Source: Pelatocladus maniniholoensis HA4357-MV3 (GTDB taxonomy: Bacteria; Cyanobacteriota; Cyanobacteriia; Cyanobacteriales; Nostocaceae). Taken from it: DNA of 40,070 nucleotides. This document shows positions 1-40,070 of this stretch, piece by piece (position 1 is the stretch's first letter; every line of letters begins with the position of its first letter). The notes under the pieces are model-generated. The model saw only the letters and a list, made by a program, of their open reading frames with translations. It was not told where the DNA came from and made no database searches. The stretch is from assembly GCA_019359115.1 (NCBI GenBank), contig JAHHHW010000126.1, positions 1-40,070 on the forward strand, given 5' to 3'. The position numbers and the translations under genes were made by a program.

Positions 1-147
1 ATTTGATTATTTGTTTTTCAAAATATATTCGTTCAGTACTCTATTTCTTAATCATCCTGATTTTTTCGCTTTTCTCATGATGTAATCTCTTTGTACTTCA
101 ATTTGAAGTGCGGAATGTGGGTTTAAAAATCCCAAAATATAAAAGGT

Positions 148-1953
148 GTGAGTCGAGTTTTTATGTTGTATCGTATTGTTTTTGTAATTATTTCATTGTT
201 CCTAAATATTGGAGTAACTCAATTTGTACAAGCACAAGAACAGAATTCACAAACTCAAACCAATCAACAAACTCAAGAGCAGAATTCACAAACTCAAACT
301 AATCAACAAACTCAAGAGCAGAATTCACAAACTCAAACTAATAATCCAGACAATAACAATAAACCTGGACTTGAGTCTGAACCTGACTTACTTCCAAGAG
401 CTATAAAATTATCGATTGTGAATGGCGTAATTGAGTATTTGCAAAATACTAAACGAGTTACCATCGGATTGGAATGGTCTTTATTACCTGCTGATGAAAT
501 TTTACTAGAATCAGCAAGAGAATACTATGAAAAAGACGAACCAATAACCTGTTCAATTGGTAATGATAATCTTGGTAAATCAAATAAGTGGATTGAGAAT
601 CTATCTGAAAAATGTCAGCAACGTTTGCGTGAAGCATTAATGGTATCGGATCTCAAAACTTTAAATTCTGATCCAAATTCTCAGATAAAATTTCAAAAAT
701 ATTGGAATCCTGAAGAAAATGGAGATGGTGTTCAGCTAGTTAGACAAGGATCTATCACAGCATCGGAGTATTTTGGTCTTCTGCGAGATAATATCCAAGT
801 TACAAATTTATTGCAGAGTAAAGGTATTTCCTATTCTTTTGATGTTAGTGGAGCAACACCCCAAGGACAATTTCCCCGCATTAGTGATCAAGACATTACT
901 TGGGATATGAAAATTTATAGGTTTGCTGTTGCACGTCCCCAGAATCAACCTATATATATTTATCGCTTTGTTGTCAAAGCTATTATAGAACCATTTAACC
1001 TCACTTTTGTGAAAGCGGAAAAGACAGATGCTAATTTGAACGTTGCAATTAGTTTTAAAAAAGGGGAAGAAACAGTAGGATTAAGTAATCGAAAGCTAAT
1101 CGCTGAACCGATTCCAATAGAAATTAAAATGGCAAATGGTCAGCAAGCCAATTTAAAAAAAATAGAAGACGCCAAAGCTTTTACACAATTAAATACTGTT
1201 TTGAGTTTTTTCGGAAGTCCTGATTTAAGTCAAATAGTAAGTAATAATTTTTTGGGAGGGACTAATAACACTAGCATTATTACAGGTGGCTTGATTAATG
1301 ATAAAGTAGCACAACCACTTATTGGAGTTAATCTAGATCTACTAGATTTAGGTAGTTCTAAAGCTGGTGGTTTATTCGGAATAGGATTAACTGATAATAA
1401 CTCTCTGTATATTGGGCCTAGTTTCCAATATTCTATTCTTACCTTGTCGGCTGGGGCGAGAATTTTCGACAAAAAAGACTCTACAAGAGTAGAGCCAGCA
1501 GGTGTTATATCTTTTGATTTATCTCAAGTAATTGGTGGTAAACAACAAAATCGCAAGATTGAGCTTGATAGGAGCAAAGTTGGTGGAGACTGGGGAAAAG
1601 CCAGTGAAGAAATTGTCAAGAATTTAGCACTTGTAGATTGGGGAGTCACCCAAAATCCGAACATTCAGCAATCTTTGGTGCTAGTTAGAAAAAAAGATTG
1701 TGTAGGTAATGAAATTCAACCCAATGAATATGCTGAACTTCCAATTAAGATTAGTATAGGAGAGAAACCTAGCTTGAAGTTCATACCTCAAGGTAAATAT
1801 AAATATCAAGGACTAGATAAATTACCGCTTATATATGAATTACATGATGATGGTGTCCCTGTAAACAAAGATGCCGAGATTAATTTTTGCCCTACTGGAG
1901 AAACCCAAACAGTAAAAAGGATTCGCTTGAGTGTAGAAATGGTTAATCGGTAA
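148..1953 (+). CDS. Secreted protein of unknown function with N-terminal Gln/Asn-rich repeat
   Basis: Function not recognised. The 601-residue product opens with a hydrophobic signal-like segment (residues 6-28, ending near VQAQ), so export across the inner membrane is likely. Residues 31-65 are a low-complexity Gln/Asn/Thr block built from a 39-bp in-frame DNA repeat. The rest is a globular body. Around residues 395-450 there are alternating Gly/Ser/aromatic strands (GLFGIGL, YIGPSFQYSIL, LSAGARIFD) that could be outer-membrane or periplasmic beta structure. Four cysteines (in TCSIG, KCQQR, KDCVG, NFCPTG) could pair in the periplasm. The frame opens at GTG 148, but ATG at 163 keeps the whole signal segment and is an equally good start; the AAAAGG at 141-146 is too close to the GTG. 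The coding is very AT-rich compared with the genes that follow, and no neighbour suggests a role. Confidence 0.7.
   Translation: MSRVFMLYRIVFVIISLFLNIGVTQFVQAQEQNSQTQTNQQTQEQNSQTQTNQQTQEQNSQTQTNNPDNNNKPGLESEPDLLPRAIKLSIVNGVIEYLQNTKRVTIGLEWSLLPADEILLESAREYYEKDEPITCSIGNDNLGKSNKWIENLSEKCQQRLREALMVSDLKTLNSDPNSQIKFQKYWNPEENGDGVQLVRQGSITASEYFGLLRDNIQVTNLLQSKGISYSFDVSGATPQGQFPRISDQDITWDMKIYRFAVARPQNQPIYIYRFVVKAIIEPFNLTFVKAEKTDANLNVAISFKKGEETVGLSNRKLIAEPIPIEIKMANGQQANLKKIEDAKAFTQLNTVLSFFGSPDLSQIVSNNFLGGTNNTSIITGGLINDKVAQPLIGVNLDLLDLGSSKAGGLFGIGLTDNNSLYIGPSFQYSILTLSAGARIFDKKDSTRVEPAGVISFDLSQVIGGKQQNRKIELDRSKVGGDWGKASEEIVKNLALVDWGVTQNPNIQQSLVLVRKKDCVGNEIQPNEYAELPIKISIGEKPSLKFIPQGKYKYQGLDKLPLIYELHDDGVPVNKDAEINFCPTGETQTVKRIRLSVEMVNR
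238..342 (+). repeat. 39-bp in-frame tandem repeat in the secreted protein gene
   Basis: Two complete 39-bp units (238-276 and 277-315) and a 27-bp partial third (316-342) differ at only a few bases. Each encodes 13 residues (EQNSQTQTNQQTQ). The length is a multiple of three, so copy number can change without breaking the frame, giving a polar linker of variable length directly after the signal peptide. Confidence 0.9.
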
Positions 1954-2154
1954 ACTCTAAATTAAATCACCAAACAAGGTAAAAGTAAAAATTAAAAAGG
2001 CAAAAGAAAGAAAAAGAAATTTTGGGTTTTGCAGTCCCTAAGTTTATTTATGAGGATAATCTTTTTACTTTTTAATTGATTTGCTGTAAACTAAACCTGA
2101 TTATTGTCATTTTCCTGCCGCATTAAATCTCATCACAGCAGTGGAGAAGTAATC

Positions 2155-3153
2155 ATGTTAACGCGTCAGCTGGGAAAAAACGGGCCGAGTATATCAGCAA
2201 TCGGTCTTGGATGTATGGGTATGTCGGATTTCTATGGACCAGCAGATCGAGAAGAAAGTATCGCAACTATTCATGCTGCTCTCGATGCAGGTATAACATT
2301 ACTAGATACTGGTGATTTCTATGGAATGGGTCACAACGAACTGTTATTGCATGAAGCACTGACAGGACGACGACGGGAAGATTTTTTTATTGCAGTCAAA
2401 TTTGGAGCGTTGCGATCGCCTGATGGTAATTTTATCGGTTTTGATGGTCGTCCTCAAGCTGTAAAAACTGCACTTGCCTATACATTACAGCGATTAGGAA
2501 CCGATTATATCGATCTTTATCAACCAGCTCGTCTCGATCCCACAGTGCCGATTGAAGATACAATTGGGGCGATCGCCGAAATGATACAAGCTGGATATAT
2601 TAGATATGTCGGATTGTCCGAAGCAAGTGCAGACACACTGCGACGCGCACATGCAACTCATCCGCTTACCTGGTTGCAAATCGAATACTCACTTCTCAGT
2701 CGTGGAATTGAAAAAGAAATTCTCCCGACTGTGCGAGAATTAGGTATTGGCGTCACCGCTTACGGCGTACTTTCGCGGGGTTTGTTGAGTGGTCATTGGT
2801 CAAAAGATCGCTCCCAAACAGCGCAGGATTTCCGGAGTCATTTACCGCGTTTTTCTGGAGAAAATCTGGATCGGAATTTGTCGCTAGTCGAAGCACTCCG
2901 CAATATTGCAGAAGAACAGAATGCAACTGTCGCACAAGTGGCGATCGCTTGGGTTTTGTCACGAGGTAATGATATCATTCCGTTGATTGGAGCGCGACGT
3001 CCCAATCGCTTAGAAGAAGCGCTCGGTGCAATCAATCTACACCTTACAGATGATGAACTAGCTAAAATTGAAGCAGCAATCCCACCTGATGCAGTAGCTG
3101 GCGATCGCTATGATTCAGGTCAGATGGCGATGTTGGATAGTGAAAAGAGTTGA
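2155..3153 (+). CDS. Aldo/keto reductase (AKR13-like)
   Basis: Cytosolic NADPH-dependent carbonyl reductase of the aldo/keto reductase superfamily, 332 residues as a single TIM barrel. Seen: N-terminal strand [20 protein letters not shown], the DTGDFYG segment with catalytic Asp51 and Tyr56, Lys82 in AVKFG, and the C-terminal cofactor part with [15 protein letters not shown]. The fourth tetrad position, usually His in a YxHR motif, is Ala125 (YQPAR), a variant that may be shared by a subgroup. The start at 2155 is chosen because GGAG lies at 2143-2146, eight bases upstream; the frame is open further upstream to 2104 but that part has no family similarity. Substrate unknown. Monocistronic, followed directly by tandem repeats. 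Confidence 0.9.
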
Positions 3154-3165
3154 GTTTTATTTGAC

Positions 3166-3211
3166 GGGGATTGGGGATTGGGGATTGGGGATTGGGGATT
3201 GGGGATTGGGG
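3166..3211. repeat. GGGGATT heptamer tandem repeat (STRR)
   Basis: Six perfect GGGGATT units followed by GGGG. This matches the short tandemly repeated repetitive sequences known from Nostoc and Anabaena. It lies just after the aldo/keto reductase stop codon. Confidence 0.95.
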
Positions 3212-3220
3212 AAAAGATTT

Positions 3221-3300
3221 TTTGATTCGTAAATAAGGTTTTTGATTCGTAAATAAGGTTTTTGATTCGTAAATAAGGTTTTTGATTCGTAAATAAGGTT
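3221..3300. repeat. 20-bp perfect tandem repeat, four copies
   Basis: Four identical 20-bp units at 3221, 3241, 3261 and 3281, beginning TTTGATTCGT and ending AATAAGGTT, plus the first four bases of a fifth. The perfect identity indicates recent amplification. The length is not a multiple of three, so it is not coding. It sits ten bases after the heptamer tract. Confidence 0.95.
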
Positions 3301-3364
3301 TTTGCATAGCCGAATTTTTCAATCCGCTTATTCTTCCCCCGATTTCTGCAAGAAGTCTAATCAA

Positions 3365-4072
3365 TTATTCTACAAACTGCACTACACCCCATTGTCCATT
3401 TGTCAACCAATCAGAATCGGATTTTGATACTTTTTCAATTACTTCTGGTTGCAAACCTACTGCTACTTCTGATTTAAGAGTACGTAAAGCCACAATTGGT
3501 ACTGGTAAATAACACACAATATCTGCAATATTAGTTGTGAAATCCCAGTGTCTATCTCCCAATAATCTACGATAATTGGCATCTCCTTTAATAATCAATA
3601 AATCAGCAGTAGCTAATTCTTGTTTGAGTGATGCGGGTATTTCCCAAAAAGCTAGAGGTGATGTCCAAAAATAATCATCAGACAAAATCAACTTTCCTGA
3701 TGCGATATAAGTTTTTAATCTTTCTGCAACAGTGACAATTTGCTGAGATTTAGATCCTGCTAAAAATTCAACTGTATCATGCACATCTTGAATCATAGCA
3801 TCAGATACAAAAGTGGGGTGAGGTTTGAGGTGCAGCTTAATTTGATTAATGACACCACTACCCAACAAGAAATCTACCAAACACAAATCACAAATCAATT
3901 CAAATCCAGCATTATCAACGACAAAATCAACGCGTTGACATGTACTACTAATTAATAATTCTGTAACCAGGGAAGCATCATCGACTAAGATATGAGCTTT
4001 TTGATTTTCAATATCAAAATCACTGCGATCGCGTTCAAATCTCTGCACAAACTTGCATGACAAATAGGGCAA
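3365..4072 (-). pseudogene. DUF89 / ARMT1-like protein, C-terminal half only
   Basis: This open frame gives the C-terminal part of a DUF89 protein (the metal-dependent damage-control phosphatase family that includes ARMT1). Visible family motifs in order are the Asp/Asn motif VDNAGFEL, KPHPTFVSD, IIKGDANYRRLLGDRHW and the end PIVALRTLKSEVAVG. Family members are about twice as long, so the all-alpha N-terminal part is missing. Real similarity seems to start at about RSDFDIENQKAHIL (near 4035); the first 14 or so residues of the frame are read from tnpB DNA in another frame. The lost front was replaced by the IS relic next door. The metal-site half survives without its partner domain, so activity is doubtful. 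Confidence 0.8.
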
Positions 4073-4797
4073 TCGTGCATTCTTTGAGATAGCGGCTTTT
4101 TAACTTTATGACCACAACTAGAACATTCTTGGCTAGTACCGCTTGGATTGACAGCTATTACCTTCAAACCAGCATTTACGGCTTTGTTTGAAAGTATTGA
4201 TACAAACTGCCCCCATCCAGCATCATTAATACTTTTAGCCAATTTTGTTTTAGCTAGCCCTTTGATATTCAATTTTTCTACAGCTACAACATCATACTTA
4301 TCAAGTAGTTTTTTAGCTGAATGAAAGTGAAAATCTTTGCGAGTATCCGCAACTTTTTTATGTTGCCTTCCCAATTTCTCAATAGCTTTTTTGCGTCTGA
4401 GAGAACCTTTTTCTTTCCTTCGCCCCGTAACAAAATGATGTCTTTTGAATTGAGTATAGGTAAAAGTTTTATATTGACCTTTGCCTTTAAATCTTGGTCT
4501 ACCAGACTTTTTACCCTTAACATCACCGTTTAACCATCTATCAAAAGCTAACTCAACCTTTTTAGGAACCTCTTGTAAAACTTGAGAGTGAATATCTTTA
4601 TACCAAGGTCTATCAACTTTGAGTTGAACCAAAGACGCTTTTTGGTTGTAGTATAATGGTTGCTCTTTTAGTTCTGGTATATGGCAAATTAACGGACATC
4701 TATCAATAGGACAACGATTTGACACGCTACCAAACATAAAAAATGGCGATTCCACTCCTTCGGAGAAGCAAGCTACATCGACCCTCTGCTCTGTCAA
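3985..4797 (-). pseudogene. tnpB: Decayed IS200/IS605-type TnpB (OrfB) nuclease
   Basis: A relic of the RNA-guided nuclease TnpB. Recognisable parts are HSQVLQEVPKKVELAFDRW in the N-terminal region, FTYTQFKRHHF, the RuvC-II segment VVAVEKLNIKGLA with its Glu, DAGWGQFVSILSNKAV, and the zinc ribbon (CSSCG ... CPIC) with the RuvC-III Asp in CRDLNA. Two lesions are visible. The stretch between KRHHFVTG and KKAIEKLG, which should carry the RuvC-I motif (GIDxG) in about 70 residues, is deleted. The normal end after DLNAAINIL is lost: the last 11 residues are read out of frame from DUF89 DNA. The first 45 or so residues do not look like TnpB either. It cannot be an active nuclease. Confidence 0.85.
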
Positions 4798-4892
4798 TCC
4801 ACAGGATTGATTTGATTGTGGGTCAATTCGTCATCGCCCAAAAATTCATCCCGACGCTCAACGAAGCGATAGAGCGCGGGGCTTCTTTTTGA
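4036..4892 (-). mobile_element. IS200/IS605 family relic joining two broken genes
   Basis: Contains the decayed tnpB and about 95 bp upstream of it, with a hairpin-prone stretch (4855-4885) followed on the minus strand by GTCGGGATGAATTT. Boundaries are inferred: the right one from where the ferritin-like frame loses family similarity (about 4893), the left one from where DUF89 similarity begins (about 4036). The left joint falls on the HIP1 palindrome at 4025-4032. Neither a complete right end nor a tnpA is present. Confidence 0.6.
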
Positions 4893-5528
4893 TTAAGCTA
4901 AAATATCTTGGAGTGTACCTGTGGTATGCGCCATCAACCAGAGATACAAACAAGTCGCACCGTATTCTGTAGCTACACGGTGTAATCCGTGACAATATAA
5001 GTCTTCATGGGGGTCATCAGTGGGGAGATAACCTCGAACGGTGCGGAGGGTAGGTGTGATTTTTTCGCCTGTTAATTGCTGGTAGATTTTGAGTAAAGTA
5101 GGGGTGTGTTGACGTTCTTCTTTTTCCCACAAACCTAGTTCTGTTAAATTTCCATTTTCATCCACTGTTCCACCTACAAACCGCGCCATTTGTGGGTGTA
5201 AATTTTCTAAATACTGTCGGCTTGTTTGCGTATAGCCACGGATAGGTGCTTCTGTATCCAACGCACCCACAAGCACAGACAAAAATACTTCTGGCTTTAT
5301 ACAGATGATTTGGTTATAATTAATCACTTGCCAGTCAATCTGTTTCCAAGGACGCGGCTGGGGATTTTGAAATTGCAATGGTAAATCTTCCAGGCGATCG
5401 CACAATTGTTCGTGACTCAGATATCTATCTATAAGGGATTTAATCCGGCGTTGCGTCTGCAAGTAATGAGGCTGAGGATATAACTGACCTGCCAAATCTT
5501 CTGTAAGTGGGCTAGTGGAAATAAGCAT
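4893..5528 (-). pseudogene. Ferritin-like protein truncated at its 3' end
   Basis: The 211-residue frame resembles a cyanobacterial protein of the ferritin-like superfamily. It has a helix with an ExxH iron motif (EERQH in GLWEKEERQHTPTLLK) and a second helix containing HRVATEYGATCLYLWLMAH. From general knowledge of diiron four-helix proteins, a second ExxH helix should follow; here the frame ends two codons after TTGTLQDIL, exactly where IS-like DNA begins. The remaining product lacks half of its predicted metal site. The family assignment is by eye and moderately sure; the truncation follows from position and context. The ATG at 5528 starts the frame. Confidence 0.55.
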
Positions 5529-5635
5529 ATTTTGTTACTTAAAACTTTCACTCGTTGCCCAATAGGTTAAGCGACGTGATAGGTATTTGTCATTAAGGAG
5601 GGTTGGAAGAGATTTTTTATTGTTTAAAGATTTAT

Positions 5636-5682
5636 AAAAAAGACTCACAAATAATCGTTGTTGTGTAAGGTTATTTGTGAGT
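5636..5682 (-). terminator. Intrinsic terminator of the DUF937 gene
   Basis: A perfect 12-bp stem (ACTCACAAATAA at 5643-5654 pairing with 5671-5682) is followed on the minus strand by CTTTTTTAT. It lies just beyond the stop codon of the gene at 5701-6216. Confidence 0.8.
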
Positions 5683-5700
5683 TATTGATAAATAAAATAT

Positions 5701-6216
5701 CTATCTTCCTAAATACCTAGTTGCCATCTGCATAGCATCAGCAATATCAACATCACCATCGTTGTCAGAATCTAGGAAGGAATTCAAGACAGAGTTCCCA
5801 CCAGCTTGAGAACTCGCCCCAGTTTTCAAGAAATTCAGGACAATAGGAACCAACATTGGTAGTAGTTGTTGAATCATAGCAGCATCTAAACCTGTGCGTT
5901 GCGAAACAACTTCAGCCACCTGCTGTTGCATTCCTGGCGAAAATAGAGAGTTGACAGCTTGGGGATTAGGAGAAGTACCACTGTATTGATTAACAACAGC
6001 TTGTACTTCTTCGGTACCACCACTTGCTTGCTTTTCTTGCAAAGCAGAACGTACATAATTACCCACAATACCAACAACTGATTGCATAGTAGAAGGGTCT
6101 GCACCAGTAGCATTACTTAGCTGCTGTACAGTATTAACGATATCACCCAACTGTCCTGCACTACCTTGCTGGTTAGGATTAGCGATCGCATTGATAACTT
6201 GGTCAAAAAGTCCCAT
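5701..6216 (-). CDS. DUF937 domain protein with C-terminal EF-hand-like loop
   Basis: A 171-residue soluble protein of the DUF937 family; biochemical role unknown. Seen: the N-terminal MGLFDQVINAI, a Gly/Ala/Gln-rich helical middle, and the hydrophobic helix LLPMLVPIVLNFLKTG typical of the family. The C-terminus carries DSDNDGDVDIAD, which has the D-x-D-x-D-G spacing of an EF-hand or dockerin calcium loop. The frame is open upstream to 6261, but the ATG at 6216 is preceded by AAAGGA and begins the family similarity. It lies downstream of the sensor kinase on the same strand with a 140-bp gap containing imperfect heptamer repeats, so co-transcription is possible. A clear terminator follows. 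Confidence 0.8.
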   Translation of the reverse strand: MGLFDQVINAIANPNQQGSAGQLGDIVNTVQQLSNATGADPSTMQSVVGIVGNYVRSALQEKQASGGTEEVQAVVNQYSGTSPNPQAVNSLFSPGMQQQVAEVVSQRTGLDAAMIQQLLPMLVPIVLNFLKTGASSQAGGNSVLNSFLDSDNDGDVDIADAMQMATRYLGR

Positions 6217-6357
6217 AAGTTTTTTTCCTTTACACTCACGGTAACAAAACCAAATGGTCAATGGTCAAGGGTCAATTTGTCAACTAGACCCGCTTGCAAT
6301 TGAAATCGCAGTCTCATTTGCATTGTCTCCCTTGTCCCTGCTCCCCGATCCTTGTCT

Positions 6358-8067
6358 CTAACCAACCGGGAGGGCGATCGCAAATTCTGTACCTGAATTT
6401 AGTTCAGAATTATAAGTCAGCTTACCGCCATGTTTTTCGACAATAATCTGATGAGTAATCGCTAACCCCAGACCAGTACCAAGACCTCGTGGTTTTGTTG
6501 TGAAGAAAGTTTCAAAGATTTTATCTTGATTTTCTTTAGGAATACCAGACCCATTATCGGTTATTCGCACCACTACCCAATTACTATTCATGAGTTCTGT
6601 ACTAATAGTAATTACAGGTACAAATTTTGAATCTTGAGCCATTTTGTCTTCTAAAGCATCAATAGCATTGATTAACAGGTTCATAAATACTTGATAGAGT
6701 AAGCCTGTGTAACCTGTTACAGGTTGAATCTCTCCATAATTGCAAACAACTTGAATACCTTTTTTCAGGCGATTTTGCAGAATTAATAGTGTACTGTCGA
6801 TACAAGTATGTAAATTAACAGACTGAGCTTCATCGTTATCTAAACGAGAGAAATCTTTTAAACTCCTAATGATTTCTCGCGTTCTTTCTGCTCCAAATTC
6901 CATTGATTTCAGCAGTTTTGGTAAATCTTCTGCGATAAATACAAAATCAATCTCTTCTTCTTTCGCTTGGATTGCTTCGTTAGGATGAGGAAATTCAGTT
7001 TTATATATTTGTAATAAATCAAATAAGTCGTTTATATAAGTTTTGGCACTGCCTAAATTGCCATAGATAAAATTTACGGGATTATTAATTTCATGAGCAA
7101 TACCAGCAATCATTCTGCCTAAGCTAGACAACTTTTCGCTTTGAATTAGTCGTTCTTCAGCCTCAGCATTTTGTGCTTTTAAAAGATATTTTACTTGTTG
7201 AATTAACTGGTTGAGAGAATCAGCGAGAGTCCCGACTTCATCTTTGGTTGTGACGGATGCTTGCAAATCAAAATTGCTTTCTTGGGTTACTTTTTGAGCA
7301 ACTTGAGTCAGAGTTTGTAAGGGACGCACAATAAAAATACTTGTATAAATCGCCAAAATCACAGCGATCGCAGTTGACAGTAAAATGCTACCAATAATAA
7401 TCTGAGCTTGCAAAACATTTGCTTTATTTTGGGCTTGATCAGCTTCTTGTTGGCGATCGCGAACTGTTTTTGCAAACTTGTTTAACTCATGGGTAAATTC
7501 ATAAAAATCAAGTGCAGTTTGACTTTGAGCAAATTGTTGAATTAATTTCTGTGCTTTTGCTGCATTTTGTGGCTGAGAAGCAAGTGACAAAATTTCACCT
7601 ACAAGCGTCTGGAATTCCTGAAAATATAGCTTGATATTACCCTGATTTTTTTTAATGAACGCCTGTAATTCTGTTTGTGATGTGCTTTGACTTAATTCTT
7701 CTAACTGAGAAAATAAAGTTTCAGCTTCTGCCAAATTTGTTTTGAACTCAGAAGTTTTTTGTCGCAGCATTGGCATTTTATTCAACAAAGGTAGAATTTC
7801 TTGTTGATAGGACTGAATTTCTAATAATTCTCCTTGCAGGGTACTAAATAAATGACTTTCTTCATCCGCCATTATCATTTGATGTCTGGCTTGTTGGAAG
7901 TGATTTTTGCCAACTAATAATCCCGCCGTTGTTCCTAAAACTGCGACTCCCAGGGTCAGACCATATCCAAGAATAATTTTTTGTCGAATACTCAGCAGAT
8001 GGAACACTCGTTTAACCAAGTTATGGTACTGTTCTGGCGACTGTTTTAATTCAGATGATGGGGTCAT
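6358..8067 (-). CDS. Membrane sensor histidine kinase with HAMP domain
   Basis: A 569-residue two-component sensor kinase. Domain order seen: transmembrane helix 1 (about 29-52), a helical periplasmic region to about 220, transmembrane helix 2 (about 222-247), HAMP (about 245-300), a phosphoacceptor helix with His325 in AGIAHEINNPVNF, and an ATPase domain with the N box (NLLINAIDAL), DNGSGIP and GTGLGLAI. The AHEINNPVNF variant is common in cyanobacterial and proteobacterial kinases of the HisKA_4-like type. No response regulator gene is adjacent, so the partner is unknown. The periplasmic helices lack a recognisable ligand-binding fold. It diverges from the membrane GTPase gene; the shared 270-bp region contains GGTAACT repeats. 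Confidence 0.92.
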   Translation of the reverse strand: MTPSSELKQSPEQYHNLVKRVFHLLSIRQKIILGYGLTLGVAVLGTTAGLLVGKNHFQQARHQMIMADEESHLFSTLQGELLEIQSYQQEILPLLNKMPMLRQKTSEFKTNLAEAETLFSQLEELSQSTSQTELQAFIKKNQGNIKLYFQEFQTLVGEILSLASQPQNAAKAQKLIQQFAQSQTALDFYEFTHELNKFAKTVRDRQQEADQAQNKANVLQAQIIIGSILLSTAIAVILAIYTSIFIVRPLQTLTQVAQKVTQESNFDLQASVTTKDEVGTLADSLNQLIQQVKYLLKAQNAEAEERLIQSEKLSSLGRMIAGIAHEINNPVNFIYGNLGSAKTYINDLFDLLQIYKTEFPHPNEAIQAKEEEIDFVFIAEDLPKLLKSMEFGAERTREIIRSLKDFSRLDNDEAQSVNLHTCIDSTLLILQNRLKKGIQVVCNYGEIQPVTGYTGLLYQVFMNLLINAIDALEDKMAQDSKFVPVITISTELMNSNWVVVRITDNGSGIPKENQDKIFETFFTTKPRGLGTGLGLAITHQIIVEKHGGKLTYNSELNSGTEFAIALPVG

Positions 8068-8265
8068 GAGTTAATTAAATGTTGCAGTTTTCCATCTGGC
8101 GGGTTTCGAGTCTAAACTATCCTGATCTTAGTAACAAAGTATAATTTTATATGAAAAATTTTCTCAGTTTATCAAAACATACTTCTTTCTACTCTGGTGA
8201 AAAATACTGAAACAATTAATATTAAAAGCAGGATGAAGTCAGTGAACAGTAAACAGTGATCAATT

Positions 8266-8307
8266 GGTAACTGGTAACTGGTAACTGGTAACTGACAACT
8301 GATAACT
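8266..8307. repeat. GGTAACT heptamer repeat (STRR)
   Basis: Four perfect GGTAACT units (8266-8293) followed by GACAACT and GATAACT. It lies between the divergent kinase and GTPase genes, about 30 bp before the GTPase start. Confidence 0.92.
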
Positions 8308-8338
8308 GAATTTGCCTTCTGCCTTTTTGTGTTAGCCT

Positions 8339-9913
8339 GTGCCATCCATGCCTCTGTCGCGTATCGTTACGCTTATTGTCGGTCTAATTGTCATTTTGGG
8401 ACTTTGCTTATGGCTGATTGACTCTCTGTCACGGCTTTATTGGCAATTGTCCTATTCTCCTTTTTTGGGCAATTTGCTGCTGTTTTTGATCATTGTCTTA
8501 ATTGGTGCTTTAATCGCTGCCTTTGTATATTATGTACTAGTACTTCAGACTGGCGAAGAGCGATCGCGCCGAGCCAAAAGACAACGCCAACGAGTGCAAA
8601 TTCCCGCCGCCAAATCAGAAGCAGCTTCTTCGACTCTGCAAGCTGTCAAGCAACAAGTAGCCCAAATTCAAGATGAAGTTGCACGCCAAGCTTTACTAAG
8701 TAAATCGCGAGAAATTGAAGCGAACCTCAAACGAGGTGAAATTCAAGTCGTGGTGTTTGGTACTGGTAGCGCTGGCAAAACTTCTTTAGTAAATGCGATT
8801 TTGGGACGGATGGTGGGCAGAGTAGACGCACCCATGGGAACCACCACAGTCGGAGAAACCTATTGTATGGGCTTAAGGGGTCTAGAGCGCAAGATTTTAA
8901 TTACCGATACGCCGGGAATTTTAGAAGCGGGGATTGCGGGTACGGAGAGAGAACAATTAGCCAGAGAACTAGCCACCTCGGCAGATTTACTTTTATTTGT
9001 AGTCGATAATGACCTCAGACGTTCAGAATACGAACCTTTACGAGCCTTGGCAGAAATTGGCAAACGCTCTTTATTGGTATTGAATAAAACAGATTTATAC
9101 ACAGAAGACGATAAAGAAGCCATTCTCGCCAGATTGCGTCAAAGAGTGCGGGGGTTTATTGCTGCTGGCGATGTCGTGGCAATTTCTGCTAATCCTCAAC
9201 CTGCACAGCTAGAAACTGGCGAAATGTTTAAACCAGAGCCAGAAATTATACCCTTATTGCGGCGAATGGCAGCAATTTTACGGGCAGAAGGTGAAGATTT
9301 AGTTGCAGATAATATTCTCTTGCAATCGCTGCGGCTGGGAGAAGAAGCTCGAAAACTAATCGATAGCCAGCGTCGCCGCCAAGCTGACAAGATTGTAGAA
9401 CGATTTCAATGGATTAGTGCAGGTGTGGTATCAGTTACACCATTGCCAATGGTAGATTTACTAGCAACGGCTGCTGTCAACGCCCAAATGGTAGTAGAAA
9501 TTGGCAGAGTTTACGGCTGTGAATTAAATATGGAACGGGGACGGGAATTGGCGTTGTCTCTGGCGAAGACAATTGCTGGTTTAGGGATTGTCAAGGGTGC
9601 GTTGGAGTTACTTTCTACGGCCTTGCAGCTCAATGTCGGTACTTTTATTATTGGTAGAGCAATTCAAGGTGTGACAGCTGCGTACCTGACACGTATCGCT
9701 GGTAAAAGCTTTATTGAATATTTCCGCAATGATCAAGATTGGGGCGATGGCGGGATGACGGAGGTTGTACAACGTCAGTTTCAACTTAATCGCCGCGATG
9801 AATTTATGAAGGCGTTTATCCAGGAAGCGATCGCACGAGTTGTCAGACCCTTACAAAGAAATGCTGAACTTGTGGAAGAAGAGGAAGAAAAAAGACTAGA
9901 AAGCGGAGATTAG
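8339..9913 (+). CDS. Membrane-associated GTPase with DUF697 domain
   Basis: A 524-residue Era/YcjF-like GTPase. Two transmembrane helices (about 8-28 and 44-67) precede a coiled basic segment and the G domain: P loop GTGSAGKTS (141-149), DTPG (190-193) and NKTD (249-252). The C-terminal part (about 370-470) is a DUF697 region with hydrophobic helices and small-residue turns. It should bind and hydrolyse GTP at a membrane, probably the plasma or thylakoid membrane; its substrate process is not known. The frame opens at GTG 8339; the ATG at 8348 three codons later is equally plausible. The C-terminus is strongly acidic (EEEEEKRLE). No terminator is evident. Confidence 0.9.
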   Translation: MPSMPLSRIVTLIVGLIVILGLCLWLIDSLSRLYWQLSYSPFLGNLLLFLIIVLIGALIAAFVYYVLVLQTGEERSRRAKRQRQRVQIPAAKSEAASSTLQAVKQQVAQIQDEVARQALLSKSREIEANLKRGEIQVVVFGTGSAGKTSLVNAILGRMVGRVDAPMGTTTVGETYCMGLRGLERKILITDTPGILEAGIAGTEREQLARELATSADLLLFVVDNDLRRSEYEPLRALAEIGKRSLLVLNKTDLYTEDDKEAILARLRQRVRGFIAAGDVVAISANPQPAQLETGEMFKPEPEIIPLLRRMAAILRAEGEDLVADNILLQSLRLGEEARKLIDSQRRRQADKIVERFQWISAGVVSVTPLPMVDLLATAAVNAQMVVEIGRVYGCELNMERGRELALSLAKTIAGLGIVKGALELLSTALQLNVGTFIIGRAIQGVTAAYLTRIAGKSFIEYFRNDQDWGDGGMTEVVQRQFQLNRRDEFMKAFIQEAIARVVRPLQRNAELVEEEEEKRLESGD

Positions 9914-10062
9914 TAGGGGCGTACAGCTTACGTCCCGACAACTCAAAATTTTGTGTAAATTTTCCATCTACATTTTTATTGTCTATAATCTGCCTAAACT
10001 TATCAAGAATATACAGAGAATTTACAATAAAATGAGAGTCTGAAAATTTACCTGTAATTAAA

Positions 10063-10302
10063 ATGCAAGTTAAACGAACAATAGAAATTATTCTAGACTT
10101 TCCAGAACTAGGAAAACGAATTAAAGAGGCTAGGGAGAAAGACGGACGTTCCCTAACTCAGATTTGTCGCGACAGTGGAATCAGCCGTGCTTACTGGTAT
10201 CAATTAGAAGGTGAAGACTTACGAGCGCCCGCCACAGAAGATATTATTCGCAAGATTGAACAAGCATTAAATATAGACTTGGGAGTGAAGTTTGATGATT
10301 GA
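10063..10302 (+). CDS. Small XRE-family helix-turn-helix protein
   Basis: A 79-residue DNA-binding protein. After MQVKRTIEIILDFPELG comes an XRE/Cro-type helix-turn-helix (about residues 17-72; RIKEAREKDGRSLTQICRDSGISRAYWYQLE), with the recognition helix near GISRAYWYQLE. There is nothing else in the protein, so it is a single-domain regulator or antitoxin. It is followed 107 bp downstream by a PIN-toxin-like fragment, which suggests it may be the surviving half of a toxin-antitoxin pair; that is inference. No good Shine-Dalgarno is visible before the ATG. Confidence 0.8.
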   Translation: MQVKRTIEIILDFPELGKRIKEAREKDGRSLTQICRDSGISRAYWYQLEGEDLRAPATEDIIRKIEQALNIDLGVKFDD

Positions 10303-10408
10303 TGCTAATTTTTGTAGCTTATAGAATTAGCGATCGCATCTGTTTAACTTACTCGTACTAGGTGCTTTAGCGTTTGACGCGATCGCACCTTTGGGTTCTA
10401 ATTCTTCT

Positions 10409-10471
10409 TTGGTAACAGATACTCACGCGCTTATTTGGTACTTAGGTTACTTTAAATTTAAATTATTCTGA
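10409..10471 (+). pseudogene. PIN-domain toxin remnant (N-terminal strand only)
   Basis: In frame, the bases encode LVTDTHALIWYLG, the characteristic first strand and Asp-containing motif of VapC-like PIN ribonucleases, then run into AT-rich DNA and a stop after YFKFKLF. The frame continues open upstream to about 10336 without a convincing start. No further PIN motif follows, so only the first 13 or so residues survive. Too short for certainty, but the motif is distinctive. Confidence 0.45.
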
Positions 10472-10551
10472 TTCACATATCTAAATAGTTCCAATAATTA
10501 TTAAAACTAACAAAAGGACTCTAAGACACTAAGAAAAATACATTTCCTAAT

Positions 10552-10605
10552 AAGTCAGCTTTTAGCTGACTTAAGCTATTAGCCCCAACTTTAGTTGAGG
10601 GCGGT
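10552..10605. repeat. Dispersed double-hairpin repeat
   Basis: A perfect hairpin (AAGTCAGCT, loop TTT, AGCTGACTT; 10552-10572) is followed by GCTATTAGCC and a small CAACT/AGTTG hairpin, ending GAGGGCGG. The same layout recurs in degenerate form near 29750-29815 and inside 32177-32275, and resembles a repeat common in cyanobacterial intergenic regions. The remaining 10472-10551 shows nothing. Confidence 0.75.
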
Positions 10606-10671
10606 AATATTGGATAATTGATAACGCCACAAGCTAACATTTGTAAAACGAAATTTTTACCTCACAAATCC

Positions 10672-11379
10672 ATGAGACCTTATCATCATATTCCCATTCA
10701 AGAGTGTGGCGAACCGTTAGTAGCTATTCCCCTAGAAATGTTTGCGGTGGAATCTCCCCATCCTTATGAAAAATTAGGCGCACCTTATGGAAAACATTCG
10801 CCTTATTTTCTTCGCAAAAGCGTTGTTGAGAGTTTAATTGCAGCCCAAAATTATTTACAATTGCTGCGTCCTGACTGGCGGATTCAAATCTTTGATGCTT
10901 ATCGTCCCGTAGCTGTGCAACAGTTTATGGTAGATTACAGTTTTGCTGAAGCGGTAAGAATAAGAGGACTTGTTAAGGCAAATTTATCAGCAACTCAGCG
11001 TCAAGAAATTTGGCAAGAAGTTTACAAAATCTGGGCTGAACCTAGTTTGGATGAGAAAACACCGCCACCTCATAGTACTGGTGCTGCTGTGGATGTAACT
11101 TTGGTGGATGAAAACGGCGAAATTGTGAATATGGGTTCGCTTATTGATGAAATGTCAGAGCGATCGCATCCTGATTATTATGACAATAGTGAACCACAAC
11201 AAGCACAACAATATCACGCTCATCGTTTACTACTACAAGATGTGATGGAAAAAGCCGATTTTAAACGCAATCCCCGCGAGTGGTGGCATTTTTCTATAGG
11301 CGATCAGATGTGGGCTTGGTTACATAATCAAGCCGATCCAAGTAAAAATTTTATCGCACGCTACGCTAGATTGATGTAA
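10672..11379 (+). CDS. D-alanyl-D-alanine dipeptidase (peptidase M15D, VanX-like)
   Basis: A zinc peptidase that cleaves D-Ala-D-Ala, releasing D-alanine from cell-wall precursors or turnover products. Seen in 235 residues: the FDAYRPVAVQQFM motif with its conserved Arg, the zinc-site motif PHSTGAAVDVTLVD (His and Asp ligands), and EWWHFS with catalytic Glu and the third ligand His. No signal peptide is obvious, which fits a cytoplasmic dipeptidase. The frame is open from 10618 (TTG), but the ATG at 10672 begins the family similarity (MRPYHHIPIQECG). It converges on the first TspO-like gene over a strong hairpin. In cyanobacteria a role in peptidoglycan recycling rather than vancomycin resistance is the likely one. 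Confidence 0.9.
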   Translation: MRPYHHIPIQECGEPLVAIPLEMFAVESPHPYEKLGAPYGKHSPYFLRKSVVESLIAAQNYLQLLRPDWRIQIFDAYRPVAVQQFMVDYSFAEAVRIRGLVKANLSATQRQEIWQEVYKIWAEPSLDEKTPPPHSTGAAVDVTLVDENGEIVNMGSLIDEMSERSHPDYYDNSEPQQAQQYHAHRLLLQDVMEKADFKRNPREWWHFSIGDQMWAWLHNQADPSKNFIARYARLM

Positions 11380-11387
11380 GTACTGAA

Positions 11388-11428
11388 TTGTTGATTGTTG
11401 GTTGTTTTGTAGTACCAACAATCAACAA
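11388..11428. terminator. Perfect 14-bp inverted repeat between convergent genes
   Basis: The arms 11388-11401 (TTGTTGATTGTTGG) and 11415-11428 are perfectly complementary around a 13-base loop. It lies between the stop codons of the dipeptidase and a TspO-like gene and could stop transcription from both sides, although there is no long U run on either strand. The arms are themselves heptamer-like. Confidence 0.6.
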
Positions 11429-11431
11429 AAC

Positions 11432-11905
11432 TTACGCATCTTCAGGATTCAACTGAATTAATTCCTCGGTTGTATAAGTTCCAATTGGACTCCAAACCAA
11501 ATAAGGAACAAGCAATAAACTAGCCACTCGAGAAACAGGTAAAACAAATAACGCTAGCACTATACCCAAAACAAGACCAACTGAACCAATAATTTCTCCG
11601 GTTCTGAGACTGCGAAACCTCAACATCAAGGGTATGTAAGTGACAGTAATAATTTCCAGCAACAAATAACAACCCATTAATAACCAGGTTATTAAACTAC
11701 CTGGATTTTTTTGCCAAACAAAACTAGCAGAAGCAGCACCGCAAATAAAAATCACAGTCCAAATTAGGGGTATGAATGGTTCAAAAACTAGCCAACGCGG
11801 ACGACTTAATTGTGTAAACCATTTCACATCACGTGGTGTGATTAAAAAACTACCAACTGCAACTAAAAAAGTTACAGCCCCAATTACCATCCAAGATTGA
11901 ATCAT
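11432..11905 (-). CDS. TspO/MBR-like membrane protein (copy 1)
   Basis: A 157-residue protein with five predicted transmembrane helices and the sequence signposts of the TspO/MBR (peripheral benzodiazepine receptor) family: WFTQLSRPRWLVFEPFIPLIWTVIF near the N-terminus and a final helix LLLVPYLVWSPIGTYTTEELIQLNP. TspO proteins bind porphyrins and bilins and are implicated in stress responses and tetrapyrrole handling; the ligand here is unknown. It is about 60 percent like the second copy 240 bp upstream, so the two are a tandem duplication. The upstream region was invaded by a 116-bp MITE ending 22 bp before the start codon, which separates the gene from its former promoter region. Confidence 0.8.
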   Translation of the reverse strand: MIQSWMVIGAVTFLVAVGSFLITPRDVKWFTQLSRPRWLVFEPFIPLIWTVIFICGAASASFVWQKNPGSLITWLLMGCYLLLEIITVTYIPLMLRFRSLRTGEIIGSVGLVLGIVLALFVLPVSRVASLLLVPYLVWSPIGTYTTEELIQLNPEDA

Positions 11906-11927
11906 TTTCTACTCTTTGGTGTGTATG

Positions 11928-12043
11928 CAATACGGTTCGGATAAGACAAATCGATTAACATTTAAATCCTGTACCAAACGCGATATATCGCGTCTGGTAC
12001 AATCCCAAAATTATGACGAAAAATCCTTAACCGAACCGTATTG
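11928..12043. mobile_element. MITE, 116 bp, with 10-bp target duplication
   Basis: Terminal inverted repeats are perfect over 13 bp (CAATACGGTTCGG ... CCGAACCGTATTG), extending imperfectly to about 18 bp. The flanks GGTGTGTATG at 11918-11927 and 12044-12053 are identical, as expected of a target-site duplication. In the middle (11971-12000) lies a 30-bp near-perfect palindrome, GTACCAAACGCG with ATAT centre. No coding capacity. The 10-bp duplication would fit mobilisation by an IS4-type transposase elsewhere; that is inference. Confidence 0.9.
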
Positions 12044-12145
12044 GGTGTGTATGAGTTTTACACAGCAATTTTGGCAATTTAGGATATGAGTTTAATCAGT
12101 CGTTAGTTATATTATTAATTGTTGATAGTTTATTCCAAATAACAC

Positions 12146-12619
12146 TTACACATCTTGAGGATTAAGACGTTCCATTGCTTTAGTTGTATATGTACCAATT
12201 GGACTCCATAATAAAAAAGGTACAAGTAATAATGTTGCCCAAGCAGAAATGGGAAAAACTGCGATCGCTAATATCACCCCAATCACAAAACCTGTTCCGC
12301 CGAGAATCGTACCGACTCTCAAATGACGAGTTCTAAACATTACAGGAGTATAGGCGATAGTAACTATTTCTAAAAGTAAATATAATCCCATTAATAACCA
12401 GGTTGTGGTCGTTCCTGGGTTCTTTTCCCAAACAATATAAGCAGACCAAGCACCACAAACAAATATCACAGTCCAAATCACAGGAATTGCTGCTTCAAAT
12501 GTTAGCCATCTTGGTCTTTCTAGACGTTTAAACCATTTGCGATCGCCAGGAGTGATAAAGTTTGCAGCTAAAGCAACTAAGAAAGCAACCCCACCAATTA
12601 CCATCCAAGATTTAATCAT
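12146..12619 (-). CDS. TspO/MBR-like membrane protein (copy 2)
   Basis: A second 157-residue TspO/MBR-like protein of identical length to copy 1, starting MIKSWMVIGGVAFLVALAANFITPGDRKWF and ending VPFLLWSPIGTYTTKAMERLNPQDV. Five hydrophobic helices and the WFKRLERPRWL loop are conserved. Differences from copy 1 are spread evenly, so the duplication is not recent. Same strand as copy 1; with the MITE between, they may now be separate transcripts. Upstream lies 240 bp with an AAAAGGC-type repeat and no other gene. Confidence 0.8.
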   Translation of the reverse strand: MIKSWMVIGGVAFLVALAANFITPGDRKWFKRLERPRWLTFEAAIPVIWTVIFVCGAWSAYIVWEKNPGTTTTWLLMGLYLLLEIVTIAYTPVMFRTRHLRVGTILGGTGFVIGVILAIAVFPISAWATLLLVPFLLWSPIGTYTTKAMERLNPQDV

Positions 12620-12682
12620 GCATTATTGCCTCACCCTTTGAGATATAGTACAGCACGGCGTAAATAAAGCAACCATTTAAAA

Positions 12683-12748
12683 TAGTCGAAAAGCTTATAA
12701 AATAAGCATTCTTTCTTTTTACTTTTGCCTTTTTACTTTTGCCTTATT
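12683..12748 (-). repeat. Dispersed AAAAGTA/AAAAGGC repeat with GCTTATTTTATA tail
   Basis: On the minus strand a run of AAGGCAAAAGTAAAAAGG type heptamers is followed by GAAAGAATGCTTATTTTATA. The same order of parts occurs on the plus strand at 20233-20297, and a partial form at 1977-2020. The shared tail beyond the heptamers shows these are copies of one unit and not independent slippage. Confidence 0.75.
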
Positions 12749-12860
12749 GTACTAGTCAGATTTTGGCAATTTGCACGTTTATTAATCATCCATCCTTGGT
12801 TTGAAAATTGGCAAATCCGAATCTAACATTAGAGAGAAAATGCATAATAAATTCACAAAT

Positions 12861-13325
12861 TTACTTAACCAAAGAAGAATCCTTCAACTGTTTTGCAACT
12901 TCTGACGCTCCAAATTGTGCTTCTGGTTTGCGAGTATACCAATATGCCCAGGCAATTAACACTGCTTGAAAAGGTAGCCTTGCTATATAAAGTAACTGAT
13001 TGTGAGGAATTCCCTCAACATTAATGTTGTGTATTGTCATATAAATATTAGCAGGAAACACAGCAATAAATAAGGCAATTAATCCCCAAGCTGCGGCTAC
13101 ACTAACAAATGGAATCATTAAACCAATACCACCGAGAATCTCAAAAAAACCACTAATATAAACAGATGCAAATGGTGGAAATGGTGGTGGAACAATGCGG
13201 GCGTATTGCTCAGGTCTGATAAAATGTGTAATCCCAACAAAGATAATAGCAACTGCAAGCACACCGCGAAGAATTTCTTTGCGACGATGAATGAATTTAG
13301 GCAAGAAAGACATAGAAAATATCAC
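12861..13325 (-). CDS. DoxX family membrane protein
   Basis: A 154-residue protein with four hydrophobic helices. The helix pair VLAVAIIFVGITHFIRPEQYARIVPP and ISGFFEILGGIGLMIPFV are typical of the DoxX/DoxD family of small integral membrane proteins. Members have been linked to quinone/thiosulfate redox chemistry and oxidative stress, but the function of this type is not established. The frame opens at GTG 13325; the ATG at 13313 (MSFLPKFIHRRK) is the alternative and leaves a shorter basic N-terminus. It lies 60 bp downstream of the Gfo/Idh/MocA gene on the same strand, so the two may form an operon. Confidence 0.82.
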   Translation of the reverse strand: MIFSMSFLPKFIHRRKEILRGVLAVAIIFVGITHFIRPEQYARIVPPPFPPFASVYISGFFEILGGIGLMIPFVSVAAAWGLIALFIAVFPANIYMTIHNINVEGIPHNQLLYIARLPFQAVLIAWAYWYTRKPEAQFGASEVAKQLKDSSLVK

Positions 13326-13385
13326 AAACGCTGATCAAATTTTAAATATTGACACGTTATCCTACTTCTATCCCAAGTTAGCTTT

Positions 13386-14522
13386 TCATCTCTCCAAAAA
13401 TTGTTTTAAACTAGGCACATCAACCCAGTTTGATTTCATATTTGATTCATGTGATAAATCCATCAATAATTGAGAATAAATCCCTTCTCGCAAAGAAGGA
13501 ACAATTTCTTCTCCTTGATCAATTCCCTGTACCCATTGATCTACAACTCTGAGAAATGCAGAAATACGACCATCGGCGTAATTTTTAGGAAAAATTAAAC
13601 GATTAGGAACTTCTATCTCTGTTAATTGTTTACCAGGCTGAGATGCCCAAACACGAAAACCGTGGATATAATCTTTTTGATTCTCGCTACCTAAAACTAA
13701 AGTACCGCGATCGCCATACACTTCCAACCAATGTGTACGAGATGCATGTACCACCGCACTGATAGAAATTTGACAAGGTGTCCCATCTGTTAATTCCAGC
13801 ATCAACATGCAGGTGTCATCAGTATTCACTGGCTTTAATTCACCTGTGTTAGCGTCTTGTCGTTCGGGTATAGCTGTACTGAAATAAGCGCTTAATCTGC
13901 GTACAGGTCCAAACAACCAGTTAATATAATCAAAAGTGTGAGAGCCTAAAGAACCTAATGCACCACCACCTTTGTGTTTTTGCGAATACCAGTTCCAAGG
14001 ACGTCCAGCATCAGCACGAGAAGAACCCAACCAATCAATTCTAATTAAGCGTTTATTACCGACATAGTTTTCTGATAAAAGTTCAGCAAATAATTGCCAT
14101 CCAGGTACAAACCGGAATTCAAAATCTACAGTAGCAATCACACCTTTTGATTTTGCCAAAAAATAAAGTTCTTTAGCTTCGTCTACATTTAAAGTTACAG
14201 GTTTTTCTAGTAATACATGTTTTCCAGCTTGCAAAACTTCCTTAGCCATTTCGTAGTGAAGAAACGGTGGTGTCGCGATGCTGACTGCTTGGACTTCGCT
14301 GAGAGAAACAATCTCTGTAATAGTATCGCAGGCGTAAGGAATATTTTGTGATTGGGCTATAGCTTGAGCTTTTGCTAAATCTCGGTGATAAACAGCAATC
14401 ACTTGGGTACGAGGATGAGCCTTAAATGCGGGTATGTGGACTTTTTGACCGAACCCTGTACCGACAACTGCAACACCGATGGGTTGCTCATTAGCTGAAC
14501 TGTAATGGGATGTGGATGACAT
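13386..14522 (-). CDS. Gfo/Idh/MocA family oxidoreductase
   Basis: A 378-residue NAD(P)-dependent dehydrogenase. The N-terminal Rossmann fold has VAVVGTGFGQKVHIPAFKAH, with the dinucleotide loop GTGFG, and the strand VSIATPPFLHYEMAKE; the family's EKP catalytic Lys is in HVLLEKPVTLN (near residue 100). The C-terminal alpha/beta domain has GGGALGSLGSHTFDYINWLFGP, where the GSH-xx-D segment supplies further active-site residues. These enzymes oxidise or reduce sugars, inositols or biliverdin; the substrate cannot be told here. It does not look like biliverdin reductase BvdR, which is shorter. It is downstream of the Hlip gene, from which it is separated by a terminator. Confidence 0.9.
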   Translation of the reverse strand: MSSTSHYSSANEQPIGVAVVGTGFGQKVHIPAFKAHPRTQVIAVYHRDLAKAQAIAQSQNIPYACDTITEIVSLSEVQAVSIATPPFLHYEMAKEVLQAGKHVLLEKPVTLNVDEAKELYFLAKSKGVIATVDFEFRFVPGWQLFAELLSENYVGNKRLIRIDWLGSSRADAGRPWNWYSQKHKGGGALGSLGSHTFDYINWLFGPVRRLSAYFSTAIPERQDANTGELKPVNTDDTCMLMLELTDGTPCQISISAVVHASRTHWLEVYGDRGTLVLGSENQKDYIHGFRVWASQPGKQLTEIEVPNRLIFPKNYADGRISAFLRVVDQWVQGIDQGEEIVPSLREGIYSQLLMDLSHESNMKSNWVDVPSLKQFLER

Positions 14523-14551
14523 AAGTTTATTGAGCCGTCGCTGACTATAAA

Positions 14552-14592
14552 TAAAAAAATGTAGAGATATAAAAGATTTTACATCTCTACAT
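14552..14592 (-). terminator. Intrinsic terminator of the Hlip gene
   Basis: The inverted repeat ATGTAGAGAT (14559-14568) with 14583-14592 extends inward with few mismatches and is followed on the minus strand by seven T. It stands 44 bp after the Hlip stop codon. The TGTAGAGA arms are shared with dispersed hairpins at 20367 and 29533, so a mobile-type repeat seems to serve as terminator. Confidence 0.72.
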
Positions 14593-14635
14593 ATGGATAG
14601 ATAAAAAAGCGTCAGTGATCTGAAAACTTGATTAT

Positions 14636-14851
14636 TTACAGATTGGCAAAAAGATCAAAGACACCGTGTCCTGTGAATACTTCAAATGCAATCAAAGACA
14701 CAAAGCCAATCATTGCTAAACGACTGTTGAGTACTTCAGCGTAAGGAGTGAACCCAGTGCGATCGCCTTGTTCATCTACGTAAACCTTTGGCTCGACCGC
14801 AAAGTTGTTCATTTTACCTTGATCATCAATGATTGCACCGTTTGTACGCAT
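14636..14851 (-). CDS. High-light-inducible protein (Hlip, CAB/ELIP superfamily)
   Basis: A 71-residue one-helix protein of the thylakoid membrane. Residues 39-46 (EVLNSRLA) and the following MIGFVSLIAFEVFTG give the chlorophyll-binding motif ExxNxRxAM, with Glu39, Asn42 and Arg44. Such proteins bind chlorophyll and carotenoid, dissipate excess energy and protect photosystem II assembly intermediates. The N-terminal 30 residues form a polar stromal-side extension. A good Shine-Dalgarno (AGGA) lies seven bases before the ATG. A possible HLR1 element sits 59-76 bp upstream, fitting control by the response regulator RpaB under high light. Confidence 0.93.
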   Translation of the reverse strand: MRTNGAIIDDQGKMNNFAVEPKVYVDEQGDRTGFTPYAEVLNSRLAMIGFVSLIAFEVFTGHGVFDLFANL

Positions 14852-14909
14852 GAGTATTTCCTAAATGAATGAATGGGATAATTGCATTTATATTAAGAAT
14901 AATAACAAT

Positions 14910-14927
14910 AAAGTTAAAAAATGTAAA
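14910..14927 (-). promoter_or_regulatory. Possible HLR1 (RpaB-binding) element upstream of Hlip
   Basis: On the minus strand TTTACATT is one perfect half of the HLR1 consensus; after two bases comes TTAACTTT, a half with about two mismatches. A TAATAT-like -10 lies nearer the gene. Hlip genes are known RpaB/HLR1 targets, but the match is half-degenerate in AT-rich DNA. Confidence 0.4.
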
Positions 14928-15044
14928 GAGAATAAGTTCATAAACGAAGTGCGATCGCGTGGGTTGGGCGCGATCATGAGTAGGTGTTCAGGATCTGGAT
15001 CTGTCAATATAAAGATGTTCTTAAATAAAGCGTACAGACGGCTG

Positions 15045-15207
15045 CATTCACAATGTAGGTCGATACATTCACAATGTAGGTCGATACATTCACAATGTAG
15101 GTCGATACATTCACAATGTAGGTCGATACATTCACAGTGCAGGTCGATACATTCACAGTGCAGGTCGATACATTCGCAATGTAGGTCGATACATTCGCAA
15201 TGCAGGT
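15045..15207. repeat. 21-bp minisatellite, about eight copies (array 1)
   Basis: Units start at 15045, 15066, 15087, 15108, 15129, 15150, 15171 and 15192 (the last partial). Each begins CATTCACAATG and ends TAGGTCGATA. The first four are identical; copies 5 and 6 carry CAGTGC, and copies 7 and 8 TTCGCA. There are no spacers. The reverse complement of the unit is close to the unit of the array at 31753. The rest of 14852-15314 holds the Hlip promoter and a few HIP1 sites. Confidence 0.95.
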
Positions 15208-15314
15208 GCCACAGTATTACCGCAAGGCGCAAACAGGATTAGCTCGTCACGTGGTAAAATATCATTCGCCAGCTGTATCCTTAAGAGAAGTTGGGCATCT
15301 TTATAGATGAACCA

Positions 15315-16958
15315 CTAGCTACTCGAAGTTTGGTTTTGATTTAGCTGCTGCAATTTTGTATCAATTTTCTGCTCCGCCGCTAATCGCTCTAAAGCATAGT
15401 CATTTAGATCTACGAAATGCATGTTAGCCACCAATGCTGGGTGAACAGAATTAATATGTCGATATATTTCTTGAGCAACTGTGCGGTACGAAGGATGTCC
15501 TTGTCGCGAACTTCGTAATTCAACAAGATGATAAACTTCACGTAGATTTAATTTTATTCGCCAGCGTACTCGATAGGCAAAGGGTACAACATATTGTGCT
15601 GCATCTGGTAAATCTTGGCTAATCAACTCAGTTGTTTCGCCTGCATATTCCAAAGCTTTACGGTAGGTTTGTGCAAGGTTCGCTTCTTCTAGTTCCGTTG
15701 GAAGTACATACCCATGACGAACACAGTAGTGTTGGCGTTCTTGTGTGAGAACACGATGTCGATGCAAATCACGATACGCACCAAGATCAGCCAGCACATC
15801 AAAGGTATAGTAAGTTTCTTCAAAAGCACGTCCGGGACGATGGAAGCGTGAGGAGCGATCGCCTACATAGGTGTTGATAATCTCTACTCGCTCTTGAGTT
15901 GATAAAGCACTAACGTATGCTTTGACTTGCTCAAATGTCAAATCAGTGTGAGGATAAAGAATTGCTACAACAATCTTGACTTCTGCATCTGGATCGTAAT
16001 CAATTAATTGAACAGTAGAACTTGATGCTGGCTCAATTTGTCCTAAATGTTTTTGTGTAAGTAATTGTGTGCATTCCCAATTTTTTGATAAATAACGGGC
16101 AAATTGAGCGCCCCGTTCACTTTTTGCACGCTTGACAAACGAAGGTATGATTTGATCTAATTCTTGTTGCATAGAAACCCCAAGGTTACGCACTTCTTGG
16201 TGAGGTGAAGCAGCAAGCTTGACTAGCAAATACTCAAATGCTCGTCCATTGCCAAACAACCCAACATTAGTTAGAGTTGCCATTGGCAGTAAACCACGCA
16301 ACAAGTCAAAAGTTTTAGCTCTTGTGGCACTGTTATATGCCCGCTCAGAACTAGTAGTATTTCTGGGAGTACGAGCTTGCACCCAATTTAACAGAGGCTC
16401 AATTAATGCAGTATAAGTATCAAATAAATGATCTAATGTTGCCTCATAACGCTCTGCATGGCCTGATACCATAATCGACGGTTCGCGATAGTAGCGGTAG
16501 CGTCCGTTGATTTTTCGATTAAACGGAACGTATCTGGTTGACTTCTCCAGTGGGGAAATTCCTAAGCGACTGTCCTCTAGAGCTTTAGCTGCAATATTAC
16601 TAATTCCTTCACAAGCAAGGTGTGCGCCTCCTAATTCTGCTACTGAGTCATCACCATAACCAATCAAGACGCGATCGTAAAAAGCCTCTGCTTGTTGAAT
16701 CGCCACTAATTGGTCAGCGTTATTTTCCAAGCCAGCGCCAACGATACGAGCAAAACTAGCTTCCGGTGCTTTGATAAACTCATCTAGTAAGATACGGCGT
16801 AAACTTTTATCACTACGGCTGTAGCGCGAGAACAATGCACCCTTGACAACTTCCGGCAAATTCCGCAAACCAAAGACAGTACGATCTGAATTTGTGATAA
16901 AAGGCTGTAACAACAAGCTCTCCTGTTCGGTGAGCAACTCTTCCAAAAATTCTTCCAT
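15315..16958 (-). CDS. thyX: ThyX-like (FAD-dependent thymidylate synthase family) long protein
   Basis: A 547-residue protein made of two ThyX-like halves, about twice the length of classical ThyX. The first half has EKSTRYVPFNRK (138-149) and SSERAYNSATRAKTFDLLRG. The second has LHRHRVLTQERQHY (398-411), containing the RHR of the ThyX signature, and YRVRWRIKLNLREVYHLVELRSS, which resembles the dUMP-binding C-terminal helix. ThyX makes dTMP from dUMP using FAD and methylenetetrahydrofolate. The full RHRx7S signature is not intact (a Gln-His-Tyr follows where Ser is expected), so activity as thymidylate synthase is uncertain. Long proteins of this type are common in cyanobacteria. Divergent from the LpxB-related gene. 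Confidence 0.75.
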   Translation of the reverse strand: MEEFLEELLTEQESLLLQPFITNSDRTVFGLRNLPEVVKGALFSRYSRSDKSLRRILLDEFIKAPEASFARIVGAGLENNADQLVAIQQAEAFYDRVLIGYGDDSVAELGGAHLACEGISNIAAKALEDSRLGISPLEKSTRYVPFNRKINGRYRYYREPSIMVSGHAERYEATLDHLFDTYTALIEPLLNWVQARTPRNTTSSERAYNSATRAKTFDLLRGLLPMATLTNVGLFGNGRAFEYLLVKLAASPHQEVRNLGVSMQQELDQIIPSFVKRAKSERGAQFARYLSKNWECTQLLTQKHLGQIEPASSSTVQLIDYDPDAEVKIVVAILYPHTDLTFEQVKAYVSALSTQERVEIINTYVGDRSSRFHRPGRAFEETYYTFDVLADLGAYRDLHRHRVLTQERQHYCVRHGYVLPTELEEANLAQTYRKALEYAGETTELISQDLPDAAQYVVPFAYRVRWRIKLNLREVYHLVELRSSRQGHPSYRTVAQEIYRHINSVHPALVANMHFVDLNDYALERLAAEQKIDTKLQQLNQNQTSSS

Positions 16959-17162
16959 ATCTACCCTCAGTTTAGTGCTGCGATCGCTCCTTGCCTATTT
17001 TGCCTCAGCTATCAGTCGCTTAACTTTTGCAATCACGTGACTTTGAGAAGTCATGTATTTTCTAACCAGAATATTCAAGTCACCTATCCTACCATTTAGA
17101 TTTAACGCGAGAGTCCAGTATATGCGGTGATATAATTTTATGCCCAATCCCCAATCCTCAAT

Positions 17163-18362
17163 ATGTCTTCCAAGCGAATCTTATTTATCAGTAACGGTCA
17201 TGGAGAGGACAACCACACCTCTCATGTAATTCAAACCCTGCGTCAATTGTCTCCTTCTATTGAAATGGCAGCAATGCCAATTGTGGGGGAAGGAAAAGCT
17301 TACCGTAACTTGAATATCCCCATAATTGGCCCAACGCAAAAAATGCCCTCTGGGGGATTCTTCTATATGAGGCGTTTGTATTTGCTCAAAGATTTTCAAT
17401 CGGGATTAATTGGCTTAACCTGGCGACAGTTACAAGCGGTATTGCAGTATGCTCCCGACTGCGATTTGATCATGGCTACTGGGGATTTTATTTCCCAGAC
17501 ATTTGCTTATTTAACCAAGCGTCCCTTTGTCTCTTTTATTTCTTGTCTTTCGGCGCTTTACGAAGGCAAATTGCGTCTGAATCCGCTTTTGTGGCACGAT
17601 CTAAATTCTTCTCGATGCTTGACAGTTTTCACCAGAGATGAATATACAGCTGGTAATCTGCAACGGCAAGGTATAACTAAAGCTCAGTTTGGTGGTATCC
17701 CGGCTTTAGATTGGTTCGTTCCCAGTGGCAAAAACTTGGATCTCAAACCAAATATTCCGGCGATCGCTCTGTTACCAGGATCTCGAATACCTGAAGCCGC
17801 GCGAAATTTCCGTTTGCAGTTGCAATTAGTATTAGAAATTGCCAAAGTGTCGTCTGGACAAGAAGTACAGTTTTATGCAGCCTTAGTACCAGATTTGATG
17901 CAGGAACTAGATGACATTGCCAAAAGTCAAGGTTGGCAGCACGAACAAGGTATACTCACCTATGCTTCTGCTGGAAGTTCTCCTGTGGAAGTTAGATGTT
18001 ACTCAGATGCCTTCAGTGACATTGTATGTTACTCTACCCTCGTAATTGGTATGGCAGGATTGGCAGTGGATTTAGCAGTTGCGATCGGCAAACCTATTAT
18101 CCAAATTCCCGGCGAAGGGCCGCAATTTACCTATCAATTTGCAGAAGCACAAACCCGGCTGTTGGGTATAAATGCCCAAACTATCGGTACTAAACCTGCA
18201 ACTCTTGAGATTCTTCAGCAAGCAGCTCGCCGATCAATTGAGACTTTGCAGGATGTGGACTACCTCGCCAAGTGCAAAGAAAATGGGCCTCAGCGATTTG
18301 GTCCCCCTGGTGCATCTGATAGAATTGCCCGCTTTTTGCTAGCCAATCTAGGAGAAAATTAG
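17163..18362 (+). CDS. Lipid-A-disaccharide synthase-related protein
   Basis: A 399-residue cyanobacterial protein of the LpxB-related family (glycosyltransferase-B fold). Seen: ILFISNGHGEDNHTSHV at the N-terminus with the glycine/His turn, ATGDFISQTFAYLTKRPFV, PAIALLPGSRIPEAARNF where the second Rossmann domain begins, and the donor-binding end VIGMAGLAVDLAVAIGKPIIQIPGEGPQ. True LpxB transfers a diacylglucosamine in lipid A synthesis; this long-diverged paralogue has no proven substrate. It is followed after a C-rich heptamer tract by an ABC exporter gene on the same strand, and the pair might act on the same envelope glycolipid; that is inference from adjacency. Confidence 0.82.
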   Translation: MSSKRILFISNGHGEDNHTSHVIQTLRQLSPSIEMAAMPIVGEGKAYRNLNIPIIGPTQKMPSGGFFYMRRLYLLKDFQSGLIGLTWRQLQAVLQYAPDCDLIMATGDFISQTFAYLTKRPFVSFISCLSALYEGKLRLNPLLWHDLNSSRCLTVFTRDEYTAGNLQRQGITKAQFGGIPALDWFVPSGKNLDLKPNIPAIALLPGSRIPEAARNFRLQLQLVLEIAKVSSGQEVQFYAALVPDLMQELDDIAKSQGWQHEQGILTYASAGSSPVEVRCYSDAFSDIVCYSTLVIGMAGLAVDLAVAIGKPIIQIPGEGPQFTYQFAEAQTRLLGINAQTIGTKPATLEILQQAARRSIETLQDVDYLAKCKENGPQRFGPPGASDRIARFLLANLGEN

Positions 18363-18404
18363 TATTTGCTGCTAAAGCTGCCGATTCTCAAGAAATAAAC
18401 AGAA

Positions 18405-18478
18405 TTTCCCCGTTCCCCATTCCCCTTTCCCCTTTCCCCTTTCCCCATTCCCCGTTCCCCATTCCCCTTTCCCTTTCC
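18405..18478. repeat. C-rich heptamer repeat (TTCCCCN)
   Basis: About ten TTCCCCN heptamers with N alternating among G, A and T (TTCCCCG, TTCCCCA, TTCCCCT). It abuts the ABC exporter start, so it lies in the transcript leader or promoter. Confidence 0.92.
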
Positions 18479-18490
18479 GTGCAACTACTT

Positions 18491-20227
18491 ATGAAAGTCC
18501 GCTCTAGTTACTGGCAACTGTTACCTTATCTTTGGCCCGAATGGCCTTTGTTAGTTCGGGGATTAATTTGTATTTTAGGATTTGTGTTATTTACCCTAGC
18601 ATTACCCTACCTAGCAGGTCAGGTCGCTTTTTTTGTTGGTCAGGGAAAAGTTAACCAGATTGCTTACTGGCTCGGACTAGCCACTCTAGTATTTTTGGTG
18701 CGGGGACTTTGCCAATATGGGCAGAATGTCTTTATGATCGCTGCTGCTCTCAACATGGTTTTAAACTTGCGTAAGCGAGTCTACGCCCATCTGCACAAAC
18801 TGGGATTGGATTTCTTTGAAACTACACAGACTGGCGATCTTACTTATCGCCTAACTGAAGATATTGACCGAGTAGGCGAGATTGTTGACAAGCTATCCCA
18901 TCAGTTTCTTTCCAATTTTTTGCAGTTAATAGCGATTCCCGCTTACATGCTCTACCTAAATTGGAGATTGACTCTTGCAGGTATGATTTTAGCTCCTTTG
19001 ATGGCTTGGTTAATCGGATTATTTGGTCAGCGATTACTTGTTCTATCTCGCCAAAGTCAAAATCATGTTTCTAATCTGTCTGCATTGCTAACTGAAGTAT
19101 TTAGCGGTATTCGCATTGTTCAGGCTTTTGCAGCCCAAGGATATGAAGTCAAGCGGTTCAACCAAGAAGCAGAATACAATCGTCAGGCTAGGTATCGCGC
19201 TCAACAACTCAAATCGATTCAGTTTCCGGTGGTAGGTTTTTTGGAAGCAGTTAGTATTATGCTGCTGTTTTTATTGGGAGGATGGCAAATTTCCCAAGGA
19301 AACCTAACTTCTCAAGGGTTTATCAGCTTTTTGACTGCTGTGGCTCTACTAATCCAGCCCATCGACCTGATGATTAGCAATTATAACGAGTACAAACAAA
19401 CCGAAGCTTCCGTCGAACGCATCTTTGAACTAATGGCGAGAAAGCCTAGTATCAGCGAAAAACCAGATGCAAAAGAACTGCCACGAGTTGTTGGTAAGGT
19501 AAAGTATCGTGATGTCAATTTTGCCTATGATCCTGGTCAGCCAGTCTTAAAGGATCTGTGTTTACACGCTTGTCCTGGGGATGTGATCGCCTTAGTTGGT
19601 TCTTCTGGAGCCGGAAAATCAACGTTAATTAATCTGTTACTTCGCTTTTACGATCCTCAGTCAGGTCAAATTTTGATTGATGGTATTGATCTGCGTGATG
19701 TGAGGTTGAATAGCCTCCGCCGTCAAATTGGCATTGTACCTCAAGAAATTACCTTATTTTCAGGAACGATCGCTCAAAATATTGGTTACGGTCAAGAGGA
19801 ATTAGATTTAAAAGCAATTCAGGAAGCTGCAAAGATTGCCAATGCTCACTCTTTTATTACCCAATTTCCTCAAGGCTATCATACCTGGGTCGGCGAGCGG
19901 GGCGTGAACCTATCGGGAGGACAGCGCCAGCGACTAGCGATCGCCAGAGCAATAGTCAACAATCCACGAATTCTCATCTTGGATGAGGCCACTTCAGCCC
20001 TAGATTCGGAATCAGAAGCACTAGTTCAAGAAGCACTTGAGCGAGTGATGCACAATCGTACTGTGTTTATTATTGCCCATCGCCTCAGCAGCGTTCGTCG
20101 CGCAGACTCGATTCTCGTTCTAGAACAAGGACAAGTGGTTGAAGAAGGTACCCACGCATCTCTATTATCTAAGGAAGGCAGGTATGCTCGTTTTTACGCC
20201 CAACAATTTTACGACCCCAACAACTAG
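18491..20227 (+). CDS. ABC exporter, fused permease and ATPase (MsbA/HlyB type)
   Basis: A half-transporter of about 578 residues that should work as a homodimer. An N-terminal six-helix membrane domain (to about residue 315) is followed by the nucleotide-binding domain with Walker A GSSGAGKST, the Q loop IVPQEITLF, signature LSGGQRQR, Walker B RILILDEAT and the switch His in IIAHRL, all intact. The closest match by eye is the lipid/multidrug exporter group. The frame opens at GTG 18479; the ATG at 18491 (MKVRSSYWQLL) is preferred because the earlier codons run into the repeat tract. Adjacent to the LpxB-related gene on the same strand, so export of a glycolipid is a possibility. Confidence 0.92.
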   Translation: MKVRSSYWQLLPYLWPEWPLLVRGLICILGFVLFTLALPYLAGQVAFFVGQGKVNQIAYWLGLATLVFLVRGLCQYGQNVFMIAAALNMVLNLRKRVYAHLHKLGLDFFETTQTGDLTYRLTEDIDRVGEIVDKLSHQFLSNFLQLIAIPAYMLYLNWRLTLAGMILAPLMAWLIGLFGQRLLVLSRQSQNHVSNLSALLTEVFSGIRIVQAFAAQGYEVKRFNQEAEYNRQARYRAQQLKSIQFPVVGFLEAVSIMLLFLLGGWQISQGNLTSQGFISFLTAVALLIQPIDLMISNYNEYKQTEASVERIFELMARKPSISEKPDAKELPRVVGKVKYRDVNFAYDPGQPVLKDLCLHACPGDVIALVGSSGAGKSTLINLLLRFYDPQSGQILIDGIDLRDVRLNSLRRQIGIVPQEITLFSGTIAQNIGYGQEELDLKAIQEAAKIANAHSFITQFPQGYHTWVGERGVNLSGGQRQRLAIARAIVNNPRILILDEATSALDSESEALVQEALERVMHNRTVFIIAHRLSSVRRADSILVLEQGQVVEEGTHASLLSKEGRYARFYAQQFYDPNN

Positions 20228-20235
20228 TACAACAA

Positions 20236-20271
20236 GGCAAAAGTAAAAAGTAAAAAGTAAAAAGGCAAAAG
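20236..20271 (+). repeat. AAAAGTA heptamer repeat (dispersed unit, plus orientation)
   Basis: Four heptamers of AAAAGTA/AAAAGGC, followed by GAAAGAAAGCTTATTTTATAGGC up to about 20297. It is the inverted counterpart of the copy at 12683-12748. Confidence 0.8.
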
Positions 20272-20366
20272 AAAGAAAGCTTATTTTATAGGCTTTTCAG
20301 CCATTTTGTAGACGCGGAGCGGCTTCTTGGAGGGTATGGTAGCTTTATTTCCGCCGACCTGTACTA

Positions 20367-20418
20367 GTAGAGACGCGAAATTACCCTGCGGGAACGCTAA
20401 AAGCGAACGTGTCTCTAC
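20367..20418. repeat. GTAGAGAC inverted repeat
   Basis: GTAGAGACGCG at 20367-20377 pairs with CGTGTCTCTAC at 20408-20418 across a 30-base middle that itself contains TAAAAGCGAACG-like short repeats. It sits between the convergent ABC exporter and hybrid kinase genes and may act as a transcription stop, but has no U run. Confidence 0.65.
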
Positions 20419-20430
20419 ATTTGTGCCAAC

Positions 20431-22770
20431 CTAACCAAAATATTGCATCAGTATTGATTCAATTTGAACAATACCAATAGGCTTGAACAGACATGCATTA
20501 GCACCAGCTTGGAGGGCGCGATCGCGTAATGCATCTGATTGAGTGTTGGTATAACCGCAATCTAAGCTTGGATCATCATTGTTTGTTGCGATCGTGTTTG
20601 ATGTGATAGTCACCACAATTAAATCTTGCAAATCTGGGTTTTGTCGTACTGTACTCAACAAATCCCAGGCGCTGATGTCTCCTGCTGATTCTAAATCCAA
20701 CAAAATTAAATCAGGCTTTTGGTTTTGCACTCGCTCCCAAAAATCACTGCTATTGCAGATGCACTCTGCATGATAGCCAATTGTTTGCAGATAATCTCGC
20801 AGCAATATGTCAGTTTGTTCTTCATCTTGTACCAATAAAATCTTTTTTGTGATGCACGTAGCCGGATAATGAGAAGTTGCATTAGGTTGGTATAAGTTTC
20901 CATCGGATGAAGAATAATTAGTGGCATTTGCTACTTGATTCGTAGTAAAGCTATGTGTTTTTATTGAGCTTGGTTGTTCAACAGATTGCTTGTTGTCAAC
21001 ACCAAGTATCTCCCCAGAAAACTGTTTTTCTTCTTCTCGTGAAGAGGCTTGATCCGGCAAAAACAATGTAAAATGACTACCTTTTCCTAGCACAGATTCT
21101 ACTGTGACATCACCACCATGTAAACGTGCTAACTTGCGTGTTAAGGCCAAACCCAAACCTGTCCCTTCATACTGACGATTGAGGCGACTATCAAGCTGTT
21201 TGAAAGGTTCAAACAAGAATTGAAACTGACTAGGATCAATACCAATGCCTGTGTCTGAGACTGTAAATATTATACCTTGAGGTACTTTTTTTACTTCTAA
21301 ACACACCTTGCCTGCGGCGGTGAATTTAATCGCATTAGTCAACAAATTGAGTAACATTTGCTTGACTCGTCGCTCATCACCAATACAAAATTCTGCTTGT
21401 TGCTCAATTTTGGTGATTAATTGTAGTTTTTTTTCTTCGGCGCGATCGCAGACTGTAGATATTATATACTCACACAAATCTTTTACTAATAATTGAGATA
21501 AAAATAGTTCTTCTTTACCTGCTTCTACTTTAGACAAATCGAGAATATCGTTGATTAGTGCCAGTAGATGTTCGCCACTGCTATGAATACAATTGACATA
21601 CTCTTTTTGCTTATCATTAAGAGTCCCCATCATTTCTTGTTGCAGCAACTGAGACAAGCCCATAATTGCATTTAGAGGCGTTCGTAATTCATGACTCATA
21701 GTTGCTAAAAATTCACTTTTGGCACGGCTTCCAGCTTCTGCTGCTTCTTTACTTTCACAGAGTTCTAATTCCGTGTGCTTGCGTTCGGTAATGTCCTCAA
21801 TCATAGCGAGGAAATACTCAGGTTGACCATTTTGACTCGAAATCAAAGAAATATTCACCAAAGTCCAAACAATTTGACCATTCTTATGTAAAAAGCGTCT
21901 TTCCATCTCTAGGCGATCGCAATTTCCCGAACTCAGTTGTTGATAGAGTTCTAAATCTCTCTCTGACTGAAAAATATAATCTGTAAAACGCTTACCAAAT
22001 AAATCTTCTCGACTGTAACCCAGTATCTGACACAATGCTGGATTGATATCCACAATCTGCGCTTTCATATCTACCAATCCAATTCCCACCAAGGATCGCT
22101 CAAAAATTGCCCGAAACTCTGCTTCACTCTGCTGTAGCGCTTCCTGTGCGGCTTTACGTTCGCTAGCTTCGATTGCCAAAGTGACAAAATCAGCGATCGA
22201 ACCTGCAAAATTTTCTTCTTCTAATGTCCACTGACGAATCCGGCCAATGTGTTCGTGACATACCACTCCCAGCAAATTACCCCCCAACCAAATCGGTGCA
22301 TTCAACACAGATGCAATACCAAATCCAGATAAATATGGCTCTGATAATTCTTGGGTTCTATTATCATTACAAGCATCATGCGCTGCGATGCTGCGTTGTT
22401 CTTCCAAAGCCTGAAAGTATGCAGGAAAATTTGCTTTTAAAAGCGACATTCCACTACTATGAACCTGAGTTATTGTGTCATATAAATCGACGCATTCAAC
22501 TTTGGAATGGTCAATATTATATAACCAAACACTGACTCGCTCTACTTCTATTGTTTGGGCAGCAGCTTCTGTGATTTCCCTTAATGCTGCCTTGAGATTT
22601 CCTTGTTGTAAAGTCTTGCTTTTAGCTAATTGAACTAAAGTTTTACTTTGTTTTCGCAGACAAATTTCTCTTTTTTGGAGTATTTCTTTCACCTGTCTAT
22701 GTTCTGTAATGTCTCCGATTGGCACTAATCGAATTTTTTGTCCCTGATCAGGAATGAGATTGTCTTGCAT
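20431..22770 (-). CDS. Hybrid sensor histidine kinase (GAF-PAS-HisKA-HATPase-REC)
   Basis: A 779-residue soluble hybrid kinase. Domain order: a C-terminal PAC-like tail ([14 protein letters not shown], 18-31), GAF (about 60-200), PAS/PAC (about 212-335), HisKA with His360 in [10 protein letters not shown], HATPase with [15 protein letters not shown] and GTGLGLAL, and a C-terminal receiver (643-779) with the acidic pocket VQDEE, phospho-acceptor Asp692, Thr721 and Lys763. All catalytic residues look intact. GAF and PAS domains of this kind bind bilins, haem or small ligands, but no conserved chromophore Cys is evident here. The protein starts at the end of a PAC motif, so its first PAS domain is missing or the gene has been cut at its 5' end. 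No partner regulator is adjacent. Confidence 0.92.
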
Positions 22771-22917
22771 TTTGCCTGGAAAAGAAAAGCCATTATTGTT
22801 TAATACAATTAATTCAAATAATTTTTCAGACTGGAAAAATAAATTTTATAATTAAATTTTAATATTACTAGTTTAAAGGCTTTTTTCTCAGAGGATGGGA
22901 GCATCCCAAATGTTTAA

Positions 22918-23135
22918 AATCCCCATAGACTGGAAGTCTGGGGCTATACAGACAAAGCCTGCCTACGCAGGCTAGAGTTATAGCAGTTCTCGGTTGTGTC
23001 CAATACGTACCCCACCCCTTAATCCCCTCCCCGCAAGCGGGGAGGGGAGGTTTTGCTTCAGCAAAGCCGGGGTGGGGTTCCGACTGTATTGCAATCGAGT
23101 CAGAAGTGCTATGGTCCGCGCAGGCGGACTTGGTT
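22918..23135. repeat. Older hairpin repeat flanking a 133-bp palindromic element
   Basis: On the left of the element are CCCCATAGACT with AGTCTGGGG and the perfect hairpin AGCCTGC-CTAC-GCAGGCT (22957-22974) after TATACAGACAAA. On the right is GTCCGCGCAGGCGGAC followed by TTGGTTTATG. The right part is a diverged inverted copy of the left, so the 133-bp element stands between two facing hairpins. The stretch 22771-22917 shows nothing. Confidence 0.6.
22980..23112. mobile_element. 133-bp dispersed palindromic element, copy A (intact)
   Basis: The ends ATAGCAGTTCT and AGAAGTGCTAT are inverted repeats with one mismatch; inside, CCCCACCCC, CCCTCCCCGC and their complements form a long stem with a short apical loop (CAAG). 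Copies B (29588, opposite orientation) and C (32056) share it. No coding capacity. The AT flanking each end may be a short duplication. It resembles a MITE-type element; its transposase is not in the window. Confidence 0.8.
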
Positions 23136-23204
23136 TATGTAAGTCTTTTTCAAAAATTGGGATGCTCGCGGGTAAAATCTAGCTATTAGCCGTTTTCACC
23201 ATAA

Positions 23205-23242
23205 ATAAAAAGCCCTACTGGTGTATGAGAAACGCAGTAGGG
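23205..23242 (-). terminator. Intrinsic terminator of yebC
   Basis: An 8-bp perfect stem CCCTACTG (23213-23220) with CAGTAGGG (23235-23242), followed on the minus strand by CTTTTTATTT. It lies about 180 bp after the yebC stop codon; no gene intervenes. Confidence 0.72.
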
Positions 23243-23423
23243 TATAAACCGTGTTTAAGTGTGTTGAAGAGTAAGACAAATTTACTTGTTATTGGTTGTG
23301 AATGGTTAGTTGTTGGTTGCTTGGCACTACCAGTGACTAACATTTGGTCATCAACAATATCAATATCTCAAACTAATATGTCAGTGCTGTGTAATTAATG
23401 TGAAATTCTTGTTTCAGCTTAAC

Positions 23424-24179
23424 TTAAGACATGAGGGTCATTAATTCTTCTGACATTTCAAAGTTGGCGGTGACGTTCTGCACATCATCCAAGCCTTCTA
23501 AAGTATCTATTAATTTAAGTAGCGATCGCGCTTGTTCTGGGTTATCAACTTCGACGTTGTTACTCGCAATCCAGCGTAGTTCGGCGTCTGTCACCTGAAA
23601 ATTATTTGCTTTGAGAGTTTGGTTGAGGTTTTCTAAGTTTGTCACCTCAGTAAAAACTGAGGCAGTTTTTTCATCAGTCATTTCGTAAGATTCCGCACCC
23701 CCTTCTAAGGATGCTTCTAAAAGTTTTTCTTCATCTTCTACTCCCTCAACAATACAAACGCCTTTTTGATCAAACATCCAACTGACACATCCTGTTTCAC
23801 CAAGATTACCGCCATTTTTGCTGAAGGCGGCGCGTAAGTCAGCTGCTGTACGATTGCGATTGTCTGTCAAGGCTTCGATTAAAATAGCAACACCTCCAGC
23901 TCCATAACCTTCGTAACGAATAGCTTCTAGCTGAGACCCATCACCTGCAAAAGTTCCCGCACCTTTAGCGATCGCCCTTTCAATATTTTCATTAGGAATA
24001 CCCGCAGCTTTGGCTTTGTCAATCGCTGTTCGCAGTTGAAAATTACCTGCTGGATCTGGAATACCACTTCTAGCAGCAATAATAATTGCCCGTGAAAGTT
24101 GAGTAAATGTCTTACCTTTTTTGGCATCCACTACTGCTTTTTGGCGTTTAATATTTGCCCATTTACTATGTCCTGCCAT
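23424..24179 (-). CDS. yebC: YebC/PmpR family protein
   Basis: A 251-residue cytosolic protein of the YebC/PmpR/TACO1 family. The N-terminus [20 protein letters not shown] is nearly diagnostic, followed by [16 protein letters not shown] and the central [24 protein letters not shown]. The family was described as transcriptional regulators, and more recently as ribosome-associated factors that relieve stalling; which role applies here cannot be read from sequence. Full length, no oddities. On the same strand as lysS, which lies upstream; the 126-bp gap is filled by heptamer repeats. Confidence 0.95.
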
Positions 24180-24201
24180 ACTTTGAAACAGTTATCAGTT
24201 A

Positions 24202-24299
24202 GGGATCAGGGATCGGGAATCAGGAATCGGGAATCGGGGGACTTATCAGTTATCAGTTATCAAATTAAACTGGTCACTGATAACTGTTAACTGATAACT
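24202..24299. repeat. GGGATCR and TTATCAG heptamer tracts with inverted partner
   Basis: Five G-rich heptamers (GGGATCA, GGGATCG, GGAATCA, GGAATCG twice; 24202-24236) are followed by TTATCAG units (24243-24263) and, after 13 bases, by CTGATAA-type units (24277-24299), the reverse complement. The last two can fold into a hairpin between lysS and yebC. Confidence 0.88.
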
Positions 24300-24305
24300 C
24301 ATTCC

Positions 24306-25829
24306 CTATCCCTGCTCTGCGATTTGTTCAGATTTTTCTGGTTTGAGTAAGGGAAAGGCGATCGCATCCCGGATGCTAGCACAGTCAGTTAGCAACATTA
24401 CCAACCTGTCAATCCCAATACCTAATCCTCCTGTAGGAGGCATTCCGTATTCTAAGGCTGTCAAGAAGTCTTCATCTACTCCTTGAGCTTCTAAATCACC
24501 TGCTGCTTTGCGGGCTGCTTGTTCTTCTAAGCGTTGGCGTTGATCAATGGGATCGGTAAGTTCTGAGAAACTGTTAGCTGTTTCGCGCCCGACAATAAAT
24601 AATTCAAAACGTTCCACCAAAGTAGGTTGGGAACGGTGCGGTTTTGCCAAGGGCGAAATTTCGACGGGATAGTCAATTACAAAAATAGGCTGAATTAGAT
24701 TAGCCTCTACTTTTTGTTCAAAGGCTTCATTTAGTAGATTACCTATAGAAGGACAATCTTCTATTTTTTCTAATCCAGCATTTTTAGATGCTGTTTTAGC
24801 TGCTTCTAAGCTTGGGAATGATTGGAAATCTAATCCTGTATATTCTTTTACCAAAGCATGCATAGTTACACGACGCCAAGGTGATGTTAAATCAACTGCT
24901 TGTCCTTGGTAGGTAATTTGTAATGTGCCGAGTGTTTCTTGGGCAACGCTGGTAATAATTTCTTCCGTCAGCGCCATCATGTCATTGTAATCGGCGTAGG
25001 CTTGGTAAATCTCCACCGTAGTAAATTCTGGGTTATGACGGGTAGAAATTCCTTCATTACGGAAAATCCGTCCCAGTTCAAATACTTTTTCAAACCCACC
25101 GACAATCAATCGCTTGAGATGAAGTTCCGTTGCAATTCGTAAATACAACTCCATATCTAAGGTGTTGTGATATGTAACAAAGGGCCGCGCGTCCGCACCT
25201 CCTGCTTCTGCTTGTAAAACAGGGGTTTCAATTTCCAAGAAATCACGTTCTTCTAAGTATCTTCTAATACCAGCAGTGATTTGAGCGCGACGACGGAAAG
25301 TTTGCCGGACTTCGGGGTTAACGATTAAATCTACGTAGCGTTGGCGGTAACGTTTAGCTACATCTGTTAAACCGTGCCACTTATCAGGCAAGGGCAACAG
25401 AGATTTAGTTAATATTGTATATTCTTTAACATAAACTGATAATTCGCCCTTCTCAGTCCGTTTAATTGTTCCTTTAGCACCCAAGATGTCACCAACATCT
25501 GTAAGCTGTTTGAGATGGTTAAAGGCATTAGCATCAATATCTGCCATGCTGGCTTGGATGCGGTTTTTTTCTAAATAAAGCTGAATTTTGCCAGTTTCAT
25601 CTTCTATGTCGAAGAAAGCTAGTTTACCGAAGACGCGACGCACCATAATGCGTCCAGCTACAGCTACGTCTATATTTACTTCTTCTCCATTGGCTAAATC
25701 AGCAAATTTTTCCTGCAATTGCGCTGCGTGATGGGTAGATTCCCAACGATAGGCGTAGGGATTCATCCCTAACTGTCTAAACTGTTCTACTTTCTCTAGC
25801 CGCGTAGCACGGATATCTTCTTCCGACAT
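24306..25829 (-). CDS. lysS: Lysyl-tRNA synthetase, class II
   Basis: Charges tRNA-Lys with lysine using ATP. The product of about 507 residues has the N-terminal OB-fold anticodon-binding domain ([21 protein letters not shown]) and the class II catalytic core: motif 1 region near [25 protein letters not shown], motif 2 [20 protein letters not shown] and motif 3 [15 protein letters not shown]. Length is typical. The frame is open eight codons further upstream to a TTG at 25853, but the ATG at 25829 ([14 protein letters not shown]) is the expected start. Upstream gene of the pair with yebC. Confidence 0.97.
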
Positions 25830-25896
25830 AATTAACGAACTAACATAGGGCAAGAATTAATTATAGATGCTGGCAATGTAGGCAACACCATAACTG

Positions 25897-26073
25897 TTAA
25901 ACAACATCGCCTGCTAACTCTTGTTTATAACCCAGGCGCGATCGCTCTTTTAAAAATAGTTGTTGGATTTCTTGCATATAAGGCCACAATAACACCCTTT
26001 GTTCTGCACTCAGGTGGCTACTAATTTCATCTACCAAGAGTTGACACCATTTTTCTGTCAATTCCCAGTTTGT
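25897..26073 (-). pseudogene. 3' remnant of an unidentified coding gene
   Basis: On the minus strand 58 codons stay open from a stop at 26074 to one at 25897 and encode a credible helical protein end (NWELTEKWCQLLVDEISS ... WPYMQEIQQLFLKERSRLGYK). There is no start codon before the internal Met, so it looks like the tail of a lost gene. The family is not recognised. It occupies most of the gap between lysS and the kinase gene. Confidence 0.35.
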
Positions 26074-26175
26074 CTAACCGCAGGGTAATCTCAAATCCAA
26101 AATTGTTTGAAGCTTCTGGAATTTTTATACAAAAAGCTGTATCTATTTTTAACTAGATACCAAGCAGGGAAAAGT

Positions 26176-27930
26176 ATGATCACACCGACGCTGTTAAATA
26201 ATCGCTACAAGCTTTTGAGCGTGCTTGGCAATGGTGGATTTGGAGAAACTTTTTTAGCAGAAGATACTCAGATGCCTTCTGGTCGTCGTTGTGTTATTAA
26301 ACAACTTAAACCTGTGGTTGATAATCCCCAGGTTTACCAATTGGTGCAAGATCGGTTTCAACGAGAAGCGGCGATATTAGAAGAATTGGGTGATGGTAGC
26401 AACCAAATTCCCAAATTATATGCCTATTTTACTGAAAATGGACAGTTTTATTTAGTTCAAGAATATATAGAGGGTAATACTTTAACCCAGATATTGCAGC
26501 AACAAGGGTTCATGAGTGAAACTTCGGTCAAAGATATTTTGATTAATATTTTGCCGATTCTCAATTATGTGCATAGTAAGCACATGGTACACCGCGATAT
26601 CAAACCAGATAATATTTTAATTCGTAATTTTGATGGCAAACCAGTTTTAATCGACTTTGGTGCAGTCAAAGAAACAATGGGTACGGTGGTGACTGCTTCT
26701 GGAAACTCCACTAGGTCAATTGTGATTGGTACACCAGGATATATGCCGATGGAACAAACTGCTGGACGTCCTGTGTTTGCTAGCGATATATATAGTTTGG
26801 GTTTAACAGCGATCTATTTGCTTACAGGTAAAATTCCACAGCAGTTAGCAACTGATCCTGCTACAGGTGAGATTTTGTGGCGACATTTTGCTTTGAATAT
26901 TAGTCCGAGTTTAGCGATGGTGTTGGATAAAGCAATTCAACAATCACCACGCGATCGCTATCTCAATGCTAGAGACATGCTTGCAGGCTTGCAAACTGGA
27001 TCAACACCAATAGCGGCTACAGTACCTACACCTCAAAATCCAGTATATCCCGTACCGTCACAAGGGCAATATATACAGCAACCGCCAACAAGTAACCAAC
27101 AATCACCACCTCCTCCACAGGTTCCTTACCAACAGCAAGTTGCTTACCCTCAACCCATCACATCCCCAAACCAAAACGGTTTAGGTACTTGGCAACAAGC
27201 TGTAATTATAGGGAGTGTAATTGGTGTATTTGTTGTCGGTGGTTGGTGGATGATGGAAATTTTTAGAAATAATTCTTCTGGACAAAATCAATCTGCTACC
27301 AAAATTAGTCCTACACCAACAGTATCTTCCTCGCCCTCGCTTACCTCATCCACAAATTCCCAACCAATACCAGTTTTTACTCCCAAACCTAATATTATTG
27401 CTGTTTCTCCAACACCGACAATAACTTCTTCTTTTGAAAATACTCCGATTGTTTTACCACCTACAAATGCTTCTATTTCCCAAACAGCAACTATTGAAGT
27501 GTTGAAGAATTGGATCACTGCAAAACGAGAAATATTTGCTCCTCCTTATAAAACAGATTTAGGAGAACAATTGCTCACAGGTAAAGCTTATAAAGACAAT
27601 ATCAAAAAAACAGATGATCCTGATGTATGTCTTGCAAGCGGTAACAAAGAAGAAGATTGTCTGAGTTCTGTTGATTGGTTGCAGAGAAATAATGCTTACT
27701 ATAACTATGGTGTTCAAAGTCTTGATGCAGTTAAAAGTTTTAAAGCTAGTGGCGAGCAAGCAACAATAGAAGTGGAAATTACAGAAGAACGCACATTGAT
27801 TAAAGACGGCAAAGCAGATCCAACTAACACTTCCTTTGATACTCTATTGGTACGCTATTCTTTACAATCTGAAAACGGTCAAGTCAAAATATCTGATTAT
27901 AAATCTCTGAGAACACTGCGTAAAAGTTAA
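26176..27930 (+). CDS. Membrane Ser/Thr protein kinase with C-terminal IMS domain
   Basis: A 584-residue Hanks-type kinase. The catalytic domain (about 10-270) has the glycine loop GNGGFGE (18-24), Lys42 in VIKQL, the catalytic loop HRDIKPDN with Asp141, and DFG at 160-162. A Pro/Gln-rich linker, a transmembrane helix (about 341-363), a Ser/Thr/Pro-rich spacer and a C-terminal IMS/DUF4101-like domain (about 435-580; AIKREIFAPPYK-type beginning WITAKREIFAPPYK, and DWLQRNNAYYNYG) follow. The IMS fold is shared with ARC6-type division proteins and probably binds or senses outside the cytoplasm. The frame is open upstream to 26107, but ATG 26176 has CAGGGA six bases upstream. A good candidate to phosphorylate neighbours, but no target is evident. 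Confidence 0.93.
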   Translation: MITPTLLNNRYKLLSVLGNGGFGETFLAEDTQMPSGRRCVIKQLKPVVDNPQVYQLVQDRFQREAAILEELGDGSNQIPKLYAYFTENGQFYLVQEYIEGNTLTQILQQQGFMSETSVKDILINILPILNYVHSKHMVHRDIKPDNILIRNFDGKPVLIDFGAVKETMGTVVTASGNSTRSIVIGTPGYMPMEQTAGRPVFASDIYSLGLTAIYLLTGKIPQQLATDPATGEILWRHFALNISPSLAMVLDKAIQQSPRDRYLNARDMLAGLQTGSTPIAATVPTPQNPVYPVPSQGQYIQQPPTSNQQSPPPPQVPYQQQVAYPQPITSPNQNGLGTWQQAVIIGSVIGVFVVGGWWMMEIFRNNSSGQNQSATKISPTPTVSSSPSLTSSTNSQPIPVFTPKPNIIAVSPTPTITSSFENTPIVLPPTNASISQTATIEVLKNWITAKREIFAPPYKTDLGEQLLTGKAYKDNIKKTDDPDVCLASGNKEEDCLSSVDWLQRNNAYYNYGVQSLDAVKSFKASGEQATIEVEITEERTLIKDGKADPTNTSFDTLLVRYSLQSENGQVKISDYKSLRTLRKS

Positions 27931-28000
27931 TTTTTGAGTTTTTACCTTATAATGCCTGTATTCTTGCAGTTGAAAATTTTATATATTCAAGGTGTAGCTT

Positions 28001-29533
28001 GTGGATCAGCAATCAAAAAGACAATCAAATGGTCGCGATCGCAAAATTGCCGAACTAGAAGCTAAGTTAGAACGTGCTTATCTAATTATTGAAAATCTCC
28101 AACAACAAAATATTCAATTAAAAAGGCAGATTGAAGGATTGAATCATAAGGAAGAGCAAACATCTACTTTTCTTCAAAATCCTACTTCTGTTTCCTATCC
28201 ACAAAAATTACATGTTCACAAAAAGCCAAATGTAGCTAAACAGCAACCAAAGATACCTCAAATTACAGAAGCAATCAAGATGAGTAAATCTCGAATAACA
28301 AAATTATCACACCTGCAATTTTACGGATTGATTGCTTTAGTTGTAATAGCAATAGTTGGTTTGTTTGGAGTCAGTTCACTCCTTGCACAAAGAGCAAAAA
28401 ATCAAAAAATCGAAACTATTAATAATTCATCTGCACAACCACCGACAGTTATTTCGCAAGAATCTAAATTACCTACTCAGCCGACAAATATTAATACCCA
28501 AAAACCTTTTATTAATCAACCGGATTTATCCACTCAGCCAGTTAATTTACCAGTAGAATCATCTTCTCAATTAGCAAAAGTAGATTCAGCTTTGACATAT
28601 AACGTTAAAGTACCTCCTAAATTTAAAAAAAGTGAGAAATTAGATAAGCATGTCAATATAATTTTAGACTACATCAAAGAGAAAAATTTACCCACTCAGG
28701 GTTTGTCAATTACGTTAATAGATTTAAATAAAAATACTATTTCTGGTTATCAGCAAGACTCGCCTAGATATCCGGCTAGTGTCGTGAAACTATTTTGGAT
28801 GACTATCCTTGAAGCCAAAATCAAACAAGGTTTTCTTCCATTGAGCTACACTATAAATTCTGATTTGAATGCAATGATGTTGAAATCAGATAACGATGCA
28901 GCTAGTCGTATAGTCGATCTTGTTAGTGGCACTTATTCTTATGAAAAGAAATTAAGTGAGGAACAATTCCAAACTTGGAAGCAACAGCGCCAATCATTAA
29001 ATTTTTTCTTTCAAAAAGCTGGATATAAAGATATTAATGTTAGTCAAAAAACTTATCCAATATCCTATTTAAAAGTTACAGAACCCAAAGGTGCTGATTT
29101 ACAGTTACGTGGCGATCATCCCAATAATCCCAGGCGTAATAAAATTACAACATATCAGACAGCCAGATTGATGTACGAGATTTTTACTAGTCAAGCCGTT
29201 GGGCCTGAATATAGTGAACAAATGATTGGTTTATTAACTAGAGATTTGCATCCAGAAGCATGGAAATTACAGCCACCTAATCCAGATGAGTTTAATCCTG
29301 TAGAGAATTTTTTGGGTGAATCTTTAGCCCCAGATGCAGATCAACTTGTTTTTGCTTCTAAAGCTGGTTGGACAACAGCGTCTCGTCAAGAAGTCGCATA
29401 TGTGGCTACTAAAGACGGCAAATCTCGTTATATCATTGCTATTTTTGGAGAAGATCCAGCCTACGCTGCTAGTAAAAATGTTTTCCCGGATATTTCTCGG
29501 CTTGTATTTGAGAGTATGAGGAATGGTAAATAG
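28001..29533 (+). CDS. Membrane-anchored serine hydrolase, class A beta-lactamase-like
   Basis: A 510-residue protein with an N-terminal coiled coil (about 13-50), a transmembrane helix (about 108-128), a Pro/Gln/Thr-rich linker and a penicilloyl-serine-transferase domain (about 205-505). Active-site motifs are SVVK (Ser260, Lys263), SDN (296-298) and KAG in FASKAGW (normally KTG). No clear omega-loop Glu was found, so it may be a penicillin-binding-protein relative and not a true lactamase. The topology puts the coiled coil in the cytoplasm and the enzyme in the periplasm. GTG 28001 is the start, with AAGG at 27989-27992. It is 70 bp after the kinase gene on the same strand. Confidence 0.85.
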   Translation: MDQQSKRQSNGRDRKIAELEAKLERAYLIIENLQQQNIQLKRQIEGLNHKEEQTSTFLQNPTSVSYPQKLHVHKKPNVAKQQPKIPQITEAIKMSKSRITKLSHLQFYGLIALVVIAIVGLFGVSSLLAQRAKNQKIETINNSSAQPPTVISQESKLPTQPTNINTQKPFINQPDLSTQPVNLPVESSSQLAKVDSALTYNVKVPPKFKKSEKLDKHVNIILDYIKEKNLPTQGLSITLIDLNKNTISGYQQDSPRYPASVVKLFWMTILEAKIKQGFLPLSYTINSDLNAMMLKSDNDAASRIVDLVSGTYSYEKKLSEEQFQTWKQQRQSLNFFFQKAGYKDINVSQKTYPISYLKVTEPKGADLQLRGDHPNNPRRNKITTYQTARLMYEIFTSQAVGPEYSEQMIGLLTRDLHPEAWKLQPPNPDEFNPVENFLGESLAPDADQLVFASKAGWTTASRQEVAYVATKDGKSRYIIAIFGEDPAYAASKNVFPDISRLVFESMRNGK

Positions 29534-29561
29534 TAGAGATGTAGCAATGCTATGTCTCTAC
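29533..29561. repeat. GTAGAGATGTAGCA hairpin
   Basis: Arms 29533-29546 and 29548-29561 pair at 12 of 14 positions and overlap the stop codon of the serine hydrolase gene. Same family of TGTAGAGA hairpins as at 14559 and 20367. Confidence 0.7.
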
Positions 29562-29587
29562 ACAGGAAGCATCCCAATTTTTTTAAT

Positions 29588-29730
29588 ATAGCGCTTCTGA
29601 CTTAATTGCAATACAGTCGGAACCCCACCCTGGCTTTGCTGACGCAAAACCCCCCCTCCCCGCACGCGCTTAGGGGATTAAGGGGTGGGGTGCGTATTTT
29701 ATTCTAGATATAAACCGTTCTGAACTTTAG
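29588..29730. mobile_element. 133-bp type dispersed palindromic element, copy B (inverted, diverged)
   Basis: Starts ATAGCGCTTCTGAC and runs through AATACAGTCGG, AACCCCACCC, a GC-rich middle and GGGGATTAAGG; the far end (TAAACCGTTCTGAAC) is diverged from copies A and C. It is in the opposite orientation to both. Directly after it (about 29732-29815) lies a degenerate AGTTCAGAG/GTCAGTTTTAAC ... AACTGACTT double-hairpin repeat. The last 95 bp up to the caspase gene show only a GGGGAG ribosome-binding site at 29895. Confidence 0.7.
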
Positions 29731-29909
29731 TTCAGAGCTAATAGTTTAAGTCAGTTTTAACAGACTAGAATACCACAAAACAGTCGGTTTCAACTGACTT
29801 TTGCTATTATCCTCACATGCTGAAAGCAGACTACTTGATTTATTTGAGTCGTTTGAGCTAGTGAAGAATTTACTATAGAAAAATAAAGCTTGATGGGGAG
29901 TAAAGCTAG

Positions 29910-31571
29910 GTGAGTACTCGCTGGGCGTTCTTAGTTGGAGTTAACCGCTACGTAGATTCTGGAATTAGTGATTTAAATTTTTGCGTGAATGATGTTTTGG
30001 TGCTAGGACAAACCCTGGAGTCACTTGGCTATGAAGTAGTTACTCTCCATGATCAACAAGATTGGAATCATCCACGCTTTCCTAATCGTAACAATGTAGA
30101 AGCAAGACTCAAGCACGTTTGTGATGCTGTGCAACCAGATGATTTACTTTGGGTGCATTTTGCTTGTCATGGGACTGTGGTGAAGACAGCAGCGAATCAC
30201 ACAGAACCTATTTTAATTACTTGTGATACGCAGATAAATTTATTAGAACAGCAAGCGCTCCCTGTGGCCAAGGTTGAGCAGTATATGAAAGCTAGTCAAG
30301 CGCGACGCTTTTTATTAACCTTAGATGCTTGTCACACTGGTTTAGATATTGGTAGAGATTTATTAGCTGATCCAGAGTTTATTCATAATGTTTACGAACA
30401 GGCTGAGGGTTTTGCACTCATTGCAGCTAGTACTGCTCAACAAAGGGCTTTTGAATGGCGAGAAAAACAGCATGGTGTGTTTACCTATCATTTATTAGAA
30501 GCGCTAAGTGGTCAAGCGGATCGTGCAGGTAAGAATTTTGTCACCGTCGATGATTTGAAAAATCATGTGTTGGATGGTTTGCGGCGTTGGGGTGTGAAAA
30601 ATGACATTTTGCAAGAGCCGACAGCTCGTACGGAAGGATTAGGCGATATGATTTTGGCTGATTATCGGAAGCCACAATCACAAAATTCTCTACCAGCTTT
30701 ACGAGAGTTTGAGTTTGAAGTGGTGACGGTGCGGATAGAAAACAAAGGGTTCTTTAATCCCCGTAAAGAACTGATTTCTAATCGTCGTGTAGGAACTGCA
30801 AAATACTTTGTCGAAGATTTGGGACAAGGTATAGGTTTGGAGATGGTGGAAATTCCCGGTGGTAGATTTACAATGGGCGCACCGATAGAAGAAAGTGATA
30901 GCCGTGACAGCGAAAGACCGCAACATCGAGTCATCATTTCTACTTTTTTTATGGGTAAATATCCTATCACTCAAGCCCAATGGCGAGCCGTAGCCGCATT
31001 ACCAAAAATTAATCGTGATTTAAAACCTGATCCATCACACTTTAAAGGTGATAACCGACCTGTAGAATGTGTGTCTTGGTATGATGCAGTCGAATTTTGT
31101 GCCAGACTTTCTTTAAAAACAGGACGAGAATATCGACTACCAAGTGAAGCTGAGTGGGAATATGCTTGTCGTGCTGGGACAACAACACCGTTTTATTTTG
31201 GTGAAACGATTACAACTGATTTAGCAAATTATAACGGTAACTATATCTATGGTGATGCACCTAAAGGAAAGTATCGAGAAGAAACAACGCCTGTAGGATA
31301 TTTTCCGCCTAATGCCTTTGGTTTATATGATATGCACGGCAATGTTTGGGAATTGTGTGCAGATGATTGGCATGATAACTATGCTGGAGCGCCAACTGAT
31401 GGCAGTGCATGGCAAAGTGATAATAAAAAATTGGTGCTGCGGGGCGGTTCCTGGGGCAACGATCCTGAAGACTGCCGGTCTGCGTGTCGCGGCAACAGCA
31501 TTAGGGCGGAGCGCGACGGCATCGGCAGCCCCCTCGGTTTTCGTGTTGTCTGTGCTGTCGGGAGGACTTAA
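29910..31571 (+). CDS. Caspase-like (peptidase C14) protein with FGE-sulfatase / C-type lectin domain
   Basis: A 553-residue bacterial caspase homologue (orthocaspase). The N-terminal peptidase C14 domain (about 5-250) has the catalytic dyad His87 in HFACHGT and Cys141 in LDACHTG. The C-terminal part (about 308-550) is a formylglycine-generating-enzyme-type domain: EIPGGRFTMGAP, WRAVAALP, PVECVSWYDAVEFCARLS, YRLPSEAEWEYACRAGT, LYDMHGNVWELCADDW and RGGSWGNDP. FGE-type folds in this setting usually serve as binding, not catalytic, domains. The start is GTG 29910 with GGGGAG at 29895-29900. The last 40 codons show the pattern of a diversity-generating retroelement variable region (see separate entry). 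Its protease partner or target and its reverse transcriptase are not in the window. Confidence 0.93.
   Translation: MSTRWAFLVGVNRYVDSGISDLNFCVNDVLVLGQTLESLGYEVVTLHDQQDWNHPRFPNRNNVEARLKHVCDAVQPDDLLWVHFACHGTVVKTAANHTEPILITCDTQINLLEQQALPVAKVEQYMKASQARRFLLTLDACHTGLDIGRDLLADPEFIHNVYEQAEGFALIAASTAQQRAFEWREKQHGVFTYHLLEALSGQADRAGKNFVTVDDLKNHVLDGLRRWGVKNDILQEPTARTEGLGDMILADYRKPQSQNSLPALREFEFEVVTVRIENKGFFNPRKELISNRRVGTAKYFVEDLGQGIGLEMVEIPGGRFTMGAPIEESDSRDSERPQHRVIISTFFMGKYPITQAQWRAVAALPKINRDLKPDPSHFKGDNRPVECVSWYDAVEFCARLSLKTGREYRLPSEAEWEYACRAGTTTPFYFGETITTDLANYNGNYIYGDAPKGKYREETTPVGYFPPNAFGLYDMHGNVWELCADDWHDNYAGAPTDGSAWQSDNKKLVLRGGSWGNDPEDCRSACRGNSIRAERDGIGSPLGFRVVCAVGRT
31438..31567 (+). other. Probable DGR variable region (VR) at the 3' end of the caspase-FGE gene
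   Basis: The last codons after LRGGSW consist of fixed positions (CRSA, R, RAER, LGFRVVCA) alternating with clusters GND, ED, C, GNSI and DGIGSP. Nearly all codons in the clusters end in C or T, as expected if they derive from AAC/AAT codons in a template by A-to-N mutagenesis. The stretch is clearly more GC-rich than the gene. The conserved end CTCGGTTTTCGTGTTG and GTCGGGAGG would be the homing sequence. FGE/C-type lectin ends are the classical target of these elements in cyanobacteria. Confidence 0.75.
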
Positions 31572-31664
31572 TAGCCCTTTATACTTTTGCTCTTTTGCCC
31601 TCTGCTCTTTCTTCTTTTCCCTTTGCCTTTTTTGCGAGCGCAGCGAGCTCGATTTATTTTTATA

Positions 31665-31690
31665 GCAGGGAGCAGGGAACAGGGAACAGC
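31665..31690. repeat. GCAGGGA heptamer repeat
   Basis: GCAGGGA twice, ACAGGGA, ACAGC. Just upstream, at 31634-31650, CGAGC and GCTCG can pair around a 7-base loop, 63 bp after the caspase gene stop. Confidence 0.8.
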
Positions 31691-31752
31691 TTGAAGATTG
31701 CGTAATTAATTTTGTTTAGGTATTTATCAAGTCCGCTACGTACCAGCCTTGA

Positions 31753-31941
31753 TATCGGGTTGCATTGTGAATGTATCGGGTTGCATTACGATTGTATCGG
31801 GTTGCATTACGATTGCATCGAGTTACATTGCGATTGTATCGAGTCGCATTGCGATTGTATCGAGTCGCATTGCGATTGCATCGAGTCGCATTGCGATTGT
31901 ATCGAGTCGCATTGCGATTGCATCGAGTCGCATTGCGATTG
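31753..31941. repeat. 21-bp minisatellite, nine copies (array 2)
   Basis: Units start every 21 bp from 31753 to 31921, with a partial tenth from 31942. The early ones begin TATCGGGTTGCATT, the later ones TATCGAGTCGCATT or CATCGAGTCGCATT and end GCGATTG. The unit is the reverse complement of the array 1 unit at about 16 of 21 positions. No spacers, so it is not a CRISPR array. Confidence 0.95.
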
Positions 31942-31985
31942 TATTAAGTTACCAGGCAAATGGTACATATTAATTATGCCGAAGG

Positions 31986-32038
31986 CTAACGCACCGTTGT
32001 AGATTTTCGGTGCGTTAGGACGTTCCCGTCCATAACGC
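31986..32038. repeat. CTAACGCACCG double hairpin
   Basis: CTAACGCACCG (31986-31996) pairs perfectly with CGGTGCGTTAG (32008-32018); the latter can alternatively pair with CATAACGC through GGACG/CGTCC. It is a common type of cyanobacterial dispersed hairpin, here just before copy C of the 133-bp element. Confidence 0.8.
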
Positions 32039-32055
32039 ACCCTACCAGTTTTTAT

Positions 32056-32402
32056 ATAGCAGTTCTCGGTTGTGTCCAATACGTACCCCACCCCTTAATC
32101 CCCTCCCCGTAAGCCTACGGTGTACACACAAATCTAGGTTGAGCGCATCTGTACCGCCTCGGAATAAATTCCTCCTCTCATAGCGCAAGTCCTCTTCAGA
32201 GGACTCAAAAAAAAGTTTGTTCCAGTCCACTTGAGTGGACTTTCGCTATGAGCCTGGAACTTTAGTTCTAGGCGGGATACAGTTTCAACATGAAAAATTT
32301 TGACTTATGTGTACACCGCAGCGTAAGCGGGGAGGGGAGGTTTTGCGTCAGCAAAGCCGGGGTGGGGTTCCGACTGTATTGCAATCGAGTCAGAAGTGCT
32401 AT
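32056..32402. mobile_element. 133-bp dispersed palindromic element, copy C, split by an insertion
   Basis: Identical to copy A over most of its length (ATAGCAGTTCTCGG at the left, CAGAAGTGCTAT at the right). Removing 208 bp plus one 6-bp duplicate leaves exactly 133 bp, the length of copy A. The split falls in the apical loop of the palindrome. The right end reaches to four bases before the malQ stop codon. Confidence 0.88.
32114..32321. mobile_element. 208-bp MITE nested inside copy C
   Basis: Flanked by CGTAAG (32108-32113 and 32322-32327), a 6-bp target duplication. Near the ends CGGTGTACACA occurs as a perfect 11-bp inverted repeat. The interior (32177-32252) holds another inverted repeat, CTCATAGCG ... 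CGCTATGAG, enclosing AGTCCTCTTCAGAGGACT, with GGAACTTTAGTTCTAGGCGGG to the right: a third nesting level. No coding capacity. Confidence 0.85.
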
Positions 32403-32405
32403 AAT

Positions 32406-33926
32406 TCAACGACTGTAGAGTTGTGTCATCTCCAACAATCTTTGACTCAACTCTGATGTCAGTAAATCAGAACTGGTGTAACGCCAACGCCAATTACCAG
32501 CATTCACACTTGGATCGTTCATTCTGCCACTGTTATCTAAACCCAAAATATCTTGCAGGGGAAGAATCGCTAAATCAGCGACAGAAGCTAAAGCTGTGCG
32601 AATGAATTCCCAATTGATTTCCAGAACTTCGTCTGGCGAATCATAACCCAGATATTTAGCAATCATTTGCTTTTCTTCAGGTTTAGCTCCATCTTGCCAC
32701 CAACCGAGTGTAGTTTCGTTATCGTGAGTACCTGGATAGACGACACTATTTTGAATGTAATGGTGGGGTAGGTAAGCATTATCTGAACCACCACCGAAGG
32801 CAAATTGCAAGATTCGCATTCCTGGAAAATCAAAGCGATCGCGCAAGTATTCTACTTCTGGTGTGATGATTCCTAAATCTTCTGCCATCACGGGCAAACT
32901 ATCCAAGGTTGTTTCTAGAGTTTCAAAAAATTCCACTCCTGGTGCTTTCACCCATTCACCATTGATAGCTGTTTCTTCCCCAGCAGGTACGCGCCAGTAA
33001 GCTTCAAAACCCCGGAAGTGATCAATTCTGACAATATCTACATATTGTAATGTGGCTCGGAAACGTTCAATCCACCAGGCAAAGTTGGTTTGCTGCAATT
33101 TCTCCCAATCGTAAACTGGATTCCCCCACAACTGCCCAGTAGCGCTAAAATAATCTGGTGGCACACCCGCTATATAAGCAGGTTCGAGGGTTTGTGAGTC
33201 GAGTTGAAAAATATCAGGATTTGCCCACACATCAGAACTGTTGTGACAAACGTAAATAGAAATATCCCCAACAATTTGGATGTTTTTGTCGTTGGCGTAG
33301 GCACGTAGTTGTAACCACTGTTGAAAAAATTTAAATTGTAAGAATTTATGGTATTGTATTTCGTTGTTGAGATCTTCAGTCGCGGCTTGTAAGGCACTGG
33401 GTTCACGGCGAGCGATCGCACTTTCCCACTGACTCCACGCTTTGCCTTCGTTGGCTTCTAGTAGCGCCATAAACAAGACGTAATCGTTGAGCCAAGCCGA
33501 TTGCATCTGACAAAATTGTTCGTACTCACGGTTTGATTTTTCCGTCAGGGAATGCTGGAAGCTTTCATAAGCAAGACGGAGAATTTTCATCTTGTGAGGA
33601 ATTACCGCATCGAAATTAACTCGATTGAGGTTATCTGCTGCACTTTTTGGTGGCAGCGTCAATTCCTCTTGCGATAGTAAATTCTCTTGCACCAACTGCT
33701 CTAGACTGATCAGCAGTGGATTTCCAGCAAAAGCACTAAAATTCATTGTATAGGGTGAATGTTCATAACCCGTGGGTCCCAATGGCAAAATTTGCCAAAG
33801 TCTTTGACCACTCCTCTGCAAAAAATCCACAAACTCGTAAGCTGAATGACCTAAATCACCTATGCCAAATTGACTAGGCAGACAAGTAGGATGTAACAAA
33901 ATTCCGCTTGCTCTTTGAAAACTCAT
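32406..33926 (-). CDS. malQ: 4-alpha-glucanotransferase (amylomaltase, GH77)
   Basis: Transfers alpha-1,4-glucan segments between maltodextrins, releasing glucose, in glycogen breakdown and maltose use. The 506-residue product begins SGILLHPTCLPSQFGIGDLG, a hallmark of GH77, and contains the catalytic regions VDIVRIDHFRGFEAYW (nucleophile Asp), VMAEDLGIITPEVEYL (acid/base Glu) and YPGTHDNETTLGWW (transition-state Asp). Length is typical. A GTG precedes the ATG by one codon; the ATG at 33926 has GAGGA about nine bases upstream. Transcribed divergently from treS with 110 bp between, so the two may share control. Confidence 0.96.
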   Translation of the reverse strand: MSFQRASGILLHPTCLPSQFGIGDLGHSAYEFVDFLQRSGQRLWQILPLGPTGYEHSPYTMNFSAFAGNPLLISLEQLVQENLLSQEELTLPPKSAADNLNRVNFDAVIPHKMKILRLAYESFQHSLTEKSNREYEQFCQMQSAWLNDYVLFMALLEANEGKAWSQWESAIARREPSALQAATEDLNNEIQYHKFLQFKFFQQWLQLRAYANDKNIQIVGDISIYVCHNSSDVWANPDIFQLDSQTLEPAYIAGVPPDYFSATGQLWGNPVYDWEKLQQTNFAWWIERFRATLQYVDIVRIDHFRGFEAYWRVPAGEETAINGEWVKAPGVEFFETLETTLDSLPVMAEDLGIITPEVEYLRDRFDFPGMRILQFAFGGGSDNAYLPHHYIQNSVVYPGTHDNETTLGWWQDGAKPEEKQMIAKYLGYDSPDEVLEINWEFIRTALASVADLAILPLQDILGLDNSGRMNDPSVNAGNWRWRYTSSDLLTSELSQRLLEMTQLYSR

Positions 33927-34036
33927 CACAAAATCCTCGGAAATTCGGTATCAGGTAATACAAAAAGGTCTAAAATTTCAAAAAAAGCTGCGAGTCCCCT
34001 TGTACAATAACTTATTGCCAATAGGTTGTATAAACT

Positions 34037-37000
34037 ATGCAAAATCCGATTTTGAAGGACGATCCGCTTTGGTTTAAAGATGCTGTAATCTACGAAGTAC
34101 CTGTACGTGCCTTTGCCGATAGCGATAGCGATGGCATTGGCGATTTTTGTGGGTTAACACAAAAGTTAGATTACTTGCAAGATTTGGGAGTCACCGCAGT
34201 TTGGGTACTGCCCTTTTTCCCCTCGCCATTACGCGATGATGGCTATGACATTTCAGATTACACTAGTGTCAACCCCATATACGGTAATCTAGAAGACTTT
34301 GAGGCTTTTTTAACTGCTGCCCATGAACGCGGTATTCGTGTCATTATTGAGTTAATCATTAATCACACTTCTGATCAACATCCTTGGTTTCAACGGGCGC
34401 GGCGATCGCCTGTGGGCAGTTCAGCCAGAAATTTTTACGTTTGGAGTGACACCCCTGAAAAGTATCAAGACACGCGGATCATCTTCAAGGATTTTGAAAC
34501 CTCTAACTGGACGTGGGACCCTGTAGCAAAGGCATACTATTGGCATCGCTTTTATTCTCACCAACCAGATTTAAACTTTGAACACCCAGAACTACAGCAA
34601 GCACTATTTAATGTTGTTGATTTTTGGTTAGAGATGGGCGTGGATGGACTGCGTTTAGATGCAGTACCTTATCTTTATGAACGCGAGGGAACCAACTGTG
34701 AGAACCTACCAGAAACTCACGAGTTCTTAAAGAAATTGCGCCGCCATGTAGACGACAATTTCCCTAACCGGATGTTACTGGCAGAAGCAAATCAGTGGCC
34801 AGAAGATGCGGTGGAGTATTACGGTCAAGGGGATGAGTGCCAAATGGATTTTCACTTCCCCCTGATGCCACGTCTGTATATGGCGTTACATATGGAAGAT
34901 AGCTTCCCCATAATTGACATTTTGCAGCAGACGCCACAAATCCCCGATAACTGCCAGTGGGCGCTATTTTTACGTAACCACGATGAACTGACTTTAGAAA
35001 TGGTCAGTGATGAAGACCGTGATTACATGTATAAAGTCTACGCCCAAGATCCCCAAGCCCGGATCAACTTGGGTATTCGTCGCCGTCTGGGGCCGTTGAT
35101 GGGTAATAACCGTCGCCGGGTTGAGTTGATGAATGCTTTGTTAATGTCTTTGCCAGGTACACCAGTGTTGTATTACGGTGATGAGATTGGCATGGGAGAC
35201 AATATTTATTTGGGCGATCGCAATGGTGTACGTACTCCGATGCAGTGGAGTCCTGATAGAAACGGAGGGTTTAGTAGTGCCAATCCCCAAAGACTTTATG
35301 CTCCCTTGATTGTAGACCCAGAATATCACTACGAAGCAGTCAACGTCGAAGCACAACGGGCAAACCCAAATTCCCTGTGGTGGTGGACAAAACGACTCAT
35401 TGCGACTAGAGGACGCTATCAGGCTTTTGGTCGCGGGACATTTGAATTTTTGTATCCAGAAAACCGCAAAGTATTAGCCTTTACCCGCAACTACAACGAT
35501 GAACACATTCTAGTTGTGGCGAATCTCTCACGGTTTGTACAGAGTGTAGAATTAGATTTGTCTGCCTTTAATGGTATGGTTCCGGTAGAAATCTTTGGTC
35601 GCAGTGCTTTTCCGATAATTAGCGACTCTCCTTATTTCCTGAGCTTGGGACCCCATGCATTCTACTGGTTTACATTACAATTGCAACCCAGCTTTACTTG
35701 TCCAATTCGCACTCCCAACCAAATACCTAAACTCATAGTGAGTGGCAAATGGCAAAATATTTTTGCTAAAGGTGAAGCGAGGACAGCACTTGAAACTATA
35801 TTGCCAGATTACCTGTGTAGTTGTGCTTGGTTCGATGGCAAAACACGCATCATCCAAGCTACTCACATCACAGAAGCAATTCCTGTAAATCACGAAGACG
35901 ACACCCAAGCATATATTATTTTATTGCGGGTGGACTACACAGAAGGCGATCCCCAAACTTACGTTCTCACCCTTGCTTACGAGACAGATGGTATTGGTAA
36001 CGAGCGCTTCAGCACTCACACTGAACAAGTGGTAGCTCAAATTTACGTCCAGGGTAAACAAGAAACTGGAATTTTATTTGATGCTTTAAGACAAGAAGAC
36101 TTTTTGAGTATTCCCTTAGATGCGATCGCTCATCATCATACCTTCATGGGTATGGAGGGTAAATTAGTCGGAACAACCACAGAAGATTTCCCTGAAATTA
36201 TCACTCAAGTCAACGATAAAAGTAGTAATGTTTCCCTGGAAGCGCATTTACTTAAAGGAGAACATACTAACACAGGCATTATTTATGGCGATCGCCTGAT
36301 TTGCAAAATCTTCCGTAAAGTCGAAGCGGGTATCAACCCTGATCTAGAGATTGGTCGTTTTCTCACCAAAACTGCAATCAACAAAAGCACACCCCAGTTA
36401 GAACATTTAGCCCCCGTTGCTGGTGCATTAGAATACCACCATAAAGGATCTGCACCTATGACATTGGGGATTTTGCGAAAATATATCCCTGAGATTCGCG
36501 ATACTTGGTCTTATTCCTTGGACAGCCTGCGTGACTTTTTTGAGCAAGTTTTGCCAAAATACGTAGATATAGCTGATATTGAGCTACCATCTAACTTGTT
36601 GCAAGCAGCGCTGGAAATTCCTATTCCGGAAATGGCTCAAGAGTTCATGGGCAATTACTTAGTAGTGACTGAGTTGCTAGGACAGCGTACTGCGGAACTG
36701 CATATAGCTTTAGCATCTGATGTTGAAAATGTCAACTTCGCACCAGAGCCATTTTCTTCGTTCTACCAGCGCTCAATTTACCAATATATGCGGAATCAGG
36801 CAGGACAAACATTATTGCTGTTGAATAAACATTTAATGCAACTGCCTAATGATGTGCAACCTGTAGCAAAATTGGTACTTAATCAACGTGAGTTGATTTT
36901 GGCACGCTTTCAAGAGATTTTGAATCACAAAATCACTGCGATGCGGATTCGTTGTCATGGCAATTATTCCTTAGAGGAAGTTTTGTATACGGGTAAAGAT

Positions 37001-37414
37001 TTCATCATCATTGATTTTGAAGGTGACTCGAATCGTGCTTTAAGTGAACGCCGGATGAAGCGATCGCCCCTACGTGATGTTGCTTCCATGATCGGATCTT
37101 TCTACTATGCCAGCCGCGTTGGTTTGCTGAATGAGAAAGAAAGCGGTATACTGCGTCCCGATGAACTACCATTAGCAGAAAACTGGCAACGATTCTTTTT
37201 CTGTTGGTCTAGTGTGGCCTTCTTAAAATCCTACCTGGCAACAGCAGATCATGCAGCTTTTATACCTAAGCATCCTAGAGAGTTAAAAGTCTTACTAGAT
37301 GCTTTCTTGTTAGAGAAAGTTATCCTTGAGTTAGACTACGAACTCAAAAACCGTCCGGATTGGATTGAGATTCCTTTGCAGCGAATTTTGGAATTGTTGC
37401 AAAACTCGAAGTAA
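34037..37414 (+). CDS. treS: Trehalose synthase fused to a maltokinase-like domain
   Basis: A 1125-residue fusion. Residues 1-550 are a GH13_16 maltose alpha-D-glucosyltransferase that interconverts maltose and trehalose; nucleophile Asp208 (GLRLDAV), acid/base Glu250 (LLAEANQWP) and Asp316 (RNHDEL) are present. Residues 560-1125 are a maltokinase (Pep2/Mak)-like module with N-terminal cap and kinase fold, ending with DFIIIDFEGDSNRALSERRMKRSPLRD. In active maltokinases the loop reads HGDxHLGQ; here it is HGNYSLEEV, so the catalytic Asp is Asn976 and two further positions change. The kinase half may be inactive or serve regulation, or this may be a lineage-wide variant. Divergent from malQ, consistent with joint maltose/trehalose metabolism. 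Confidence 0.94.
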   Translation: MQNPILKDDPLWFKDAVIYEVPVRAFADSDSDGIGDFCGLTQKLDYLQDLGVTAVWVLPFFPSPLRDDGYDISDYTSVNPIYGNLEDFEAFLTAAHERGIRVIIELIINHTSDQHPWFQRARRSPVGSSARNFYVWSDTPEKYQDTRIIFKDFETSNWTWDPVAKAYYWHRFYSHQPDLNFEHPELQQALFNVVDFWLEMGVDGLRLDAVPYLYEREGTNCENLPETHEFLKKLRRHVDDNFPNRMLLAEANQWPEDAVEYYGQGDECQMDFHFPLMPRLYMALHMEDSFPIIDILQQTPQIPDNCQWALFLRNHDELTLEMVSDEDRDYMYKVYAQDPQARINLGIRRRLGPLMGNNRRRVELMNALLMSLPGTPVLYYGDEIGMGDNIYLGDRNGVRTPMQWSPDRNGGFSSANPQRLYAPLIVDPEYHYEAVNVEAQRANPNSLWWWTKRLIATRGRYQAFGRGTFEFLYPENRKVLAFTRNYNDEHILVVANLSRFVQSVELDLSAFNGMVPVEIFGRSAFPIISDSPYFLSLGPHAFYWFTLQLQPSFTCPIRTPNQIPKLIVSGKWQNIFAKGEARTALETILPDYLCSCAWFDGKTRIIQATHITEAIPVNHEDDTQAYIILLRVDYTEGDPQTYVLTLAYETDGIGNERFSTHTEQVVAQIYVQGKQETGILFDALRQEDFLSIPLDAIAHHHTFMGMEGKLVGTTTEDFPEIITQVNDKSSNVSLEAHLLKGEHTNTGIIYGDRLICKIFRKVEAGINPDLEIGRFLTKTAINKSTPQLEHLAPVAGALEYHHKGSAPMTLGILRKYIPEIRDTWSYSLDSLRDFFEQVLPKYVDIADIELPSNLLQAALEIPIPEMAQEFMGNYLVVTELLGQRTAELHIALASDVENVNFAPEPFSSFYQRSIYQYMRNQAGQTLLLLNKHLMQLPNDVQPVAKLVLNQRELILARFQEILNHKITAMRIRCHGNYSLEEVLYTGKDFIIIDFEGDSNRALSERRMKRSPLRDVASMIGSFYYASRVGLLNEKESGILRPDELPLAENWQRFFFCWSSVAFLKSYLATADHAAFIPKHPRELKVLLDAFLLEKVILELDYELKNRPDWIEIPLQRILELLQNSK

Positions 37415-37467
37415 TTGGGTTGATGTTGAGCAACGTCTTTCTTGTGTTTGCTATTGATGACTAATGG

Positions 37468-37510
37468 TTAGTAGTTAGTTAGTGGTTAACAACCAACTAC
37501 TAACTATTAA
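37468..37510. repeat. TTAGTAGTT inverted repeat after treS
   Basis: TTAGTAGTT plus a 7-base bulge plus GGTT pairs with AACC and AACTACTAA. Possible terminator-like hairpin 54 bp after the treS stop, without a U run. Confidence 0.6.
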
Positions 37511-37586
37511 CTAATTAGGGTTTGCTAAAAAAGTGATGAAAAGCTAGAGGAAGATTAGTTTATTTATAAGAAGGGCTGGCTGAAAA

Positions 37587-37636
37587 CCCATGAGGAACAG
37601 GTGCAAAGCACCGAATTCCGTCATGCGCGGCATGGG
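37587..37636. other. Multi-tier inverted repeat, possible structured RNA
   Basis: CATGA-GGAA-CA-GGTGC-AAA-GCACC-GAA-TTCC-G-TCATG forms a three-part stem (5, 4 and 5 bp) with small internal loops, and CCCATG can instead pair with CATGGG at 37631-37636. It lies 56 bp after the stop of the apcA-like gene on its 3' side. The type is not recognised; the motif GATGTAGCTTGCTTCT just after it also occurs (reverse strand) near 4766, inside the tnpB relic. Confidence 0.5.
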
Positions 37637-37691
37637 ATGTAGCTTGCTTCTGGCAGAGTAAGGCGATCGCTCTTTAGGTGATTCCTGTTGT

Positions 37692-38177
37692 CTACTGGAG
37701 AGCATTAATTAGGTAGTCGAAGTAAGTGCCAACTTCGCTTGTATCTTCTCCAGACAACATCGAGGTAGTGATGTTCTTCATGGCACGAACACTTTCGGCA
37801 ACACTCTCAATTGGGGTACCGAGGGATCTGTACATTTGGCGAACACCAACGACTCCGCTCTCTTGAATTGGCGTAGTATCTCCAGCCGCAACACTGTAAG
37901 TAATCAAGCGCAGGTAGTAATCCATATCCCGCAGACAGGTGGCAGTCATCTCTTTGCCGTAGGCATTACCACCGGGTGAAACAAGGCGTGGACTCTTTTG
38001 GAACAGTTGCTTTCCAGCTTGTTTAACAATGCGATCGCGACTCAGAGTTAAAACTTGCACAAGGCGTAGACGGCGCTCACTGCTGCCAACAAATATCTTG
38101 ATCTGATCCAGTTCTCCAGGGGTAAGATAGCGAACCTCAGCATCTGCATTTACAATCATCTTCGTAATAATACTCAT
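37692..38177 (-). CDS. apcA: Allophycocyanin alpha subunit paralogue
   Basis: A 161-residue phycobiliprotein of ApcA type and of exactly ApcA length. Seen: [39 protein letters not shown], the bilin-attachment Cys81 in [14 protein letters not shown], and [20 protein letters not shown]. It should bind phycocyanobilin and pair with an ApcB subunit. It differs from housekeeping ApcA in many conserved positions (for example LTLSRDRIV and QESGVVG), so it is a paralogue (ApcA2-like) and not the core-cylinder subunit; the apcA-apcB-apcC order of the main operon is absent. Its ATG overlaps the ftsH stop (TAATG), with AGGAG at 38185-38189 inside ftsH, so it is translated by coupling to ftsH. Confidence 0.9.
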
Positions 38178-39982
38178 TAGCTAACTCCTGAAAGATTTAA
38201 ATTAGGTTTATCTGAAACGGTTAAATTATTTGCAGCTTGAACCTGACTCAGCAAACTGTGCAGTTTCTCACCCTCGATAACTTCTGTCTCTAAGAGTTGA
38301 GTGGCGATCGCCTCCAGTAAGTCTCGGTTGAGCTTGAGCGTATCCAAAGCTTGCTGATGAGCCGTTTCCACAATTTCCTTCACTTCGCGATCGATTGCCT
38401 GTGCTGTTTCCTCACTCATCATCCGGCGGGGATTAGGCATCCCATCACCTAAGAACATTGGTTGTTGTCCCTGCTGGTATGCTTGCGGACCTAAGATTTT
38501 ACTCATCCCGTAGGTAGTCACCATTCGCTCTGCCAGATCCGTCGCCCGTTGCAAATCATTGGCTGCACCAGTAGTAATACTGTTAAACACAATCTCTTCA
38601 GCCGAGCGTCCACCGAGCAATGTAGCAATCTGACCCCGGAGTTCTGCTTCGTCCATGAGGAAGCGATCTTCTGTTGGCAGTTGCAGCGTATAACCCAGTG
38701 CTGCCATACCCCGTGGAACAATAGAAATTTTCTCAACTCGACCACTTTCGGTCATCAGAGAACCGACCAAGGCATGACCAACTTCGTGGTAAGCGACAAT
38801 TTTCTTTTCCTTCTCGTTCATCACCCGGCTTTTCTTTTCCAGACCTGCTACTACCCGCTCAATTGCTTCAGCAAAGTCTTCCTGTGCCACGTAGGAGCGT
38901 TGATTGCGGGCTGCTAACAGAGCGGCTTCATTCACCAGGTTTGCCAAGTCTGCCCCGGCAAAACCAGGAGTACGAGTTGCGATCGCCTTAAGATTTACGT
39001 CCTCACCCAGCTTTACTTTCCGAGCATGGATTTTGAGAATTGCTTCTCGCCCCGACAACTCCGGGCGATCGACCAAAACTTGACGGTCAAATCGACCAGG
39101 ACGCAACAGAGCAGGGTCTAATACTTCAGGGCGATTTGTGGCTGCCAGCACAATCACTGTTGCATCTTCCACTGAAAATCCATCCATTTCTGCTAACAAC
39201 TGGTTGAGTGTCTGTTCCCGCTCATCATTGCCGCCGTAGAACCCACCACTGCTGCGAGACTTGCCGATCGCATCCAATTCATCAATAAACACGATGCAGG
39301 GAGCTTGTTTCTTCGCCTGCTCAAACAGATCACGAACTCGTGAAGAACCCACACCAACAAAAAGTTCCACAAACTCAGAACCGGAGATACTGAAGAACGG
39401 CACGCCTGCTTCCCCTGCCACCGCTTTAGCCAGCAGTGTTTTACCAGTCCCCGGCGGACCCACGAGCAGCACCCCCTTGGGAATCCGCGCCCCAATCTGG
39501 GTATAGCGCCCTGGAGTCTTAAGAAAATCCACAACCTCAACTAATTCAGTCTTGGCTTCCTCTACCCCAGCTACATCGGCAAAGGTAATTTTGGCAGATT
39601 CCCCCTCGACATAAACTTTGGCTTTGCTCTTACCAATCGAGAGAACGCCTTGGGGTCCACCACCACTTCGTCTAATAAAAAACTGCCAGATTGCCACAAA
39701 AATCAAGGGTGGAATCACCCAGCCCAGAAGACTGGTAAACCAGGCATTCTTGGGCGGAGGAGTAGCGGCAAATTCAACACCCTTCTCTTCTAACAACTTG
39801 GGCAATCCCAAATCAAAGATGGGTGTAGTAGAGAAAACTTGTCCAGCCTGGTTATCGACCGTTTTCAATTGAAATTGAATTTGGTTTTGACCAACTTGCA
39901 CCCGTTCGACTTCCCCTGCCTGAACTTGATGGATGAATAGGCTTTGACGTACTCCCTGGACTAAAGCCGCAGGGATTCTCAA
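38177..39982 (-). CDS. ftsH: FtsH metalloprotease lacking its first membrane segment
   Basis: An AAA+ zinc protease, 601 residues as annotated. After a short periplasmic part come transmembrane helix 2 (83-104), the AAA domain with Walker A GPPGTGKT (175-182), Walker [35 protein letters not shown], and the protease domain with HEVGH (399-403) and a third-ligand Asp near 476. These are intact. Normal FtsH has a first membrane helix before [15 protein letters not shown]; here the frame is closed by TAA two codons before TTG 39982, and the first 13 residues are read from IS-like DNA. The product would lack the signal-anchor, so membrane insertion and hexamer placement are questionable. Followed by the coupled apcA-like gene. 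Confidence 0.9.
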
Positions 39983-40070
39983 ATGATGTTACGAGGCAGG
40001 ATGAATCCGTGCCTCTCCACCACTGTTCTTGCTTCTTCGACTCTTAACTAGACGGTTTCCCGTCCCCGTC
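39944..40070 (-). mobile_element. Right end (omega-RNA region) of an IS200/IS605-type element
   Basis: On the minus strand, GTCGAAGAAGCAAGAAC, GAGAGGCACGGATTCATC and TTTGAGAATCCCTGCGGC follow each other as downstream of tnpB in many cyanobacterial IS200/IS605 elements. The region ends with a hairpin (CCCTG/CAGGG) and GTACGTCAA, the TCAA matching a known right cleavage tetranucleotide of IS608. The element continues beyond 40070; its tnpB is expected there. Its edge meets ftsH at codon 14. Confidence 0.65.

Follow-up and report, generated by a model that had tools for sequence, protein, structure and literature searches.

The end of a cyanobacterial caspase-FGE gene probably carries a past DGR-written variable region that is now fixed

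Our data suggest that the last 132 coding bases of a caspase-FGE fusion gene in the cyanobacterium Pelatocladus maniniholoensis HA4357-MV3 form a variable region (VR) that was written in the past by a diversity-generating retroelement (DGR), and that this VR is now most likely a fixed variant in this strain. We put the probability of this reading at roughly 75%; fixation is its most likely present state because the only DGR reverse transcriptase (RT) found in the genome is truncated, and because the genome's own template repeat (TR) belongs to another gene. The gene lies in the window that we analyzed, a stretch of 40,070 nucleotides that is the complete contig G000:C126 in a draft assembly of 6.7 Mb. 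Its features are collected in Table 1.

Table 1 Features of the caspase-FGE gene and its 3′ flank in the window
Feature	Position	Strand	Details
Caspase-FGE fusion gene	29910..31571	+	553 aa, GTG start, without internal stop
Caspase (Peptidase_C14) domain, aa 3-204	29916..30521	+	Pfam E=3.8e-17; PADLOC caspase model E=4.9e-11
FGE-sulfatase / C-type-lectin-like domain, aa 311-547	30840..31550	+	Pfam E=5e-58
Probable DGR variable region (VR)	31437..31568	+	18 template-A sites changed in 13 codons (1 silent) versus the G170 TR; codon count taken from the plain TR alignment
3′ end of VR, common to TRs, no changed template A	31536..31568	+	TR alignment
3′ flank, starting TAGCCCTTTAtACTTTT..., then a short GC-rich inverted repeat GCGAGCGCAGCGAGCTCG	31572..31660	+	Alignments; repeat found by eye

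From their sequence, we presume that the Peptidase_C14 domain of the encoded protein is an effector and the FGE-sulfatase domain a sensor; both the Pfam and the PADLOC models point to a caspase-type effector of the kind found in EAD/caspase conflict systems. TvpA of Treponema denticola (2y3c), a DGR variable protein of solved structure, aligns to residues 406-548 of the window protein (E=1.4e-20); unlike the window protein, the TvpA chain gives no caspase match, and it comes from a different organism group. In a Pfam domain search of this protein, no EAD scored at E≤0.001. The genome holds 11 FGE matches in all, and its other FGE proteins include those on C85 and C35. Among the best 80 matches of a GTDB scan, from which records very near the source genome are possibly missing, no full-length relative exceeded 41% identity in its best segment.

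The VR lies at the 3′ end of the C-type-lectin/FGE-type domain, as in DGR variable proteins. The original prediction had placed its start at 31438, and the location held while the exact base did not, since TR homology begins at 31437, one base earlier. The sequence islands that had been singled out (GGSW, CRSA, RAER and GFRVVCA) are all present within the last 44 codons of the gene, and the composition claimed for this region was borne out by our counts. The GC content of 31437-31571 is 64.4% compared with 41.7% in the remainder of the gene, 33 of its 44 codons have C or T in third position (266/509 in the gene body; 0/466 equal-length stretches of the gene body reach this level), and A occupies 18% of codon positions 1 and 2, against 29% in the gene body. 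The unchanged 3′ end of the VR is a candidate IMH-type priming end, a role for which known DGRs give the model. The start of the 3′ flank is common to the VR ends of other target genes, and this flank is possibly a target-recognition element, or merely a co-duplicated flank. Downstream of the gene we also observed a tandem array with a 21-bp unit at 31753-31944 (9.1 copies, 91% matches), and similar arrays lie near both relatives of the gene in genome G001 (C193 and C438).

The VR differs chiefly at template adenines when compared with TRs of related genomes, as opposed to a TR of its own genome. In plain alignments, to TRs chosen by likeness to the VR or by position, the best fit was the G170 TR (18/34 A sites and 9/98 non-A sites differ, p=4e-7), alongside the TRs of G139 (16/32 A, 12/100 non-A, p=2e-5) and G002 (18/33 A, 8/93 non-A, with a 6-nt gap, p=1.8e-7). 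The changes are also strongly directional: 18 A-to-N changes against 1 reverse in the best fit, 17-19 template-A changes against 1 reverse in each of four TR rows, and ratios of 2.5:1 or less in all of the remaining 40 rows (self match excluded). The adenine-aware comparison covered 47 stretches, of which seven came from earlier work and 40 were drawn from more than 100 rows matched by R1, a covariance model of a conserved element behind the templates (one of these 40, G001:C65, is without its TR); this comparison rewards template adenines, and its p-values therefore lean in favor of a fit. The bias toward A sites and the direction of the changes show that the window VR carries a DGR signature. 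The exact template was not among the TRs examined, as the three nearest (G170, G139 and G002) each show 8 to 12 non-A differences.

Ends resembling that of the window gene occur in all four genomes examined from the genus (4/4). One of these, G002, carries a DGR on a 4785-bp contig, with a target end containing a VR, Avd (Pfam bAvd), RT (RVT_1) and a TR in which AAC codons abound. With these components found in the genus and the differences from TRs falling on template adenines, the identification of the window end as a DGR VR stands. Substitutions in close relatives that ignore template adenines, which the prediction had named as contrary evidence, did not appear: relatives differ here, mostly at template-A sites. 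Across the family, Nostocaceae, we found a VR-like match in 88/217 genomes, a count in which at most three candidates were scored per genome and plain alignment penalized adenine changes. At G018:C37:8885-9019 (L074 2497-2631), a sequence in template position and followed by the R1 element has adenine sites that look mutated as in a VR (12:9 against the window), which raises the question of whether it is an overwritten or decayed template.

The prediction had further proposed that this region is mutated in trans at present, from a template identical to it outside adenines and located near an RT and Avd. Our searches of the genome did not sustain this proposal. Neither DNA searches nor R1 detected a cognate TR of the window VR in the assembly, and a protein search at E≤1 returned a single DGR RT match, on C25, where residues 1-141 alone are left. 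The first outcome that the prediction had named as contrary, a genome lacking template and RT, was thus observed, in that a cognate TR and an intact RT both failed to appear. The Avd match upstream of this truncated RT contains a TAA, and the FGE match of the C25 DGR target is broken across two frames. At the lesion, about 157 bp occupy the place of about 1.18 kb in G003, which retains the remaining RT and the TR. The DNA flanking the lesion is 94% identical to G003 and syntenic with it, so that the break cannot be put down to the contig ending there. Comparison with the intact locus of G003, a sister species, thus indicates that the C25 RT was truncated by a deletion that removed its TR too. 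The sole RVT_1 match in the genome, on C53 and below the curated cut-off, reads as the remnant of a group II intron RT and not as a DGR RT.

R1 found one template element in the genome, on the minus strand at C143:41581-41726 (L057 5582-5727). Beside it, on the same strand, lies a second caspase-FGE gene (593 aa) with a VR, and the TR follows about 200 bp on (C143:41734-42170, L057 5735-6171). This TR and its VR differ at 6/24 A and 0/100 non-A sites by adenine-aware scoring of the shared repeat; plain alignment gives 1/98 non-A differences, at the last base. We found no Avd or RT match beside the pair, which reads as an orphan VR-TR pair, rewritten cleanly at A only and belonging to another gene than the window's. 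The C143 TR fits the window VR poorly, falling outside the three best fits by plain and the five best by adenine-aware comparison. The DNA search of the genome gave one further strong copy of the window VR, on C23, where it terminates a TIR-FGE gene.

Two relatives of the gene in G001, a sister genome, bear on its history. The first, on C193, is syntenic with the window downstream (32404-37512, 94% identical) and consists of two open reading frames, one encoding a caspase with a C-terminal EAD9 domain and the other EAD9 with FGE, both EAD9 domains scoring above the Pfam cut-off; the shared EAD9 links a variable sensor to a caspase effector. The second, on C438, is a fused paralogue of the window gene with 90% DNA identity that loses frame at a 19-base gap. 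In 100-base bins, identity between the window and C438 is 89-97% in the FGE part and 82% in the bin adjoining the VR, falls to 62% within the VR and returns to 83% beyond it; for C193 the bins give 84-94%, with 80% inside the VR and 88% beyond it. The window VR fits long-form templates (those of G170 and G139). The C438 VR fits the G003 template (21/33 A and 8/89 non-A sites differ), and its template family clearly differs, by these alignments, from that of the window. The C193 VR fits the shorter TR of G002 (12/33 A, 4/93 non-A); it may derive from a common template that drifted rather than from a replaced one, since its framework and the gene body have diverged to about the same degree. Gene conversion between paralogues may also lie behind the VR difference in either C438 or C193.

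G001 has no DGR-like RT by our search (best match E 2.4e-7, 31% identity). On the minus strand of its contig C207 (L063 about 8835-9050) we found a relative of the C25-type TR, the 5′ part of which is cut by other DNA that, on reading, resembles a group II intron at its 3′ terminus. This looks like a second, independent route of DGR loss.

We propose that past mutagenic retrohoming of a cyanobacterial DGR produced the window VR. RT and Avd would have copied template RNA with errors at adenines, and the resulting cDNA would have replaced the 3′ terminus of a distant target gene, whose product would join an FGE/C-type-lectin-like sensor with variable positions to an N-terminal caspase effector. 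The writer would then have been lost, its RT truncated by deletion and its TR gone, with the remaining template serving another gene and the window VR frozen thereafter. Loss of the writer in this strain is most likely, and the main doubt is an unassembled copy, as a draft in 167 contigs can be missing a plasmid or a collapsed repeat. Plasmids fall outside the scope of the completeness figures, and DGR loci can break assemblies, as the left end of the G002 contig falls inside its target gene. The clean C143 pair, which differs at adenines alone, implies that RT activity in this lineage is recent or still ongoing. We nonetheless consider it unlikely that the strain harbors an intact RT, Avd and cognate TR, absent from the assembly, that act on the window gene in trans today: our searches returned remnants (the truncated C25 RT and the C53 fragment) and a single template, and the C25 lesion is internal to its contig.

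The A-site signature could also have reached the window gene through gene conversion, by recombining with a paralogue that a DGR had written, in which case the gene was never itself a target of retrohoming. This route is improbable, if slightly less so than present-day activity. FGE ends occur in large paralogous families, as the 11 matches in this genome and the VR-like matches across the family illustrate, and different target genes have the 3′ flank in common; yet the drop in identity to G001:C438 is confined to the VR, and conversion tracts would often reach further upstream. Far less probable than either is that the gene simply ends in a GC-rich FGE domain of the usual kind, with no DGR history. 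Alignments show that GG.W and GFR-type islands are retained in FGE proteins that lack a DGR, too, but the A-site bias and its direction contradict such an origin, and RT, Avd and TR adjoin such ends in the genus. Past DGR writing followed by fixation is the reading that we prefer. Building on it, we tentatively suggest, at rather less than even odds, that DGR templates of different families have overwritten one variable site in turn, a landing pad shared among them in this lineage of caspase-sensor genes, and that this strain then lost the writer and kept the chosen receptor. The suggestion comes from the near-identical bodies of the window gene and G001:C438, whose VRs fit different TR families, and from the fit of the C193 VR to a third, shorter TR.

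The element modeled by R1 is conserved, with a length of about 145 nt, 3′ of each of the eight TRs that we compared (alignment A3, including C143). It has 36 predicted base pairs, 14 of them with compensatory changes on both sides (4.7 in shuffles), and 98.6% of its cells are paired (91.0% in shuffles); 0/500 shuffles were as high in either measure, and the structure was derived from the counted sequences themselves, which favors it over slid controls. Rfam at gathering gave no matches in the two TR loci searched. Within the family, R1 matched 122/217 genomes, under stricter filters. A DGR-type RT, counted as a match to one RT at E≤1e-40 with truncated copies included and at most nine candidates scored per genome, is present in 56/217, of which 53 also have R1, and 92/217 have neither. 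Since 69 of the 122 R1 genomes are without an RT match at this threshold, templates without a recognized RT look common in the family, within the limits of these filters. On the minus strand of G001:C65 (L241 about 3100-3200), a kinase gene continues directly into the template element, of which the 3′ half is present, and the FGE part, VR and TR are absent. PMC12691664 reports adenine-specific hypermutation in Nostoc punctiforme DGR targets and describes regions up- and downstream of the TR as predicted parts of the DGR ribonucleoprotein; the element is probably such a part.

Caspase-type remote DGR targets, including one without a nearby RT, are already published. Vallota-Eastman et al. 2020 (PMC7517822) describe orthocaspase domains among cyanobacterial DGR variable proteins, 76 remote DGR targets in cyanobacteria, and one target, all3226, in which remnants of TR-VR homology persist without an RT nearby. 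The window gene resembles those remote targets in its C-terminal CLec/FGE-type domain, 3′ VR, orthocaspase-type N-terminus and distance from a DGR. Unlike for the targets described there, we found no cognate TR of its VR anywhere in the assembly, the only DGR RT found in the genome is truncated, and a paralogue (G001:C438) holds a VR of another template family. New here is the history of decay and template replacement that we propose for such a target; judging by titles and abstract openings, we found no published report of template replacement at one target.

PMC10907252 and PMC7159879 propose that DGR-diversified FGE/CLec domains act in conflict systems that use EAD adaptors, where they would be sensors or effectors. 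The genes studied here resemble these sensors of multicellular bacteria in combining an FGE sensor with a VR, caspase or TIR effectors and EAD adaptors, the last matched by the EAD9 domains of both G001:C193 partners. In contrast to those systems, caspase and FGE are joined directly in the window protein, with no EAD9 found, and the eight scanned neighbors of its gene include no MoxR or vWA family. The window thus places a DGR-diversified sensor and a caspase in one chain, where G001 divides the pair between two proteins that both bear EAD9, and this split pair supports the sensor-effector model for a function that we infer. The broken DGR of this strain and the intact syntenic DGR of G003 form a natural before-and-after pair for what becomes of receptors once a mutator is lost. 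If the shared landing pad is real, a specificity acquired through DGR writing would have become fixed in the genome, and templates without an RT, traced by the conserved RNA element, would reveal such fixation across the family.
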